From Terrimonas sp. (GTDB taxonomy: Bacteria; Bacteroidota; Bacteroidia; Chitinophagales; Chitinophagaceae): a stretch of 63,643 nt of DNA. Shown piece after piece: positions 1 to 63,643 of this stretch. Under the pieces are notes generated by a model. That model saw nothing but the letters and a program-made list of their open reading frames with translations, did no database searches and had not been told where the DNA came from. Location of the stretch: contig NZ_QCZJ01000028.1 of NCBI RefSeq assembly GCF_003075435.1, positions 1 to 63,643 of the forward strand. Reading direction: 5' to 3'. The position numbers and the translations under genes were made by a program. Numbering within the stretch: the stretch's first letter is position 1; the number at the start of each line of letters is the position of its first letter.

Positions 1-73
1 CTTCTAACTCTCTGACTACTTTTTGCTTAAAGCTAATACTATACCGGATCACCGTTTGGACATCTCTTGTCAT
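1..73 (-). CDS. Transposase N-terminus, partial (IS3 OrfA-like)
   Basis: The frame starts with ATG at 73 and runs off the window after 24 codons. It reads MTRDVQTVIRYSISFKQKVV and then RELE. The pattern Y-S-x-S-F-K-x-K-V-V-x-E-[LI] is typical of the start of the helix-turn-helix domain in OrfA proteins of IS3-family elements, which bind the IS ends. Only the first helix is visible, so family assignment is tentative. The same frame occurs on the other strand at 63573-63643. Confidence 0.6.
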   Translation of the reverse strand, partial: MTRDVQTVIRYSISFKQKVVRELE

Positions 74-127
74 GGTATTACAGATTTTTTTGTTCTTAAA
101 TCTGTCTACTTATGCTAGGACAAGACA
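1..127 (-). mobile_element. IS3-like insertion sequence, left-end fragment (copy A)
   Basis: This is the terminal part of an insertion sequence, entering the window from its outer edge. Positions 3-127 are the exact reverse complement of 63519-63643, and the match stops sharply at 127/63519, which marks the element boundary. The end begins TGTCTTGTCC. It carries a short leader with a hairpin and then the first codons of a transposase on the minus strand (start codon at 73). The element continues beyond the window, so its length and target duplication cannot be seen. The IS3 assignment rests only on the look of the first transposase residues. Confidence 0.8.
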
Positions 128-169
128 GATAGCTGATAGCTCATAGCTGACAGCTGATCGCTGAAAGCT
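128..169 (-). repeat. Six degenerate 7-bp tandem units next to the GH29 stop codon
   Basis: Six units of exactly 7 bp fill the space between the IS boundary (127) and the fucosidase stop codon (168-170). Top-strand units are GATAGCT, GATAGCT, then CATAGCT, GACAGCT, GATCGCT and GAAAGCT. On the coding strand the consensus is AGCTATC, and the array overlaps the stop codon. A related class occurs behind fumC at 63471-63498. Confidence 0.8.
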
Positions 170-1484
170 AATCCAGCCCTCCTTTTCCCCTGTATAACTT
201 TAACGGGCCATCGAGTTTTAGTTCAAGCACTGTCATATACTCATCCATAGCTGCTTCAGGAATATTATCTATATATACCAGGCCCGGCACAGGGCTCCAG
301 GAAATTTTACCGACAATTTTATGATTGAGTTGCTGATCGCTGCCCAGGATTTTTATGCTGTTGATCTTATTATTCAGCCCTTTTATAACCAGCTTACCGG
401 CATTTTTAGCAGGCACAAATAAGTACAGTGTTGAGGAATCCTTAGATAAAGTGCTTGCTCCATAAAAATGACCGGAAGGTAAGCCTGCAACGGTATTGAA
501 AATAGCGGTGGAATGTTTATTTGTCCACTTGCCCAGCTCTTTTAAAAGGTTTACCTGTTCTGTAGGTATCCAGCCATTTTCGCGGGGTCCGATATCGAAC
601 AGGAGATTGCCGCCATTGCCAATTACATCTGTAAAAATGGTAATCAGTTCGTATGGTGTTTTATAAACGCTGTCGTCAGGGTGATATCCCCAGTTGTTAT
701 TGGAAGTCATGCATAACTCCCACACCCTCGAAGGCCGGGTTACAGGAAAATTTTGTTCAGGTGTATCGTAATCACCGCGGCCGGTAAGTCTTGCATTAAT
801 AATAGCGTTGGGATTGTGCTGCAGGATCATTGATCGCACTTTGTCTGCCTGCCATTCTTCAGCGCTATGCTCCCAATCACCATCAAACCAAAAAAGATCA
901 GGGTTATAATTATCACTCAGCTCTTTTATTTGTTTTTGATAGAAAGACAGGTAGCGTTTCCAGCGCATGGTATCATTCTTTATTTGATACCTGCTGCTGT
1001 CTTTTGTAAAACCTGTATAATCCTGGTGGCTCCAATCCAGTATAGAGAAATAAGCGCCGGCTTTAAGTCCCGCGTTGCGGATGGCTGTAAAGAAAGGTGT
1101 AAGTACATCCCTTCTCGCAGGTGTAAGCTTTGCAGTGCTCATATTATTGGCTTTGGTATCCCATAAAGCAATACCATCATGGTGTTTGGTGGTAATAACA
1201 GCATACCTCGCGCCGGTTTCTTTTATAAGTTGAGCCCATGCTTCAGGGTCATAATTTTTAGCAGTAAAGCCATTGAGTTGCTTCATATAATCATTGTAAG
1301 GCATTTTTTTGTTATAAAATGCCCAGCTTTCATCTACCCCATCAACAGCATAAATGCCCCAATGAATAAAAATGCCGAGTTTGGCATCTTTAAACCACTG
1401 CATTTTGTTGCTTTCCGTGGTTTGAGCGTTTACAGATAAATATAGCAACACCAGGTTGGCAATAAATAATAGTAGTTTTTTCAT
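168..1484 (-). CDS. Alpha-L-fucosidase (GH29), exported
   Basis: This 438-aa enzyme should hydrolyse alpha-L-fucose from glycans by a retaining mechanism. A Sec signal peptide covers about residues 1-20 (ends VNA-Q). GH29 landmarks are HWG at 41-43, the KHHDG segment at 100-104 and the LFWFDG segment at 197-202, whose Asp201 is the expected nucleophile. The catalytic barrel covers about 28-345 and a small beta domain follows. The acid/base residue cannot be placed by eye. It is transcribed away from the ROK regulator with a 154-bp shared control region holding two AAACTTAAGTTT palindromes. With the glycosylasparaginase at 8155 it suggests breakdown of fucosylated N-glycan remnants. The linkage (alpha-1,6 or other) is not decided by sequence alone. 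Confidence 0.93.
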   Translation of the reverse strand: MKKLLLFIANLVLLYLSVNAQTTESNKMQWFKDAKLGIFIHWGIYAVDGVDESWAFYNKKMPYNDYMKQLNGFTAKNYDPEAWAQLIKETGARYAVITTKHHDGIALWDTKANNMSTAKLTPARRDVLTPFFTAIRNAGLKAGAYFSILDWSHQDYTGFTKDSSRYQIKNDTMRWKRYLSFYQKQIKELSDNYNPDLFWFDGDWEHSAEEWQADKVRSMILQHNPNAIINARLTGRGDYDTPEQNFPVTRPSRVWELCMTSNNNWGYHPDDSVYKTPYELITIFTDVIGNGGNLLFDIGPRENGWIPTEQVNLLKELGKWTNKHSTAIFNTVAGLPSGHFYGASTLSKDSSTLYLFVPAKNAGKLVIKGLNNKINSIKILGSDQQLNHKIVGKISWSPVPGLVYIDNIPEAAMDEYMTVLELKLDGPLKLYRGKGGLD

Positions 1485-1538
1485 GTGTTGAATTTAAACA
1501 TTTTAAGGTGATGCGCCTTCATAGAAAAATGGCAAATC

Positions 1539-1591
1539 AAACTTAAGTTTAAATTTTTATTTAAAACTTTTTGTTTTTTAAACTTAAGTTT
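1539..1591. promoter_or_regulatory. Paired 12-bp palindromes, probable ROK operator
   Basis: Two perfect copies of the palindrome AAACTTAAGTTT lie at 1539-1550 and 1580-1591. They are 41 bp apart centre to centre, close to four helical turns. One lies 54 bp before the fucosidase start and the other 47 bp before the ROK start. The symmetry and the position between divergent genes fit an operator for the adjacent ROK repressor, perhaps with looping. Binding is inferred. Confidence 0.65.
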
Positions 1592-1603
1592 TGTTATTTT
1601 AAC
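1559..1603 (+). promoter_or_regulatory. Promoter/operator block shared with susC2
   Basis: The block from 1559 to 1603 (AT-rich, containing AAAACTTTTTG and ending TTATTTTAAC) aligns almost base for base with 11608-11651 upstream of susC2, apart from short indels and changes in the central palindrome. It probably holds the promoter of the ROK-susC1-susD1 operon. No clear TAnnTTTG box can be picked out in it. Confidence 0.55.
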
Positions 1604-1638
1604 ACAAAATTAAAAAGAAGTTAATCTTCTGAATCAAA

Positions 1639-2853
1639 ATGGCTGCCAAGAATTCGGTATACCGAAAAAAGATCCTCAATAATCTTTACTTCTCAAAGAT
1701 GCTTTCCTGCGCGGAAATAAGCGAGAGAATTGGTAAAAGCCTTTCTCTTACTACCAAAATATTGAATGAATTAATTGCTGAAGGACATGTAGTGGAAACG
1801 GGGTATGCGCCATCAAGTGGCGGCAGGCGTCCGCAAACATACTCACTTAAGGCAGACATAATGTATACTGTGGCGGTTGCCATGGATCAGTTTGTTACAA
1901 AACTGGCAGTAATTAATATGCATAATGAGTATGTTGGCGAGGTTGAGACGCTTGAGCTTAATCTTGCAAAGGAAAATGATGCTTTAGCTAAGCTTGTGGC
2001 AAAGATTGAGCAGGTTATTCAAAAATCCGGTGTGAGTAAAAGCAAAATTGTTGGCATTGGAATAAGCATGCCTGGTTTTATTAACTCGCATGACGGGGTT
2101 AATTATTCTTTCCTGGAGGCATATAAAGGCGGCATTACTACCTATATAACTTCCCAAACCGGTCTGCCGGCTTATCTGGATAATGATTCAAGTATTATAG
2201 CCCTTGCGGAACAAAAGTTTGGTATAGCCCGTAAGTATGCGAATGTTATGGTAATAAATATTGGCTGGGGTGTTGGGTTAGGGCTGATAATGGGAAAAGT
2301 ATTGTTCAGGGGAGATGATGGTTTTGCGGGAGAGTTTAGCCATATTCCACTTTTTCAGAATGGCAAATTATGCAGTTGTGGTAAAAGTGGGTGCCTGGAA
2401 ACGGAAGCATCATTGACTGCTGTAATAGAAAAAGCAATAGCAGGGTTGTCTGCCGGCAGAACATCCATATTAAAGGCAGAACAATTTAATAGTGAAACAC
2501 CAGAGAAAAGCGGGAACGCCATTTTTGAAGCTGCTGCGCGTGGTGATCGTTTCGCGGTAGAATTGCTGTCCGAGGCCGGTTATAATATAGGTCGCGGTAT
2601 TGCTATTCTCATTCATCTTTTAAATCCGGGGCTTGTGGTATTGAGCGGGAGGGGTTCTGTGGTTGGGAAAATATTACACGCGCCTATTCAGCAGGCTTTA
2701 AATGAACATTGTATTCCCAGCCTTGCTGCAAATACAGAAATAGTTATTTCAAACATTGGTCATAATGCCCAGTTGATCGGAAGCTCGGCTCTGGTAATGG
2801 AGAAATATGAAAAGTCAGTACCGGTAAAGAAGAAAATTCATGAAGCAGCCTGA
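1639..2853 (+). CDS. ROK-family transcriptional regulator (NagC/Mlc-like)
   Basis: This 404-aa protein has an N-terminal winged helix-turn-helix (about 8-70, with SAEIS-like and GGRRP wing residues) and a C-terminal ROK sugar-binding domain (about 75-395). The ROK zinc motif is complete: GEFSH at 231-235 gives the His, and CSCGKSGCLE at 245-254 gives three Cys. DND at 181-183 aligns with the sugar-binding/catalytic Asp region. Such proteins usually repress sugar genes and leave DNA when they bind the free or phosphorylated sugar. It is first in an apparent operon with susC1, 54 bp downstream, and divergent from the fucosidase. A GlcNAc- or fucose-derived inducer is an inference from the neighbours. 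Confidence 0.9.
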   Translation: MAAKNSVYRKKILNNLYFSKMLSCAEISERIGKSLSLTTKILNELIAEGHVVETGYAPSSGGRRPQTYSLKADIMYTVAVAMDQFVTKLAVINMHNEYVGEVETLELNLAKENDALAKLVAKIEQVIQKSGVSKSKIVGIGISMPGFINSHDGVNYSFLEAYKGGITTYITSQTGLPAYLDNDSSIIALAEQKFGIARKYANVMVINIGWGVGLGLIMGKVLFRGDDGFAGEFSHIPLFQNGKLCSCGKSGCLETEASLTAVIEKAIAGLSAGRTSILKAEQFNSETPEKSGNAIFEAAARGDRFAVELLSEAGYNIGRGIAILIHLLNPGLVVLSGRGSVVGKILHAPIQQALNEHCIPSLAANTEIVISNIGHNAQLIGSSALVMEKYEKSVPVKKKIHEAA

Positions 2854-2907
2854 TGAAATAATAATCAGTTTGCCATAAATGGTCCCGATTCTTAATAACA
2901 AACTAAA

Positions 2908-5900
2908 ATGTGTATGCAAAAAAAATCAATCAAACTGCTGCTGATAGCGTTCACGCTATTCTTGTCGTTGACTATGCAGGCGCAGAACAAAAAAAGTGTC
3001 ACAGGAACTGTGACCAACGATTCAGGTGAGCCTGTTGCAGGAGCAACAATTACCGAGAAAGGAACAACAAACTCTGTAAAAGCAAATGATGCAGGGTACT
3101 TTGCTATTGATGTAAAAGCTAATGGTATAATTGTGATTAGCGCTACTGAATATGTTAGTCATGAGATTGCTGTTGCTGGTGTTTCGGATCCTTTGGCTAT
3201 TACGCTTCAGGTAAAAGCAAACGACCTGGAAGGTGTGGTAGTAACAGCATTGGGAATTTCCCGCCAGGCTAAAAAAGTAGGGTATGCTACTCAAAAGGTA
3301 GGTGCAACAGACCTTGTTAAGGCAGCTCCGCCAAACATTGCCCAAGGATTAATGGGTAAAGTAGCAGGCTTAAACATTTCTGTTCCTAATGGAGTAGAGG
3401 GTGGTTCGCAAAAAGTGCAGATAAGAGGTAACAATGTGTTGTTGGGCAACAACCAGCCGTTGTACGTTATTGATGGCGTGCAAATGTCTGACGGGCAAAT
3501 GGGCATTTCCCAAAGTAACGGTAGCGGTTACAGTATACAGGATGCTACCTATAAAACGATTGATGTAGGTGGTACAATGAATGACTGGGGAACACCTCTG
3601 AATTTTTTGAATAATGAAGATATTGAAGAAATCAATGTGTTGAAAGGCCCGGCCGCAGCAGCATTATATGGTGCGAGAGGTGCAAATGGAGTAATTCTGA
3701 TCACAACAAAAAAAGGATCTAAAAAAACAGGCTTAGGGATTGATTATACATTAAGCCAGAGATGGACAAATGCATATCTCTTCCAGGATTATCAGCACGA
3801 GTATGGTTACGGTGGCTCAATTGGACTATGGACGGCTGATGATAACTTAAAACTGCCTAAAGATGCAAATGGCAATTACAGGTATCCTGCTGAAGCACCC
3901 TGGTCTGGTAGCGGCACAGAAGATAAATTCACACAATTTGGCCCATTGCCGGGTGGTTATAATTATTGGGACCTGTTTAGTTGGCCTGGCGCCGGCTTAT
4001 CATGGGGTGCACGCATGGATGGCAGAAATATTGTATGGTGGGATGGGAAAACAAGGCCATATTCTCCGGATTTAGATGCTAATAAATCTTTCTTTAATAC
4101 AGGTCAAACCACCAATCATAATCTTGCCTTTTCAACAGGTGGTGATTTTGGCGGGCTTCGCGTCTCTCTTGGTAAAACTGATAATAAAGCAATTGTTCCC
4201 AACAGCAAATTTGACCAAACTTCTATAAATGTAGGCTCAAACCTTAATATATCTTCAAAACTTAAAGCTGAAGTTTCTGCAGGGTACGTTAAGTATTATC
4301 GCTTAAATTCTCCAAGCATGGGTGATAATAACAGTATAGGTAAATTCCTTACTTATGGGTTCCCCTCAGACTTTACGCAAATTGAAAAGTATGTTTATCA
4401 AAATGAAGATGGATCAAAGAACCTGTTCAATAATGATAAATATCCTTATAGCTATCCTTATAGCAGTTATACTAATTTGTGGTGGAGCATTTATAATAAT
4501 AATACTACTTTAAGAAGAGATCAGCTTATTGGCTCTGTTAAGCTCAGTGCTGATGTTACACCATGGTTAAATTTCATGGGAAGAACAGGCGTTAACTATG
4601 CTACCAATGAGTTTGAAACAAAAAATAAGCCTATTGATGCGGCAGGATACCAGGGAAGCTATAGCTATGAACTGAATAAGGATTATACTATGACTGCAGA
4701 AGCTTTAGGAACTCTGCACAAAGATAAAATTGTGGGCGACCTTAATGCAAGCGTTAGCTTTGGTGTGAGCACATGGTATAATAAATTTTCAGGCTCAAAA
4801 GCAACCAATAACGGGCCGTTTGCTGACCCTTTCCTTTATTATTTAAGCAACACCACGGCTACTGTTGACAGGGGTTGGTTACCTACATCATATCTGCTGG
4901 AAAGTAAAATCAATTCAGCTTACGGGATATTGAATCTGGCGTATAAAAACTATTTGTTTTTTGAAGCCACAGGTAGAAACGACTGGTCTTCAACATTACC
5001 TACGAATGCTAACTCTTATTTCTATCCTTCCGCAAGTTTAAGCTTTGTATTTACAGATGCGTTTAATATGAAGAGCAACTGGTTAGACCAGGGGCGTTTA
5101 CGTCTTGCGTATGCAGGAAGTGCTAACGGAACAGATCCTTATCAAACTACGAACGTTTACGGTTCTTCTTCATTCGGAGGCGTAGTAACACGTTATCTTG
5201 ATTCAAGGTTAAGGCCAACTGACTTGGGACCTCAGCGTTCACAGGATTTTGAAATAGGAACTCAGTTAAGTTTCTTTCAAAACAGGTTGTCACTTGACTT
5301 CACTTATTACAAAATCAATTCTACCAATCAAATCCTGAATGCACCTTTAGCAGTTTCATCAGGATTTACTACCCGTACATTCAATACCGGCGAATTGCAG
5401 AATCAGGGTATTGAATTTATAATAAGGGCTACTCCTGTCAGAAATACTAATTTCTCATGGGATATATCTTTGAATGGTGCGCATAACAGCAATAAAGTAA
5501 TTGCACTCGATCAGGGAGTTGATAAATTTTACCTGGGTACCGTTTTCGGCGACCGTACAGGAGCTTCTATGTTCCTGAAAGTAGGCGATCAGTACGGTAC
5601 AATCTATGGTCTTGACTATAGCTACCTCAACGGGCAAAAAGTAGTACGTAATATCTATGATAAGAGTGATCCGAATAAAGTGGTGGGAACACAATATGTA
5701 ACTACCGCTGATCCTGTGATCATTGGCAATGCCACACCAAAATTAACAGGCGGCTTTGGTAATACTTTCAGCTATAAAGATTTCTCACTTTACATTTTAA
5801 CAGATTTTAAATTAGGCGGAGATATATATTCTTTTGACTATGCGAGTGCAATGGGTGAAGGTAAGGCGCCTGAAACACTGGTGGAAAGAAATGGCGGTGG

Positions 5901-6321
5901 TTTGCCATATACTTATCCTGATGGTACTACAGCAAATCATGGGGTTATATTAGATGGCGTGTTTGCAGACGGAAGCAAGAATACAAATGTTGTTCATTAC
6001 ATGTATAAATATGCCGGACAATACGCTGCATGGACAAATGTTGATATGCCAAGGAGCAATGCTGTTTTTGAAAATACATGGATTAAATGCAGAGAAGTTA
6101 CACTTACGTATAACCTTTCTCCAAGAATAGTTAAAGCTACAAGGATTTTCCAGGGGCTCAACCTTTCTCTTGTAGGAAGAGACCTGTTCTATTTTTACAG
6201 AACATTGCCTGACAATTTAAATCCAGAATCTGTAAATGGCGTAGGTAACGTGCAGGGACTGCAATGGGCAGCTTTCCCTGGCACAAGATCTTTGGGCTTT
6301 ACAGTAAGGGCTAAATTCTAG
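2908..6321 (+). CDS. SusC-like TonB-dependent outer-membrane transporter 1
   Basis: This is a 1137-aa glycan importer of the SusC/RagA family. A Sec signal peptide ends about residue 25 (LTMQAQ). A CarboxypepD_reg-like beta domain follows at about 28-110, then the TonB plug from VVVTALGIS near 110 to about 260 (with the PLYVIDG motif), then the 22-strand barrel ending in the aromatic residue Phe. Two in-frame ATGs (2908 and 2914) are possible; the second gives the more usual MQKK start. susD1 follows after 38 bp, so the pair should form one SusCD complex. It is related to, but clearly diverged from, susC2 at 11721. Confidence 0.95.
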   Translation: MCMQKKSIKLLLIAFTLFLSLTMQAQNKKSVTGTVTNDSGEPVAGATITEKGTTNSVKANDAGYFAIDVKANGIIVISATEYVSHEIAVAGVSDPLAITLQVKANDLEGVVVTALGISRQAKKVGYATQKVGATDLVKAAPPNIAQGLMGKVAGLNISVPNGVEGGSQKVQIRGNNVLLGNNQPLYVIDGVQMSDGQMGISQSNGSGYSIQDATYKTIDVGGTMNDWGTPLNFLNNEDIEEINVLKGPAAAALYGARGANGVILITTKKGSKKTGLGIDYTLSQRWTNAYLFQDYQHEYGYGGSIGLWTADDNLKLPKDANGNYRYPAEAPWSGSGTEDKFTQFGPLPGGYNYWDLFSWPGAGLSWGARMDGRNIVWWDGKTRPYSPDLDANKSFFNTGQTTNHNLAFSTGGDFGGLRVSLGKTDNKAIVPNSKFDQTSINVGSNLNISSKLKAEVSAGYVKYYRLNSPSMGDNNSIGKFLTYGFPSDFTQIEKYVYQNEDGSKNLFNNDKYPYSYPYSSYTNLWWSIYNNNTTLRRDQLIGSVKLSADVTPWLNFMGRTGVNYATNEFETKNKPIDAAGYQGSYSYELNKDYTMTAEALGTLHKDKIVGDLNASVSFGVSTWYNKFSGSKATNNGPFADPFLYYLSNTTATVDRGWLPTSYLLESKINSAYGILNLAYKNYLFFEATGRNDWSSTLPTNANSYFYPSASLSFVFTDAFNMKSNWLDQGRLRLAYAGSANGTDPYQTTNVYGSSSFGGVVTRYLDSRLRPTDLGPQRSQDFEIGTQLSFFQNRLSLDFTYYKINSTNQILNAPLAVSSGFTTRTFNTGELQNQGIEFIIRATPVRNTNFSWDISLNGAHNSNKVIALDQGVDKFYLGTVFGDRTGASMFLKVGDQYGTIYGLDYSYLNGQKVVRNIYDKSDPNKVVGTQYVTTADPVIIGNATPKLTGGFGNTFSYKDFSLYILTDFKLGGDIYSFDYASAMGEGKAPETLVERNGGGLPYTYPDGTTANHGVILDGVFADGSKNTNVVHYMYKYAGQYAAWTNVDMPRSNAVFENTWIKCREVTLTYNLSPRIVKATRIFQGLNLSLVGRDLFYFYRTLPDNLNPESVNGVGNVQGLQWAAFPGTRSLGFTVRAKF

Positions 6322-6359
6322 GATTAACTAAAACCAAACAGACATCAAAACATTTAATT

Positions 6360-7952
6360 ATGAAAATCAGAAATAATCAGTTTCTCATTACCTTTTGTGT
6401 AGTGCTGCTTGCAGGCGCTGCATCCTGTAAAAAAGGTTTTGAAGAAATGAATAAACCGTATAACAAACCTACTGCTGCATCGATAGGAGATTTGTTTAAC
6501 AGTGCTGTTTCTTCGCTGCAGGTAGGATGGCAGGAGCAGGCAACTTATCATTCTTTTGTTTATCAAATAACCCAGCAGGCGGCACAATATGCAAACTCCG
6601 GTTATAGAATGGAGAATGCATCTTCGGAAATGTGGCAGTCTTACTATTCCTTTTTAGCTAATTCAAAATTGATTGATACGGTGATATCTGCTGAGGAAAA
6701 TACCGGCAAATGGACAAACGTGTCTGCAATGAATAAAGTAATAAGGGCATATCGTACAATAAGAATGACAGAAAATTTTGGCGACATTCCTTATACAGAA
6801 GCCGGGAAAGGACAGTACCTGGGCGATGCGGTAAAGCCAAAGTATGACAGCCAGGAAAGCATTTATAAAAGCGTAATTAGCGATTTACAATGGGCTGTAA
6901 ATAACCTTACAACCAGTAGCGATCAGTCATCAATAGGCTCCAGCGAGACTTTATTTAAGAATGACATCAGCTTGTGGATTAAGTTCGCCAACTCAATAAG
7001 ATTGCGTGCAGCAATTACCATGTATGATAAAGATGCTGCATTTGCAGGTGCGCAAATTGCAGAAGCTGTAACCAAACCATTAATAGAAGCAGGTGAAGAG
7101 CCTGGTTTATGGCCTGCAAAAATTCCGGGATTAGTTTTTTCTATGCATGAGTGGTCTTTTTCTGCTAACCAGTATGTGAGATTAGGAACTACCATGTGGG
7201 ATTATATGTCAGTGAATGATAACACGGATGGCAGCGGTATTGTAGACCCAAGAGCGAAGATTTTTTATGAACCTAATAATGCCGGGCAATGGGTTCCTTA
7301 TCCGCAAAACCCCACATCTTCTACGCCTTCTGAAGGCGGTGATCCGTATAACACAAGCAGGAAAACCAATTGGAGTGGTAAAGGCACAAATAACAAATAT
7401 GCCAATGTGAATTTTTATTTTGAGGATCAGAATTATATCCCTGAATTATTTATAACCGCAGCACAGGTATTATTGTACCAGGCTGAAATATATAACAGGG
7501 GTATAGGAGTAACAAAGGATCCGGCTAAGGCTAAAACATTTTATGAAGATGCAATAAAAGCCTCTTGTAATTTTTGGACTAACATAGCTATAAACACATC
7601 AATGTGGGTTGAAGCCAAACCCTCTGGCTTGCCTTCAGCCGGCGTTATAAATACATTGCTGGCATCTGCTAAAGTTAGCTATAGTGCAAATGAGGCTACT
7701 GCTTTATCGCAGATATATGCGCAGTTATGGATTGATGGTTTCCGTCAGCCATGGGATATATGGACGCTATTCAGACGTACTGGTGGAAATTTGCCTAAAG
7801 ATTCTGATAATACAACTTATTGGGATAATGCATATGGCATTTATCACCGCTACATGTATCCTACTTCTGAGCAGGATTATAATATTGAGAACTGGAGAAC
7901 AGCAACCGGAGGCACAGAGTCATACTCAACCAAAATCTGGTTGGAAAAATAA
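6360..7952 (+). CDS. SusD-like surface lipoprotein 1 (SusD-like_2 type)
   Basis: This 530-aa protein is the lid and glycan-binding partner of SusC1. Its signal peptide ends in the lipobox AGAASC with Cys23, followed by KKGFEE, whose acidic residues fit surface export. The body has the helical TPR-like SusD fold, with the ITAAQVLLYQAEIYNRG helix near residue 365 and a typical W-x-D-x-W-T-LFRRTGG region near 460. It ends just before a strong terminator at 7998-8038, so the ROK-susC1-susD1 operon stops here. It resembles SusD2 (15069) more than the classical SusD3 (42694). Confidence 0.92.
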   Translation: MKIRNNQFLITFCVVLLAGAASCKKGFEEMNKPYNKPTAASIGDLFNSAVSSLQVGWQEQATYHSFVYQITQQAAQYANSGYRMENASSEMWQSYYSFLANSKLIDTVISAEENTGKWTNVSAMNKVIRAYRTIRMTENFGDIPYTEAGKGQYLGDAVKPKYDSQESIYKSVISDLQWAVNNLTTSSDQSSIGSSETLFKNDISLWIKFANSIRLRAAITMYDKDAAFAGAQIAEAVTKPLIEAGEEPGLWPAKIPGLVFSMHEWSFSANQYVRLGTTMWDYMSVNDNTDGSGIVDPRAKIFYEPNNAGQWVPYPQNPTSSTPSEGGDPYNTSRKTNWSGKGTNNKYANVNFYFEDQNYIPELFITAAQVLLYQAEIYNRGIGVTKDPAKAKTFYEDAIKASCNFWTNIAINTSMWVEAKPSGLPSAGVINTLLASAKVSYSANEATALSQIYAQLWIDGFRQPWDIWTLFRRTGGNLPKDSDNTTYWDNAYGIYHRYMYPTSEQDYNIENWRTATGGTESYSTKIWLEK

Positions 7953-7997
7953 CAGTGCTTAGTAATAAGTCTGGTATACAACCCTGATCCTTAACCC

Positions 7998-8038
7998 TAA
8001 ATAACAAAGCTGTCAAAAAATGACAGCTTTGTTATTTA
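7998..8038 (+). terminator. Rho-independent-type terminator after susD1
   Basis: An 18-bp perfect stem (7998-8015 with 8021-8038) closes a 5-base A loop. The core is AACAAAGCTGTCA and its complement. It lies 45 bp after the susD1 stop codon and closes the operon. The 3' side is AT-rich but has no long T run, and the symmetry would let it work on either strand. Confidence 0.8.
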
Positions 8039-8107
8039 AATGAAAAAAGGTGATCGATCATCTTGCCTGTTTAGGAATACAGGACAGTAGAAATATTATC
8101 CCGCAAT

Positions 8108-8123
8108 CCTTAACTTTAAGGTT
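8108..8123. promoter_or_regulatory. Possible weak ROK operator upstream of glycosylasparaginase
   Basis: CCTTAACTTTAAGGTT contains AACTT-T-AAGGTT, a looser version of the AAACTTAAGTTT palindrome at 1539 and 1580. It lies 31 bp before the start of the glycosylasparaginase gene. This could bring that gene under the same regulator, but AT-rich palindromes of this quality also arise by chance. Confidence 0.3.
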
Positions 8124-8154
8124 GTTTCAGAAATAACAGTTTAAACATACAATC

Positions 8155-9174
8155 ATGTCTACCCGCAGAAAATTTTTGCAATCCTCGGTACTTGGTTCTG
8201 TAGCAGTTATTACAGATAAAAAGGTATTGGCTCAATCACAATATAAAAATGTTACTGATCAACCCCTGGTAGTTTCTACCTGGGATTTTGGCAAAACAGC
8301 CAATGCCGCGGCATGGGATGTTTTAATAAAAAAAAGAAGAGCAGTTGATGCTGTTGAAGCCGGTGTTCGTATACCGGAAGCGGACCCTACCAATCAAACC
8401 ATCGGCTATGGCGGTTTACCCGATCGGGATGGACGCGTTACACTTGATGCCTGCATTATGGATGAATATTATAACTGCGGATCAGTGATGGCATTAGAGC
8501 ATGTTACTCATGCTATTTCCGTGGCAAGGTTGGTTATGGAAAAAACCCCGCATATTGTATTGGCAGGTGATGGCGCATTACAGTTTGCCCTGGCAAATGG
8601 ATTTAAAAAAGAAAACCTGCTTACGGCGGAAAGCAAGAAAGCCTGGGAGGAATGGCAGAAAACATCTAAATACGAGCCTGTAATGAATATTGAGAATAAA
8701 CTTTATGGCAAAGATAAAGACCCCACGCCTGGAGGACCGGATAATCATGATACCATAGGTATGATCGCAATGGATGCAAAGGGTAACCTTGGAGGTGCAT
8801 GCACTACAAGTGGCATGGCATTTAAAATGCACGGCAGGGTAGGCGATTCTCCTATTATAGGGGCCGGGTTATATGTAGATAATGAGGTTGGCGCTGCAAC
8901 TTCATCAGGTGTTGGAGAAGAAGTAATCCGGGTCGTTGGCTCTCATCTTGTAGTAGAATTAATGCGTCATGGGCTTTCGCCTGAAAATGCCTGTAAAGAG
9001 GCAGTACAGCGTATTATTAAGCGAAATCCGGAAAAAGCAAAGAATATCCAGGTTGGTTTTGTTGCTATCAACAAAAAAGGACAATATGGTGCATATGCTT
9101 TACAAAAGGGTTTTACTATTGCTGTAAAGAGTGGTGAGGAAGATAAAGTAGTTGCTGCTAAAAGTATTTACTAA
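8155..9174 (+). CDS. N4-(beta-N-acetylglucosaminyl)-L-asparaginase (glycosylasparaginase)
   Basis: This 339-aa Ntn-hydrolase cleaves the GlcNAc-Asn bond, the last link of an N-glycan, giving aspartate and a glucosaminylamine that decays to GlcNAc. A twin-arginine signal (TRRKFLQSS, residues 3-11) predicts Tat export. The autocatalytic site is HDTIGM at 198-203, where Thr200 becomes the N-terminal nucleophile after self-cleavage. GVGE near residue 255 also matches the family. Length is normal. The gene stands alone after the susD1 terminator. With the GH29 fucosidase, SusCD1 and ROK regulator it indicates use of glycoprotein glycans. Its 3' end abuts IS debris on the opposite strand. Confidence 0.93.
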   Translation: MSTRRKFLQSSVLGSVAVITDKKVLAQSQYKNVTDQPLVVSTWDFGKTANAAAWDVLIKKRRAVDAVEAGVRIPEADPTNQTIGYGGLPDRDGRVTLDACIMDEYYNCGSVMALEHVTHAISVARLVMEKTPHIVLAGDGALQFALANGFKKENLLTAESKKAWEEWQKTSKYEPVMNIENKLYGKDKDPTPGGPDNHDTIGMIAMDAKGNLGGACTTSGMAFKMHGRVGDSPIIGAGLYVDNEVGAATSSGVGEEVIRVVGSHLVVELMRHGLSPENACKEAVQRIIKRNPEKAKNIQVGFVAINKKGQYGAYALQKGFTIAVKSGEEDKVVAAKSIY

Positions 9175-9177
9175 CCT

Positions 9178-9800
9178 TTCTTGTCATATCCTCTTCCATT
9201 TGATAATCTGTATAAATGGAATCACCATAAATCTTACTTTCCGCTGCTACCGAAAACGGCAATTTCTTTAAAGCCTGCACATCACTTTCGCAGCCTGGTA
9301 CAAAACCGAATTCAACAGGAATGCCACATCGTTTACTAATACCTGAACTATTACCCCGTAAAAATATCTTCGCATGCTGCTCTGCTTCCCCCCTCCATTG
9401 TTTACCCTTTAATAGCTTGCAACGGCTGATGCGGATATTATCGCAAACAGCTACCGGAAAGGAATCTATCACATATTCAGATGCACCTGCCATGCTTTTC
9501 AATTGATGCCCCAATTGAAAAAAAGCGAAAACATCAACTCACTTACCTGATGTAAGCGCCGGTTAAAGCGGCTTTTGTCCAACATTGCAGTATCAATTTT
9601 GTCATCTTCATAAAGCCGTGGTCATTGTCTAAATGATCTCCAAAATAAAGAGCCGATACCAAGGCTGTTGTTATTACTTCACTATCACTTACTCTACGCC
9701 GGATACGCTCTTTATGACTTATTCCTTTAAAATGTCATCTACAATATAATAAATCCCTATAATTTTATTCTCTGTGAGTATTCGATAATACTATTTTAAG
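9178..9800 (-). pseudogene. IS982-family transposase, broken and truncated
   Basis: Read on the minus strand from about 9800, pieces in different frames give KIIGIYYIVDDILK, GISHKERIRRRVSDSEV, TTALVSALYFGDH and then a longer frame (9514 downward) with YVIDSFPVAVCDNIRISR, PVEFGF and IYGDSIYTDYQ. These are the ordered landmarks of IS982-type DDE transposases. At least two or three frameshifts interrupt the gene. The C-terminal quarter is missing because the relic runs into the 3' end of the glycosylasparaginase gene. It is not functional. No terminal repeats were found. Confidence 0.8.
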
Positions 9801-9854
9801 TGTCTTAACTCAAATTTAGTTTTTATTAATGCTCACTTCCCCTCTCTTTATTCT

Positions 9855-9907
9855 AGTGTCATGTCAAGTATATTATTTACCCGAAATAATATACTTGACA
9901 TGACACT
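9855..9907. repeat. Perfect 24-bp inverted repeat with 5-base loop
   Basis: Positions 9855-9878 and 9884-9907 are perfect reverse complements around the loop ACCCG. The stem starts AGTGTCATGTCAAGTATA. It lies 15 bp beyond the stop codon of the minus-strand frame ending at 9923, so it could serve as a terminator. Its arm also resembles 11447-11468 in inverted orientation, so it may be an end of a decayed mobile element. Confidence 0.75.
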
Positions 9908-9922
9908 ACTAACTTGGGTTAT

Positions 9923-10237
9923 TTAGGGTTGATTGCATTGTGATACGCAAGATTGGAAATAAGTAAGGCATCCATTTGGAACAGAATAGGTTATTGTGTT
10001 AGGAGTGCTATTACCGTCATTAAATATAGCAACTGTATAGGTCGCCCAAGAACTATTGTTAATAGATAATTGATAAAAACCATAGGTAAGTGGAATTCCT
10101 GAAATAGTCGTTGTACCAATGACTGGGTTCAAGCACGCTTGATAATCGTAAACACATTTCCAACATTCAGGCCTTATTCCATACAGGTTATTGTCTAGCT
10201 TGGTTAATGAATCAAGTTTGGAGGAGTCTTTGCTCAA
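9923..10237 (-). CDS. Unknown Cys-rich protein, downstream part of a split gene
   Basis: This 104-aa frame is not recognised. It has two Cys clusters: ECWKCVYDYQAC at about 24-35 and CLTYFQSCVSQC at about 90-101, six Cys in all, which suggests disulfides or metal binding outside the cytoplasm. The frame is open further upstream, to about 10290, without a start codon, reading NILRNKEIEYTGSLVALSKD, and meets the end of the frame at 10276-10707 at a run of seven T. One extra T would join them into one exported protein of roughly 260 aa. The region is much more AT-rich than its neighbours, suggesting transfer. Confidence 0.5.
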   Translation of the reverse strand: MSKDSSKLDSLTKLDNNLYGIRPECWKCVYDYQACLNPVIGTTTISGIPLTYGFYQLSINNSSWATYTVAIFNDGNSTPNTITYSVPNGCLTYFQSCVSQCNQP

Positions 10238-10275
10238 TGCTACTAATGAACCTGTGTATTCAATTTCCTTATTTC

Positions 10276-10707
10276 TTAAAATATTAAAAAAATATTTTTG
10301 GTCATTTTTATTGAACTTTTTATATTATACTTTTCAATTAAATATCTATATAAATCGATATAGTCTTTAAAATCTTTTTGATCTTCAAATCCCATAACCA
10401 TAGATATAACATAGTTGATATCATCCTCTGATAGTTTAGATTTTTTTTCTAATTTTTCTAATTTTTCTTTATCTCTGAAAGAATTACTTCTAGTCTGATA
10501 TATGATATTCTGTATATCTTTTTTATATATCAATTTATAAACTGGATCGTTAAAAACATTATTAGCCAGTTTTTCAATATCTGGGGCGTTAAGATTGCCC
10601 TCAAGCTTTATTTCTTTTTTTTGTTTAGGAATGTACGATGCCAGAAATGCTGAAATTAAACAGAAGGTTAAAACTCTACACATAATAAGAGAAAATTTCT
10701 TTTTCAT
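10276..10707 (-). CDS. Unknown exported protein, upstream part of a split gene
   Basis: This 143-aa frame begins with a Lys-rich signal peptide or anchor (MKKKFSLIMCRVLTFCLISA). It continues with a charged, Lys/Asp/Glu-rich, probably helical region of no recognised family (for example EKLEKLEKKSKLSEDD near 81-96). It stops right after a seven-T homopolymer, where the next frame (9923) carries on, so the two probably were one gene. Base composition is strikingly AT-rich, unlike the PUL genes around it. It sits between an IS982 relic and an IS1634 relic and may be IS-borne cargo. Confidence 0.55.
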   Translation of the reverse strand: MKKKFSLIMCRVLTFCLISAFLASYIPKQKKEIKLEGNLNAPDIEKLANNVFNDPVYKLIYKKDIQNIIYQTRSNSFRDKEKLEKLEKKSKLSEDDINYVISMVMGFEDQKDFKDYIDLYRYLIEKYNIKSSIKMTKNIFLIF

Positions 10708-10866
10708 ATAATATTATTTTAGGTTCTGTAAAGAGTATTAAGATATAACATTTTTTAGACAATAATTTTTTTTCACTATAGGTTTTTGAAATTCGAGTGA
10801 TAGCTATCAAACACATCAGGGTTGGGATTACTAAAATTAAAGAGGGAGAAAAGTACTGCTAACTGA

Positions 10867-11395
10867 TCATAAAACAACAGCTCGTAGTGTAAACCCGTAA
10901 TGTTTGCGGGAAAATGCAAGGGCAATGTGTTCTGCCTTGCCTTTTAAAGCCAGCCATTGCGGCGCCGATTTATAAAAATTCTGCCGACGGTGCTTAATGC
11001 CAAAATATTGTTCGATTAATTCAATAGAGTGTAGTTTGGAGGCAGGTTCCGCTATCCGCATCACCACTAAATCTAACAGCAGGCTGTTGTTTAGTTTATC
11101 CAGCCCGATGGTGAGCATCAATCCAGATAAGGTATCGTACAGAAAAGTATAGTAGGTACCTATAAACTCCGTTTGGTTGATATAAAATAATATTGGTCTG
11201 GTGCGCATCAAAGATGCTGGTGCTGCTTTGATATTTTGTAATAAACTCCTTGGCCAAGGTAAGCAGGTCTGACTTCTCTTGTTCGGTCCGGGCCGTTCCG
11301 ATATGGCGAACGATTACCCGCTTCCTGTTTTCTATCTTATACACCTGTACCGACTCCGACCCCGCAGCATACTCTATTTGCCTGATTTTGTACAT
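10867..11395 (-). pseudogene. IS1634-family transposase, frameshifted and truncated
   Basis: On the minus strand the gene starts at 11395 (MYKIRQIEYAAGSESVQVYK...). The frame carries KRVIVRHIGTARTEQEKSDLL, typical of IS1634-type (IS4 superfamily) transposase N-termini. After a frameshift near 11150-11200 a second frame continues with LSGLMLTIGLDKLNNSLLLD, VVMRIAEPASKL, IEQYFGIKHRRQNFY and KHYGF. It then stops at 10867, before the catalytic DDE part. About a third to a half of the usual protein remains, so it cannot transpose. Confidence 0.85.
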
Positions 11396-11607
11396 TTTTA
11401 CCCATTAGGTCAGCAAATTACACTTTTTAAAAATTAAAACACTGACAATATAATACTTACATAGTGTTATTTTTATGTATGGACAATTCGGGGTTAAATT
11501 TTTTTCTGCAAAGCAGCATTATACCACTGCAGAGCATCTATTTTTTAAGGTAGATGGATATTATTTGGGCTAAACTATCTCCTTCTTTACATTTTTGTTT
11601 AAATTAA

Positions 11608-11651
11608 TTTAAAACTTTTTGTTTTTTTTAAAAAAGTTTCTTTATTTTAAC
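11608..11651 (+). promoter_or_regulatory. susC2 promoter/operator block, copy of the ROK promoter
   Basis: This block aligns with 1559-1603: both begin ATTTAAAACTTTTTGTTTTT and end TTATTTTAAC. Here the central palindrome has changed to AAAAAAGTTT, leaving an AAACTT ... AAGTTT inverted pair spread over about 28 bp. It lies 70 bp upstream of susC2. The likeness suggests common control of both SusCD units by the ROK protein at 1639. Confidence 0.55.
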
Positions 11652-11673
11652 ATTACTCTAAGCATAGAGTAAT
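11652..11673 (+). promoter_or_regulatory. Hairpin in the susC2 leader
   Basis: ATTACTCTA and TAGAGTAAT form a 9-bp perfect stem around AGCA. It sits just after the shared promoter block and 47 bp before the susC2 start codon, so it is probably at or near the 5' end of the transcript. It may stabilise the mRNA or be part of an operator. The copy near 1604 lacks it. Confidence 0.45.
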
Positions 11674-11720
11674 ATTAATTCTTTGAGATTTTAAAACCTA
11701 ATCAATCAAAACTAACAACA

Positions 11721-14700
11721 ATGAAACGATCTACAAGTCATTTGTTGCTTGTGGTAATGTTGCTTTCAAGCAGCATTCTCAGCTTTGCACAAAATCAAAA
11801 AACAGTTAGTGGTTTCGTAAGAGATGCAAATGGTGCGGGAGTACCGGGTGTCTCTGTTATCAAAAAAGGTGCTACATCTGGGGGTACCTTCACTAACGAA
11901 GAGGGTAAATTTTCTATTGATGCTAACAGTGCAACAATCCTGGTTTTTAGTGCAGTAGGTTATGCATCAAAAGAAGTAAAAGTTGGTGACGGAAATGTTT
12001 TGGAAGTTGTTTTAGCAGCCGCTGAAAATCAACTTAACGAAGTAGTGGTTACCGCTATGGGAATCAAAAAAGAGCAAAGAAAATTGGGCTATGCAGTTTC
12101 TACAGTTTCTTCAAAGGACATCTTATTAACTGCTCCCACTAACTTTGCTTCGGCCTTATACGGAAGGGCACCCGGGGTAAGTATTAATACCAATCCCGGT
12201 GGTGCAACCAGTGCGGTAAGTGTTGGTATACGGGGTATGAATTCAATTAGCTTTGCCCGCCAGCCTTTAATGGTAGTAGATGGTGTGGTTACCCGTAACG
12301 GAGAGGCAAACAATGACGGATTCTGGAGTTCTCCCCGTATCAACGGCAATGGGTTGCTTGATATTAACCCGGAAAATATAGAAACAGTAACAATCCTGAA
12401 AGGAGCTGCGGCATCTGCTTTATACGGGTCTGATGCTGCCAATGGCGTTATCGTAATTACTACAAAGAATGGAAAAAGCAGAAAGGGGTTAGGCGTTGAT
12501 GTAAACTCTTCTTATATAAAAGAATCAGTTGCTGTTGTTCCGGAACTGCAAAACGAATATGGTCCTGGATATGATCGGGGAACGAATATGGGAAGCTTTG
12601 GTGCATCAGATGACGGATGGCTTAAAACAACAGTTAACGGTCAGGAAGTTCAGTATCCGATTTTCAGATCATATGGACAATTCGGTCCAAAGTTCGATGG
12701 ACGTGAAGTGTATTGGTGGGACGGAGAGATGCGCCCTTATGTTGCACAACCGAACTACTGGAAATCTTTTTACAGAGACGGTATGAGCGCCGTTCAAAAT
12801 GTTGCTGTAAGTAACGCTTCTGATAAGTTGAACTACAGGCTTTCATACACAAGGAATGACTATAAGGGTATTCAGATTGGTGGAAAACAGGAAAAAAATA
12901 CATTTAACTTAAATAGTACCTATAAGATTACACCTAAGTTTAGCACCGATCTTGTAATAAGCTATATTAATGAAAGAGTACACAATCGTCCTTATCAGAT
13001 TGACAGGCTTACCAACAACTATGGCGGGTTTTTAAGTGCTGCAGAACGTATGGATGTTATTTTCGATAAGTACAAAACAACCAAGGGATATAAATATGTA
13101 CCGTATAACGATACCTCTAAAGATCCTGAAGAAGCGCTTAAATATAACATTCGCGGTTACGATTTCCTGGATTTTTTATGGAATCAGCTTGAGAATAATT
13201 TTGATGAAACCACCAACAGGCTACTGGCTTCGGCAACTGTTAATTATGATATAGTAAAGAACCTGCATTTCAGGGGCAGGGTGGGCACCGATTATACCGG
13301 GTATTTTGCTGAAACAAAGAATAAGTCTACCTATCCTCTTGCATTTGGAGAAAGCGGATACTATGGAACCAATTTCAACAGGTATAACTTTACATATGGC
13401 GATGTTTTGCTTACTTATAGTAACCAGCTAACGGGCAAGCTGAAACTGAACGTATCAGCAGGCTATCAGGCAAGAAAGGAAGAATATCGTTATTCCAGCC
13501 AGGGAACCCGGGATGGCTTAACACAGGAAAACTGGTTTAGCTTTAATGCTTCCAAAACTACTCCTACATCTGGATCGTCAAACAGGAGCTATTTAGTAAA
13601 AGATGGTTTATTTGGCATACTTGGATTTGAGTTTGATAATTTCTTATTTGTTGAAGGAACCCTAAGACGTGAAAGAACCTCTACATTGTACCCTGGTAAC
13701 AATACCTTTTACTATCCTGCAGTAAGTGGCTCTTTTGAACTTAGCAATGCTTTTAATCTTCCTCAGTTTGTTTCTTACAGCAAGTTAAGAGCATCATGGG
13801 GTATTGTGGGTAACCCGGCCCCAGCTTATGTGGCCAATACTATTTATAATGCGGGAAGCGTAAATGGTGTAGCAACACTTTATCCCGGAAATCCATACGG
13901 AAACAACAATTTGAAGAATGAAGAAAAAACAGAAGTAGAGATTGGCTGGGAGACCAAACTATTCAATAACCGTTTTGGATTTGATATCTCATACTACAAC
14001 AATAAAATATCTGACCAGATATTGAGCCTCACTGTTCCTGCAACTACCGGCTCTACAGGCATACTTGTGAATGTCGGATCTCTTAGAAACTACGGCGTTG
14101 AAGTAGGAGTTAACGGAACACCTGTAAAAGGAAGATTTTTTCAATGGGACACCAGACTGAACCTTGGCTTTAACCGTAATAAAGTGCTTTCATTAATGGA
14201 AGGACTTGAAAGAATTACCAGCTCAAATCTTGACAATGGCTCATTGTTAATAGTTTCGGAAATCGGGAAACAAGCCGGAGATATTATAGGATATAAGCGC
14301 CGTACCAATGCCAGTGGTGAATATATCATTAATGATGACGGCTATTATGATATCAATTTCGATGATCAGGTTAAAATGGGTAATATCCAGTCGAAAGTGG
14401 TTGGCGGATTGACAAACACGTTCATATACAAGAATTTCTCACTTAACTTTTTGGTTGATTTTCGTTGGGGCGGACAGGTTATTTCGCAGGCGCTATTGTA
14501 TGGAACAGGAGCAGGAATGTATACTAATTCATTGTTTGGCAGAGATAAGGAACATGGTGGATTACCTTATTATGTAGATGGGAGCGGTGCTTTTGTAAAA
14601 GCTGCGGATAATGCTACTACAGGTCCAAATGGTGAAAAGCTGTATAATGACGGAATGATTTTAAAAGGTGTAAAGCAAAGTGATGGAAAAGCGAATGATA

Positions 14701-15044
14701 TTGTTATAGACGCACCTAATTTTTACCTGAATACATATAGCTGGGGCTCATGGCCAGGCTCCGGTTCTTATAGTACATATGAAGGTGCTGTATTTGATAA
14801 CAATTTTATTAAGCTGCGTGAAGTTTCTTTGACATATGCTCTTCCTGCAAAAGCTATTGAAAAAATAAAATTGCAGAACGTGTCAGTATCTATTTATGGT
14901 AGAAATCTTTTCTACTTCTATAAATCTCTTCCATACCTTGATCCTGAAGAAAGTATAGGTACAAATGCGTATTCACAGGCTTTTGCAGGTGGTGCTACTG
15001 CAGCAGCACGCTCAATAGGTGCAAGCCTCAGAATATCATTTTAA
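11721..15044 (+). CDS. SusC-like TonB-dependent outer-membrane transporter 2
   Basis: This 1107-aa importer has a signal peptide ending near residue 24 (SILSFAQ), a CarboxypepD_reg-like domain (about 28-105), the plug from VVVTAMGIKK near 112 to about 260 (with QPLMVVDG and the ALYGSDAANGVI motif) and a barrel ending in Phe. SusD2 follows 24 bp downstream. It shares layout with SusC1 but differs widely in the barrel, so it probably imports a different part of the same glycan or a related one. It is separated from locus 1 by IS relics but keeps the same promoter type. Confidence 0.95.
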   Translation: MKRSTSHLLLVVMLLSSSILSFAQNQKTVSGFVRDANGAGVPGVSVIKKGATSGGTFTNEEGKFSIDANSATILVFSAVGYASKEVKVGDGNVLEVVLAAAENQLNEVVVTAMGIKKEQRKLGYAVSTVSSKDILLTAPTNFASALYGRAPGVSINTNPGGATSAVSVGIRGMNSISFARQPLMVVDGVVTRNGEANNDGFWSSPRINGNGLLDINPENIETVTILKGAAASALYGSDAANGVIVITTKNGKSRKGLGVDVNSSYIKESVAVVPELQNEYGPGYDRGTNMGSFGASDDGWLKTTVNGQEVQYPIFRSYGQFGPKFDGREVYWWDGEMRPYVAQPNYWKSFYRDGMSAVQNVAVSNASDKLNYRLSYTRNDYKGIQIGGKQEKNTFNLNSTYKITPKFSTDLVISYINERVHNRPYQIDRLTNNYGGFLSAAERMDVIFDKYKTTKGYKYVPYNDTSKDPEEALKYNIRGYDFLDFLWNQLENNFDETTNRLLASATVNYDIVKNLHFRGRVGTDYTGYFAETKNKSTYPLAFGESGYYGTNFNRYNFTYGDVLLTYSNQLTGKLKLNVSAGYQARKEEYRYSSQGTRDGLTQENWFSFNASKTTPTSGSSNRSYLVKDGLFGILGFEFDNFLFVEGTLRRERTSTLYPGNNTFYYPAVSGSFELSNAFNLPQFVSYSKLRASWGIVGNPAPAYVANTIYNAGSVNGVATLYPGNPYGNNNLKNEEKTEVEIGWETKLFNNRFGFDISYYNNKISDQILSLTVPATTGSTGILVNVGSLRNYGVEVGVNGTPVKGRFFQWDTRLNLGFNRNKVLSLMEGLERITSSNLDNGSLLIVSEIGKQAGDIIGYKRRTNASGEYIINDDGYYDINFDDQVKMGNIQSKVVGGLTNTFIYKNFSLNFLVDFRWGGQVISQALLYGTGAGMYTNSLFGRDKEHGGLPYYVDGSGAFVKAADNATTGPNGEKLYNDGMILKGVKQSDGKANDIVIDAPNFYLNTYSWGSWPGSGSYSTYEGAVFDNNFIKLREVSLTYALPAKAIEKIKLQNVSVSIYGRNLFYFYKSLPYLDPEESIGTNAYSQAFAGGATAAARSIGASLRISF

Positions 15045-15068
15045 TTTGTTCACATCAAATACAGAAAA

Positions 15069-16625
15069 ATGAAAAAGTATATTATAAATAGTTTTTTGAT
15101 CGGTGCGATATCAGCATCCATACTTGCCGGATGTAAAAAGTCGGACTTTGATGATAATTATAATAATCCTGAGAAAACGGTTAACTCCAACGTTGAAGGA
15201 TTGTTTGCCGGAATTTTTGATAACGCCAGGGTAATGCCAAGGTATTGGAATCTCTATACTTTTCAGATACCGATGCTCGGTGCCTATTCACAAACAATTG
15301 GGTATAGTAACGGCAGTAAAATTTACGAACAGGCTATTAACTATACACAGGATAGATGGAATGATTATTATACAGGATCGTTGGCCAGATTGATTGAGCT
15401 TGAGAAAAAGTATAATACTTATGAAGATGGATCTACAAGTAAACAAGGATACCAGCTGTTTCTTGAAATTGCAAGAATATTCGTGTACGATCAAACATCG
15501 CAACTGGTAGATATGTGGGGCGATATCCCTTTCAGTACTGCAGGCCAATTAAACGCCACAGGCGGAAGCATTATATTGGCAAGCTATGATACTGACAAGG
15601 ATATATATTCCTTTATAGCTACTGACTTAAAAAGAATAGCCGACTACCTGTCGTCTATATCAGTTGATCCTTTTTATACCAATCAACTGGCAAAGAGCGA
15701 CTACGTTAATGATGGCAGTATTTTAAAATGGAGAAAGTATTGTAATTCCCTTCGTCTTCGCCTCGCTATGCGTACCTCCTTTTTTGATGAAGCAGGATCA
15801 AAAGCAACAGTACAGGAAATTCTGGGTAATCCAACACAGTACCCCGTAGTAGATAATATCGGCGAAGCAATACAGATCCTTGCAGAAGGTAGCCTGGAAA
15901 CAGGTGATATGGAGAGCGGTTTTGGGGTTAATAGTCTTGCTCCGGGTTATATGGTAGAAGACATAATGAACCCTTCAAACGACCCACGTTTGCCTGTAAT
16001 GTTTAGTACAAACAAGAAAGGAGAATACCACGGAGTTATTAATACATGGACAAACGCAAGGCAAACAGATTCTACAACGGCAGGGTACTATTCCCGGTAC
16101 GATTCTGTAACGTTTATTAAAAACAGAAGCTTTCCCGGCATTATTTTAACCGCTGCTGAAGTAAGCTTTATTAAAGCTGAAGCTTATGAAAGATGGGGTG
16201 GAGGTGATGCTAAAGCTGCATATGAACAGGGCATCAGGCAATCTATTGATTTCTACTATTATCTTAATCAGTTGAACAAATCCTGGGGAACGCATGAAAC
16301 AGCTCCTGCAGCTTCTGCTGTAAATGCATTTCTTTTAAACCCTATTGTAGCTTACGGTGCTGATACAGATGAAAATCTTGAGAAAATAGGAATACAAAAA
16401 TGGATAGATTTTGGAATTATGCAATCGAACCAGGCCTGGGCAGAATACAGAAGAACAAAATATCCTGAGCTTAATTTTCCAACAGATGCCAGCTCAACAT
16501 TGTCTCCTAATCCTCCAACCAGGTTTTTATATCCTTCTACAGAACGGATATTAAATGCTGCAAATTACGGAGTCGTTTCCTCTAAGGATAATGTTACAAC
16601 AAAGGTGTTTTGGCAAACAAAGTAA
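15069..16625 (+). CDS. SusD-like surface lipoprotein 2 (SusD-like_2 type)
   Basis: This 518-aa partner of SusC2 has the lipobox ILAGC with Cys21, followed by KKSDFDD, an acidic export signal for the cell surface. Helical features match SusD-like_2 proteins, with a KAEAYERWGGGDAKAAYEQG helix near residue 370 and an AWAEYRRTKYPELNFP segment near 455. A terminator lies at 16654-16683, 28 bp after the stop codon. Together with susC2 it forms a two-gene transcription unit, with possible read-through into the cytochrome/FG-GAP gene. Confidence 0.92.
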   Translation: MKKYIINSFLIGAISASILAGCKKSDFDDNYNNPEKTVNSNVEGLFAGIFDNARVMPRYWNLYTFQIPMLGAYSQTIGYSNGSKIYEQAINYTQDRWNDYYTGSLARLIELEKKYNTYEDGSTSKQGYQLFLEIARIFVYDQTSQLVDMWGDIPFSTAGQLNATGGSIILASYDTDKDIYSFIATDLKRIADYLSSISVDPFYTNQLAKSDYVNDGSILKWRKYCNSLRLRLAMRTSFFDEAGSKATVQEILGNPTQYPVVDNIGEAIQILAEGSLETGDMESGFGVNSLAPGYMVEDIMNPSNDPRLPVMFSTNKKGEYHGVINTWTNARQTDSTTAGYYSRYDSVTFIKNRSFPGIILTAAEVSFIKAEAYERWGGGDAKAAYEQGIRQSIDFYYYLNQLNKSWGTHETAPAASAVNAFLLNPIVAYGADTDENLEKIGIQKWIDFGIMQSNQAWAEYRRTKYPELNFPTDASSTLSPNPPTRFLYPSTERILNAANYGVVSSKDNVTTKVFWQTK

Positions 16626-16653
16626 AAATGCTTTAAAACATTTGGAATGTCTT

Positions 16654-16683
16654 TTAAGAGGCGGATTTATTTCCGCCTCTTAA
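16654..16683 (+). terminator. Terminator between susD2 and the cytochrome/FG-GAP gene
   Basis: TTAAGAGGCGGA (16654-16665) pairs perfectly with TCCGCCTCTTAA (16672-16683) around a 6-base loop, followed by CTTTTGT. It lies inside the longest open frame of the next gene (which opens at 16647), so that frame's first ATG is unlikely to be used. The start at 16716 is preferred. Confidence 0.75.
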
Positions 16684-16715
16684 CTTTTGTACAATATCAA
16701 TATATATTAAAACAA

Positions 16716-18278
16716 ATGTTGTTTGTCAGAACAGGCATTATAATATTTCTTTTTATCCGCGGCTGGATGTTTTTTGCATCTAATAATGCGGAGTCGCCTG
16801 TTACTATTCAAAAAAGTCTTTTGCCCGATTCGCTCACGCAAGGCAAACAACTCGCTCTCAAATATTGCACCTCCTGCCACTTTTTTCCTGAGCCTTCATT
16901 GCTCGATAAGAAAACCTGGACAGATAAAGTATTACCCAATATGGGCTGGCGGCTTGGCATAAGGAAAAAGGGAGACGATCCTTATGCCGATATTGTTCCG
17001 GAAGAAAGAGCATTAATACAAAAGCTGAATATATATCCTGATGTAGCCACTATAACTCAGTCAGACTGGAAGAAGATAATAGCATATTTTGAACATGAAG
17101 CGCCGGAAGAACCATTGCCTCAACAAAATCATGATAGCATCTCCGGCATGCTTGCTTTATTTTCTCCAAAACAAATAGTATTCGATGATAAGCAGCTTCC
17201 AAGAACCACCATGTTGAAGTTTGATAGTGCATCAAATGAATTGTATGCCGGTGACGGGGAAAGCAAGTTGTATATCTTAAATAACAACTTCGGATTTAAA
17301 TCAGCATGGAATGTAGAGAGCCCACCCGTTGATATAGATTTTCCGAACAGCGAACCACCGCGATTACTCATGGTAGGTAGTGTCAGCCCCTCTGATCAGA
17401 AAAATGGAAGACTTGTAACTTTTGATACCACATTCACCATACAAAACCCGCCGGTTAATATTGATCATTTACCAAGACCGGTGCAATTTGCGCATGCTGA
17501 CCTTGATATGGATGGGAAGCAGGATGCTATAGTTTGTGGCTTTGGAAATAACACCGGGAAATTAGCATGGTATAGTGATTGCAAAATTGATGGTGAAAAT
17601 ATATTGAGCAACATGCCTGGTGCAAGAAAGGTAGAGATAGGAGATTTTAATAAAGATGGCAAACCTGATATAATGGTTTTAATGGCCCAGGCCCGGGAAG
17701 AAGTAGTGATCTGGTATAACCAGGGAAAAGGCAAATTCAAAGAAAAAAAATTGTTGCGCTTTCCGCCTGTATTCGGGGTTTCGTATTTCGAACTGGCAGA
17801 TTTTAATAAAGATGGATATCCTGATATTTTACTTACGAATGGCGACAACTGGGATTACTCCCGCATCAATAAAAACTATCATGGCGTAAGAATTTATCTG
17901 AACGATGGTAAATACAATTTTAAGGAACATTGGTTTTTCCCGCTATACGGAGCATCAAAAGCTATAGCAAGGGATTTTGATAATGACGGCGATATTGATA
18001 TAGCTGCTATATCGTTCTATAACACACTTGAAAATCCTGCAAACGGGTTTGTATATTTTTCCAATGAAGGAAATCTTGATTTTAAACCCGCTTCATTGCC
18101 TGATGCTGCTGCAGGGAAGTGGCTTACTATGGAAGCCGCAGATTTTGATCACGATGGCGATATTGATATTGTGCTTGGTTCTTATTTTCACAATATTGAA
18201 GAAATGAGCAGCCTGGTAAATATTGTTAACATATCTTCATTTCCCCAGTTACTTGTGTTGAATAATGAGACGCAATAG
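16716..18278 (+). CDS. Exported cytochrome c-type / FG-GAP repeat protein
   Basis: Numbered from the ATG at 16716, this is 520 aa. A signal peptide or membrane anchor (about 1-24) leads to a c-type haem site CTSCH at 51-55 within a short cytochrome-like domain (about 38-130). Then comes a beta-propeller of FG-GAP/VCBS repeats with calcium-binding loops: ADLDMDGKQD, GDFNKDGKPD, ADFNKDGYPD, RDFDNDGDID and ADFDHDGDID. An earlier ATG at 16647 is rejected because it would lie upstream of a terminator hairpin. The substrate and electron partner are unknown. The link to the SusCD2 unit is by position only. Confidence 0.75.
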   Translation: MLFVRTGIIIFLFIRGWMFFASNNAESPVTIQKSLLPDSLTQGKQLALKYCTSCHFFPEPSLLDKKTWTDKVLPNMGWRLGIRKKGDDPYADIVPEERALIQKLNIYPDVATITQSDWKKIIAYFEHEAPEEPLPQQNHDSISGMLALFSPKQIVFDDKQLPRTTMLKFDSASNELYAGDGESKLYILNNNFGFKSAWNVESPPVDIDFPNSEPPRLLMVGSVSPSDQKNGRLVTFDTTFTIQNPPVNIDHLPRPVQFAHADLDMDGKQDAIVCGFGNNTGKLAWYSDCKIDGENILSNMPGARKVEIGDFNKDGKPDIMVLMAQAREEVVIWYNQGKGKFKEKKLLRFPPVFGVSYFELADFNKDGYPDILLTNGDNWDYSRINKNYHGVRIYLNDGKYNFKEHWFFPLYGASKAIARDFDNDGDIDIAAISFYNTLENPANGFVYFSNEGNLDFKPASLPDAAAGKWLTMEAADFDHDGDIDIVLGSYFHNIEEMSSLVNIVNISSFPQLLVLNNETQ

Positions 18279-18319
18279 GGCGAAAGGCAAAGGGTGTAGG
18301 GTAGAAGGTGTAGGGTATA
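18278..18319 (+). repeat. Six degenerate 7-bp units starting at a stop codon
   Basis: Six consecutive 7-bp units (GGGCGAA, AGGCAAA, then GGGTGTA, GGGTAGA, AGGTGTA, GGGTATA) begin on the last base of the TAG stop codon of the cytochrome/FG-GAP gene. The G-rich strand is the coding strand. In the same gap, which separates two converging genes, a second array (18535-18583) starts at the stop codon of the opposite gene. Confidence 0.8.
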
Positions 18320-18395
18320 GAGCTTAAGACGGAAATGCTTACATGTAATTGTCATTCCTTAATCTTAGCATCTCTTTAAAATAAACTATATTATT

Positions 18396-18433
18396 CTTTG
18401 TGGAACTTTGTGTACGCTTTGTGTTCCTCTGTG
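18396..18433 (+). repeat. Four CTTTGTG repeats spaced one helical turn
   Basis: CTTTGTG occurs at 18396, 18406 and 18417, and CTCTGTG at 18427, so the spacing is 10, 11 and 10 bp. This lies in the 305-bp gap between converging genes at 18278 and 18584. Besides this and the two heptamer arrays, nothing gene-like is seen there. The role is unknown. Confidence 0.6.
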
Positions 18434-18534
18434 AAATAACCTGGTTGTTTACTTGCAATCATGCTTAAACTGTTCCTGACAGGTTGGGTTTTAAATATCA
18501 AGGCAAAAAATGATTTTTATAAAAAGCCGTTACC

Positions 18535-18583
18535 TGATCCTGCATCTTCTACCTTACACCCTACACTCACCCTCAACGCTCTC
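18535..18583 (-). repeat. Seven degenerate 7-bp units starting at a stop codon
   Basis: On the minus strand, directly after the TGA of the amidohydrolase-like gene, the sequence can be cut into seven 7-bp units: GAGAGCG, TTGAGGG, then TGAGTGT, AGGGTGT, AAGGTAG, AAGATGC, AGGATCA. As at 18278, the purine/G-rich strand is the coding strand. Confidence 0.7.
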
Positions 18584-19891
18584 TCACTTCAACCCATACT
18601 TACCCATATATCTTTCATACAATTGCGTTTGTTTGTTTGCCAAACTCACCATTCGGCCCTGTATAAAAGCATATGTAACAATACTGCTTTTCATGTCCAG
18701 GATATCTCCTTCACTCACTATGATATTCGCGTCTTTACCAACTTCAATCGATCCTGTTTTGTCATCAATACCCAGAATTCTGGCAGCGTTCAATGTTATG
18801 GCGCTTAATGCTTCTTCTTTGGTTAAGCCATAGGCTGCGGCAGTACCTGCATTAAAGCTGAGATTACGGAAACGCGTGTTGGCCGTATTATCATTCAATG
18901 CAAACAATACGCCTGCCTTTTGTAAGGCCGCCGGCGTTTTATAGGGCTGGTCAACATCATCATCTTCTGTGGCAGGCAATGCATGTTCGGGACCGAGTAT
19001 CACCGCTATATTATGCTGTTTAAGCAATGGCGCTATCTGCCAGCTTTCATTGCCACCAACTATCACTACGGCAAACCCGAATTCTTTTACAAAATCAACT
19101 GCTGCCAGCATCTGTTTTACCTGGTCTGCATGAATAAACAGTTTCTGGGTTTTGTCAAACAAACCTTTTACCGCAGCAAATTTTAAATTGGTTTGTGCAT
19201 GTTCGTTTTCCTGCAGGTATGATTTTGCTTCTGAAAAAAAACTTTTTAATGCATCAATTTTTTGCAGGGACTGCTTTTCTATGTCAACGGGTGGCTGTTG
19301 CCCTGTGGAGAAACGTGGTCCGCGCTGTGGAAGAAAAGAAGGAAATGTGACATGAATACCGTTGTCGGTTTTATATGCCGCATCTTCCCAGTTCCATGCA
19401 TCCAGTTGCACAACTGATGATGAGCCGCTGATAAAACTTCCCTGCGGTGTTATATTAGCCAGCAATATTCCATTTGCTTTTAGCGTATTGATGATTTTTG
19501 AATCTGTATTATAAGAAACTATAGATCGGATATTAGGATTGAGCTCTCCTAATTCCCTGTAATCATTTGACCCTCTTACGCCATTGGCAATTTCCCTTAA
19601 CCCAAGGTCGCAGTCAGAAAGGATCAGACCAGGGTATACATGTTTACCTTTTGCATCGAATACCTTTACATGGTCAGCCGGCAGGGGAATATTGGTTCCT
19701 ATCTTTTCAATTTTACCATTATTCACCTGAATGGTGGTATTATCCAACACCTGTCCTGTTCCCGTATGTACGGTGCCATTAGTAATAAACAAAAGCCCTT
19801 TGTATGCAGGAGCAGGGTATATATCATCCTGGGCAGTTGCAGTAATGGCAAAAAATAACAGGAGTAATATAGAATGTGATACTTTTTTCAT
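18584..19891 (-). CDS. Exported amidohydrolase-like protein, probably inactive
   Basis: From the ATG at 19891 this is 435 aa. The start is chosen because it gives a clean signal peptide (MKKVSHSILLLLFFAITATA-Q); the open frame continues 123 bp further upstream into the neighbour. The fold is that of imidazolonepropionase-like amidohydrolases: the N-terminal beta part (NGTVHTG...IQVNNGKIEKIG) and the C-terminal part (ALSAITLNAARILGI, TGSIEVGKDANIIV) are intact. The usual metal-binding HxH after the G-K-x-V-x-P-G-L/F segment is missing (ILSDCDLG instead), so a hydrolase role is doubtful. It lies 43 bp downstream of the large paralogue and is probably co-transcribed and periplasmic. Confidence 0.82.
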   Translation of the reverse strand: MKKVSHSILLLLFFAITATAQDDIYPAPAYKGLLFITNGTVHTGTGQVLDNTTIQVNNGKIEKIGTNIPLPADHVKVFDAKGKHVYPGLILSDCDLGLREIANGVRGSNDYRELGELNPNIRSIVSYNTDSKIINTLKANGILLANITPQGSFISGSSSVVQLDAWNWEDAAYKTDNGIHVTFPSFLPQRGPRFSTGQQPPVDIEKQSLQKIDALKSFFSEAKSYLQENEHAQTNLKFAAVKGLFDKTQKLFIHADQVKQMLAAVDFVKEFGFAVVIVGGNESWQIAPLLKQHNIAVILGPEHALPATEDDDVDQPYKTPAALQKAGVLFALNDNTANTRFRNLSFNAGTAAAYGLTKEEALSAITLNAARILGIDDKTGSIEVGKDANIIVSEGDILDMKSSIVTYAFIQGRMVSLANKQTQLYERYMGKYGLK

Positions 19892-19934
19892 CGCTTCATT
19901 TTTTGATCTTCTGTAATCAGGAATTGTCAGTGAA

Positions 19935-22900
19935 TTAATTGGTGGCATTTTCTTCAAGCTGCCCGGCTGTTTCATCATCATGATTGCTGTCGCCATCATG
20001 CTGATGCTCTCCACAGCCTAATACGATCTGCAGGCTTGGCTTAAATGGTGCTGTTGGAGTGCCGCTCTTTTTTTCGCCAATCATTTTTTGAATGATCCTG
20101 TTGCGTTCGGCAGCTATATTACTGCGCATCAACAGGTCTTTTTCACTGTCAAAGTATATTATACCATCTACTATTGTTTTTTCAGCTTTCGCGTATATGC
20201 TCAAAGGGTTATCACTCCACAATACTACATCAGCATCCTTGCCCGCTTTAATGCTGCCGGTTTTATCATTAATATGCAGTGCTTTAGCCGGGTTGATCGT
20301 AACCATTTTCAGCGCATCTTCTTCACTTATACCGCCATACTTAACTGTTTTTGCAGCCTCCTGGTTCAGCCTGCGTGCCATTTCCGCGTCGTCTGAATTG
20401 ATGCAGACATTCAATCCCATTTTCTGCATAATAGCGGCATTGTAGGCAATGGCATCAGCCACTTCCGTTTTATATGCCCACCAGTCAGAAAAAGTAGATA
20501 CATTGGAGCCGTGGGCTTTCAGCTTATCCGCCACTTTATATCCTTCAAGAATGTGTGTGAAGGTATTAACGCGAAATCCGAATTTTTCCGCTACACGCAT
20601 GGTATAGGTTATTTCTGTTTGCACATAAGAATGGCAGGTAATAAATCTTTTTTTATTCATTATCTCTACCAGCGCATCAAGCTCAAGGTCGCGCCTTACC
20701 GTATTCCACGGGCTTACAGATGCAGCGCCTTTCTTTCCCGGGCTTTTTACAGCGGAAGCTTTTGCAATAGCGTTCTCATAATCCTTTGCTCTTTGAAAAG
20801 CATCCGTCAATACCTGCTCAACACCCATCCTGGTATCCGGAAAACGATTGTTGGCTGCTGAAGTCGTTCGCTTCACATTTTCGCCTAAGGCAAATTTGAT
20901 GAAAGGATCGGCGCCCTTAAATTTCAAGCCCTCATCATCTGCGCCCCAGCGAAGTTTTATTAGCTGCGTTTGCCCGCCAATGGTATTGGCAGAACCATGC
21001 AATATGTGCGAAGTAGTAACGCCTCCGCTCAACTGGCGATAGATATTAATATCATCAGGATTTATATTATCACCTATTCTTACCTCAGATGTTACAGACT
21101 GTGCACCTTCATTTATGGAAGCGGTGGCAATGTGTGAATGTTCATCAATGATGCCTGCGGTAAGGTGCTTACCTGTACCATCAATAATTATGGCAGATGC
21201 GTCAGAAAGATTTTTACCCACCTGTGCGATCTTGCCGTCTTTAAGTAACACATCCGTATTGTCTAATTTCCCTGCATCGTCTGAAGTCCATACGGTAGCA
21301 TTTTTGATGAGGATATGATGTGCTGATGGTAAACCATCCCAACCATAGCTGCCAAACGGATAGGTGATTTTTGCAAGAAGACTGGTTGTATTCTTCTTTG
21401 CTGTATCAGGTTTTGATTCAGCAGCTTTAACAAATGTGGCATTCCAAAGCAAAGGCATCCCGTTAGCATTTGTGCCATTGCCCATCCACGTATTGCCGCT
21501 AACGGTACCGGTCAGCTGAATGGTTGATTTTGATTTCTTTTCAGGAGGAAAGCTGATGTTTACCATCTTTCCGTTAAAACTGAATTTTGTGGCAAGTGTG
21601 TCTCTGTCGATTACAGCGGCTGATTTACTGTTTTTTACAGCGAGTGTAAATGTTTTTATCGTATTATCCTGGGATTGTACGGCCAAACTATAAACAGCAT
21701 TAATATCATTCCAGTTTTCATTATTTACATCATATCTTTCTCCCTGCACCCAGTTTTGATATATGGTGGTTTTCTCATCAAACACAGGGCCGGAAGCAAT
21801 TAAAAAACTGGCAATCTTACCTGTCTCAATGCTGCCTACTTTATCATAAATACCTAATAAGGTTGCGGGTGTTTTAGTGAGTGCTTCCAAAGCTTTTGTT
21901 TCGCTGAGCCCGGCTTCTATCGCTTTCCTTACATTAGTAAGGAACGATTTGGTATCTTTTAAATCAGCAGGGGTTAAACAAAAACTGATGCCGGCTCTTT
22001 CGAAAGCTGCCGGATTGGTTACCGCGAGCTCCCAATGTTTTAGATCATTCAGCGAAATTCTTTTGGCATCATCAGGGTCTTCTATATCCATCGCTTCGGG
22101 ATAGTTGACCGGGAGTATATAAACTGCTTTTGTTTTTGCAATCTCCTGTATGCGCTGGTATTCATTTCCACCGCCTTTGATAATATATTGTATACCAAAT
22201 TCATCGCCAATCCGGTCTGCGCGTATATCCTGCCACTTGTCATTGGCTTCAAATATCTGCGGCAGGCTTTGAAGATCATTCCATGCTTTCAAACTGAGGT
22301 TTACACCTTCACTTGCAGGGTTGCTTTTGTACCATTGCGCGTCTAAATAAGTTTGCCGCAATAAAGCGATAGCGCCCATTAAACTGCCGGGGTAGCTTTG
22401 GGTAGATGTGCCTTTGTTGAAAGAATAATGCGCGGAGGCTTTTTCTTTAATGATGGTAAGGTTCTCTTTTATATCTGCCAGTGATACAACAGCGCCGGTG
22501 CCTCTTGCTATTCCATCTTTTTGATGCGTAAGTACAGTACCGAAACCAATATCACGCAGAGACTTCGCCTTTATAGCATCTGCCGCAAAAACCGCCGCGC
22601 CATTTACATCAGCTTTTATTGCCTGGTTCCAGCCATAAGCGCCTTTGGTATTTGAGGTTAATTGTGCAGGCGCACTGTAATTAAAGGGCGCAGCGGAGCG
22701 TTGAGGCGCGGGTATGCCATAATCACTGTATATATCAATAAAGGAAGGAACAATATATCTGCCTTTGCAATCAATAACCACGGCATCTTCAGGCACAGCT
22801 ATATTTGTTCCTGCAGCAATTATTTTTCCCTTTTTAATAATAACTACAGCCTGCTGTAATGTGGTTTGCGCATCTTTTACAACGGTAGCATTGGTAAAAG

Positions 22901-23012
22901 CGTAATAGCCACTACGTTCATCGGCAACGCCATTTACCGGGAACGTTTGCTGTGCGCAAATTTGATCGTGCAGCATAAATAAAATAGCGAGGAAAGCAAG
23001 TATCCTTTTCAT
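19935..23012 (-). CDS. Exported tandem amidohydrolase with one intact active domain
   Basis: This 1025-aa protein has a signal peptide (about 1-20) and two amidohydrolase-like halves. The first (about 25-430) lacks the metal motif (FIDIYSDYG at 91-99). The second (about 560-1000) keeps DEHSH at 623-627, with His625 and His627 as the HxH metal ligands, further His in TCHSYVQTE, and INSDDAE near the metal-binding Asp. A link of about 120 residues between them looks beta-rich. The C-terminal tail is rich in Cys, His and Asp (GCGEHQHDGDSNHDDE). The substrate is unknown; a cyclic amide or peptide-like compound is typical for the family. The downstream paralogue (18584) probably belongs to the same operon. 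Confidence 0.85.
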   Translation of the reverse strand: MKRILAFLAILFMLHDQICAQQTFPVNGVADERSGYYAFTNATVVKDAQTTLQQAVVIIKKGKIIAAGTNIAVPEDAVVIDCKGRYIVPSFIDIYSDYGIPAPQRSAAPFNYSAPAQLTSNTKGAYGWNQAIKADVNGAAVFAADAIKAKSLRDIGFGTVLTHQKDGIARGTGAVVSLADIKENLTIIKEKASAHYSFNKGTSTQSYPGSLMGAIALLRQTYLDAQWYKSNPASEGVNLSLKAWNDLQSLPQIFEANDKWQDIRADRIGDEFGIQYIIKGGGNEYQRIQEIAKTKAVYILPVNYPEAMDIEDPDDAKRISLNDLKHWELAVTNPAAFERAGISFCLTPADLKDTKSFLTNVRKAIEAGLSETKALEALTKTPATLLGIYDKVGSIETGKIASFLIASGPVFDEKTTIYQNWVQGERYDVNNENWNDINAVYSLAVQSQDNTIKTFTLAVKNSKSAAVIDRDTLATKFSFNGKMVNISFPPEKKSKSTIQLTGTVSGNTWMGNGTNANGMPLLWNATFVKAAESKPDTAKKNTTSLLAKITYPFGSYGWDGLPSAHHILIKNATVWTSDDAGKLDNTDVLLKDGKIAQVGKNLSDASAIIIDGTGKHLTAGIIDEHSHIATASINEGAQSVTSEVRIGDNINPDDINIYRQLSGGVTTSHILHGSANTIGGQTQLIKLRWGADDEGLKFKGADPFIKFALGENVKRTTSAANNRFPDTRMGVEQVLTDAFQRAKDYENAIAKASAVKSPGKKGAASVSPWNTVRRDLELDALVEIMNKKRFITCHSYVQTEITYTMRVAEKFGFRVNTFTHILEGYKVADKLKAHGSNVSTFSDWWAYKTEVADAIAYNAAIMQKMGLNVCINSDDAEMARRLNQEAAKTVKYGGISEEDALKMVTINPAKALHINDKTGSIKAGKDADVVLWSDNPLSIYAKAEKTIVDGIIYFDSEKDLLMRSNIAAERNRIIQKMIGEKKSGTPTAPFKPSLQIVLGCGEHQHDGDSNHDDETAGQLEENATN

Positions 23013-23197
23013 CAGCAGATTGTTTAAACGTGAGAAGAAAATTGAAAGTTAATGCAAAATCTCTTTTAAAATGCTCATTTACTTCTACGTTTTGAGTATT
23101 AAGCGACATTCATTGTCTCTCATAGCTGTTTATTCTTATACCCGGTTCTTGCATGTGAATGGACATAGACCATTTCGTATTTTATAAAAAAAATTAA

Positions 23198-25402
23198 ATG
23201 AGAAGAGCATCACTATATGCTGTTGGCTGTTTATTGATATTAACGGTGTGTTTATGCCGGTATACTGCAGCCCAATCCGTTCATATTGACAAACCCTTTA
23301 CACAGGATTACAGTATTAAGTATTTTTCTGAGAACCCGGATATTGTTCTCTATAAAGCATATGAAGATCGTAATGGCTTTATTAAACTGCTCACTTCAAA
23401 AGGGCTTATGCGTTTGCGCGGAGGAGAGTTTTTATACCCTGGAACTATTGTGGCAGACAGCAGCTATCGTTCTCTCAATAAAAGAAATATTGCCTCCCTG
23501 GCGCTTTATCATAACCAATTCATATTTGGCGATGATAAAGCCGTTTTCAGTAATGCATGGGCCGGCGAATTGTTTTTGAAACACACGCTTGGTACTGTAA
23601 ATGTTTTTAGCGGAGGAAAAGACTTTTCTTTTCTTATATCAGACGGAAAAAAGCTGCAGTATCTGAAAAACAATTCGGTATTGTGGGATGGAAGCGCGGA
23701 TGCACCTGTGCTGGATATTGTTTACGATAACAGCTCAGACAGGTTTTATATTCTTACTTCAAACAAGATCAGTGTATGGTCACCCGCGGATAAATTGTTA
23801 TCAACTGTTTTTGCGTCAGATAGTCTTACAGCGTTCACCCTGTACAAAAATGCAAAACAAATTGTTGCAGGCACAAATAATGGATATATAACTATAGATA
23901 TTGCTGCAAAAAAGCAAATTGGTGATGTTAAAAGAAAACTCCCCTGCACAGAGATTACAGCAGTAACCGCTATAGGAGATAAACTCTGGTTTGGCTCAAA
24001 ACGCGGAGCCTTTATGCTGAAGGATGATGGCAGGTATAATTATTACGCATCAAAAAGATGGTTGCCTTCTGATGAAGTTACACAAATAGCTGCCGGCGCC
24101 GATGGCAGTGTGCTTGTGCTTACCAAAGCAGGGCTGGGAAAAATATCCTTCAAACAAATGACCCTTGCGGAAAAAGCCGCTTTTTATGATAAACAGGTAA
24201 GGCTAAGGCATATCCGTAACGGATTTAATGCAACTGTTGAGGGAATGAAAGACGGCGATCTTTCAACAGGCTTTATGGAAGACTCAGATAATGATGGCTT
24301 GTGGACTTCCATGTATCTTGGTGCTGAGGCTTTTCGCTATGCAGTAACAAAATCCCCGGAGGCTTTGCAGAACTGCCGTGAATCGCTTGATGCAATGGAA
24401 AGGCTGTATTCAATAAATCCAATCAAAGGGTTTCCTGCAAGATCTTTTGAAAGACGCGGCTATGCGCTGCACGACAGAAAAGCATGGCGCCCTGCTGATG
24501 ACCCGGAATGGGAATGGAAGTCTACCACGAGTAGCGATGAAGCGATAGGGCATATTTTTGTTTTTGGTGTAATAGCTGAGCTGGTGGATGATGCCGTTGT
24601 AAAAAAACAGGCAATACGGTTAATAGACTCCCTGATGCAGCATGTTATTGATAATGATATGTACCTGATAGATTGGGATGGTAAGCCTACCCTTTGGGGC
24701 AAATGGCACCCTGACTATGTAAACAGCCATCCTGAATCTGTCGGGGATAGAAAAATCAATTCATCCAATATTGTAGGGATGCTCCAGACAGCTTATCATT
24801 TTACTAAAAAAGAAGTGTATAAGCAAAAGGCGTTTGAGTTGATGAATAAATACGGTTACCTGAAAAACCTGATGCAGCCAATGAAAAATATTGGCCGTGC
24901 AGATGACAATGCAAGCGATTGGAGCAAAATGCTCTCTGAAGGCTGGAATCACTCAGACGATGAAATGTATTTTCTGGGTTACTGGGGGCTTTACCGTTAT
25001 GCCTTTAATGATACGCTTAAAGCGAAATTCAAAGCGTCTATCATTGACCATTGGGAAGCAGAACGCCCTGAAAAGGATGGCGCCTGGAATATTTTTACCG
25101 CGCTTACAGGGGTAAAAAACTTCGACCTTAAAGAAGCGATATGGTACCTGCAGGAATATCCTTTGGACATGGTAGGCTGGACGGTTCGCAATAGCGACCG
25201 CAAGGATATTGAGCTTATAGCGCCTAATTTCAGAAATCAAACCACTAAAGAAGTGCTGCCCCCGGATGAGTTAAGAATAAGCCGCCATAACGCCAACCGG
25301 TTTGGATTGGATGGCGGAAGCAATGGCCGTGATGAACACAGCGCCGGCGACATATGGCTGCTGCCTTACTGGATGGGGCGATACCTCGGCGTTATTAAAT
25401 AA
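23198..25402 (+). CDS. Exported beta-propeller / helical-barrel protein of unknown function
   Basis: This 734-aa protein has a signal peptide (ends about CRYTAAQ, residue 26). Residues about 30-330 look like a beta-propeller of the ligand-sensor type (repeated short strands, for example ITAVTAIGDKLWFGSKRGAF). Residues about 345-734 are helical and rich in W, D and H (DSDNDGLWTSMYLGAEAFRY near 366, KWHPDYVNSHPESVGDR near 510, GWNHSDDEMYFLGYWGLYRY near 580). That layout resembles an (alpha/alpha)6 barrel such as those of glycoside hydrolases or lyases. No family is recognised and no catalytic residues can be named. It stands alone on the plus strand. Confidence 0.7.
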   Translation: MRRASLYAVGCLLILTVCLCRYTAAQSVHIDKPFTQDYSIKYFSENPDIVLYKAYEDRNGFIKLLTSKGLMRLRGGEFLYPGTIVADSSYRSLNKRNIASLALYHNQFIFGDDKAVFSNAWAGELFLKHTLGTVNVFSGGKDFSFLISDGKKLQYLKNNSVLWDGSADAPVLDIVYDNSSDRFYILTSNKISVWSPADKLLSTVFASDSLTAFTLYKNAKQIVAGTNNGYITIDIAAKKQIGDVKRKLPCTEITAVTAIGDKLWFGSKRGAFMLKDDGRYNYYASKRWLPSDEVTQIAAGADGSVLVLTKAGLGKISFKQMTLAEKAAFYDKQVRLRHIRNGFNATVEGMKDGDLSTGFMEDSDNDGLWTSMYLGAEAFRYAVTKSPEALQNCRESLDAMERLYSINPIKGFPARSFERRGYALHDRKAWRPADDPEWEWKSTTSSDEAIGHIFVFGVIAELVDDAVVKKQAIRLIDSLMQHVIDNDMYLIDWDGKPTLWGKWHPDYVNSHPESVGDRKINSSNIVGMLQTAYHFTKKEVYKQKAFELMNKYGYLKNLMQPMKNIGRADDNASDWSKMLSEGWNHSDDEMYFLGYWGLYRYAFNDTLKAKFKASIIDHWEAERPEKDGAWNIFTALTGVKNFDLKEAIWYLQEYPLDMVGWTVRNSDRKDIELIAPNFRNQTTKEVLPPDELRISRHNANRFGLDGGSNGRDEHSAGDIWLLPYWMGRYLGVIK

Positions 25403-25535
25403 CGGTTACCCGTAAACGTTTTAATAAATTATTATGAATTAAAATATACCACTGGCATTATTTTCGCGTTTTAGTCACTCCTTTTTTGTTTATCAGCAGC
25501 TAGTTTAATACAACTAAAACGCATCTAAAACCAGT

Positions 25536-26180
25536 ATGACTATCCGGTGTCTGCATACATGCATTGCCTTTTTACCGGGGGTACTGTGCTTGCTTTTTAG
25601 TTTAAATCTTAATGCCCAGGATACCTCTTCAGGACTGATACGTTTCTTTAAAATTGAAAAAGCAACCAACAAAAATGCGATTCATCTCAACTGGGCTATT
25701 GCGGCAAAAAACAACGATAGCGTTCATGTAGTCATTGAGCGTTCTGTTGACGGGCGTAAGTTCCAGTTATTAGAAATGATGCCTCCTTATTTTGCCGGCA
25801 TGGATTCCAACTACAATTATACCGATAACCTGCCACTGTCTGACAGCAGCTTTTACCGGATCAGTTGCACCACCAATGGTCTGTCATCAAGCTATGCGGT
25901 ACAGAAGGCAAATTTCTTTTCCCGCCCCAAAATTGAAATAAGCGTAATGCCTAACCCGGTATTTAATAATGCTTCTATTATTATACAAACCGAGGAAACA
26001 GGCGATATAAACTGTATGCTGTATGATCTTAGCGGCAAAACCATCCGCACTTACCAGTTTAAGAAAACAGCATATTATGCCCAGCATATATTAGATATGT
26101 ATAATGTTCCCAAAGGAGAATATATTTTAAATATAAGAGGAACGGTCATTAACGAGTCAAAGCGGATACTGAAACAGTAG
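25536..26180 (+). CDS. Secreted protein with T9SS type A sorting domain
   Basis: This 214-aa protein has a signal peptide (ends LNLNAQ, about residue 28). A fibronectin-like region (about 35-125, with IERSVDGRKFQLLEMM and YRISCTTNG) precedes a C-terminal type A sorting domain of about 80 residues: the PNPVFNNASI motif near 147, LYDLSGKTIRTYQ near 170 and YNVPKGEYILNIRG near 190. The Type IX secretion system should cleave the tail and release or anchor the protein at the surface. No enzymatic domain is seen. It lies 21 bp before the SCO1 gene, which has its own promoter. Confidence 0.8.
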   Translation: MTIRCLHTCIAFLPGVLCLLFSLNLNAQDTSSGLIRFFKIEKATNKNAIHLNWAIAAKNNDSVHVVIERSVDGRKFQLLEMMPPYFAGMDSNYNYTDNLPLSDSSFYRISCTTNGLSSSYAVQKANFFSRPKIEISVMPNPVFNNASIIIQTEETGDINCMLYDLSGKTIRTYQFKKTAYYAQHILDMYNVPKGEYILNIRGTVINESKRILKQ

Positions 26181-26186
26181 AAGCCC

Positions 26187-26194
26187 TATCTTTG
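26187..26194 (+). promoter_or_regulatory. TAnnTTTG -7 box, near-leaderless promoter of SCO1
   Basis: TATCTTTG lies 7 bp before the ATG at 26202, inside the 15-mer CCCTATCTTTGCGCC. The identical 15-mer occurs at 51674-51688 directly before the ATG at 51689. It fits the Bacteroidota -7 consensus TAnnTTTG, so transcription should start at or next to the start codon. Confidence 0.6.
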
Positions 26195-26201
26195 CGCCGT
26201 T

Positions 26202-26900
26202 ATGATGAGCAAGAAGTCGTTCCTGGCAATTTTAGTGGCACTTTTTCTTCCTTTAACCTGTTATTTTTTGCTGAAACATTTCAGCGCAGAAGCAGTTATA
26301 ATGCCTAAACGGTACTTTTATGACAGTGTACGTACTGTTACCGAATATGGCAAAACCACAGAAGATACAGTGTGGCACAAAGTAAGAAACTTTACCCTCA
26401 CTAACCAGCTTGGCAAACAGGTTTCGTTAAATGACCTGAAAGATAAAATCATCATTGCCGATTTCTTTTTCACTTCCTGCCCCAGCATTTGCCCTTCGCT
26501 TACGCGTAATATGAAGCGGCTGCAGGATGCTTTCAACAAAACCGATACTGTTGTAAGATTTATTTCCTTCAGCGTTGACCCGGTAAGGGATACACCTGAA
26601 AAGCTAAAAAAATATTCTGATAAATATGGTATTAATCCTGATACGTGGTGGTTGCTTACAGGCGACAAGGATGAGATTTACGGTATAGCCAAAAATGAAT
26701 TCAAAGCCAATATTGCAGATACCAATGTGGATACGAATTTTATTCATACCGAACATTTTTTTATGCTGGATAAAGAACGTGTGGTAAGAGGCTGGTATAA
26801 AGGATTGGATAGTATTCACCTGAATAAACTGGCAGATGATGTGGTATTGCTGATGCTGGAAAAGGATAAAAAGAAAAAAAGGAAATTGTTCGGGGATTAG
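26202..26900 (+). CDS. SCO1/SenC-family copper chaperone
   Basis: This 232-aa thioredoxin-fold protein is membrane-anchored by an N-terminal segment (about 7-26). It carries the copper site CPSIC (Cys93 and Cys97, the CxxxC motif) and His182 in IHTEHFFML, the three ligands of SCO proteins. SCO proteins deliver copper to the CuA site of cytochrome c oxidase or handle redox of that site. The DUF420 gene 23 bp downstream is also typical of cytochrome oxidase assembly clusters. The first of two adjacent ATGs (MMSKK) is used here. Confidence 0.92.
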   Translation: MMSKKSFLAILVALFLPLTCYFLLKHFSAEAVIMPKRYFYDSVRTVTEYGKTTEDTVWHKVRNFTLTNQLGKQVSLNDLKDKIIIADFFFTSCPSICPSLTRNMKRLQDAFNKTDTVVRFISFSVDPVRDTPEKLKKYSDKYGINPDTWWLLTGDKDEIYGIAKNEFKANIADTNVDTNFIHTEHFFMLDKERVVRGWYKGLDSIHLNKLADDVVLLMLEKDKKKKRKLFGD

Positions 26901-26923
26901 TATTACAATTATAAAATAACTAT

Positions 26924-27505
26924 ATGCTGCAGGCTCAGATCAAAAAGAATGATAAATCGGCTACATTGTTCATATGGGTTGTTTCCTTTGTGGTTTTTGC
27001 AGCAGTTGTAGTGCTCAGCAGGGTTAAGGTTAATGCTGACCTCGGTTTTGATGTGCACAATTTTGCTTTATTCAATGCTGTTGTTAATTCTATAGTATCT
27101 GTTTTGTTGGTAGCAGGTTTAATAGCGGCCAGGCAAAAAAAATATGTGCTTCACCGCAACATAATGGTTGCCGCGCTGGTTTGTTCCGCGCTTTTCCTGC
27201 TGTCATATATATGCCATCATCTTTTTGCCGGCGAAACAAGGTTTGGAGATACCAACCACGACGGAATAGTGAGTGATGAAGAAAAATCGGCTGCAGGGGG
27301 ATTAAGAACAGTTTATTATATCATTCTCGGCACACATATTCCATTAGCAGGTATTATTTTACCATTCATATTATTTACTGCATACCGCGGATTAACCGCT
27401 GAATTTCCCCGCCATAAAAAAATCGCTAGAATTACATGGCCTATCTGGTTCTATGTATCTGTAACCGGTGTATTGGTATACCTGATGATCAGCCCGTATT
27501 ATTAA
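26924..27505 (+). CDS. DUF420 membrane protein with EF-hand-like insert
   Basis: This 193-aa inner-membrane protein has about five hydrophobic segments (about 14-32, 48-68, 80-98, 127-150, 170-190) and family landmarks such as HxNIM near 77 and THI near 137. DUF420 proteins often sit beside cytochrome c oxidase and SCO genes and are thought to help oxidase assembly. Between the third and fourth segments lies a full 12-residue EF-hand loop, DTNHDGIVSDEE (109-120), with the ligands D1, N3, D5, S9 and E12. Calcium binding there is plausible but unproven. A terminator follows at 27545-27578. Confidence 0.82.
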   Translation: MLQAQIKKNDKSATLFIWVVSFVVFAAVVVLSRVKVNADLGFDVHNFALFNAVVNSIVSVLLVAGLIAARQKKYVLHRNIMVAALVCSALFLLSYICHHLFAGETRFGDTNHDGIVSDEEKSAAGGLRTVYYIILGTHIPLAGIILPFILFTAYRGLTAEFPRHKKIARITWPIWFYVSVTGVLVYLMISPYY

Positions 27506-27544
27506 TAGGTATATAGGCAGGCAATAGTGTATACTTAAAAAGAA

Positions 27545-27578
27545 GGCTGAATTTTTAACAAATCGCTATAATTCAGCC
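27545..27578 (+). terminator. Hairpin terminator after the DUF420 gene
   Basis: GGCTGAATT (27545-27553) pairs with AATTCAGCC (27570-27578) across a 16-base loop, followed by GATTTCTTT. It lies 40 bp after the stop codon and probably ends the SCO1-DUF420 transcript. Confidence 0.6.
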
Positions 27579-27642
27579 GATTTCTTTAACATTCTTCATT
27601 AAAATTACCAGATTACAACCTTTTTCCTAAGCCATTTCGGCG

Positions 27643-27650
27643 TATATTTG
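27643..27650 (+). promoter_or_regulatory. TAnnTTTG promoter box of the efflux region
   Basis: TATATTTG matches the Bacteroidota -7 consensus TAnnTTTG and lies 39 bp before the ATG of the 141-aa gene at 27690. It may drive that gene and the RND efflux genes behind it. No convincing -33 TTG could be fixed. Confidence 0.45.
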
Positions 27651-27689
27651 TGTTCTTAAAAATTCAGCCCCGTTTAACTGGTGTAATGC

Positions 27690-28115
27690 ATGATTAAAGC
27701 AGCTCAAAAGTGTAAATATTGGGTAGCAGGACTGTTACTTTTAAGCTTCCTTAATGTCCTGACTTTTTTACCAGGCAGCAGCTTTGATATTAATGAGACC
27801 ATTTTCCCGCGGTATTCTGCTATTAATACTGTTGAGGATGCAGAAAACCGCTCAACTGTTCTTGAGCTCGTGCTTGAAAATATTGCAGGGCTTGAGGACT
27901 GCCTGCCGGATTCAGAGAAACCTGATTTCAGCTATACGCTCTTCAGCATTAAGTTCCGTGAAATAAGCTGGTTTTTATCAAATTTTTGCTTGCCACCCGT
28001 AGTTACGGCAATAAAGCAATATACCGCATCAAAAGAGTTTTTTGGTATAGACCGTCCCCTGCAATTGCCATTACTTCAGCATCATCATTTCATTTTCAGG
28101 TTAACTCCTTTCTGA
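27690..28115 (+). CDS. Small exported protein of unknown function, upstream of the RND operon
   Basis: This 141-aa protein is not recognised. A hydrophobic N-terminal segment (about 10-28) serves as signal peptide or anchor. The rest is soluble, with Cys in EDCLPDSEK (near 70) and SNFCLPP (near 99) and a His cluster near the end (LLQHHHFIFRL, about 128-138). Such residues could bind a metal or a ligand, which would fit the efflux genes starting 139 bp later, but this is a guess. It has its own promoter-like box at 27643. Confidence 0.6.
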   Translation: MIKAAQKCKYWVAGLLLLSFLNVLTFLPGSSFDINETIFPRYSAINTVEDAENRSTVLELVLENIAGLEDCLPDSEKPDFSYTLFSIKFREISWFLSNFCLPPVVTAIKQYTASKEFFGIDRPLQLPLLQHHHFIFRLTPF

Positions 28116-28254
28116 TTTTTTTCATTCTTTTTTGTATTTGCCCCTATTGAACAGGATAGTAACCCTATCAAAATAATTATGGATTGCTTGCGGTGCTTTT
28201 CTCGAAAAGTCATCATGGCATTATCATTTATTTTTTATTTAAAACAAATTAGTA

Positions 28255-29346
28255 ATGAAAAATTATTTGTACATACTGGTTATTGCATTTGCTGCAGGAT
28301 GTGCTGCCAAGGAAAATAAAGAAGAAGAAAATACATTACCCAAATTACCGGTATTGCAGGTAAATACTATAGATACAGTACTGAAGCATGATTATGTGAC
28401 AAGCATTCAGGCGGTAAAAAATGTGGAGATACGCGCAAGAGTACAGGGCTTTTTGAGCAAAATATTTGTGGATGAAGGACAGGAAGTAAAAAAAGGAGCG
28501 CCCCTGTTTCAGTTAGACCAGCACGAATTTTTAAATGAAGTTGCAAAGGCAAAGGCCGGAGTAAGCAATGCGCAGGCTGAAGCTAAAACCGCGGAAGTGG
28601 AATTAAAGCGGGTAAAAGTGCTCTTGTCAAAATCAATAGTTTCGCCTACAGAGCTTGAAATGGCGGAGGCAAGACTAAAAGCTGCTAATGCTAAAATAGA
28701 AGAAGCTATATCAGCCCAAAGAAATGCCGAAACAAAATTGTCTTACACATATATTCTTTCGCCCTTTGATGGAGTTATTGACCGCATACCTTTAAAAGCA
28801 GGAAGTTTGATTGATGCCGGAGCATTACTCACAACTATTTCAGATAATCATGCGGTATATGCCTATTTCAATATCTCTGAAAACGAGTATTTAAACTACC
28901 GGAGAGGAAATGGCAACCAGAGAGATAATGCTGTACAGCTTATACTTGCCGATGGTTCAGTATATAATCAGAAGGGACAGATTGAAACCGTTGACGGGGA
29001 ATTTGATGAAAAGACTGGTTCAATCGCCTTCAGGGCAAGGTTTGATAATCCTTCAAAATTACTGAGGCATGGCGCTACCGGGAAAGTGAGAATCACTTCT
29101 TATGCTAAAGACGCGCTGATCATTCCCCAGAAATCTGTATTTGAAATACAGGATAAGAACTATGTTTTTGTTGTAGGCGCAGACAGTGTTGTTACAATGA
29201 AAACAGTAATTCCGGAAACCCGCCTTTCAAAATATTATATTATAAAAGACGGACTAAACAGCGGCGACCGGATATTATACGAAGGCATACAAAGCATTAA
29301 AGAAGGTATGCGCATAGAGCCGCTGAACGTAAGCAGGCAAATGTGA
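28255..29346 (+). CDS. RND efflux periplasmic adaptor (membrane fusion lipoprotein)
   Basis: This 363-aa adaptor bridges the inner-membrane pump at 29450 and the outer-membrane channel at 32802. The lipobox FAAGC places Cys at residue 16. The order is typical: a split biotinyl-lipoyl half (VEIRARVQGFLSKIFVDEGQ near 60), a helical hairpin (about 95-165, NEVAKAKAGVSNAQAEAK), the second lipoyl half (SPFDGVIDRIPLKAGS near 175), then a beta-barrel and membrane-proximal domain. It is first in a three-gene operon. Likely cargo is hydrophobic drugs, bile- or detergent-like compounds or metabolites; the exact substrate is not visible. Confidence 0.93.
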   Translation: MKNYLYILVIAFAAGCAAKENKEEENTLPKLPVLQVNTIDTVLKHDYVTSIQAVKNVEIRARVQGFLSKIFVDEGQEVKKGAPLFQLDQHEFLNEVAKAKAGVSNAQAEAKTAEVELKRVKVLLSKSIVSPTELEMAEARLKAANAKIEEAISAQRNAETKLSYTYILSPFDGVIDRIPLKAGSLIDAGALLTTISDNHAVYAYFNISENEYLNYRRGNGNQRDNAVQLILADGSVYNQKGQIETVDGEFDEKTGSIAFRARFDNPSKLLRHGATGKVRITSYAKDALIIPQKSVFEIQDKNYVFVVGADSVVTMKTVIPETRLSKYYIIKDGLNSGDRILYEGIQSIKEGMRIEPLNVSRQM

Positions 29347-29449
29347 TGCATAAAGTCAATCAATAAAAAATTTATTGCGCAGGTAAATATTAAACCAGGT
29401 TTTATTCCGGTTGTTTGCCTGCATCTGAAAAATATTATTTACATATTTT

Positions 29450-32400
29450 ATGGTAGAAACTTTTATCAGGAGACCAATATTATCTCTTGTAATATCTCTT
29501 ATAATTACACTGCTGGGTGTGCTGGCATTGTTTACATTACCCATTACGCAGTTCCCCGATATTGTACCTCCTTCTGTAACCGTTACCGCACGTTATACCG
29601 GCGCCAATGCGCAGGTATGTACAGACGCGGTGGCCACGCCTTTGGAAAGGGCGATCAACGGCGTGCCGGGCATGACATATATGAACACGGTAACAAGTAA
29701 CAATGGTGTTACACTTATCTCCATTGCATTTAAGGTTGGTATAGATCCGGACCAGGCAGCGGTTAACGTGCAGAACAGGGTAACAACTGTACTGGATGAA
29801 TTACCCGAAGAAGTAATTAAAGCAGGGGTGGTAACGGAAAAAGAAGTGAACAGCATGTTGCTTTACCTGAATATTGTGAGTGAAGACAGCACAATGGATG
29901 AAGGCTTCATCTTCAACTTTACCGATATTAATGTATTAAAAGAACTAAAACGTATTGATGGTGTTGGGTTCGCGGAAATAATGGGCGCAAAGGATTACGC
30001 TATGCGTGTTTGGCTTAAGCCCGACAGAATGCTGGCGTATAATGTATCTGCCGACGAAGTGATCGCTGCTTTACGCAATCAAAACGTGGAAGCAGCTCCG
30101 GGCAAAACCGGCGAAAGCTCAGGTAAAGAACATAATACACTGGAATATGTGCTGCGGTATACCGGTAAGTTTTCTGAACCTCTGGAATATAAAAATATTG
30201 TGCTCCGGGCTGCTTCTGATGGTTCTATTCTCAGGCTTAAAGATATAGCGGATGTTGAGTTTGGCGCATTGAGCTACAGTATGGAATCTAAAACAGATGG
30301 CAAGCCTTCCGCTTCTATTATGATCAAACAACGCCCGGGTTCAAACGCGAGAGAGGTGATCAGCAATATTAAAAAGCGTATGGCCGAAATTAAAGAAGAT
30401 TCTTTTGTGCCCGGTATGGATTACAACTTTGCTTATGATGTATCCCGGTTTTTAGACGCTTCAATAAAGGAGGTACTGAGAACACTGGTGGAAGCATTCA
30501 TTCTTGTGTTCATTGTGGTGTTTCTGTTCCTGCAGGATTTCAGGTCAACCCTTATTCCTGCGCTGGCAGTGCCTGTTGCGCTTATCGGTACATTGGCGTT
30601 TATGCTGATGCTGGGCTTTTCTATTAACCTGCTTACGCTTTTTGCCCTGGTGCTCGCCATTGGCATTGTGGTTGACAATGCGATAGTAGTTGTAGAAGCG
30701 GTACACGTAAAAATGACGGAAGATCATATGGGTCCAATGGATGCTACAATTGCGGCAATGAAGGAGATCAGCAGCGCTATCATGGCCATCACGCTGGTTA
30801 TGTCGGCGGTATTTATTCCGGTGGCATTTTTGTCCGGGCCTGTTGGTGTATTCTATCGCCAGTTTTCGCTTACGCTTGCTATATCCATTGTTATATCGGG
30901 TATAAACGCCTTAACGCTCACCCCGGCATTGTGCGCATTAATGTTAAAGCACCAGGAGCCTGGAAAGCGAAAAGGATTGCTGCAACGTTTCTTCGGAGGT
31001 TTCAACAGGGTATACGATAAAACGCAAAACAGGTATAAAGGATTGGTGGGCGCTATTGCGGGCAGAAAGATTGTTACGATGTCTCTGCTTATCATTTTCT
31101 TTTTGGCTACATGGGGCATTAGCGCGGTATTACCATCTGGCTTCATACCCACCGAAGACCAGGGTGTTATTTATGTGAATGTTACCACGCCGGCAGGATC
31201 AACAGTGGAACGTACCGGCGAAGTGCTTGATGAAGTTGAGCGGGTAGCGGCAAAGTTTGACGCGATAGAAAATATCTCAACGCTTGCCGGCTATAGTCTT
31301 GTAACAGAAGTATCCGGCGCATCTTATGGTATGGGAATGATCAATATGAAACCCTGGGATAAACGAAAGGAATCTGTAGAAGACCTGATCAGTCAGCTAA
31401 AAGAAAAAACAAAACATATAACAGATGCCAGCATAGAATTTCTTCCACCGCCTACTGTGCCTGGTTTCGGTAATTCCAGCGGATTTGAGTTCAGGTTGCT
31501 TGATAAAACAGGCAGCGGTGATCTGCAACAAACACAGGATGTGGCTAACAGGGTAATTGAAGGTGTAATGAAAACAGGCGTTGTTAATAATGCGTTTACG
31601 GGCTTTAATCCCAATTTTCCCCAGTATATGATTCATGTTGACCAGGAGATAGCAGCTAAAAAAGGCATTACCATTGATAATGCCATGAACACGCTGCAAA
31701 CCTTGCTGGGCAGTTATTACGCTACCAACTTTATACGATTCGGGCAAATGTATAAAGTAATGGTGCAGGCTTATCCCCAATACCGCAAAAGTCCTGAGGA
31801 TATATTGAACCTGTACCTCAAAAACGCTTCGGGTGAGATGGTGGCTTTTTCCACTTTTATCAAAATGGAAAGAGTATATGGCCCGGAGCAACTGACCAGG
31901 TATAATATGTATACATCCGCATTGATCAACGGAGATGCCGCGCCGGGCAGAAGTAGTGGTGAAGCTATAGCCGCTGTGGAGAAAGTAGCCAGGGAGGTAT
32001 TACCGAGAGGATATGGCTACGAATGGTCGGGCATGACGCGGGAGCAGATATTATCAGGCAACCAGGCTGTATATATTTTTATTCTTTGCCTCGTATTTGT
32101 ATACCTCATATTATGTGCACAATACGAAAGCTTTTTTCTTCCGCTTGCGGTAATACTTTCATTACCGGCAGGTATATTCGGTTCGTTTGCGGCTTTAAAA
32201 CTGGCAGGTCTCGAAAACAATATTTATGCGCAGGTTGCGCTCGTCATGCTGATCGGCTTGCTGGGCAAAAATGCCATCCTGATCGTTGAGTTTGCTATAC
32301 AGAGAAAAAAACTTGGCGTTTCTGCATTGAATGCAGCCATTGAGGGAGCCGCCTCCAGGTTGCGTCCTATTCTTATGACATCATTCGCATTCATAGCAGG

Positions 32401-32623
32401 CCTTATACCGCTATGTATCGCCTCTGGTGCAGGTGCATTAGGCAATCGTTCAATCGGCACAGCGGCGGCGGGCGGCATGCTTATAGGAACGATCTTCGGC
32501 GTAATTGTTATCCCGGGCTTATATGTACTATTTGCTGCACTGGAAGAAAAATTAGCAGGCAAAAAGAAAATGAAAATTAAAGTAAAGAATATGAAGATGA
32601 AGGTAGCATCGGAGGAATCGTGA
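29450..32623 (+). CDS. RND multidrug efflux pump, HAE1 (AcrB-like)
   Basis: This 1057-aa inner-membrane pump has the full RND layout: TM1 (about 10-28), a large periplasmic porter/docking domain, TM2-TM7 (about 340-540), a second periplasmic domain and TM8-TM12 (about 870-1035). ITQFPDIVPP and the G-x-P-G loop after it are typical of HAE1. In TM4 the sequence is GIVVDNAIVVVE: Asp409 matches AcrB Asp407, while the next proton-relay Asp (AcrB Asp408) is Asn410. The TM10 Lys is present in GLLGKNAILIVEFA. No regulator gene is adjacent. A short heptamer array starts at the stop codon. Confidence 0.95.
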   Translation: MVETFIRRPILSLVISLIITLLGVLALFTLPITQFPDIVPPSVTVTARYTGANAQVCTDAVATPLERAINGVPGMTYMNTVTSNNGVTLISIAFKVGIDPDQAAVNVQNRVTTVLDELPEEVIKAGVVTEKEVNSMLLYLNIVSEDSTMDEGFIFNFTDINVLKELKRIDGVGFAEIMGAKDYAMRVWLKPDRMLAYNVSADEVIAALRNQNVEAAPGKTGESSGKEHNTLEYVLRYTGKFSEPLEYKNIVLRAASDGSILRLKDIADVEFGALSYSMESKTDGKPSASIMIKQRPGSNAREVISNIKKRMAEIKEDSFVPGMDYNFAYDVSRFLDASIKEVLRTLVEAFILVFIVVFLFLQDFRSTLIPALAVPVALIGTLAFMLMLGFSINLLTLFALVLAIGIVVDNAIVVVEAVHVKMTEDHMGPMDATIAAMKEISSAIMAITLVMSAVFIPVAFLSGPVGVFYRQFSLTLAISIVISGINALTLTPALCALMLKHQEPGKRKGLLQRFFGGFNRVYDKTQNRYKGLVGAIAGRKIVTMSLLIIFFLATWGISAVLPSGFIPTEDQGVIYVNVTTPAGSTVERTGEVLDEVERVAAKFDAIENISTLAGYSLVTEVSGASYGMGMINMKPWDKRKESVEDLISQLKEKTKHITDASIEFLPPPTVPGFGNSSGFEFRLLDKTGSGDLQQTQDVANRVIEGVMKTGVVNNAFTGFNPNFPQYMIHVDQEIAAKKGITIDNAMNTLQTLLGSYYATNFIRFGQMYKVMVQAYPQYRKSPEDILNLYLKNASGEMVAFSTFIKMERVYGPEQLTRYNMYTSALINGDAAPGRSSGEAIAAVEKVAREVLPRGYGYEWSGMTREQILSGNQAVYIFILCLVFVYLILCAQYESFFLPLAVILSLPAGIFGSFAALKLAGLENNIYAQVALVMLIGLLGKNAILIVEFAIQRKKLGVSALNAAIEGAASRLRPILMTSFAFIAGLIPLCIASGAGALGNRSIGTAAAGGMLIGTIFGVIVIPGLYVLFAALEEKLAGKKKMKIKVKNMKMKVASEES

Positions 32624-32651
32624 GCGGCAAGGTTTAAGGTATAGGTTGCGG
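32624..32651 (+). repeat. Four degenerate 7-bp units behind the RND pump stop codon
   Basis: The units GCGGCAA, GGTTTAA, then GGTATAG and GTTGCGG follow directly on the TGA of the pump gene. They match the G-rich class seen at 18278 and 61901 and lie in the same orientation relative to the gene. Nothing else of note was seen in the 178-bp gap to the next gene. Confidence 0.55.
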
Positions 32652-32801
32652 ACCTTTTGCAACAAATCATATGCCTCATTCGCCTTTCTCTTTAAAAAAA
32701 TGATATGGCAAATAAGGTGATCATTGTGGGAAAGGCCGTATACTTTCTATCCTTCACCTTCTGCATTAAAAATTATTATTGACAACAACAGATAAAAAAC
32801 A

Positions 32802-34250
32802 ATGAAGATTGTAAAATTGAGTATATATGGTTTTTTAATGAGCGGACTGCTGGCAGGCTTCAGCTCATGTGTAGTTCAAAAACAGCAGTCTGAACAGAAG
32901 ATGCTGGCGATCCCGCAAAAATACCCGGGCATTGCTGATACAACCGCTATCGGTAAAATTTCATTCAGGTCTTTTTTTAAAGATACTATGCTGATGAAGC
33001 TTATTGATACCGCTATTGTTAATAATCTTGATCTGAAAAACGCTATGCAGCGTATCATGATTGCCAGGGCTAACCTGCTTTTTCAAAAGGGTTTGAGATT
33101 GCCGTCGCTTGATGGTTTTGTATCCGCATCGGTTGATAAATATGGTAAGTATACCATGACAGGTGTTGGAAATTTTGATACAAATCTTTCCCAGAATATT
33201 GATAAGGACCAGAAGGTAACCAACCCTGTGCAGGATTATTATTTTGGTTTAAAAAGCTCATGGGAAATTGATCTTTGGGGTAAATTAAAGGCACGCAAGA
33301 CATCTGCCCAGGCGCAGTTGCTTGCAACAGAGAAAGGGCGGCAGTGGGTAATTACACAACTGGTGGCGCAGGTAGCATCGTATTATTATGAATTGCTTGC
33401 CTTAGATAACCGGCTTGAAATACTTAACCGCAATGTTAATCTACAGGAAAAAGCAGTAGAGATTGTGCAGGCGCAGATGGAAGGTGGGCGTGCCAATGCG
33501 CTGGCGGTACAGCAGTTTACCGCCCAGTTGCTGCATACACGCAGTCTGCAGTATGAAACGCTGGTAGAGGTTACCCGGCTGGAAAACGAAATGAATCTTT
33601 TAATGGGCAGATTAGCGGAAACACCTATACCCCGCGGATGGAGCATTCTTGAGCAACCCGTTTCAGGACAAATTACAGAAGGCATTCCTGCCGACCTGCT
33701 GATCAATCGCCCGGATATACAACAGGCTGAATGGCAACTGGCTGCTACCAAAGCAGACGTGGAAGTAGCAAGAAAATCGTTCTATCCTTCACTTGTGCTA
33801 ACACCTTATTTTGCTTTTAATGCGTTTAAGTTCCCTTTGCTTTTTAATGGAAGTTCTATTGCATATGGCTTGCTTGGCGGATTAACACAGCCTATTTTTA
33901 ACCGCTACCAGTTGAAGACTGATTTTGCTGTTGCCAATGCACAACAGGAAATAGCCTATAACGAATACAAGCTTTCTTTCTTAAGTGCATATAAAGAAGT
34001 ATCAACCAATTTAAGAAACATTGAGTACTATAAAAAAATACTGGAGCTTAACAATGAGGAAGTTGAAACACTCACCAGCGCCGTAAGCATATCCAACGAT
34101 TTATATTTGAGCGCTTATGCCAGCTACCTGGAAGTGATCACCGCGCAAAAAGGCGTGCTTGAGGCTGAACTGCAGCGAACAGAAGCCAGGAAAGCGCTGC
34201 TGCTTTCTTTTCTTGACCTGTACCGTTCTTTAGGCGGCGGATGGGAATAA
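32802..34250 (+). CDS. TolC-like outer-membrane efflux lipoprotein (NodT type)
   Basis: This 482-aa outer-membrane channel completes the tripartite pump. The lipobox FSSC puts Cys at about residue 23. Two outer-membrane-efflux repeats are visible: the first with DLKNAMQRIMIARANLLFQKG (about 71-91) and SSWEIDLWGKLKARKTSAQA (about 152-170), the second with RPDIQQAEWQLAATKADVEVAR (about 305-325) and PIFNRYQLKTDF (about 365). It sits 178 bp after the pump gene, with a possible separate promoter, and is followed by a terminator at 34270-34302. Confidence 0.93.
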   Translation: MKIVKLSIYGFLMSGLLAGFSSCVVQKQQSEQKMLAIPQKYPGIADTTAIGKISFRSFFKDTMLMKLIDTAIVNNLDLKNAMQRIMIARANLLFQKGLRLPSLDGFVSASVDKYGKYTMTGVGNFDTNLSQNIDKDQKVTNPVQDYYFGLKSSWEIDLWGKLKARKTSAQAQLLATEKGRQWVITQLVAQVASYYYELLALDNRLEILNRNVNLQEKAVEIVQAQMEGGRANALAVQQFTAQLLHTRSLQYETLVEVTRLENEMNLLMGRLAETPIPRGWSILEQPVSGQITEGIPADLLINRPDIQQAEWQLAATKADVEVARKSFYPSLVLTPYFAFNAFKFPLLFNGSSIAYGLLGGLTQPIFNRYQLKTDFAVANAQQEIAYNEYKLSFLSAYKEVSTNLRNIEYYKKILELNNEEVETLTSAVSISNDLYLSAYASYLEVITAQKGVLEAELQRTEARKALLLSFLDLYRSLGGGWE

Positions 34251-34269
34251 CACGGATAAAATGGGCAGT

Positions 34270-34302
34270 AAAAAGTGAAAGGTGAAAAATCTTTCACTTT
34301 TT
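34270..34302 (+). terminator. Terminator after the efflux operon
   Basis: AAAAAGTGAAAG (34270-34281) pairs with CTTTCACTTTTT (34291-34302) around a 9-base loop and runs into TTATC. A TATCTTTG box at 34304-34311 overlaps its 3' end, so termination and a new start are packed together. The stem also falls on a weak 7-bp periodicity. Confidence 0.7.
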
Positions 34303-34303
34303 T

Positions 34304-34311
34304 TATCTTTG
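34304..34311 (+). promoter_or_regulatory. TAnnTTTG promoter box upstream of the EamA gene
   Basis: TATCTTTG matches the -7 consensus TAnnTTTG. It lies 19 bp before a 12-codon open frame at 34331 and 158 bp before the EamA transporter. It would give a leader of roughly 150 bases containing the dyad AAGTATAG-TG-CTATACTT at 34387-34404. Confidence 0.45.
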
Positions 34312-34330
34312 CTGCTATAACAAAACTATA

Positions 34331-34369
34331 TGAATAGAAAGAATTGTCTTCCTCCTCCTGCACTTTAGT
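34331..34369 (+). CDS. Possible 12-codon leader peptide
   Basis: ATG at 34331 opens a frame reading MNRKNCLPPPAL, then TAG. It lies 19 bp after a promoter-like box and ahead of a dyad (34387-34404) and the EamA transporter gene at 34470. Three prolines in a row can stall ribosomes without EF-P, so a leader-peptide control is conceivable. Frames this short are common by chance. Confidence 0.2.
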
Positions 34370-34469
34370 ATTTTTTAATAGCCAAGAAGTATAGTGCTAT
34401 ACTTTCTCTTCCAGTTTAAATATCAATATTAAAGATTTTGCCTTCTGCAGACATTCAGATAATTCTTTT

Positions 34470-35339
34470 ATGAAAAAAACATATTTGTTCTTACATATTG
34501 CTGTAATCCTTGCAGGATTTACAGGCGTTTTTGGAAAACTTATTACGCTTAATGAAGGGTTGCTGGTTTGGTACAGGGTATTGTTTTCTACTGTTATGCT
34601 GTTTTTTGTTTTAAAGATATTCCGCGTCAACAGCAATATTACTTTTCAAGAAAAGCTTGGTATAGGAAAAGCAGGAATGTTCATTACCATACACTGGATA
34701 TTTTTTTATGCAAGCATTAAATATTCCAATATTTCTATCGGCGTTGTTTGTTATTGCTTAACCAGCTTTTTTACCGCGGTATTCAAACCGATGATCGATA
34801 AAGCCCGGTTTAAAATATCAGAGTTGTTGCTGAGTGCCTTAACCGTGCTCGGCATAAGCCTTATCTTTCATTTTGACGCATCTTACCAGTTAGGTATTGG
34901 TTTAGGGGTTATCTCCTCAGCCTTTGCCGCATTGTACACTATTTACAATGAGCGCCTGGTGCAGCGGTACGACAGCAAAGTCATCAACTTTTACCAAATG
35001 CTTAGCGGTACTATCGGGCTGGGCATTTTGCTTCCGGTATATCTTTATTTTTTCCCGGTTAAGACATTTTTCCCTGGCGCCAGGGATATATTTTACCTGT
35101 TGTTGCTTTCACTTTTCTGCACGGTAGGGTTATATATATTATTTGCGGAAGTACTAAAAAAAATACCTGCGTTCACAGTTAATTTAACCTTCAATCTTGA
35201 ACCTATTTACGCTATTGTACTGGCGTTCCTGTTTTTTAATGAGAGTAAAGAAGTGAATTTTTCTTTTTACCTGGGGTTGTTTTTTGTGATGGCATCGGTT
35301 GCATTGCAAACAGTTATTTCCGTAAGGAAGAGCAGGTAG
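34470..35339 (+). CDS. EamA/DMT-family transporter
   Basis: This 289-aa inner-membrane protein has about ten hydrophobic segments arranged as two EamA repeats of five, the usual drug/metabolite transporter layout. The second repeat includes LEPIYAIVLAFLFFNES near 246-262, a typical EamA C-terminal segment with the conserved Glu-Pro. It probably exports or exchanges small metabolites such as amino acids or nucleotides; the substrate is unknown. It has a long leader (see 34304-34404). In the 281 bases after it nothing gene-like was found. Confidence 0.88.
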   Translation: MKKTYLFLHIAVILAGFTGVFGKLITLNEGLLVWYRVLFSTVMLFFVLKIFRVNSNITFQEKLGIGKAGMFITIHWIFFYASIKYSNISIGVVCYCLTSFFTAVFKPMIDKARFKISELLLSALTVLGISLIFHFDASYQLGIGLGVISSAFAALYTIYNERLVQRYDSKVINFYQMLSGTIGLGILLPVYLYFFPVKTFFPGARDIFYLLLLSLFCTVGLYILFAEVLKKIPAFTVNLTFNLEPIYAIVLAFLFFNESKEVNFSFYLGLFFVMASVALQTVISVRKSR

Positions 35340-35620
35340 AGAAGAAACTCTGCTGCCGTAATTCTTATCCCACGGATCATTCTTCTGCTGGCGGTTACAT
35401 TTGCCGCAATTGCGTTTAAATCATGCAATCGGAGGGCTGGATCGAAAAGAAGGACGGGAGTGCTTTTATTTTGTAACCGGCATTTTCTGCATGGGGATAT
35501 ATAATTTTCGTATGTAGGTACTACTGCACAAGATTGCCATATACAGGAAGATTTGGAATGCAACGATATCAGGCATTCAATTCTTTCATCATTTTAATAT
35601 ATTTACAATAAACCATCAAT

Positions 35621-36925
35621 ATGACATACTTAAAGGCAACCCTGTTTACAGCTTTGATACTCGCTGTTGTTTTTACCACTCCTGCTTTTACGCAAACAAA
35701 ATCCCTTACTGTTTCACCGCTGCTTGCAGAAGCTGCACCTGCAACAGCAGGCATGTCTGCAGAACGCATAGCAAAGATTGACGCTATGCTGAAAGGCGCT
35801 GTTGATCAAAAAGACCTTCCCGGTATTGTTGCGCTTATTGCAAGGAAAGGAAAGATCGTATTTTACAAAGCTTATGGCATGGCTGATAACAACTCGAAGA
35901 GAGTAATGAAAAGGGATGACATTTTCAGGATCGCTTCTCAAACAAAAGCCATTACATCAACCGCTGTAATGATGTTGTGGGAAGAAGGTAAGTTTAAGCT
36001 GGATGATCCTATCTCAAAATATATTCCTGAATTTGGGGAAGCACAGATACTGGATACGTTTAACGACAAAGATTCAAGCTATACAACAAAGCCTGCAAAA
36101 AAGCAGGTTACTATCCGCCACCTGCTTACACACACATCCGGAATTGGTTATGGATTGATTGATGGAGATGATAGGTTTAAAAAGATATTTCAAAAAGCCG
36201 GCATTACAGATGCATTTACTACAGCACCGGTTACTATTGCTGAAAATATCAAAAAGCTCGCAAAGTTACCATTGCATCATGAGCCCGGAGAGAAATGGAC
36301 ATATAGTGAAGGATTGGATGTACTGGGATATTTTATAGAAGTGATTTCCGGAATGCCTTTTGATCAATTCCTTCGTACAAGGTTATTTGATCCGCTCGGC
36401 ATGAATGATACCCGGTTCTATCTCCCTGATAATAAAAAAAGCAGACTTGTAAGCGTAGAGGAAAAAGTGGATGGAGAATGGAGGAAATATGCCGGTAGTT
36501 TTTATGATGCGGATTACCCCATTAAAGGCGCAAAAACATTTTTTTCCGGTGGCGGCGGGCTTTCAAGCACGGCTAAAGATTATGCTACATTTTTGCAGAT
36601 GTATATTAACAATGGGGAATTAAATGGCGTGAGGATTTTAAGCCGTAAAACCATAGAAGTTATTATGGCCAATCAAATCGGAGATATAATGAATGGCAAC
36701 TCAACTTATGGTCTGGCATTTGGCCTTGTTACCCAGAAAGGGCAGGATGCAGGTGGCTCAGGCAGCATTGGCACCTTTGATTGGGGCGGTTATTTCAACA
36801 CACAATATTTTGCCGACCCCAAAGAAAAGCTCATTGGCATTATAATGAAGCAAACCCAGGGCAGTGTAAAAGACGAAACTAGCTGGAAGCTTAGGTTGAT
36901 GGCAGAGACTGCGATTGATGATTAA
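35621..36925 (+). CDS. Serine hydrolase of the beta-lactamase (class C/PBP-like) family
   Basis: This 434-aa exported protein has a signal peptide ending near TTPAFTQ (residue 25). The catalytic SxxK is SQTK at 106-109 (Ser106, Lys109). HLLTHTSG at 167-174 is the usual family signature. The second motif is YSE at 228-230 instead of YxN, and FDWGG with an HTG-like position follows near the C-terminus. Family members act as beta-lactamases, D-Ala peptidases or esterases; the Y-S-E form is common in esterase-like members. It converges with the GH30 gene, which ends 13 bp away. Confidence 0.85.
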   Translation: MTYLKATLFTALILAVVFTTPAFTQTKSLTVSPLLAEAAPATAGMSAERIAKIDAMLKGAVDQKDLPGIVALIARKGKIVFYKAYGMADNNSKRVMKRDDIFRIASQTKAITSTAVMMLWEEGKFKLDDPISKYIPEFGEAQILDTFNDKDSSYTTKPAKKQVTIRHLLTHTSGIGYGLIDGDDRFKKIFQKAGITDAFTTAPVTIAENIKKLAKLPLHHEPGEKWTYSEGLDVLGYFIEVISGMPFDQFLRTRLFDPLGMNDTRFYLPDNKKSRLVSVEEKVDGEWRKYAGSFYDADYPIKGAKTFFSGGGGLSSTAKDYATFLQMYINNGELNGVRILSRKTIEVIMANQIGDIMNGNSTYGLAFGLVTQKGQDAGGSGSIGTFDWGGYFNTQYFADPKEKLIGIIMKQTQGSVKDETSWKLRLMAETAIDD

Positions 36926-36938
36926 GCGTTTAAGTCAT

Positions 36939-38396
36939 TTACCACACAAACGTTCCAATGGCGCCTTTATCCAGCGAAGCAACTACCCATTTGCCATTGT
37001 ATTTAATATTAAATACAATGGCATTCGCTCCATCATTTTGGACAATTAATACTTTCTTTCCACCGGGTGTTTTAAAAGCAACATTATTTAGTCCGCCGGG
37101 TATTGTACTCTCTATTCTTGTTGAATTAGCAGGCACAAATTTTGAAGCATGTGCGATAATATAGAAAGCAACATTTTTAGTATACGTGCTGCCTGTTTCT
37201 ATTGTAATTGCTCCTTTGCAAGTTGTACATCCGCCATCAGTATGCGGACCGAAGCTGGCATCATTGGCAAGATTCCATTCAAGCGCATTACGGCTCCAGT
37301 TACGCATTGAACCTATTATTACATTTTTTACATGCCAGTTCAAATCACCGCCAAATCCACCTGCGGAAGCAGTATACTGTTCTGTGAAATAAAGGGCTTT
37401 ATCAGGATGCGCGTTTCTTACAGTGGACAAAGCACTGATATCACCGGCATATAAATGAAATGCAGAACCGTTGATATATTGTTTTGTAGCGGCATCATTT
37501 AAAATAGAGATCGGGTAATCAGGTTTGTCGCAATTATGATCGTAGATAACAATTTTTGTATTGATGCCGGCTTTTTGAAATGTAGGGCCTAGGTGATTTT
37601 TTATAAAATCAGCCTGCTGATCCGCCGTCATTAACAAGCTTGGATTATTACCCGGATGCAAAGGCTCGTTTTGTGGTGTGATAGCATCTATCGTAATGCC
37701 CTCAGCCTTCATAGCTTGTATATACTTAACAAAATACAGTGCATATACTGCATAATATTGGGGCTGTAAACTTCCGCCAACAAAGCTATTATTATCCTTC
37801 ATCCATACCGGCGGCGACCAGGGGGTTGCAATAATTTTAATAGCAGGATTAATGGCGAGTATTTCTTTAAGCAAAGGAAGAAGGTTAACCGTATCTTTTG
37901 CAAGGGTGAAATGTTCAAGATTGATATCTGTTTGTCCTTCTGCAATATCATTGTACGTGAAAGGGACAGCATTTAAATCTGAAGCGCCTATACTTAGCCG
38001 TAAGTAGCTTACAGCAATGGCGTTTTCTCCTGATCCAAATAATTCCTGTAGCAGCTCCTGCTTCTTTGCTGTATTTAATGAGTTGATTACATCGGCGCTT
38101 CCACCGGTAAGGGTGTACCCAAAACCATCAATGGTTTGATATGTTGTGCCTTCATTTACCTCTATTACCGGGTATTGGTTTACAGGAGTGCCAAAAGCAA
38201 GAATGCCTGTTTGTTTTTGCAGCTTCACTGTTTCATCTGATTTGGTAAGCCAGAAATCCACTTCATTTACTGCGGGAGGGTTTACAACCGGGGGTGTATG
38301 CTCAGTTTCCTTTTGCTTACAACTCAATAATATTATCACGATTACCGTCATCAACAGCAATGCATATCGTGTAATACGTTTTTTTATACTCGTCAT
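36939..38396 (-). CDS. GH30 glucanase lipoprotein (probable endo-beta-1,6-glucanase)
   Basis: This 485-aa lipoprotein (lipobox LLSC, Cys26) has a Pro-rich linker (about 34-44) and a GH30 barrel plus side beta-domain. PQNEPLH at 241-247 holds the acid/base Glu244, and LYFTEQY at 335-341 holds the nucleophile Glu339. IDGFGYTLTGGSADVI at 89-104 is the typical GH30 start. Sequence style and context favour subfamily 3, endo-beta-1,6-glucanase, which would remove the beta-1,6 branches of laminarin- or yeast-type glucans. It is last in the seven-gene PUL operon starting at 47342, 26 bp after the GH16 gene. Confidence 0.9.
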   Translation of the reverse strand: MTSIKKRITRYALLLMTVIVIILLSCKQKETEHTPPVVNPPAVNEVDFWLTKSDETVKLQKQTGILAFGTPVNQYPVIEVNEGTTYQTIDGFGYTLTGGSADVINSLNTAKKQELLQELFGSGENAIAVSYLRLSIGASDLNAVPFTYNDIAEGQTDINLEHFTLAKDTVNLLPLLKEILAINPAIKIIATPWSPPVWMKDNNSFVGGSLQPQYYAVYALYFVKYIQAMKAEGITIDAITPQNEPLHPGNNPSLLMTADQQADFIKNHLGPTFQKAGINTKIVIYDHNCDKPDYPISILNDAATKQYINGSAFHLYAGDISALSTVRNAHPDKALYFTEQYTASAGGFGGDLNWHVKNVIIGSMRNWSRNALEWNLANDASFGPHTDGGCTTCKGAITIETGSTYTKNVAFYIIAHASKFVPANSTRIESTIPGGLNNVAFKTPGGKKVLIVQNDGANAIVFNIKYNGKWVVASLDKGAIGTFVW

Positions 38397-38422
38397 AATA
38401 ATGTGTAATAAAATTAAAATAT

Positions 38423-39235
38423 TTAAATTTTTTCCGGGGTATATACGCGTACATAATCTACTTCCATTACCGCGGGAAAAACGGTTTCATCAAGCCCGTA
38501 TTTACCACCAAGGTTACCACCAACTGCTATATTAAGAATAATATAAAATGGCAGGTCAAAAGGCCATTCTGCAACGGTTTTGTGTTCGTTTACTACATGA
38601 TTAAACAAAATACCGTCAACATAAAAATCCATTTGCTCTGGTGTCCAGTCCACTGAATAAACATGATACGTATTATAAGGATCTGCAACAAACGCCTTGC
38701 GTGTTTTTTGCGTGTTGATAATATGGTTGTAAGACTTTGAGTGAATTGTGCCGAATACAGAATCTTTTTCAAAACCAACATGTTCCATAATATCAATCTC
38801 TCCGCATTCCGGCCAGTCTACTTTATTAATATTTGTACCAAGCATCCAGAAGGCAGGCCACAAGCCACGCCCGGCGGGTAGCTTGGCACGCATTTCAATT
38901 TTGCCGTAAGTAAAATGCGCTTTGTCTTTTGTAACCAGCCGTGCGGAAGTATATTTATTACTGCCTGTTTTTTTAGAGACCGCTTTAAGCTTTAATGTGC
39001 CATTACTTACTTCAACATTTTCGGAAGATGCTTTTGTATAATACTGCAATTCATTATTTCCCCAACCATGTCCGCCAACATCATAACCCCATTTCGTGCT
39101 GTCAGGCAAACCATTATAATCAAACTCATCACTCCAGGATAGCTTCCATTTTGTTTCTGGAATGCGCTGTTGCTTTTGCGTATGCGAAAACGATCCGATG
39201 CAAAGGCTTATGAAGAGTATATAAATGAAGTGCAT
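38423..39235 (-). CDS. GH16 endo-beta-1,3-glucanase (laminarinase)
   Basis: This compact 270-aa enzyme is a single GH16 jelly-roll domain after a signal peptide (about 1-20). The active-site strand GEIDIMEH spans 145-152, with nucleophile Glu146, Asp148 and acid/base Glu151, in the laminarinase form with the extra Met. WSDEFD near 34 and GWGNNELQYYT at 57-67 match bacterial laminarinases. It should cut beta-1,3 links in laminarin-like or mixed-linkage glucans. No lipobox is clear, so it may be periplasmic while its lipoprotein paralogue (39282) works at the surface. It belongs to the PUL operon. Confidence 0.93.
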   Translation of the reverse strand: MHFIYILFISLCIGSFSHTQKQQRIPETKWKLSWSDEFDYNGLPDSTKWGYDVGGHGWGNNELQYYTKASSENVEVSNGTLKLKAVSKKTGSNKYTSARLVTKDKAHFTYGKIEMRAKLPAGRGLWPAFWMLGTNINKVDWPECGEIDIMEHVGFEKDSVFGTIHSKSYNHIINTQKTRKAFVADPYNTYHVYSVDWTPEQMDFYVDGILFNHVVNEHKTVAEWPFDLPFYIILNIAVGGNLGGKYGLDETVFPAVMEVDYVRVYTPEKI

Positions 39236-39281
39236 AGTAGTTAATTATTTTGTAGTGTTACATAATAGATATGCTGAAGTA

Positions 39282-40481
39282 CTACTGGAAAACACGAACA
39301 TAATCTACAAACATGCGTTGTGGAAATTGTGTTGTTCCATCGGGAGCACCTGGCCAATCACCGCCTACAGCCACATTGAAAATAAAAAATTGTGGTTTAT
39401 TAAACGGGTACACGGCATCGCCAACCTCTGCTTTTGTTGTGGTTAAAAACAGATTATCATCTACATACCACTGCATACTGTTTCCCGTCCATACAAGAGA
39501 AAAAACATGAAACTGCTGTGAAAAATTTCCTGATGTTAAATTATAACCGGCATTTTTAGAGTTGTGAGCTGCCAAAGCATTTTGCCAGTGGGCCGTTCCG
39601 TATGTGGTAGACGGATTCTGCCCTACCAGTTCCATGATATCTATTTCACCACATGCCGGCCATCCGACGGTGGAAATATTATCTCCCAGCATCCACAAGG
39701 CAGGCCATATGCCTTTAGCTACAGGCAGTTTAGCTCTTATGTCTATCCTTCCATGTGTAAAAGTCTTTTTATTTTGTGTTGTAATTCTTGCTGAAGAATA
39801 ATTAAAGCCGGTGACGCTTTCTTTTCTTGCTTCAATAATCAGGTTGCCATTAGATAGAAAAACATTTTTGTTGCTATTGGTATAATATTCGAGTTCATTA
39901 TTACCCCACCCACCTGAGCCGTTACCCACCTCATAATTCCATGCTGCTGCATCAAGCATTTCGCCGGAAAATTCATCGCTCCAGGCGAGTGTATAACCAG
40001 CGTAAGTTAATGGAGTAGTATACCCTGTATTATCTGTTGTGAGATTTTTTCCATTTTCTGTTATAATAGTCCCCATTGCAGAGGTAACACCCAGTGTACA
40101 ATTTTCAGGATTACTTAATTGAAGTGTGAAGTCAAGATTATTTTCCCTGTTATCTTCGGGGTCGCCTTTTATTGCAACATCCAATTGCACCTGGGCATTA
40201 TTAGCCGGTATGGTTATCGTGCCTGATTTTTTTATATAGTCTCCGGGAGCAGATGCAGAACCATCAACAAGTGTATAATCTACAGATACAGGAACTGTTG
40301 TTGTTTTATTAAGCGTAATAACAAAATATAGCACCGCATCTGAAGTTGTTCTTAACTGTAAAGCATCTTCAACCTTAACAACAGGAACTACCGGGGGCGG
40401 TTCATTGCCACCTTTTTTGCACGAAATATTCATAGCAAAACAAACCACCAATAAAAAGCTGAAGCATTCTTTTTTCAACAT
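39282..40481 (-). CDS. GH16 laminarinase lipoprotein with Calx-beta domain
   Basis: This 399-aa lipoprotein (lipobox NISC, Cys21, then KKGGNEPPP) has a Calx-beta-like spacer domain (about 35-142, with SAPGDYIKKSGTITIPAN and TGD/GDPEDN turns). A GH16 domain follows (about 155-399), with GEIDIMEL at 278-285 (Glu279, Asp281, Glu284) and GGWGNNELEYYT at 190-201. It is probably surface exposed and does the first cut of beta-1,3-glucan for SusCD3 import. A 142-bp gap with a hairpin separates it from the upstream lipoprotein gene, so its expression may be tuned separately. Confidence 0.92.
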   Translation of the reverse strand: MLKKECFSFLLVVCFAMNISCKKGGNEPPPVVPVVKVEDALQLRTTSDAVLYFVITLNKTTTVPVSVDYTLVDGSASAPGDYIKKSGTITIPANNAQVQLDVAIKGDPEDNRENNLDFTLQLSNPENCTLGVTSAMGTIITENGKNLTTDNTGYTTPLTYAGYTLAWSDEFSGEMLDAAAWNYEVGNGSGGWGNNELEYYTNSNKNVFLSNGNLIIEARKESVTGFNYSSARITTQNKKTFTHGRIDIRAKLPVAKGIWPALWMLGDNISTVGWPACGEIDIMELVGQNPSTTYGTAHWQNALAAHNSKNAGYNLTSGNFSQQFHVFSLVWTGNSMQWYVDDNLFLTTTKAEVGDAVYPFNKPQFFIFNVAVGGDWPGAPDGTTQFPQRMFVDYVRVFQ

Positions 40482-40549
40482 GCGGATATAGTTATCAAAG
40501 TTTGTTATTATCTACCATCAGCATAACAGAAATAAAACAATTTGGGTAA

Positions 40550-40583
40550 CAATAAGCACAGAGTGTTTGTGCTGAGCTTATTG
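40550..40583 (-). promoter_or_regulatory. Intercistronic hairpin inside the beta-glucan PUL
   Basis: CAATAAGCACA (40550-40560) pairs with TGTGCT and, after a bulge, TATTG (40568-40583). It lies about 40 bp after the stop codon at 40624 and about 70 bp before the GH16 start, with no T run behind it on the minus strand. It looks like an mRNA processing or partial attenuation site rather than a full terminator. Confidence 0.4.
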
Positions 40584-40623
40584 TTTATGAAGATGATAAA
40601 TTAAATAGGTTTTCAGGAATATT

Positions 40624-41562
40624 TTAATCAGCTTTTAATTTTATATACCAGGCATTCCCTGTTTCTGTACCCTGGGCGCGCAGGTACATAGCAGTTTCGG
40701 ATATTGTAAGTATTTCGTATTCTTTTAATAAGGCACCGTATCCTATATAAGTATTATTACCGCCTAATGAAATAGCTGTTTTGGTTGATGGCGTTGCCGC
40801 ATCTATACCAGAACCTGAAGGCACAAAAGAAAAGGAAGAAGTTCCTCCTGAATAATTATAGCAACCTTCATCGCCTGAAGCAGGAATGCCAGGTAATCCT
40901 CCGGCAAGTGTACCTGTTTTTGTAAATGCACCATCAGGGCTTGCTACCGTTAATGTAAAAGTGCCGTTAGCTTCAACTTTGGTAAAAGTAAATGAAGCAG
41001 TATAAAAACAATTGCAACATCCTACTTTTTCATTTACGGAAGCAGACCACCACTCAGGCGTAACCGAAGTAGTACTCCATGGGCCAACACCAAAATGTCC
41101 TGCTATACTTTTATCTACTCTCCAGGTTTTAGAGCCTGTACCAACCAGGTCGTTTACAATAGTTTCATCGGGAGTAAAATCACTTCTTACCTGTATATCC
41201 TTGGTAACTGTTGTTGCCGTTGCTCCTGCTCCATAAGCCACTACTGTTATTCTATAAGTATTGGTACCAACAGAAGTATACTTATATGTTATGTTCCCGG
41301 TTGGCAGGCTTGTTAAACTGATGCCATCTGTTGCATTATAATCAATTTTATAAGCCAGCACATTTTTACCGGTAAGCGAGATTGTTACATCACCTGAACC
41401 ATCACCATCCGGATGACTGGCATCCTGACCAAGAATAGCTGTACTGATAACTACATCTGCAGGCGCTGTTAATTCGCCCATTTCATATTGTTTTTTCTGG
41501 CAACTGCCAATGAGCAGCATTGTTGCCATTACCCATGCATAATATTTTATATGGCGTATCAT
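40624..41562 (-). CDS. PUL surface lipoprotein, SusE/SGBP-like position (B)
   Basis: This 312-aa lipoprotein has the lipobox LIGSC (Cys21) followed by QKKQYEMGE. Residues about 30-125 look like a PKD/Ig-type domain (VISTAILGQDASHPDGDGSG, then ITVVAYG). Residues about 135-312 form a second beta-rich domain with an unusual CCNC cluster near residue 187 and another Cys near 240. The place after susD3 and a first PKD lipoprotein fits a surface glycan-binding protein. The glycan-binding residues cannot be named. It follows the gene ending at 41574 by 11 bp. Confidence 0.75.
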   Translation of the reverse strand: MIRHIKYYAWVMATMLLIGSCQKKQYEMGELTAPADVVISTAILGQDASHPDGDGSGDVTISLTGKNVLAYKIDYNATDGISLTSLPTGNITYKYTSVGTNTYRITVVAYGAGATATTVTKDIQVRSDFTPDETIVNDLVGTGSKTWRVDKSIAGHFGVGPWSTTSVTPEWWSASVNEKVGCCNCFYTASFTFTKVEANGTFTLTVASPDGAFTKTGTLAGGLPGIPASGDEGCYNYSGGTSSFSFVPSGSGIDAATPSTKTAISLGGNNTYIGYGALLKEYEILTISETAMYLRAQGTETGNAWYIKLKAD

Positions 41563-41573
41563 ACTTTGATTGT

Positions 41574-42677
41574 TTAATTGGTTAATCTGAAATTGTCAAC
41601 ATATATAACATCGCCGGCCCCATCGGTAGCATCATTGAAACGCAATACCAATTGCCCGAACTTTTCTGATGCAGGTATGCCTGATATTGCACCAAAATCA
41701 AAAACTAATTCTTCCCATGCGCCTGAAGTGGTAAAGGCTGTTTTCAGAACAGCTATACCATTGCTTATACTGCTGCCATTTTCCAGCTCAACATTTAATT
41801 TTTTACCAACCAGCGATGGGCTTGGATTATATGCGAGCACTTTTATTTTTTTTCCTGCCGACATATCAATAGGGTTATCAAGCGGGCTGTATGTTCCGCT
41901 CCAGCCCTGGTTGCCACGCGTAAACTTACCAACCATTGCAGATGTGTTTAAACCGCTGGCACTCGGGTTTGCTACTTTCTGGAACTGTTGCCCGTCGCCA
42001 AATGTGCCGAAGAAATAATTAATTGCTGATGATTCAAATGTTATGGGTAAGCCAAAAGCATCGTAAATGGTTACCTCGGTTGTATTTTCGGCAGTTGCTG
42101 CGCCACCACTTAAGGCAACTACTTTTACGGTATACGTTCCGGCATTTGCATATTCATGTGATAGTTCAGCACCGGCGGCAAGCGGTGTTCCTGTTTCATT
42201 GGCTGCATCACCAAAGTATACCATATAAGATTTTGCATATAGTGCAGCAGCTTTTACTTTTAATACATGCACAGTTGAAGATGTTGTGATCTCTATATTT
42301 TCAGGTGCACGATATGTAACCTGCAAAGGATAGGTATTCGTAGTTTCTTCTCCTGAGAGGCTTTTTGCTACAATAGTAACAGTGTATGAACCTTCGGGAT
42401 ATGCATGCGTAACACTATTACCGGGTGATACTACCGCTGATGCGCCTGCTCCTGTGCCTTCTCCAAAATTCACTACAAAGGAAGAAGCGCCTTCGGCAGT
42501 AGGTGTAATTTTTACATTGCCTGAATTATCATTGCTGATGTCGAATATACTGTTGGGTTTGGCCGTTTTTGAAGAATTAAGAAAAGACAGATCATCGTCA
42601 ATTCCCTCAATTTTACTGCACCCTACACCAACAAGCATAAACGTACTTATACTGAATATGATTGGAAATTTTTTCAT
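41574..42677 (-). CDS. PUL surface lipoprotein with PKD domains, SGBP-like (A)
   Basis: This 367-aa lipoprotein has the lipobox GVGC (Cys20), followed by SKIEGIDDD, an acidic surface-export signal. Two PKD/Ig-like domains (about 45-120, ending GSYTVTIVAKS, and 125-205, ending GTYTVKVVALS) precede a C-terminal beta-sandwich (about 210-367). That sandwich looks like a carbohydrate-binding module (FNDATDGAGDVIYVDNFRLTN at the end). It lies 16 bp after susD3. Its likely role is to hold beta-glucan chains at the cell surface for the GH16 lipoprotein and SusCD3. Confidence 0.8.
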   Translation of the reverse strand: MKKFPIIFSISTFMLVGVGCSKIEGIDDDLSFLNSSKTAKPNSIFDISNDNSGNVKITPTAEGASSFVVNFGEGTGAGASAVVSPGNSVTHAYPEGSYTVTIVAKSLSGEETTNTYPLQVTYRAPENIEITTSSTVHVLKVKAAALYAKSYMVYFGDAANETGTPLAAGAELSHEYANAGTYTVKVVALSGGAATAENTTEVTIYDAFGLPITFESSAINYFFGTFGDGQQFQKVANPSASGLNTSAMVGKFTRGNQGWSGTYSPLDNPIDMSAGKKIKVLAYNPSPSLVGKKLNVELENGSSISNGIAVLKTAFTTSGAWEELVFDFGAISGIPASEKFGQLVLRFNDATDGAGDVIYVDNFRLTN

Positions 42678-42693
42678 TGCTTAAAGTTTAAGG

Positions 42694-44208
42694 TTATTCG
42701 TAGTTAGGGTTTTGTACAAGCTTGGTGCCCTGCAGTTCAATAAATGGTATAGGAAATATTTCATTTCTTCCTGCCTGGAAACCTCTGCTCCCTAATACGT
42801 TTGCTGCATCTCCCCAGCGCACAAGGTCAAAAAATCTGTGCCCTTCTCCAGCCAACTCTAACCTGCGTTCTTTTTTAATGGCATCCAGCGAAACAGGCAC
42901 AGACGCAAGCCCTACTCTTGCACGTACTGCATCAAGCAATGCCTGGGCTCTTGTGCCGGTGCCACCCAAGGCTTCAGCTTCCATCAGGTATGTGTCTGCA
43001 AGCCTGATGATATAAGTATCCTGCTGATAGTTTAATTCAACGGCGCCGCCACCAGTTCTTACATCTGCTCTTCCGGGTAAAAACTTCTTAAGAAAATATC
43101 CTGTATTCTGGTAGCCCGCTATATAATCAGCCTGCCCCGCAGTTTTTAAAGCATTCAAATTAAAAACAGTAGCGTCGCGTCTCGGGTCATTTTTAATAAC
43201 TTCATAAAAATCGTCCGTAAATACATTAAAGCTCCAACCTGATGGTATATCAGGTGCCGTTGAACCTGCCGGTCTTGAATAACTTCTTGGCCCCACCATT
43301 ATATTTACAGAGTTGCCTTCGTCAGCTCCACTTCCCCAAAAGCCCCAATCTGCGTTTGACTGGTTGGTATGTACGCATTCAAGAATGGATTCTGAATTGA
43401 ATTTGTTGGTGAATACCCACAGATCGCTGAATTTATCTAATAAGCGATACCCATATTGGCTTGTTTGACCGGGCGTGCCATTTACTTCCTGGAATTGAGC
43501 CGCCGCTTCTCCGTTTTTATTAGCATATAAATATACCTTGCCAAGCATTGCCTGTGCAGCACCTTTGGTTAATCTTCCGGTTTCAGTTGCCAAAGTAACG
43601 GTTGCGGGCAATACGCTGATGGCTTCGGATAAGTCCTTTTCAATTTGAGCATAAACATCTGCTACGGGAGCCTGTTCAACCTCATACATATTAGCAGCAG
43701 TTAAAGGCTCTGTAGTAAGCGGAATATTTTTAAACATCCTCACCAGGTTAAAATAATAGATGGCGCGTAATGCTTTTGTTTCGGCTTCAAACCTTGCCTT
43801 TAAAGCGGCATCCATCTCTGTTTCAGGAAGCTTGGAAAGCAAAATATTTGCCCTGAAAATGCCCTGGTAATGATCATTCCAGAAGCTTGCCGGAACGATA
43901 TTGGAATTGAGGGTATATTTTGAAAAACCCTGGATGCCTGCTCCATCCGTTTCGCCACCGCCACCGGCATACTGGTCATCTGACCCGGCATTCATCATAG
44001 TGATCATGTTTTCAAAACCACCGGAATTTTTACGCAACACATCGTACACACTTATTAAAGCACTGTAAGCCTGGTTGCTGTTGGAATAATAATTTTCCGT
44101 AAGAAATTGCCCTTTAGGTTCAACCGTTACAAAGCTTTTGCCACAGGATGTAACCAGCAGCAGCGCAGTTGAAGCAAGAACTAAATAATTTATTTTAATC
44201 TTTTTCAT
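42694..44208 (-). CDS. SusD-like surface lipoprotein 3 (RagB/SusD type)
   Basis: This 504-aa protein is a classical SusD. The lipobox LVTSC gives Cys22. FLTENYYSNSNQAYSALISVYD near 35-56 matches the N-terminal SusD domain, RAIYYFNLVRMFKNIPLTTEP near 148-168 is the family helix and loop, and KKERRLELAGEGHRFFDLVRWGD near 453-475 is the strongly conserved C-terminal signature. It forms the lid of the SusC3 importer (start of SusC3 upstream, gap 17 bp). It is only distantly related to the SusD-like_2 proteins at 6360 and 15069. Confidence 0.95.
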   Translation of the reverse strand: MKKIKINYLVLASTALLLVTSCGKSFVTVEPKGQFLTENYYSNSNQAYSALISVYDVLRKNSGGFENMITMMNAGSDDQYAGGGGETDGAGIQGFSKYTLNSNIVPASFWNDHYQGIFRANILLSKLPETEMDAALKARFEAETKALRAIYYFNLVRMFKNIPLTTEPLTAANMYEVEQAPVADVYAQIEKDLSEAISVLPATVTLATETGRLTKGAAQAMLGKVYLYANKNGEAAAQFQEVNGTPGQTSQYGYRLLDKFSDLWVFTNKFNSESILECVHTNQSNADWGFWGSGADEGNSVNIMVGPRSYSRPAGSTAPDIPSGWSFNVFTDDFYEVIKNDPRRDATVFNLNALKTAGQADYIAGYQNTGYFLKKFLPGRADVRTGGGAVELNYQQDTYIIRLADTYLMEAEALGGTGTRAQALLDAVRARVGLASVPVSLDAIKKERRLELAGEGHRFFDLVRWGDAANVLGSRGFQAGRNEIFPIPFIELQGTKLVQNPNYE

Positions 44209-44225
44209 ACTAATTTTTTTAAGGA

Positions 44226-47200
44226 TTAAAACTGTACCTGTATACCGCCAATAAATGATCTTGCCTGTGGGTACTGTCCTTTATCTATACCAAATACACC
44301 GCCGCCAACTTCAGGATCATAACCGGTATAGTTAGTGAGCGTAAGCAGGTTTTCTGCAGTTATATAAACCCTTAGCCTGCTTAACCCGATTTTTGTGAAG
44401 AATGGATTATTTGGCAGTGAGTAACCAATCTGTACAATTTTAAGTCTCAGGTAATCTCCTTTTTCAAGATAGAAATCAGACATCTTGCCGAAGTTGCCAT
44501 TGGGGTCATTGCTTACGAGTCTTGGATATTTGTCAGAGGTTCCTTCGCCAGTCCAGCGGCTCATGGCAATTGTAGGATAATTGCCATTGCCTATATCAAG
44601 GCGTCGCAAACCCTGGAAAATTTTATTGCCTGCCGCACCTTGTGCAAAGGCCATAAAATCGAAACCTTTATAATCAAGATTTACAGTTAAGCCGAATGTA
44701 TACTTCGGAATATTTGATCCGAGAAATGTTTTATCATCTTCATTGATCTGCCCGTCATTATTCATATCAACCCAGCGAAAATCTCCGGGGCGTGCATCAG
44801 GTTGAATAGGAATACCTGATGAGTTTTTATAGTCATTGATCTGTGCATCATTCTGAAATATACCTGCTGTTTTATAACCATAAAACGCATTGTAGGATTG
44901 CCCAACCTGTATTCTTGTAACATTACCCATCGACTGAAATCCGGCTTCACCTGATATAAAGTCAGCATCAGCCGCTACATAGGTAACTTCATTTTTCAGA
45001 TAAGCTACGTTACCAAAAGCTGAGAAATTAAAATCACCGAATTTTTTGCGGTAACCTAACTCTACTTCAATACCGCTATTTTCCATATCCGCTACGTTGC
45101 CACTGGGCAGGTTTGATACCCCCACATAACCAGGTATGGTAATAGGACGAAGAATACCGGTTGTTTTCTTTTTATATACATCAACCGTAAGTGATAATGT
45201 GTTAAACAATTGCGCTTCAACACCAATATTGGCCTGTGAGGTTTGTTCCCATCTTAAATTTGGATTATCCAGTGTTCTTGGTGCATAACCTGTTGTAATA
45301 GCACCGCTATTGCCCACAGAATAATTATAACCGCCTACAACGGTAGAGAGATAACCAAAATCTCCAATGGCATCGTTACCTACAACACCATAGCCCCCTC
45401 TTATTTTTAATGAACTGATAATGTCGTTTGCCTGCCAGAAATCTTCTTTGTCAATTACCCAGCCGGCAGAGAATGAAGGAAATATTCCGAACTTATTATT
45501 CAAGCCAAAGCGGGATGAACCATCGCGCCTTAATATACCGGTAAAGAGATATTTGTCTTTATAACCATAGTTCACACGTCCGAATAATGAGGTGAGTTTA
45601 TGTTGTATGGCATCGTAAGAACCTGAATTCCGGTTCGCCTGGGGAATATCAAAACTAAAAGAGGCATCTTTATAGCTGCTTATAGGTAAATTAAAAAGCG
45701 TTAGTGATGAACCGCCACCAATACTCTCTACATAAGATCCCTGTCCGAGTAAAACAGTAAAGTTATGTTCGCCTAAATGCTTCGTATATGTAATGGTGTT
45801 TTCTATATTCCAGTTAAACACTTTGTTCTCACTTTTGCCATAACTGTTTTGATTGGTACTGTTGGTAGCGCTGAGATAAAATAAAGGCGTAAACCCAACG
45901 CCGCCCCAATAGGCCAGCTTTGCGCCCATTGTTGATCTTACTTTCAAATCCTTTGTGATAGCAGCTTCCAGGTAGGCATTGCCCACAATATCATCAGACC
46001 AGCTATAATTACCCATTCTTGTTTGTATATAAGCAAGAGGATTGGTCATTTCCTGTCCCACAATGGAAGATATGCCATAAGGATTACCATTTGCGTCGCG
46101 GATCACAGGGTTGGAATTATATGGCGGTGCACTTGCTGCTGTTGGGTCAGTAACAACCAGGGGTGTGATGGGATCGAGGTTGATTGCAGAACTTAAGGGC
46201 CCTCCAAATTCACTGTTTGTATTGCCAAGTCCAATACCCTTTTGGTGACTATAACCCAATGTTTGTCCAAAAGTGAAAACAGAAGATATTTTGTGCGTTG
46301 AGTTAAGGCGGATATTCTTTCTTGAATATTTAGAAATATCTGTTGCAACAATACCATCCTGGTTAAGAATACCGGCTGAAACAAAATAAGTTGATCTGTC
46401 GTTACCGCCGCTCAGACTTATTTCATTTGAAGAACGTGGCGCTTTGTTATTAAATATAGCTTTCTGCCAATCAGTCCCTTTACCTAAAGACGCCACATCA
46501 GTAAACATTATGTCTCCGCCACCTGCTACAGATCTTTCATTAAGTAATGTAGCATACTGGGTGGCATTAAGCAGATTCAGCACTTTGGCTGGTGCTGACT
46601 GACCGTAAAATCCGTTATAAGCAACCGTCATCTTGCCTGCCTTACCTTTTTTTGTAGTTACAAGAATAACTCCCGTTGCAGCACGTGTACCATATATGGC
46701 TGCGGAAGCCGCATCTTTCAATACTTCTATTGATTCGATATCCGATTGATTAAGATACCCGATACCGCCGGCATCTACCACCACGCCGTCAACTACCCAG
46801 AGTGGGTTGTTTCCACCATCGCCAAATGTAGTAACGCCTCTTACACGAATGGTTGAATTTGAACCCGGCTGACCGGAGTTTTGCAAAATAGTTACGCCTG
46901 AAACGCGACCCTGCAAAGATTGTTCAATCCTCCCGTTGGGAACGTTTTCAAGATCTTTTGCTTTTACACTTGAAATAGAGCCGGTAACTACCTTTTTCTT
47001 TTGCGTACCATATCCAACTACTACCACTTCTTCAAGATTGGCGTTAGCCATCTTTTCAAGCGTCACATTTATAATATCGCCGGTAATTGTTACTTCTTTG
47101 GAGCCAAAACCTACCGAACTAACAATAAGTATTTTGGCTGAAGCAGGTACAGAAAGTGTAAATACTCCTGTTTCGTTGGTAGTGGTTCCGGTTTTTGAAC

Positions 47201-47342
47201 CCTTAACAATTACCGTTGCTCCTGCAATGGGTTCACTTAATTCATCTGTGATTTTTCCTGTAATAGTTTTGTTCTGTGCCCAGGAGATGGAGGAGATCAG
47301 AACAAGCATAGGGAGCAGCACCCCTTTTCGAAGTCTTTTCAT
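44226..47342 (-). CDS. SusC-like TonB-dependent outer-membrane transporter 3
   Basis: From the ATG at 47342 this is 1038 aa. An earlier ATG at 47372 overlaps the promoter box TACATTTG (47370-47377) and gives a poor signal peptide, so it is rejected. The chosen start gives MKRLRKGVLLPMLVLISSIS with cleavage near WAQ. A CarboxypepD_reg-like domain (about 25-100) is followed by EEVVVVGYGTQKKK (the classical SusC TonB-box region), the plug (to about 235, with PLWVVDGVVV) and a barrel ending VQF. It should import beta-glucan oligosaccharides for the GH16/GH30 set encoded downstream. Confidence 0.95.
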   Translation of the reverse strand: MKRLRKGVLLPMLVLISSISWAQNKTITGKITDELSEPIAGATVIVKGSKTGTTTNETGVFTLSVPASAKILIVSSVGFGSKEVTITGDIINVTLEKMANANLEEVVVVGYGTQKKKVVTGSISSVKAKDLENVPNGRIEQSLQGRVSGVTILQNSGQPGSNSTIRVRGVTTFGDGGNNPLWVVDGVVVDAGGIGYLNQSDIESIEVLKDAASAAIYGTRAATGVILVTTKKGKAGKMTVAYNGFYGQSAPAKVLNLLNATQYATLLNERSVAGGGDIMFTDVASLGKGTDWQKAIFNNKAPRSSNEISLSGGNDRSTYFVSAGILNQDGIVATDISKYSRKNIRLNSTHKISSVFTFGQTLGYSHQKGIGLGNTNSEFGGPLSSAINLDPITPLVVTDPTAASAPPYNSNPVIRDANGNPYGISSIVGQEMTNPLAYIQTRMGNYSWSDDIVGNAYLEAAITKDLKVRSTMGAKLAYWGGVGFTPLFYLSATNSTNQNSYGKSENKVFNWNIENTITYTKHLGEHNFTVLLGQGSYVESIGGGSSLTLFNLPISSYKDASFSFDIPQANRNSGSYDAIQHKLTSLFGRVNYGYKDKYLFTGILRRDGSSRFGLNNKFGIFPSFSAGWVIDKEDFWQANDIISSLKIRGGYGVVGNDAIGDFGYLSTVVGGYNYSVGNSGAITTGYAPRTLDNPNLRWEQTSQANIGVEAQLFNTLSLTVDVYKKKTTGILRPITIPGYVGVSNLPSGNVADMENSGIEVELGYRKKFGDFNFSAFGNVAYLKNEVTYVAADADFISGEAGFQSMGNVTRIQVGQSYNAFYGYKTAGIFQNDAQINDYKNSSGIPIQPDARPGDFRWVDMNNDGQINEDDKTFLGSNIPKYTFGLTVNLDYKGFDFMAFAQGAAGNKIFQGLRRLDIGNGNYPTIAMSRWTGEGTSDKYPRLVSNDPNGNFGKMSDFYLEKGDYLRLKIVQIGYSLPNNPFFTKIGLSRLRVYITAENLLTLTNYTGYDPEVGGGVFGIDKGQYPQARSFIGGIQVQF

Positions 47343-47369
47343 ATGCAAGTATTTAGTTTTAGTGCAAAG

Positions 47370-47377
47370 CAAATGTA
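47370..47377 (-). promoter_or_regulatory. TAnnTTTG promoter box of the beta-glucan PUL
   Basis: On the minus strand TACATTTG matches the Bacteroidota -7 consensus and lies 27 bp before the susC3 ATG. Transcription would start near 47363. The box settles the start codon of susC3, because the longer frame would begin inside it. Confidence 0.6.
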
Positions 47378-47409
47378 AACAGCTCTTGCTCCTAAAAAGC
47401 AGCAGATAC

Positions 47410-47481
47410 TACATCAAAACTACATCATCAAATATTAATCAATTGATTATCAATATTTACAAAATACATCATCCTTACATC
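47410..47481. promoter_or_regulatory. Two TACATC-N5-TACATC direct repeats around a palindrome
   Basis: TACATC occurs at 47410, 47421, 47465 and 47476. Each pair has 11-bp spacing and the two pairs are 55 bp apart, so all four lie on one face of the helix (11-bp phase). Between them is the palindrome AATCAATTGATT (47437-47448). The first pair sits about 48 and 59 bp upstream of the predicted susC3 start, just behind the -33 region, as expected for an activator. The second pair lies 25-41 bp before the GTG of the divergent regulator. Confidence 0.6.
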
Positions 47482-47505
47482 TCCTGAAATTTTTAGATTT
47501 ACAGC

Positions 47506-50415
47506 GTGAAAGTTTTTCTTCTGTCTCTCGCCATACTGTTGCTCAGCATTAATGTTGCAGCCCAAAACACTATCGGGCTGCCACTTGTTGCAAATTTTAA
47601 TAATACCATTTATAAAGGCGGTACGCAAACATGGGATATTAAGCAGGATAAATCCGGCAGGATGTATTTTGCCAACAATGAAGGTTTGCTTATATATGAC
47701 GGCAGTTACTGGAAGACCTACGCACAACCTAATAAAACTATTTTACGATCAGTTGCACTGGATGGTGAAAGAATTTATGCAGGCGGCCAGGATGAAATAG
47801 GATATTTTGCACCGGATGAGCATGGTGTATTACGATACACTTCGCTAATTCCCTTATTACCAAAGGGACAGGAAAAATTTACCGATGTTTGGGAAGTTGA
47901 GATTTTTAAAGGCTCCGTTTTTTTTCGTACCTGGAACTGGATTTTTGAATATAAAGGCAATGCCATTTACGGGCATAGCGCGCTCAGCGGCTGGCATATA
48001 CTAAAAAAAATAGGCGACAGGTTGATAGCGCAGGACAAGAAAAACGGCATATTTGAATTTACTGGTGGAAAATGGCAGCCATTGCTTAAAGATGCTGAAA
48101 CTCCTGCTTTCGAAATTACCGGGATGGCATCATTGGGAGAAGATAGTCTTTTGATAAGCACCCTGGGAGATGGGTTATATACATATTATAAAGGCAGGCT
48201 TACCCGAAAAATGACTTCACTTGACGGTGAGTTTATTAAAAGCCATATTTATTGCTTTGAACGGATAAATAATAATGAATTTGTAGCAGGCACTACCTCA
48301 CAAGGCTGTGTAATACTGAATGCTGCAGGAGCGGTAGTGCAAAAAATAACCAGGGCTGAAGGGCTCCAGAATAATAATGTGCTTTGTGCTTTTATCGACA
48401 GGCAGCAAAATTTATGGCTCGGTCTTGATAATGGGATTAGTTTTATAGGTTATAACGCTCCCATTAAATACATAAAACCACAGGCGCCGGAAGAATTATC
48501 GGGTTATTCCATAAAGATCTTTAATGATCAATTGTATATAGGTACATCAGATGGTGCTTATGTAGCACCCCTTTCTGTAACAGCCAGGGACCTAAGTTTT
48601 TCAAAAGGCATTTTTCAGAAGATTGAAAACAGCAATGGTCAGGTTTGGCGTTTTGATGAAGTAAACGGACAGTTACTGATGGGACATCACAACGGAAGTT
48701 TCCTTATCAGTAAAAACAAGGCAAAAAAAATTACAGGAGAAAGCGGATCCTGGCTTTTTATGCCTTTGTCATCTATATATCCTTCGCAAAACGTATTGGT
48801 TGGAACCTATGCGGGGTTAACCATGCTGGATTTTAAGCATAATGATTTCGTTAATGCAGGAGAAATAAAAGGGATGTATGAGTCACTCAGGTTTTTAGCT
48901 ATAGATAACAGCAATGTGATCTGGGCATCGCACCCCTATCGTGGTATATACAAAATCATATTGTCGCCTGATAAAAAATCATTCACTTATTCATTATATA
49001 CAGAAAAGGAAGGCCTGCCATCTACATTCAGGAATAATGTTTTCAGGGTTAAGAACAATATTGTGTTTGCAACAGAAAAAGGCATTTATGAGTTTGATGA
49101 GCAACAGAACAGGTTTGTGAAATCTCATTTGCTGTATAACCTTTTTGGAGAGCTCACCATACAATACCTCAATGAAGATGAAGACGGAAATATCTGGTTT
49201 TGTTCAGGAAAGAAAATGGGGGTGGTAAGCTATAAAAATGAACGCCCGCAGCTTATATATTTTCAGGAGCTTGAAGGAAAAATACTTTCGGGTTTTGAAA
49301 GTATATATCCATACAACAGCGAAAATATATTTATTGCTTCCAACACCGGTATTGTTCATCTTAATTATAAAAAATATATAGCTAGCAACGTAGTTCCTAA
49401 TATTTTGATCACCCAAGTTAAACTAACGAGCAAGAAAGACAGTGTAATTTATAATGGCTTTTTTAATGCATCGGTAGATTCCTTTAATACAAATAAAGAA
49501 AACAAACTCCTGCATTTTAATGATGCGGACAATTCATTTCATTTTGAGTTTAGCTCTCCGGCTTACGGACTATCCAATAATATATCATACAGTTACCAGC
49601 TAAAGGGATATGATCAGCAATGGTCAATACCCACTTTTAAAACAGAAAAGGATTATACTAATTTACCGGAAGGCAGTTATACTTTTAAAGTTAAAGCGCT
49701 CGATAATTTTGGCAATCAATCATCTGAAGTAAGTTATAGTTTTGTGATTAACCACCCCTGGTATAAAACGCCCTGGACCTATGCTGCATATGTTTTACTG
49801 TTGGTTGGACTGGGGTATACAGGATATAAATGGCAACAGCGGCAGCTCGACAGGCAATTGCAAAAATTTGAAGAAGAGCAAAAAAGATTAAGATATATTC
49901 ATCAGCTTGAAGTTGAAAAAAATGAGAAAGAAATTATAAAGCTTCAGAATGAAAAACTTATTAATGAAGTAATTTATAAGAATAAAGAGCTGGCAGATGT
50001 AAGTCTTCACCTCGTAGAAAGAACAGATGCCCTGGTAAAAGTAAAAGATGAATTACAAAGATTGCAAAAGAAAACAGGGGGAAGCCTTGATGTAAAACGT
50101 GTAATTCAATTGGTAGATGAAATTGAAAAGAACGATGCTAACTGGGAGCAGTTTGCCGTGCATTTTGATGAGATCAATAATGATTTTATAAAAAAGCTTA
50201 AAAAGCGGTTTCCGCTTCTTACCAGTACAGATTTAAAAGTGTGCGCTTACCTGCAATTAAAACTGGCTTCAAAAGAAATTGCACAACTGATGAATATCTC
50301 CGTAAGAGGCGTTGAGATAAGCAGGTACCGGTTAAGAAAAAAATTACAGATACCTGCCAAGCAAACTTTGAATGATTTTTTGAATGATATTCATCAAAAG
50401 GGTGAGCCCGGATAG
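47506..50415 (+). CDS. Membrane-spanning propeller/Y_Y_Y/LuxR-type PUL regulator
   Basis: This 969-aa protein starts with GTG at 47506, the only start that includes the signal peptide (MKVFLLSLAILLLSINVAA-Q). A periplasmic two-blade-type beta-propeller sensor (about 25-645) leads to a Y_Y_Y domain (about 680-755), one TM helix (about 763-783), a coiled coil (about 785-860) and a C-terminal LuxR-like helix-turn-helix (about 905-960: TSTDLKVCAYLQLKLASKEI then AQLMNISVRGVEISRYRLRK). It has no histidine kinase or receiver, so it is a one-component sensor that must bind DNA from the membrane. It is divergent from the beta-glucan PUL and most likely its activator. Confidence 0.9.
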   Translation: MKVFLLSLAILLLSINVAAQNTIGLPLVANFNNTIYKGGTQTWDIKQDKSGRMYFANNEGLLIYDGSYWKTYAQPNKTILRSVALDGERIYAGGQDEIGYFAPDEHGVLRYTSLIPLLPKGQEKFTDVWEVEIFKGSVFFRTWNWIFEYKGNAIYGHSALSGWHILKKIGDRLIAQDKKNGIFEFTGGKWQPLLKDAETPAFEITGMASLGEDSLLISTLGDGLYTYYKGRLTRKMTSLDGEFIKSHIYCFERINNNEFVAGTTSQGCVILNAAGAVVQKITRAEGLQNNNVLCAFIDRQQNLWLGLDNGISFIGYNAPIKYIKPQAPEELSGYSIKIFNDQLYIGTSDGAYVAPLSVTARDLSFSKGIFQKIENSNGQVWRFDEVNGQLLMGHHNGSFLISKNKAKKITGESGSWLFMPLSSIYPSQNVLVGTYAGLTMLDFKHNDFVNAGEIKGMYESLRFLAIDNSNVIWASHPYRGIYKIILSPDKKSFTYSLYTEKEGLPSTFRNNVFRVKNNIVFATEKGIYEFDEQQNRFVKSHLLYNLFGELTIQYLNEDEDGNIWFCSGKKMGVVSYKNERPQLIYFQELEGKILSGFESIYPYNSENIFIASNTGIVHLNYKKYIASNVVPNILITQVKLTSKKDSVIYNGFFNASVDSFNTNKENKLLHFNDADNSFHFEFSSPAYGLSNNISYSYQLKGYDQQWSIPTFKTEKDYTNLPEGSYTFKVKALDNFGNQSSEVSYSFVINHPWYKTPWTYAAYVLLLVGLGYTGYKWQQRQLDRQLQKFEEEQKRLRYIHQLEVEKNEKEIIKLQNEKLINEVIYKNKELADVSLHLVERTDALVKVKDELQRLQKKTGGSLDVKRVIQLVDEIEKNDANWEQFAVHFDEINNDFIKKLKKRFPLLTSTDLKVCAYLQLKLASKEIAQLMNISVRGVEISRYRLRKKLQIPAKQTLNDFLNDIHQKGEPG

Positions 50416-51611
50416 GAAATGGTTTCTCCCCTTTTATTCCTGCCGGGGCTTCCAACAATGCTTGTACTTCCCCGGGCATAAATCATCGCGTTGCAGGGGT
50501 TGGTTTCATCAAGTTGTTTTATAATTTGCCCAAACGACATTCTTTCGCCTTCGCAATACACAACTGTATATGTCTGTTTTGTAGTTCGGGTTGTTTCTTC
50601 CTCCGGCATAATTACGCTGAAACCAGCATCCTTCACAATGCTTTCTGCATTTGCAATTGTTTCGGGTGAACCGGTTAATACCAGGGGACCGGCAGTATGA
50701 AGTAATCCGTTTTGTTTCCCCGGAAATATTAATCGTTTAATAACCAGAATTATTTTGCTTATTATTTTATTGATAATACTTAAAAGGTATCTGAGTAAAA
50801 TGGCGGCGTTAATCATAAAACGGTAAATGGCTCCTTTACTTCCTTTATAATGTTTACTTACAAAAATGCTCATCGCTTTATAAAAAGTGTACACATAGCG
50901 AAAGCTTTCTTTTTGCGTGCTTTCGCCTTTAAAATGTATAATGCTTACTTCCGGCAAATAATAATTTTTAAAGCCGGCTTGTTGTATCCGGTAACTCAGA
51001 TCTATATCTTCACCATACATAAAAAATACTTCATCAAAACTTCCCGTTATATCAAGCACATTTTTTTTGATCATCATAAACGCGCCAGGTAGTATATCAA
51101 CTGCACTGGTTTGATATTCTCCAATATTGGTGAGATAATATTTTGCAAAAAAAGCCGATCTTGGAAATAAAGAAGATAGCCCTGTGAGCTTAAAAAAAGT
51201 TGTTGTTAATGAAGGTTTCCCTCTTTTGCTTTCTTTTAAAAAATTGCCGGAGCCATCCAGCATGCGCACGCCCAATGCACCTGCATCAGTGTGGTTATCT
51301 AAAAATTGAATGCATTTTTCAAGACTGTCTTCCGGGAGAATAGTATCGGGGTTTAAAAATAAAATATGTGTTCCCTGCGATAGTTGCAGTCCATAGTTAC
51401 AAGCCTTTGCAAAGCCAAGATTTTCTTTTATAACATGGTATCCTGCTCTAGGGAACTTTCGTTGAATGTACGCTGTGCTTCCATCTGTTGAATTATTATC
51501 AACCACAATAACCTCCATATCAATATTGCTACCCGCTTTATATACTGAAAGGAGGCATTGCTCAAGAAAATACTTTACGTTATAGTTAACAATAATTACC
51601 GATAGCACCAT
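50394..51611 (-). CDS. Family 2 glycosyltransferase with C-terminal extension
   Basis: From the ATG at 51611 this is 405 aa starting MVLSVIIVNYN, the usual start of this family; the frame opens 60 bp earlier but gains nothing recognisable. The GT-A core (about 1-235) has VDNNSTDGS near 37-45, FLNPDT (the DxD-like site) near 85-90, GAFMMIKK, and GEDIDLSYRIQQAG near 200-213. A hydrophobic/basic segment (about 265-300) and an unusual 100-residue tail of unknown role follow. It probably adds sugars to a surface polysaccharide. The 3' end overlaps that of the regulator gene by 22 bp (convergent). Confidence 0.88.
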   Translation of the reverse strand: MVLSVIIVNYNVKYFLEQCLLSVYKAGSNIDMEVIVVDNNSTDGSTAYIQRKFPRAGYHVIKENLGFAKACNYGLQLSQGTHILFLNPDTILPEDSLEKCIQFLDNHTDAGALGVRMLDGSGNFLKESKRGKPSLTTTFFKLTGLSSLFPRSAFFAKYYLTNIGEYQTSAVDILPGAFMMIKKNVLDITGSFDEVFFMYGEDIDLSYRIQQAGFKNYYLPEVSIIHFKGESTQKESFRYVYTFYKAMSIFVSKHYKGSKGAIYRFMINAAILLRYLLSIINKIISKIILVIKRLIFPGKQNGLLHTAGPLVLTGSPETIANAESIVKDAGFSVIMPEEETTRTTKQTYTVVYCEGERMSFGQIIKQLDETNPCNAMIYARGSTSIVGSPGRNKRGETISYPGSPF

Positions 51612-51676
51612 TGAGAATATAATTGCTGCAAAATAGTGTTTGAAGGTGGATTTAGCGAGGTATTTTTTCAAGTCCC

Positions 51677-51684
51677 TATCTTTG
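51677..51684 (+). promoter_or_regulatory. TAnnTTTG box of a leaderless promoter
   Basis: TATCTTTG ends 4 bp before the ATG at 51689, within CCCTATCTTTGCGCC, a 15-mer also found before the SCO1 gene (26184-26198). A start about 5-7 bases after the box would place the first transcribed base at the start codon, giving a leaderless mRNA. Confidence 0.65.
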
Positions 51685-51688
51685 CGCC

Positions 51689-52462
51689 ATGTTGAAAAAT
51701 ATTTTACTGCAGGCTACGGAAAAAGCCGGTGCTGTCATGCGTGATTCCATAAACACTTCTTTTAAGATCTCCAATAAAGAAGGATTGAATAACCTGGTAA
51801 CAGAAGTGGATCATGCGTGCGAGAAAGCCATTTTTGAAATTATTCAGAAAAATTATCCTGACCATTTTATCCTCAGCGAGGAATCAGGCGAAATTGTAAT
51901 GGATTCTTCTTATAAATGGATTATTGATCCCATAGACGGGACTATCAATTTTGCCAATGGTATACCACTTTGCTGTGTAAGTATAGCTGTAGAGCATGAA
52001 GGTAAAATGATATTAGGCGCAGTGTATAATCCATTTCTACATGAATTGTTCTTTGCAGAAAAAGGAAAAGGAGCAACGTTGAATGATAACGCCATACACG
52101 TCAGCTCAAAAACTGAAGTCGATCATTCCTGCCTGGTTACAGGTTTTCCGTATACCTATCTCGATCAACCCAATGGGCCACTGGTAGTATTTGATAAGCT
52201 TATACGTAAGGGTATTCCGGTTCGCCGGCTTGGCTCAGCCGCAATTGACCTTTGCTGGGTGGCAATGGGAAGATTTGATGGTTTTTACGAACACAAGCTG
52301 AATGCATGGGATAGTGCCGCCGGATTTTTAATAGTAGAAGAAGCGGGAGGGAAAGTAACTGATTTTGCAGATCATCCGTATTCCCCTTACCAGCCGCATA
52401 TAGTGGCAACCAATGGAAAAATCCATGCAGACTTGCTTGATTATATTAATGGAAGAAAATAA
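51689..52462 (+). CDS. Inositol monophosphatase-family phosphatase (SuhB-like)
   Basis: This 257-aa Mg2+-dependent phosphatase has the family motifs in order: EESGE at 65-69 (metal ligand Glu), WIIDPIDGTINFANG at 75-89 (metal-binding Asp residues and phosphate loop) and AWDSAAGFLIVEEAGG near 208-223. Its length is typical. Substrates in bacteria are inositol-1-phosphate, related sugar phosphates or 3'-phosphoadenosine compounds; these cannot be told apart here. It is transcribed from a leaderless-type promoter and diverges from the glycosyltransferase. Confidence 0.92.
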   Translation: MLKNILLQATEKAGAVMRDSINTSFKISNKEGLNNLVTEVDHACEKAIFEIIQKNYPDHFILSEESGEIVMDSSYKWIIDPIDGTINFANGIPLCCVSIAVEHEGKMILGAVYNPFLHELFFAEKGKGATLNDNAIHVSSKTEVDHSCLVTGFPYTYLDQPNGPLVVFDKLIRKGIPVRRLGSAAIDLCWVAMGRFDGFYEHKLNAWDSAAGFLIVEEAGGKVTDFADHPYSPYQPHIVATNGKIHADLLDYINGRK

Positions 52463-52467
52463 TTTTT

Positions 52468-52513
52468 TCTCCGGATGAATCCGGAGGCAATCCAATCCGG
52501 GGAAATATTCCAT
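52468..52513 (+). repeat. REP-like hairpin upstream of the RAYT gene
   Basis: TCCGGATGAATCCGGA (52470-52485) is a perfect 7-bp stem with a 2-base loop, followed by GGCAATCCAATCCGGGG. A diverged direct copy stands on the other side of the transposase gene at 53009-53056, starting TCCTGATAAATCCGGA. Hairpins of this sort on both sides of a Y1 transposase are the mark of a REP/RAYT unit. Confidence 0.65.
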
Positions 52514-52567
52514 TTTCTTTAATTTTATCCTGAATACTCTTTCGCTAACCAACTAAAATATGAAATA

Positions 52568-53005
52568 ATGCCATTCGTAAAAGTACATATCCATTTTGTG
52601 TGGAGTACTAAAAACAGGTACCCCTTTTTGGATTCAAAAGATGTGCGTTTTTGGGTATGGAGTCATATGAGGGAAAATGCAAAAGAAAAAGGTATTTTTA
52701 TAGATTTCATAAATGGTTATTCTGATCATTGTCATTGTTTAGTATCAATGGGAGCAGATCAAACTATCCAAAAAGTAATGCAATTGGTTAAAGGAGAATC
52801 TGCATACTGGATAAACAAAAACAATCTGACAAAAGAGGCATTTGAGTGGCAGGATGAATATTTTGCTGTATCTGTTTCCGAATCAATGCTAAACAAAGTA
52901 AGAACCTATATCAAATACCAGGAAGAGCATCACGCAAAAAAATCATTTCAGCAGGAATATGATGAATTTATCAGCAAATATGGATTTGAAAAATTTAATG
53001 ACTAA
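52568..53005 (+). CDS. REP-associated tyrosine transposase (RAYT, Y1/HUH family)
   Basis: This 145-aa single-strand endonuclease has the HUH motif HCH at 54-56 (SDHCHCLVS) and the catalytic Tyr114 in VRTYIKYQEEHH, followed by the expected Gln and His. IHFVWSTKNRYPFL at 8-21 is the family start. RAYT/IS200-type enzymes cut and rejoin hairpin DNA. REP-like hairpins flank the gene on both sides. The gene looks intact and stands between unrelated housekeeping genes. Confidence 0.88.
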   Translation: MPFVKVHIHFVWSTKNRYPFLDSKDVRFWVWSHMRENAKEKGIFIDFINGYSDHCHCLVSMGADQTIQKVMQLVKGESAYWINKNNLTKEAFEWQDEYFAVSVSESMLNKVRTYIKYQEEHHAKKSFQQEYDEFISKYGFEKFND

Positions 53006-53008
53006 GGC

Positions 53009-53056
53009 ACTCCTGATAAATCCGGAGGCAATTCAGCACTTGGGGCACAATTCAAT
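53009..53056 (+). repeat. REP-like hairpin downstream of the RAYT gene
   Basis: This is a diverged direct copy of 52468-52513, sharing the core AATCCGGAGGCAAT. The hairpin TCCTGATAAATCCGGA is imperfect here. It lies 4 bp after the RAYT stop codon. Together the copies bracket the gene. Confidence 0.6.
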
Positions 53057-53073
53057 ATGATATGAATAGAAAT

Positions 53074-53091
53074 GGGCTTTAGCCCATTATA
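53074..53091 (+). repeat. Second REP-type hairpin GGGCTTTAGCCC
   Basis: AATGGGCTTTAGCCCATT forms a 7-bp stem with a TTTA loop. It is followed by two direct copies of CCATTATATATTTT. GGGCTTTAGCCC-type hairpins are a common REP form in bacteria with RAYT genes. It lies 61 bp before thiL. Confidence 0.55.
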
Positions 53092-53151
53092 TATTTTATA
53101 TCCATTATATATTTTCCATAGCAACCCATTCATTTTTTATAAATACACAAT

Positions 53152-54180
53152 ATGCCATCACGTACAGAAATAGCTTCGCTTGGCGAGTTCGGATTAATAG
53201 ATCATTTAACCAGAAATAATGAAACCCGTCATGCCTCAACTATAGTAAGTGTTGGCGATGATGCTGCAGTGCTGGATCATTTTGGTAAGCAGATAGTTGT
53301 GACAACAGACCTGCTGATTGAGGGAGTACACTTTGACCTTGTATACACCCCGCTCAATCATCTTGGGTATAAAAGTGTGATAGTTAACCTGAGTGATGTG
53401 TATGCTATGAATGCCATACCAACACAAATAACCATAAGCATTGGTGTAAGCAACCGTTTCAGCGTGGAGGCGCTTGATGAATTCTACGAAGGCGTTTATG
53501 CTGCCTGTGAAAGATATAATGTTGATCTTATTGGTGGAGACACTACAACATCGGCAAAAGGATTTGTAATTAGTATAACTGCTATTGGTGAAGTCGCTCC
53601 AGATAAATTTGTTAAACGTGATGGCGCCAAAAAAGGCGATTTAATATGTGTGAGCGGCGACCTGGGGGCTGCATATCTCGGTTTATTATTAATGGAAAGA
53701 GAAAAAAAAATATTTTTGGAAAGCCCTGGAGTACAACCCGATCTTGAAGAGCAGGATTATATTTTGCGGAGGCTATTAAAGCCCGAGGCAAGAAAAGATA
53801 TTATTGATTTTTTTCAAAAAAACAATATTGTACCAACCAGTATGATGGATATCAGCGATGGTTTAAGCAGTGAAATTTTACACATTTGCAAACAAAGTGA
53901 AACCGGCTGCGTTCTATATGAGGAAAAGATACCTGTGGCAGATCAATCGCGTGAATTTGCCTTTAAGCTCGGGCTTGATCCTACAGCCTGTGCTTTGAGT
54001 GGCGGCGAGGATTATGAACTGCTTTTTACAATAAAGCAGGAGGAATATGATAAGCTGGTACTGAATGAACAAATAAGCGTGATAGGCTATATTACGGAAG
54101 CTGCAGAAGGATGTAATATTATAACAAAGTCTGATAAAAAACACCCTGTAACAGCACAAGGATGGAACCCGCTAAAATAA
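53152..54180 (+). CDS. thiL: Thiamine-monophosphate kinase
   Basis: This 342-aa enzyme phosphorylates thiamine monophosphate to thiamine pyrophosphate, the last step of cofactor synthesis. Typical features are the start (EFGLIDHLT), VGDDAAVLDHFGKQIVVTTDLLIEG split over about 35-61 with metal-binding Asp residues, GGDTTTS near 128-134, the VSGDLGAAYLGL nucleotide segment near 168-179, MDISDGLSSEI near 227-237 and ALSGGEDYELLFTI near 282-295. Length is normal. The S41 peptidase gene starts 15 bp after it. No other thiamine genes are in the window. Confidence 0.94.
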   Translation: MPSRTEIASLGEFGLIDHLTRNNETRHASTIVSVGDDAAVLDHFGKQIVVTTDLLIEGVHFDLVYTPLNHLGYKSVIVNLSDVYAMNAIPTQITISIGVSNRFSVEALDEFYEGVYAACERYNVDLIGGDTTTSAKGFVISITAIGEVAPDKFVKRDGAKKGDLICVSGDLGAAYLGLLLMEREKKIFLESPGVQPDLEEQDYILRRLLKPEARKDIIDFFQKNNIVPTSMMDISDGLSSEILHICKQSETGCVLYEEKIPVADQSREFAFKLGLDPTACALSGGEDYELLFTIKQEEYDKLVLNEQISVIGYITEAAEGCNIITKSDKKHPVTAQGWNPLK

Positions 54181-54195
54181 TATTGATGTAAGATA

Positions 54196-55686
54196 ATGAG
54201 GCAATTCTTTTTCTCAATATTATTGCTGTTAGTCATTTGTTCCAATACAAGTTGTTCTAAAAAACTGTATACACCTTCAAGAAAATTTGCTGCGGACAAT
54301 TTAAGAAAGGATTATATGATCCTGCGTGAATTACTCGAAAAGTTTCATCCTGCATTATATTGGTACACGCCTAAAGACAGCATGAATTATTTTTTTGACA
54401 GATATTATAATTCCATCACCGATTCTATGACCAGGCAGCAATTCGGGTTTTCGGTAATAGCGCCTTTGACCGAAAAAATCCGCTGCGGGCATACCAGTTT
54501 CAGCTATCCTTCTGCTTATAGCAGGCAAATAAGGGAGCATCCTCACCTATCGATTCCGCTTTATATGAAAATATGGCAGGATACTATGGTTTTAACACTG
54601 AATCTTAATAAGAAAGACAGCATACTTAAACCTGGTACTATCATAACCCGGATTAATGGAATGTCTGAAAAACAGCTTACAGATACCATGTTCCGGTTTA
54701 TGCCTTCTGATGGTTATTCTGAAAATGTAAATTATATAAGATTAAGCGGAGCTTTTCCTTATTACCATCGTAATATCATAGGCTTATCATCAACCTATGA
54801 AGTACAATATATTGATAGCGCCGGTATAGAGCAAACAACTATGATACCTGTATATGATCCCTCTACAGATAGTATTTCAAAAAGAATAGTGCAGGCCCGT
54901 ACCAGGCAGGTTGATCCAAAACACAAGCCTCAAAAGTGGGAAAACATACGTTCTTTTACACGGGATACTGCAAATCAGTATGCTGTAATGACGCTTAATA
55001 GTTTTACCGGCGGAAGATTACCATCCTTTTTTAAAAGAAGCTTCAGGCAATTAAGAAAAAATAAAATCCCTAATCTTATTATTGATATCAGGAATAATGG
55101 CGGCGGCAATGTAAGTAACTATACCGCTCTTACAAAATACGTAAGAGATACAGACTTTAAAGTTTGTGACACGATGATTACTAACACAAACGGGCTCGGT
55201 AAACATAAAAAGTATTTTAAAGAGGGTTTACTGAATTCGCTGATATTGTTATTTGTTTCCAAAAAAGGAGATGACGGTGAATATCATTTCCGGTATTGGG
55301 AGAAGCATACCTTTCATCCCCGCATAAAAAACCATTATAAAGGACAGGTATATATTTTAATCAGCGGACCTACCTTTTCAGCATCAACATTGTTTGCCCA
55401 TGCTGTTAAGGGTCAGCAGAATGTTACCCTGTTAGGTGAAGAGGCCGGGGGAGGCGCATATGGCAACAGTGGTATACGCATCCCGGATGTAGTACTTCCG
55501 TATACAAAAATGAAAGTAAGACTTCCATTATTCAGGATAGTTCAGTATCAGCATGGAGCAAAAGACGGCAGGGGTGTAATGCCCGATGTTTTTATACCGC
55601 CAACAGTAGAAAATATTCGAAATAATGTAGATGGCAAAATGAAAAAAGTGCTGGAAATAATCAATAATAATATAAACAGGCAATAA
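54196..55686 (+). CDS. S41-family peptidase lipoprotein
   Basis: This 496-aa lipoprotein (NTSC, Cys20) resembles C-terminal processing proteases. A helical front region (about 30-100) and a PDZ-like segment (about 120-215, with PGTIITRINGMS) precede the catalytic core with IIDIRNNGGGN near 295-305. The nucleophile is Ser395 in GPTFSAST. EEAGGGAYG near 415 replaces the region around the usual general base in this subgroup. The role may be turnover of envelope proteins. It forms a likely two-gene unit with thiL. Confidence 0.87.
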   Translation: MRQFFFSILLLLVICSNTSCSKKLYTPSRKFAADNLRKDYMILRELLEKFHPALYWYTPKDSMNYFFDRYYNSITDSMTRQQFGFSVIAPLTEKIRCGHTSFSYPSAYSRQIREHPHLSIPLYMKIWQDTMVLTLNLNKKDSILKPGTIITRINGMSEKQLTDTMFRFMPSDGYSENVNYIRLSGAFPYYHRNIIGLSSTYEVQYIDSAGIEQTTMIPVYDPSTDSISKRIVQARTRQVDPKHKPQKWENIRSFTRDTANQYAVMTLNSFTGGRLPSFFKRSFRQLRKNKIPNLIIDIRNNGGGNVSNYTALTKYVRDTDFKVCDTMITNTNGLGKHKKYFKEGLLNSLILLFVSKKGDDGEYHFRYWEKHTFHPRIKNHYKGQVYILISGPTFSASTLFAHAVKGQQNVTLLGEEAGGGAYGNSGIRIPDVVLPYTKMKVRLPLFRIVQYQHGAKDGRGVMPDVFIPPTVENIRNNVDGKMKKVLEIINNNINRQ

Positions 55687-55856
55687 AGATTATTGCTTCA
55701 GAGCTATTCTATATCTTTTTATCTCTCACTTTGCGATTCCGGCAATGCCAGGCAAGCTCACGCTTGGTTATAGTTTATGACTGAACGTACATGGAAAACA
55801 TAAAAAATGCATCATTGTTTCATTTTTTAAATTAACTTCGTCTTTCAATTTGAAAA

Positions 55857-56204
55857 GTGACGCGGCAGAAACAAAAATATCGTTTTTATACAGCACTCTT
55901 TTTGTTGCTGAGCTTTGCTGCTACCCAACTGCCTTTTGAACTTTTCCACACGCATAATACAGGTATTGCATGTATTGAAAAAGAAAGCAAGGATGGCTTT
56001 TGCCACCACAAGTCGCATTTGGGAAACCAGGAGCGTTTTTGCTGGGCATGTACGATACAGGTAGAGAAAGTTTTTGATCTGCCGGAATATACACAGCAGT
56101 ACAGTATAACAGGGAATCAATGCCATACGATTCCTTACCGGTTGGAACTTCATCATACTGAAAATTTTCATGTTTTTTTAAGGGGCCCGCCTTCGCTTGC
56201 ATAG
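55857..56204 (+). CDS. Small exported His/Cys protein upstream of a TonB receptor
   Basis: This 115-aa frame starts with GTG at 55857 (no suitable ATG exists) and has a signal peptide (about 9-25, FYTALFLLLSFAATQL). The mature part has FHTHNTGIACIE, GFCHHKSH and RFCWACTIQ, that is several His and a CxxC, which look like metal ligands. No family is recognised. The TonB receptor starts 118 bp later and is of a metal-uptake type, so the small protein may bind a metal in the periplasm. Confidence 0.6.
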   Translation: MTRQKQKYRFYTALFLLLSFAATQLPFELFHTHNTGIACIEKESKDGFCHHKSHLGNQERFCWACTIQVEKVFDLPEYTQQYSITGNQCHTIPYRLELHHTENFHVFLRGPPSLA

Positions 56205-56322
56205 AAATGTTGATACAGGCGGGATGGTAATTTGCCATCCCCTTCTTTATACTCATACCACAAATGATGATTGCTGCTTGCCGCTTCAGGCAACTATCAA
56301 TTTACATTAAACAATTATTACA

Positions 56323-58740
56323 TTGAAACATTACTATAGTTTATCGCTGTTTGCGATACTGGCTTTTTTAATGCCGTCTTTTATTTTTGCCAATACAGAT
56401 GCATCGGGCATTGATGCTAAAGTGTCCATATCAGGTAAAGTTACTGATGCGCTTACCGGCGAACCGATACAGGGCGCTTCCCTATATTTTGCAGATGCCA
56501 AAACCGGTGCTGTGACCAACAGCAAAGGCGAGTATCTTATCAGGAGCATATCTTCTGGCTCATACCTTTTAGAAGTTTCATCAGTTGGCTATAACAGTAT
56601 AACAGAACATATAATACTCAACGGAGATTTGCAGAAGGATTTTGCATTATCTCCTGCTGTCCGGGAAAATGAAGGTATAACCGTAACAGGTGTATCAACG
56701 GCTACCAAATTAAAGAGAACACCTACACCGGTTGATATCATCAGCAGAACAGAACTTACGCAGGCAACATCCACCAATCTTATTGATGCCATCAGCAAAA
56801 CACCGGGTGTTGCCCAGTTAACAACAGGTCCGTCTATATCAAAACCAATGATACGGGGTTTGGGATATAACCGGGTTGTAATATTGAATGATGGTATACG
56901 GCAGGAAGGCCAGCAATGGGGCGATGAGCATGGTATTGAAATTGATGAATACAGTGTAAGCAAAGTGGAGGTTCTGAAAGGCCCTGCTTCGCTTATATAT
57001 GGCAGTGATGCGATGGCAGGCGTGATCAATATTTTAACCAACGTTCCTGTGCCCGAAGGAACCATCAGGGGTAATATCATCAGTAATTATCAAACCAATA
57101 ATCACCTGCGCGGTGTTGGCGCAAACCTGGCTGGCAATAAAAATGGTTTTAACTGGAATGTATACGGCTCTTACAAAGGCGCTGAAGATTATAAAAATAA
57201 ATATGACGGACGTGTATTGAATTCAAAATTCAATGAAAAGAATTTCGGCGGATATATTGGGTATAACGGCTCATGGGGCTACAGCCATATTATAGTGAGC
57301 AGCTTTGATCAGAAACCAGGTCTGATAGAAGGAGAAAGAGATGAGATTACAGGGCAATTTATAAAGCCCGTTGAGGTAAATGGCGAGGCAGAAGAAGCTA
57401 TAGCCGGAAAAGATGATTTTAAAGGAACAAAGCCAGGCATTCCATATCAGCATATACAGCACTTTAAAGTAGCGCTGGATAACAGGGTTAACATAGGCGA
57501 GGGAAAACTGGATATTCATATTGGCTACCAGGATAATAAAAGAAAGGAATTTGGAGATATACTTGAACCAACAACACCGGAATTATTTTTTGACCTGAAT
57601 ACATTTACCTACAACCTGCAGTTTCATTTGCCGGATATTAACGACTGGAAAACAACCATCGGGGTTAATGGTATGCAGCAAAGCAATAAAAACAAGGCGG
57701 AAGAAGTGCTGATACCTGAATACAACCTTTTTGATGCAGGTATATTTGTGTATGCTCAAAAAAATTTCAACAGGTTTACTTTAAGCGGTGGGCTGCGTTT
57801 AGACAACAGAAACCTTAATTCGAAAGCTTTCTCAGAAAACGGAGAATCAAAATTTGAAGGCTTTGAGAAATCTTTCAGCAATATTTCCGGTAGTGCCGGT
57901 ATAAGTTATGAGGCTACCAAAACGCTTACACTAAAACTTAATATTGCCAGGGGTTTCAGGGCTCCTGCCATAGCGGAATTGGCATCTAACGGAACACACG
58001 AGGGAACAAACAGGTATGAATATGGTGATAACAATCTGAAATCTGAAACCAGCCTGCAGTTTGATGGAAGTATTGATTTTGACAATGAGCACCTGTCTGT
58101 CAGCGCTACCGGTTTTTTAAACAATATCAACAACTTTATTTTTTACAGGAAGCTGGAAAGTGTACATGGCGGCGACTCGCTGGTGAATGCAGATGGAGAA
58201 GATATTACAGCGTTTAAATTCAGCCAGGCAAAAGCAACATTGTATGGTGTGGAACTGAATGTTGATATACATCCGCACCCATTAGACTGGCTGCATTTTG
58301 AAAATACTTTTTCTTATGTAAGGGGAGTTTTTGATCAGCCCATTGAAGGCGTAAGAAATATTCCGTTTATACCCGCTGCAAGGCTGATAACACAACTGAG
58401 GGGAGAATTTTTAAAGAAAGGAAAAACAATACGCAATCTTGCTTTAAGCGCGGAGCTGGATAATACCTTTAAGCAAAATCATGCTTTTACTACCTATAAT
58501 ACGGAAACACCCACCACAGGTTATGCTTTGCTGAATGCTGGTATAAGCGCTGACATATCCGGAAAAAACAAAACGCTTTTTACAATAATTCTTACTGGCA
58601 ATAATTTAACCGATGTAGCTTATCAAAACCATTTAAGCAGGTTAAAGTATACTGCTGAAAATAATGCTACGGGCAGAATGGGGGTATTTAATATGGGCAG
58701 GAATTTTAGTGTGAAGGTGAATATACCATTGCAGTTTTAA
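56323..58740 (+). CDS. TonB-dependent outer-membrane receptor, metal/siderophore type
   Basis: This 805-aa receptor starts with TTG at 56323; the frame gives a good signal peptide (KHYYSLSLFAILAFLMPSFI, cleavage near FAN) and there is no ATG nearby. A CarboxypepD_reg-like domain (about 30-112) leads to the plug (about 113-235), with GLGYNRVVILNDGIRQEGQQ and VEVLKGPASLIYGSDAMAGV. The barrel (about 240-805) ends in Phe. It lacks a SusD partner and is shorter than the SusC proteins, so it is a classical receptor, most like those for zinc, copper or metal chelates (inferred). A hairpin at 58756-58786 follows. Confidence 0.88.
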   Translation: MKHYYSLSLFAILAFLMPSFIFANTDASGIDAKVSISGKVTDALTGEPIQGASLYFADAKTGAVTNSKGEYLIRSISSGSYLLEVSSVGYNSITEHIILNGDLQKDFALSPAVRENEGITVTGVSTATKLKRTPTPVDIISRTELTQATSTNLIDAISKTPGVAQLTTGPSISKPMIRGLGYNRVVILNDGIRQEGQQWGDEHGIEIDEYSVSKVEVLKGPASLIYGSDAMAGVINILTNVPVPEGTIRGNIISNYQTNNHLRGVGANLAGNKNGFNWNVYGSYKGAEDYKNKYDGRVLNSKFNEKNFGGYIGYNGSWGYSHIIVSSFDQKPGLIEGERDEITGQFIKPVEVNGEAEEAIAGKDDFKGTKPGIPYQHIQHFKVALDNRVNIGEGKLDIHIGYQDNKRKEFGDILEPTTPELFFDLNTFTYNLQFHLPDINDWKTTIGVNGMQQSNKNKAEEVLIPEYNLFDAGIFVYAQKNFNRFTLSGGLRLDNRNLNSKAFSENGESKFEGFEKSFSNISGSAGISYEATKTLTLKLNIARGFRAPAIAELASNGTHEGTNRYEYGDNNLKSETSLQFDGSIDFDNEHLSVSATGFLNNINNFIFYRKLESVHGGDSLVNADGEDITAFKFSQAKATLYGVELNVDIHPHPLDWLHFENTFSYVRGVFDQPIEGVRNIPFIPAARLITQLRGEFLKKGKTIRNLALSAELDNTFKQNHAFTTYNTETPTTGYALLNAGISADISGKNKTLFTIILTGNNLTDVAYQNHLSRLKYTAENNATGRMGVFNMGRNFSVKVNIPLQF

Positions 58741-58755
58741 GAGCCTCAGGCGACA

Positions 58756-58786
58756 GGGGTCCGAACCTTCCAAAGGTTCGAACCCC
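58756..58786 (+). terminator. Strong hairpin after the TonB receptor
   Basis: GGGGTCCGAACCTT (58756-58769) pairs with AAGGTTCGAACCCC (58773-58786) with one mismatch and a 3-base loop. It lies 15 bp after the stop codon. It has no T run, so it could be a terminator or a REP-type repeat. Confidence 0.6.
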
Positions 58787-58890
58787 TAATTATTTACCGC
58801 TGCTAACCTTACAGGTTTTTTGACATACACTCAACCGGCATTGCTTTAAATACTTATTTTGCGGGTTATTAATAATTAATATATCCAGCT

Positions 58891-59838
58891 ATGAAAATAA
58901 GCGGCTTTAGTATGGTGAGAAATGCCACCAAGCTTTATTACCCTGTTAAAGCATCTGTTCAATCGATTCTGCCATTGGTAGATGAGTTTGTAATAGCCCT
59001 TGGCAATTGTGACGAGGATGATTTTACATTACAGGAGATTGAGAGCATAGGGTCAGATAAGATAAAGATCATTCATACCGAATGGGATACAAAGGCATAT
59101 CCTAACGGTACTGAATATGCCCACCAAACAGATATTGCCAAAAATGCATGCAGCGGAGACTGGCTTTTTTATCTTCAAAGCGATGAAGTGATACACGAAG
59201 ATTCCCTGCCTGTAATAAAAGAGCGTTGTGAGACTTTATTTAATGATACAGAAGTGGAAGGGCTCATATTTGATTACCTGCATTTTTGGGGAGATTACCA
59301 ACATTATATAAAGTCACATGCATGGTATGCAAAAGAGATCAGGATTATCCGTAATAACCCCGGTATTCATTCCTGGAGGGACGCGCAATCATTCAGAAGG
59401 ATACCAGGTTTTAACAATAAGGATTATGATCAGAAAGAGAATACGTACAAGCTGAATGTAGCTAATGCAGGCGCACCTGTTTTTCATTATGGGTGGGTAC
59501 GGCCACCGCAGATGATGCAGAAAAAATATTCATCTTTTGTTTCTGACTATAAAGGAAAAGAAAACGCTCATCTGTTCATGAAATATAAAGTTCCTGAATT
59601 TGATTATGGGAACTTAGATGCGCTGAATTTTTTTAAGGGAACACATCCTGCTGTAATGCAATCAATGATAGCTAAGTTTAACTGGCAGGAAAATCTTGAT
59701 AATGCAAAGCATAATGAGAACAGGGTAATCCATAAACATGAAAAATGGAAAAACAGGATGCTTACTTTTATTGAAGAAAATATATTAGGAGGAGAGAAAA
59801 TATTTACTTTTAAAAATTATAACCTGCTTAAAAAATAA
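58891..59838 (+). CDS. Family 2 glycosyltransferase
   Basis: This 315-aa cytoplasmic enzyme starts MKISGFSMVRNATKLYYPVK, a typical GT2 opening with VRNA. LQSDE at about 95-99 is the DxD-like metal site. The C-terminal half (about 150-315) is His- and Lys-rich and not assigned. It probably transfers a sugar to a glycan or lipid carrier. It converges with another GT2 gene, which ends 21 bp away, so the two may serve the same surface glycan although they do not share an operon. Confidence 0.85.
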   Translation: MKISGFSMVRNATKLYYPVKASVQSILPLVDEFVIALGNCDEDDFTLQEIESIGSDKIKIIHTEWDTKAYPNGTEYAHQTDIAKNACSGDWLFYLQSDEVIHEDSLPVIKERCETLFNDTEVEGLIFDYLHFWGDYQHYIKSHAWYAKEIRIIRNNPGIHSWRDAQSFRRIPGFNNKDYDQKENTYKLNVANAGAPVFHYGWVRPPQMMQKKYSSFVSDYKGKENAHLFMKYKVPEFDYGNLDALNFFKGTHPAVMQSMIAKFNWQENLDNAKHNENRVIHKHEKWKNRMLTFIEENILGGEKIFTFKNYNLLKK

Positions 59839-59859
59839 GTAATACGGCGTAACAATTCG

Positions 59860-60690
59860 CTATACCTGCTTAATGAATTGCTGCGAAACATAACGCATGG
59901 TTATTTTCCATTTGCTTTCAAATGATATTAAATTTTTAGCATCGGAAAACACCCGCGGTTTCTTTCGCGATTTCAGCGTAAGTCTTCCAAAATGGTGTAT
60001 ATATACGCCTGATATAATACTTAGCACTTTCAGGTCGCCAAACTCCTCGTTTCTTTTTCTGCTTCGCATATACAAATCAAAATCAGCATCCTGCATTCTT
60101 TCATCCCAATATCCGGCTTTTTCAAGCCCGGACCTGTTCATTGCAATTACAGAACCGGAAAATCCTTCGCTCATCTGGTATGCATATTTTTTGAACATGT
60201 TTTCGCAAAAAGATTTCCAGTTCCGGTATCTTAACTTAAACATCATCCACAATGCCGTTTCTGAGCTCCCTAATAACCGGAGTATAGGATATTTTATACG
60301 GTTCCATGTTCTGCCCTGTGTTTTTGTTTCTTTCAAATTACCGCATCTGTCAGGAGATGCAAAGCTTACTACATCGTAATTGTCTTTTCCAAGCACATTC
60401 AATAAATGCATATCCCAGCCCGGGGAAACAATAATATCATTGTTGAAAAATAAAAAAATATCGTACCCTGCTTTTTTTATACCCTGGTTTTGACAGTAAG
60501 GATAACTGTAGTTGCCCTCATTTGCTATAACAATGGCCCCGTTTTCCTCAAAGAATTCCCTGCTGCCATCTGTAGAATTATTATCAATAATGATCAGCTC
60601 AAAGGTGTTATGGGTATATTCCTTTAAGGTTTTAAGAAAGATTTTATTCATGGCCAGTTGGTTATGAACGGCTGTAATAATACTCAGCAT
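59860..60690 (-). CDS. Family 2 glycosyltransferase
   Basis: This 276-aa enzyme opens MLSIITAVHNQLAMNKIFLK and has IIDNNSTDGSREFFEENGA at about 34-52, FFNNDII near 81-87 as the DxD-like metal site and YWDERMQDADFDLYMRSRKR near 193-212 as the acceptor-side motif. It has no membrane segment. It resembles rhamnosyl- or glycosyltransferases for surface polysaccharide but the sugar is unknown. Convergent with the gene at 58891. Confidence 0.87.
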   Translation of the reverse strand: MLSIITAVHNQLAMNKIFLKTLKEYTHNTFELIIIDNNSTDGSREFFEENGAIVIANEGNYSYPYCQNQGIKKAGYDIFLFFNNDIIVSPGWDMHLLNVLGKDNYDVVSFASPDRCGNLKETKTQGRTWNRIKYPILRLLGSSETALWMMFKLRYRNWKSFCENMFKKYAYQMSEGFSGSVIAMNRSGLEKAGYWDERMQDADFDLYMRSRKRNEEFGDLKVLSIISGVYIHHFGRLTLKSRKKPRVFSDAKNLISFESKWKITMRYVSQQFIKQV

Positions 60691-60767
60691 GTTTTATTAA
60701 TGGCTTGAGGTGAATTAAAAAGGGAGATACGATTTTTGCTGCAAATTAATATCTATTGCTGTATCAT

Positions 60768-61115
60768 TTAATGTAAGATATTCCCATGTTTTACAACCCG
60801 GTCAATAGTTGGTTCCTCTATCTCAAAACGACCCGATGTTTTTGCGGCGTTAATAAGTACAGGTATGTGAGTGTTGAAGTATTTCAGTGTATTATCTGCA
60901 CCGGTTTCAATTGGATGAGTATGCACAAAAGCAAATCCTGAAAAGAGAAATGATATAATACCGGCTATAATTAATTTCTTTATCAGAAAAATACTTTTAG
61001 CTGTGTATGGTACTAAAAAGAGCACTAAAAGATACAATAAAACCTTCAAAAGACCCCCTGGTGTTGTACTTTTGCGATCAGCTAAAAGATAATCAGCCTG
61101 CCATACTGCAGGCAT
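60768..61115 (-). CDS. Doubtful small membrane or exported protein
   Basis: The open frame of 115 aa has two hydrophobic stretches (about 22-39 and 47-65: KKLIIAGIISFLFSGFAFVH), then a soluble end with HTHPIETGAD and NTHIPVLINAAKTSGR. Its first 18 codons overlap the promoter and leader of the enoyl-CoA hydratase gene, so the ATG at 61115 is doubtful, and no other ATG precedes the second hydrophobic stretch. The amino-acid make-up of the last 60 residues looks protein-like. No family is recognised. Confidence 0.35.
   Translation of the reverse strand: MPAVWQADYLLADRKSTTPGGLLKVLLYLLVLFLVPYTAKSIFLIKKLIIAGIISFLFSGFAFVHTHPIETGADNTLKYFNTHIPVLINAAKTSGRFEIEEPTIDRVVKHGNILH
61067..61074 (+). promoter_or_regulatory. 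TAnnTTTG promoter box of the enoyl-CoA hydratase gene
   Basis: TACTTTTG matches the -7 consensus and lies 54 bp before the ATG at 61129. The leader contains a small hairpin (GCCTGC and GCAGGC around CATACT, about 61098-61115). Confidence 0.5.
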
Positions 61116-61128
61116 AAAAACTGTTGCA

Positions 61129-61905
61129 ATGAAAACATTGTCTCTTTCATTTCAAAGTCAAATACTCATCATCACTATTAATCGTACGGATAAGCTCAAT
61201 GCGCTGAATAAACAGGTAATTGAAGAGTTGAGCGCAGCGATTGATGATGTATACAATAACCCTGACATTAAATCGGCTGTCATCACCGGCAGCGGTGAAA
61301 AGGCTTTTGTTGCAGGTGCAGATATCAGTGAGTTTACGGCACTTGATGCAAATGGTGGCAAAGCGCTTGCGCAAAAAGGACAGGAGAATGTTTTCAATAA
61401 AATTGAAAATTCGCCCAAACCTGTTATTGCGGCAGTAAACGGCTTTGCATTAGGTGGTGGTTGTGAACTCGCAATGGCATGTCATTTCAGGGTAGCAGGC
61501 AATAATGCAAAATTCGGGCAACCGGAAGTAAACCTGGGATTGATACCCGGATACGGTGGCACACAAAGGCTCACGCAACTGGCAGGTAAAGGCAGGGCAA
61601 TGGAAATGATATTATCAGGCAACCTGATTGATGCCCATACTGCTTTGCAGTATGGACTGGTTAATTATGTGGTTGCTCCCGAAGAACTGCTCAAGAAAGC
61701 CATTGGCATATTAGAGATCATTAACAGCAAAGCGCCGCTTGCAGTTGCTGGCGCAATTAAAGCGGTAAATGCAGTATTTGATGAGCAGCTTGATGGATAT
61801 GGTATTGAAATAGATACTTTTGGCGAATTGTTTAACACAGAAGATGCCAAAGAAGGCGCCGCTGCATTTATGGAAAAAAGAAAGCCTGCTTTTAGAGGAA
61901 GGTAG
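61129..61905 (+). CDS. Enoyl-CoA hydratase (crotonase family)
   Basis: This 258-aa enzyme hydrates trans-2-enoyl-CoA in fatty-acid or butyrate-type pathways. FVAGADISEF near 62-71 and NGFALGGGCELAMACHFRVA near 103-122 form the oxyanion hole and one catalytic Glu (GGCEL). The second Glu lies in FGQPEVNLGLIPGYGGTQRL near 130-149. Both catalytic Glu are present, so it should be active. It stands alone with its own promoter. Other crotonase reactions (isomerase, naphthoate synthase) fit less well. Confidence 0.9.
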   Translation: MKTLSLSFQSQILIITINRTDKLNALNKQVIEELSAAIDDVYNNPDIKSAVITGSGEKAFVAGADISEFTALDANGGKALAQKGQENVFNKIENSPKPVIAAVNGFALGGGCELAMACHFRVAGNNAKFGQPEVNLGLIPGYGGTQRLTQLAGKGRAMEMILSGNLIDAHTALQYGLVNYVVAPEELLKKAIGILEIINSKAPLAVAGAIKAVNAVFDEQLDGYGIEIDTFGELFNTEDAKEGAAAFMEKRKPAFRGR

Positions 61906-61963
61906 AGGGAAAGGTGGAAGGTTTGAGGTTTATGGTTTATGGTTTGGGGTTTAGGGTGAAGGA
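61901..61963 (+). repeat. Nine degenerate 7-bp units starting at a stop codon
   Basis: Nine exact 7-bp steps cover the end of the enoyl-CoA hydratase gene and the bases after its TAG (61903-61905). The middle units are TTTGAGG, TTTATGG, then TTTATGG, TTTGGGG, TTTAGGG. This is the longest and clearest array of the G-rich class in the window. The G-rich strand is the coding strand. Confidence 0.85.
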
Positions 61964-62074
61964 GTGGCTTAATTGCCTTCACTTCTTAATGGTTTAAATA
62001 TTGTTTTTTCCTGGTAGCGGCAATTGATTTAACAGCATATTATTCATACAATACATTTATCTTAAATAACGATT

Positions 62075-63472
62075 ATGGATTACAGAATAGAAAAAGATAC
62101 GATGGGAGAGGTGAGAGTTCCCGTTGATGCTTATTACGGAGCGCAAACACAACGCAGTGTTGACAACTTTAAAATTGCGCAGGACATAAACCGCATGCCT
62201 AAGGAAATTATCCGCGCATTTGCTTATCTGAAAAAAGCGGCTGCCCTCACTAATTTTGAAGCCGGCGTTTTACCTAAAGAAAAGTCCGATTTGATCGGGA
62301 AAGTATGTGATGAAATTCTTGCCGGCAAATTAGATGATTATTTTCCTTTGGTAGTTTGGCAAACCGGCAGCGGCACACAAAGCAATATGAATGTAAATGA
62401 GGTCGTGGCATACCGTGGTCATGTATTAAATGGCGGCAGCTTAACAGATAAAGAAAAATTTCTTCATCCCAATGACGATGTAAATAAATCACAATCCAGC
62501 AACGATACTTTTCCCACTGCCATGCATATAGCAGCATATAAAATTCTGCTTGAAGTTACTATACCCGGTATAGAAAAGCTGCGCAATACACTGGCAGAAA
62601 AAAGTAAACAATTCATGCATGTAGTAAAAATTGGCCGTACGCATTTTATGGATGCAACGCCACTTACTGTCGGGCAGGAGTTCAGTGGTTATGTGTCCCA
62701 GCTTGATCATGGCATTAAGGCAATCAAAAACACATTGCCCCATTTAAGCGAACTGGCACTGGGAGGAACTGCCGTGGGAACAGGTATTAATACGCCTAAA
62801 GGCTATTCCGAAAATGTGGCAAAGCATATCGCATCACTTACAGGATTGCCGTTTATAACCGCTGCCAATAAATTTGAAGCACTGGCTGCGCATGATGCTA
62901 TTGTTGAATCGCACGGGGCTTTAAAAACCGTTGCGGTAAGTTTAATGAAGATAGCGAACGATATACGCATGCTGTCATCCGGCCCACGCAGTGGTATTGG
63001 CGAATTATTTATACCCGACAATGAACCAGGCTCTTCTATTATGCCGGGAAAAGTAAACCCTACACAATGCGAGGCATTAACCATGATAGCCGCACAGGTA
63101 TTAGGGAATGATGTGGCAATTAATATTGGCGGTGCTACCGGTCATTTTGAATTGAATGTATTTAAACCGGTGATGATTTATAACTTCCTGCACAGTGCAA
63201 GGCTGATAGGAGATGGTTGTGTGAGCTTTAATGATAAATGCGCTGTAGGAATTGAACCTATAGAAGCCAATATTAAAAAGCATGTAGATAATTCTTTAAT
63301 GCTTGTAACAGCGCTCAATACAAAAATCGGTTATTATAAGGCCGCTGAAATTGCACAGAAAGCACATAAAGAAGGAACGACTTTAAAGGAAATGGCAGTT
63401 AAACTTGGCTATGTTACCCCGGAGCAATTTGACGAATGGGTTCAGGCGAAAGATATGGTGGGACAGCTATGA
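62075..63472 (+). CDS. fumC: Fumarate hydratase, class II
   Basis: This 465-aa iron-free fumarase converts fumarate and malate in the TCA cycle. It has the class II landmarks [16 protein letters not shown] near 107-122, [20 protein letters not shown] near 138-157, [20 protein letters not shown] near 187-206 and the superfamily signature [13 protein letters not shown] near 320-332 with the catalytic Ser. Length and start ([13 protein letters not shown]) are standard. It is monocistronic. A short 7-bp array follows the stop codon, then the IS end at 63519. Confidence 0.96.
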
Positions 63473-63498
63473 GCAGTCAGCAATCAGCTATTAATTAA
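63471..63498 (+). repeat. Short 7-bp array behind fumC
   Basis: GAGCAGT, CAGCAAT, then CAGCTAT and TAATTAA start inside the TGA stop codon of fumC. The coding-strand unit CAGCWAT is the same class as the array behind the fucosidase gene (128-169). In both places the IS3-like element lies close beyond the array. Confidence 0.5.
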
Positions 63499-63518
63499 CA
63501 CCAGAAAACAAAACACTA

Positions 63519-63643
63519 TGTCTTGTCCTAGCATAAGTAGACAGATTTAAGAACAAAAAAATCTGTAATACCATGACAAGAGATGTCCAAACGGTGATCC
63601 GGTATAGTATTAGCTTTAAGCAAAAAGTAGTCAGAGAGTTAGA
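63519..63643 (+). mobile_element. IS3-like insertion sequence, end fragment (copy B)
   Basis: This is the exact reverse complement of 3-127: the terminus TGTCTTGTCC, a leader hairpin (ACAGATTT and AAATCTGT, 63540-63565) and the first 23 codons of the transposase. The bases before 63519 share nothing with those after 127, so the boundary is certain. The element continues beyond the window. Confidence 0.8.
63573..63643 (+). CDS. Transposase N-terminus, partial (IS3 OrfA-like)
   Basis: ATG at 63573 opens the same frame as at 73 on the minus strand (MTRDVQTVIRYSISFKQKVV, then REL). It runs off the window. The hairpin ending 7 bp before the start codon could hide the start from transcripts that read in from outside, as known for several IS elements. 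Confidence 0.6.
   Translation, partial: MTRDVQTVIRYSISFKQKVVREL

Follow-up and report, generated by a model that had tools for sequence, protein, structure and literature searches.

The nearest known kind of element to those described here is the intervening sequence (IVS) of 23S rRNA genes, which has a stem of terminal inverted repeats and exists in forms with and without an open reading frame (ORF) for a protein of the same S23p family; S23p ORFs are reported from IVSs of Coxiella, Leptospira, and other bacteria, and small ORF-less IVSs from Salmonella and others (PMC4990558, PMC2672173). In PMC4990558, the Xanthomonas S23p protein is described as a homopentamer toroid, the Coxiella element as having a 28-bp stem and undergoing RNase III cleavage, S23p as lacking a known function, and the functionality and origin of rRNA IVSs as unclear. 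The locus that we analyzed is an intergenic gap at positions 18279 to 18583 of the window (the whole 63,643-nt stretch of Terrimonas sp. DNA). An S23p/IVP reading frame is present at six loci of the source genome and absent from this focal element. Stem-forming terminal inverted repeats are common to both kinds: the focal arms pair in a predicted fold, and among the 84 of 111 S23p loci that have two arms, the inverted orientation scored better than the direct one in 78. The source-genome and congener loci that we read lie between protein genes and not inside an rRNA gene, and membership in the IVS class therefore fails on location. Unlike the rRNA IVS, moreover, these elements have a stem made of two arrays of degenerate short units that track the S23p lineage.

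REPINs are extragenic hairpins, tagged palindromes of 20 to 40 bp, that are rare in divergent gaps, and RAYTs are Y1 (HUH) transposases. The present elements resemble the REPIN/RAYT system in comprising many short extragenic hairpins and few gene-bearing copies with inverted arms and in being scarce in divergent gaps. In 863,643 bp of the source genome (the window plus 40 stretches), 47 period-7 arrays passed our test, 44 of them intergenic, and at a softer threshold (48 arrays) arrays per kilobase numbered 0.63 for codirectional gaps, 0.56 for convergent gaps, and 0.12 for divergent gaps. Unlike in REPIN/RAYT, the arms are tandem short units and the gene encodes not a Y1 transposase but a small TIGR02436 four-helix bundle with the fold of entries 2gsc and 2rld and no known enzyme site.

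Intergenic heptamer arrays have been described singly. MacGregor (2015) reported TAACTGA arrays in Beggiatoaceae, Cyanobacteria, and some Bacteroidetes; they are direct repeats of one unit that in one genome stand mostly just before start codons, with some across stops, and translational control and rearrangement were suggested as roles (PMC4679880). A term search of the main text of PMC4679880 found none of "S23," "four helix," or "intervening sequence." The reverse complement, TCAGTTA, obeys the core of the S23p arms given below (T[CAT]AG[CT]NN), and the sense of the reported pre-start arrays is that of a right arm. From these sequence features, we predict that the TAACTGA repeats would be right arms of such elements.

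Heptamer arrays in the window and the source genome

Arrays were scored as the best count of matches in 28 positions at lag 7. A first-pass annotation of the window had placed 7-bp arrays at six stop codons; five are clear, and the one at the RND pump stop is weak. The features are as follows.

128..169, minus strand: AGCTATC-class arm at the GH29 stop (23/28; TRF period 7, score 56)
18279..18326, plus strand: focal element, left arm made of degenerate heptamers (GGGTGTA/GGGTAGA class), immediately downstream of the FG-GAP gene's TAG stop (18/28)
18327..18536, no strand: loop of the focal element, about 210 bp between both arms
18537..18583, minus strand: focal element, right arm with units as in the left arm but inverted, running up to the TGA stop of the minus-strand amidohydrolase-like gene (17/28)
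32624..32655, plus strand: roughly three degenerate heptamers downstream of the stop of the RND pump gene (weak, 12/28)
61897..61967, plus strand: GGTTTAT-class single arm across the enoyl-CoA hydratase stop (23/28)
63465..63493, plus strand: AGCTATC-class arm containing the fumC stop codon (AGCTATGAGC; 16/28)

Arms outside the focal gap were compared with those of S23p genes resident in the same genome (loci and genomes carry our own L and G numbers). Profile similarity to an arm of S23p locus L005 was 0.81 for the GH29 arm and 0.68 for the fumC arm, and the enoyl-CoA hydratase arm (TRF: 61918-61957, period 7) had a similarity of 0.73 to an arm of L006; a search by eye of the latter gap found no matching inverted partner. 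An IS-like end, TGTCTTGTCCTAGC, is present at both contig ends, reversed at 114-127 and from 63519 (regions 1-127 and 63519-63643). These ends adjoin AGCTATC-class arms, the GH29 arm at one contig edge and the fumC arm about 25 bp before the other, and an IS with such ends perhaps has a preference for arms of this class.

The focal gap has a predicted fold of -84.9 kcal/mol (z -4.5 versus 100 mononucleotide shuffles) in which the left and right arms pair. Both arrays seen earlier between the two converging genes are present, but in this model 18279-18326 and 18537-18583 are one inverted pair and the gap is a single hairpin, on which basis we reject two independent signals at two stops. The loop contains no recognizable S23p or GxxExxY remnant; the best tblastn match anywhere in the gap (E 3.9, 17 amino acids) falls in the left-arm region, outside the loop. 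A degenerate TTTGTG-type array inside the loop (approximately 18395-18437) came perhaps from another element inserted there; it aligns weakly with GxxExxY arms (top score, 19; at most 15 against the other two sets). Since the GGGTGTA class has no close resident S23p arm (similarities of 0.55 and 0.45), the assignment of the focal element rests on its architecture, by which the gap looks like a gene-less copy of an S23p-type hairpin element. Among eight congeners with a near relative of the amidohydrolase, none had the FG-GAP gene within the 1.5 kb fetched, and an array followed the stop of that relative only in L106, by eye, as an inverted pair of another class.

Across the 863,643-bp sample, the 44 intergenic period-7 arrays compare with 1.2 per mononucleotide-shuffled replicate, and other periods from 4 to 13 gave 0 to 5 intergenic arrays each, except period 8, with 11. 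Genes in this sample were ORFs of at least 90 amino acids from a simple custom caller, which misread the focal gap as codirectional through a spurious ORF. As the first-pass annotation had anticipated, the periodicity is commoner after stops than elsewhere between genes: 28 of the 337 70-mers that extend past a stop contained an array, compared with 13 of 407 at starts and 1 of 212 from the middle of gaps. Read from the stop into the gap, G exceeded C in 20 of the 28 arrays, C exceeded G in 5, and 3 were ties, a bias in sense but not the strict rule originally claimed. Read from the start into the gap, G exceeded C in 11 of 13, with 1 reversed and 1 tied. Arrays are G-rich reading inward from both edges, and those at the two ends of a gap are therefore mutually inverted; arrays also abut start codons in the opposite sense because they tend to form inverted arm pairs. 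Gaps holding arrays made up 3 of 100 divergent gaps and 39 of 402 others, and a predicted fold with z < -4 was found in 31% of 32 array gaps versus 11% of 285 other gaps (mononucleotide shuffles). The array began inside the ORF in 22 of 55 stop-to-array distances, so the final codons of a gene, stop included, can come from an arm. The earlier idea of a "stop catcher" is right to that extent, but such a role is at most a by-product, because any 7-bp unit with TAG, TGA, or TAA would have this effect alone. Nor are there only two unit classes; our own labels distinguish AGCTATC, GTTTRTG, TTTGAAAT, GGCAATG/TGAATAG, AAGTARTA, and GGGTGTA.

S23p genes and their arms

The source genome has six PF05635 genes (S23p, "four helix bundle protein"), all above the cutoff for that model and for TIGR02436 (E 7.9e-38 to 2.5e-19). 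All six are flanked by inverted short-period arrays, each with its own unit: five loci have period 7, with 19 to 26 of 28 in both flanks, and the sixth, L008, has period 8 (23/28 and 20/28). PADLOC, run on these six proteins and one GxxExxY protein, gave no defense match. In a sample from the family (31 of 35 S23p, 26 of 30 cold-shock, and 32 of 35 GxxExxY loci after short contigs were dropped), the period-7 test was passed by 34 of 62 S23p flanks, 2 of 52 cold-shock flanks, and 0 of 64 GxxExxY flanks, and at a softer threshold of 18, both flanks were positive at 22 of 31 S23p loci and 0 of 26 cold-shock loci. In named genomes, represented by the best 80 of at least 575 relatives and therefore close to the query subfamily, 79 of 154 S23p flanks passed versus 6 of 143 stretches farther out. 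Among these best 80 of at least 575, records fell under 17 phylum labels, each with at least one array-bearing locus (threshold 18); labels were taken from record titles, and Deltaproteobacteria and one unnamed bacterium were not counted among the 17.

The two arms of a locus share a unit. The heptamer profile of a left arm and that of the right arm after inversion had a similarity of 0.678 within loci and 0.503 between loci (0 of 20,000 permutations), while a plain alignment test in the family set was weaker (1,025 of 20,000). The arm core T[CAT]AG[CT]NN, scored as TNRGY, was found in 124 of 173 arrays reading inward and in 16 on the opposite strand, the core having been picked after the arrays had been seen. 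S23p similarity correlated with unit similarity (r 0.373, 100 of 111 loci, 0 of 2,000 permutations), also in differently labeled pairs (r 0.371), although whole elements of common descent would show the same correlation. Between arms, unit order shows no mirroring (0.769 versus 0.770). The arms are therefore not kept as exact complements, and snap-back copying that keeps exact mirror arms is unsupported; the arms agree in consensus and not in text, as expected of recognition-site arrays or of fast unit turnover. Elements with two arm classes were seen at L139 in our locus sample and at hisA|hisF of the source genome and of G062. With 3-unit seeds, the mode of arm length was 5 units (46 of 143), followed by 4 (39) and 3 (22). 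This mode is suggestive only as a pointer to a five-membered ring, and we rejected arm length as proof of such an S23p ring, our first measure having been skewed by its own 35-bp window.

Armed S23p genes lie between genes that we take, from recognition of their sequences, to be argC and argD (L018, L020, L021, L037, L043, L194, L200, and L214), in several genera and including three Pedobacter records; at L043, both arms are of another unit. This shared site could reflect old, settled loci instead of movement.

Gene-less arrays resemble the arms of S23p genes in the same genome. In the source genome, 39 of 56 gene-less array windows had a similarity of at least 0.65 to a resident S23p arm, and the mean best similarity was 0.670 to resident arms (ten arms of five loci, L008 being left out) versus 0.590 to an equal number of foreign-genome arms (0 of 2,000). 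One class alone gave 237 pattern matches in this genome, overlaps counted, versus six S23p genes. Presence was compared across genomes as overlapping matches, not elements, to a TNAGY pattern that covers one class and whose built-in reversed control also matches other heptamers. With kinship ignored, TNAGY arrays occurred in 37 of 45 family genomes with S23p and 2 of 15 without (60 genomes) and in 70 of 116 phylum genomes with S23p and 8 of 32 without (148 genomes); removal of the five genomes common to both sets left 67 of 112 and 8 of 31. Some genomes depart from this association: G159 (155 matches), G169 (14), and G154 (11) are array rich with no S23p at E 0.001, and G073, G140, and G143, for example, are rich in S23p with zero arrays of the tested class.

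GxxExxY genes (PF13366) were ruled out as the heptamer source: none of their 64 flanks had period 7, and arrays occurred in 5 of 8 genomes with S23p and without GxxExxY and in 0 of 2 with GxxExxY alone. By eye, GxxExxY genes (L011-L016 and L046-L074; L013 is TIGR04256) often lie between other inverted repeats, of CACAGAG, ATCTGTG, and AATCCT types. Their arm alignment score was at least 20 in 21 of 32 loci (0 of 20,000 permutations), and they likely mark a second family of armed intergenic elements.

A structure predicted for the S23p protein of L209 (115 residues, 24-sequence alignment, pLDDT 97.5) matched S23p entries 2gsc and 2rld, of five chains each; S23p structures were released in 2006-2007. 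The next match was the Avd subunit of a diversity-generating retroelement (DGR), 4dwl_D (TM 0.80, E 0.048), and chains of the DGR ribonucleoprotein entries 8ube and 8ub7, which are reverse-transcriptase complexes, gave TM scores of 0.78 and 0.80. Judged from this model, Avd would have the same fold as S23p; a likeness of PF05635 and Avd is noted in PMC10053308. An Avd sequence model matched the L005 S23p weakly (E 4e-6, 27.1 bits versus an NCBIfam cutoff of 80) and matched none of the five other source-genome S23p proteins.

The same gaps in congeneric species

Nine array-bearing gaps of the source genome were queried in 12 genus genomes, the source included, and six were fetched and read; the source genome was chosen for having an array in these gaps and is counted in the tallies. 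A strict automatic test of five gaps found arrays in 3 of 12, 2 of 10, 8 of 12, 8 of 12, and 8 of 9 species, with two to five unit classes per gap and at most 0.2 arrays expected in shuffled gaps; the test overlooks imperfect arms visible by eye, as in G065 in the first two gaps. The sixth gap had no array in the single relative fetched. In the second gap, the source genome and G065 have a similar leader before the next gene yet unrelated hairpins directly after the stop, and in four species this gap is just 24 to 38 bp long. No target duplication was seen by eye in the congener gaps. The arrays are present in only part of the congeners, with other units or no array elsewhere; judged from sequence, a given site can be short and free of arrays in one species and can carry distinct elements in others. 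Other palindromes (AACCTGTCAGGTT and AAACCTATAAGGTTT) occupy some of these gaps in congeners (L268, L298, and L271).

Four S23p-bearing gaps of the source genome were compared likewise across the genus. At hisA|hisF, S23p is present in nine of 12 genomes; one has a fragment, one has none, and in one the genes lie apart. One lineage at this site comprises six species with 74 to 95% mutual S23p identity and GTTTRTG left arms (identity is lower for G028, whose translation is misframed at its start), and a second comprises G067 and G069, which are 67% identical to each other and 52 to 59% identical to the first and have TTTGAAAT arms. Arm class and S23p lineage change together at this site, apart from mixed right arms in two species: the right arm is of the TTTGAAAT class in the source genome and partly so in G062, so mixed arms also occur. 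Period-8 arms are present in six congeners at sdhA|sdhB (21 to 25 of 28), so unit length can vary by lineage. The period-8 unit (L008, L317, and L320-L324) is AATGTGGA in the source genome and TTTGAAAA in congeners. By eye, two small genes replace the S23p element at sdhA|sdhB of G063 and G062 (L318 and L319), with no clear arms. Internal deletions spare both arms at L323 and L327, and the gene has decayed or been lost between surviving arms at L311, L313, L330, and L331, all by eye. Loss of the gene with retention of the arms means that at least some gene-less hairpins derive from gene-bearing ones.

Proposed element and alternative explanations

Most probably, each array is an end arm of a small hairpin element that lies between genes and, when complete, includes an S23p gene; gene-less arrays would be nonautonomous copies or deletion derivatives of this intergenic element, which would be related to the 23S rRNA IVS. 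The architecture, the common arm unit, the links of S23p to unit and to arrays, and the gene-deleted derivatives are evident from sequence. A full element would consist of an arm of mostly three to seven degenerate heptamers, an S23p/IVP gene in either orientation, and an inverted array, usually of the same unit; between two genes, the left arm would lie at the upstream stop and the right arm near the next start (or stop). Most copies, the focal gap among them, would be gene-less. S23p may recognize the arm unit, either in a hairpin formed by RNA or in single-stranded DNA, and perhaps does so as a pentameric ring in which each protomer contacts one unit; gene-less copies may rely on S23p in trans; and copies may survive where a transcript hairpin between cistrons is harmless, which would account for their position at stops and their rarity in divergent gaps.

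Were the arrays instead host-made 3'-end or inter-cistron signals for transcription stop, mRNA-end protection, or translation spacing, their position at stops, their scarcity in divergent gaps, and the more stable folds of array gaps would follow naturally. We nevertheless hold this to be very unlikely: arrays track S23p presence, arms surround S23p under 17 phylum labels (among the best 80 of at least 575 relatives), and within the genus examined the units of an orthologous gap differ or the array is missing, a turnover that weakens the case for a host signal. The suggestion of 3'-end signals in the first-pass annotation also sits badly with similar arrays that precede start codons in the opposite sense, while its other proposal, "products of a copying process," came near the mark, since the arrays have the look of arms belonging to dispersed hairpin elements; its observation is partly confirmed and its interpretation partly supported. 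The most improbable of the alternatives is that the heptamers arose in neutral spacer DNA by simple replication slippage. Units may be gained and lost, given that their order is unlike between arms, and slippage may well be the cause of arm-length change, but it yields no inverted partner of matching unit, no fixed strand sense (as in the TNRGY counts, with a core chosen post hoc), and no tie to S23p.

It is also conceivable, though we think it unlikely, that S23p is a resident nucleic acid-binding protein and that its genes and the arrays are co-located binding sites in an operator-like network that does not move. Such a network would fit the persistence of S23p in several genera at one site, argC|argD, and in most of the genus at another, hisA|hisF, as well as the free order of units, which is as in binding-site arrays. 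Against it, one site can hold S23p genes of distinct lineages that differ in their arms, and close relatives have sites that lack the array or have lost the gene. A further extension of the hairpin-element reading, which is possible but which we regard as doubtful, is a protein-nucleic acid code: five S23p subunits in a ring would recognize some five heptamers, all of the unit specific to that S23p, in the transcribed hairpin, and this particle, similar to the Avd part of DGR complexes, would spread gene-bearing and gene-less hairpins between genes, perhaps via reverse transcription. On this view, the IVSs would be copies whose insertion site happened to be an rRNA gene, and the heptamer repeats reported here and there in several phyla would be arms of such elements.

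In full-text searches of a literature collection that excludes most subscription papers, none of the titles and abstracts retrieved connected S23p with heptamer arms. The arms offer S23p a candidate ligand that is element specific and legible from sequence, so matched and mismatched arms would allow binding assays straight away. They also offer one explanation for heptamer repeats that have so far been described singly. Finally, these results suggest that, in these bacteria, such elements drive turnover of the spacers that separate the genes of an operon.
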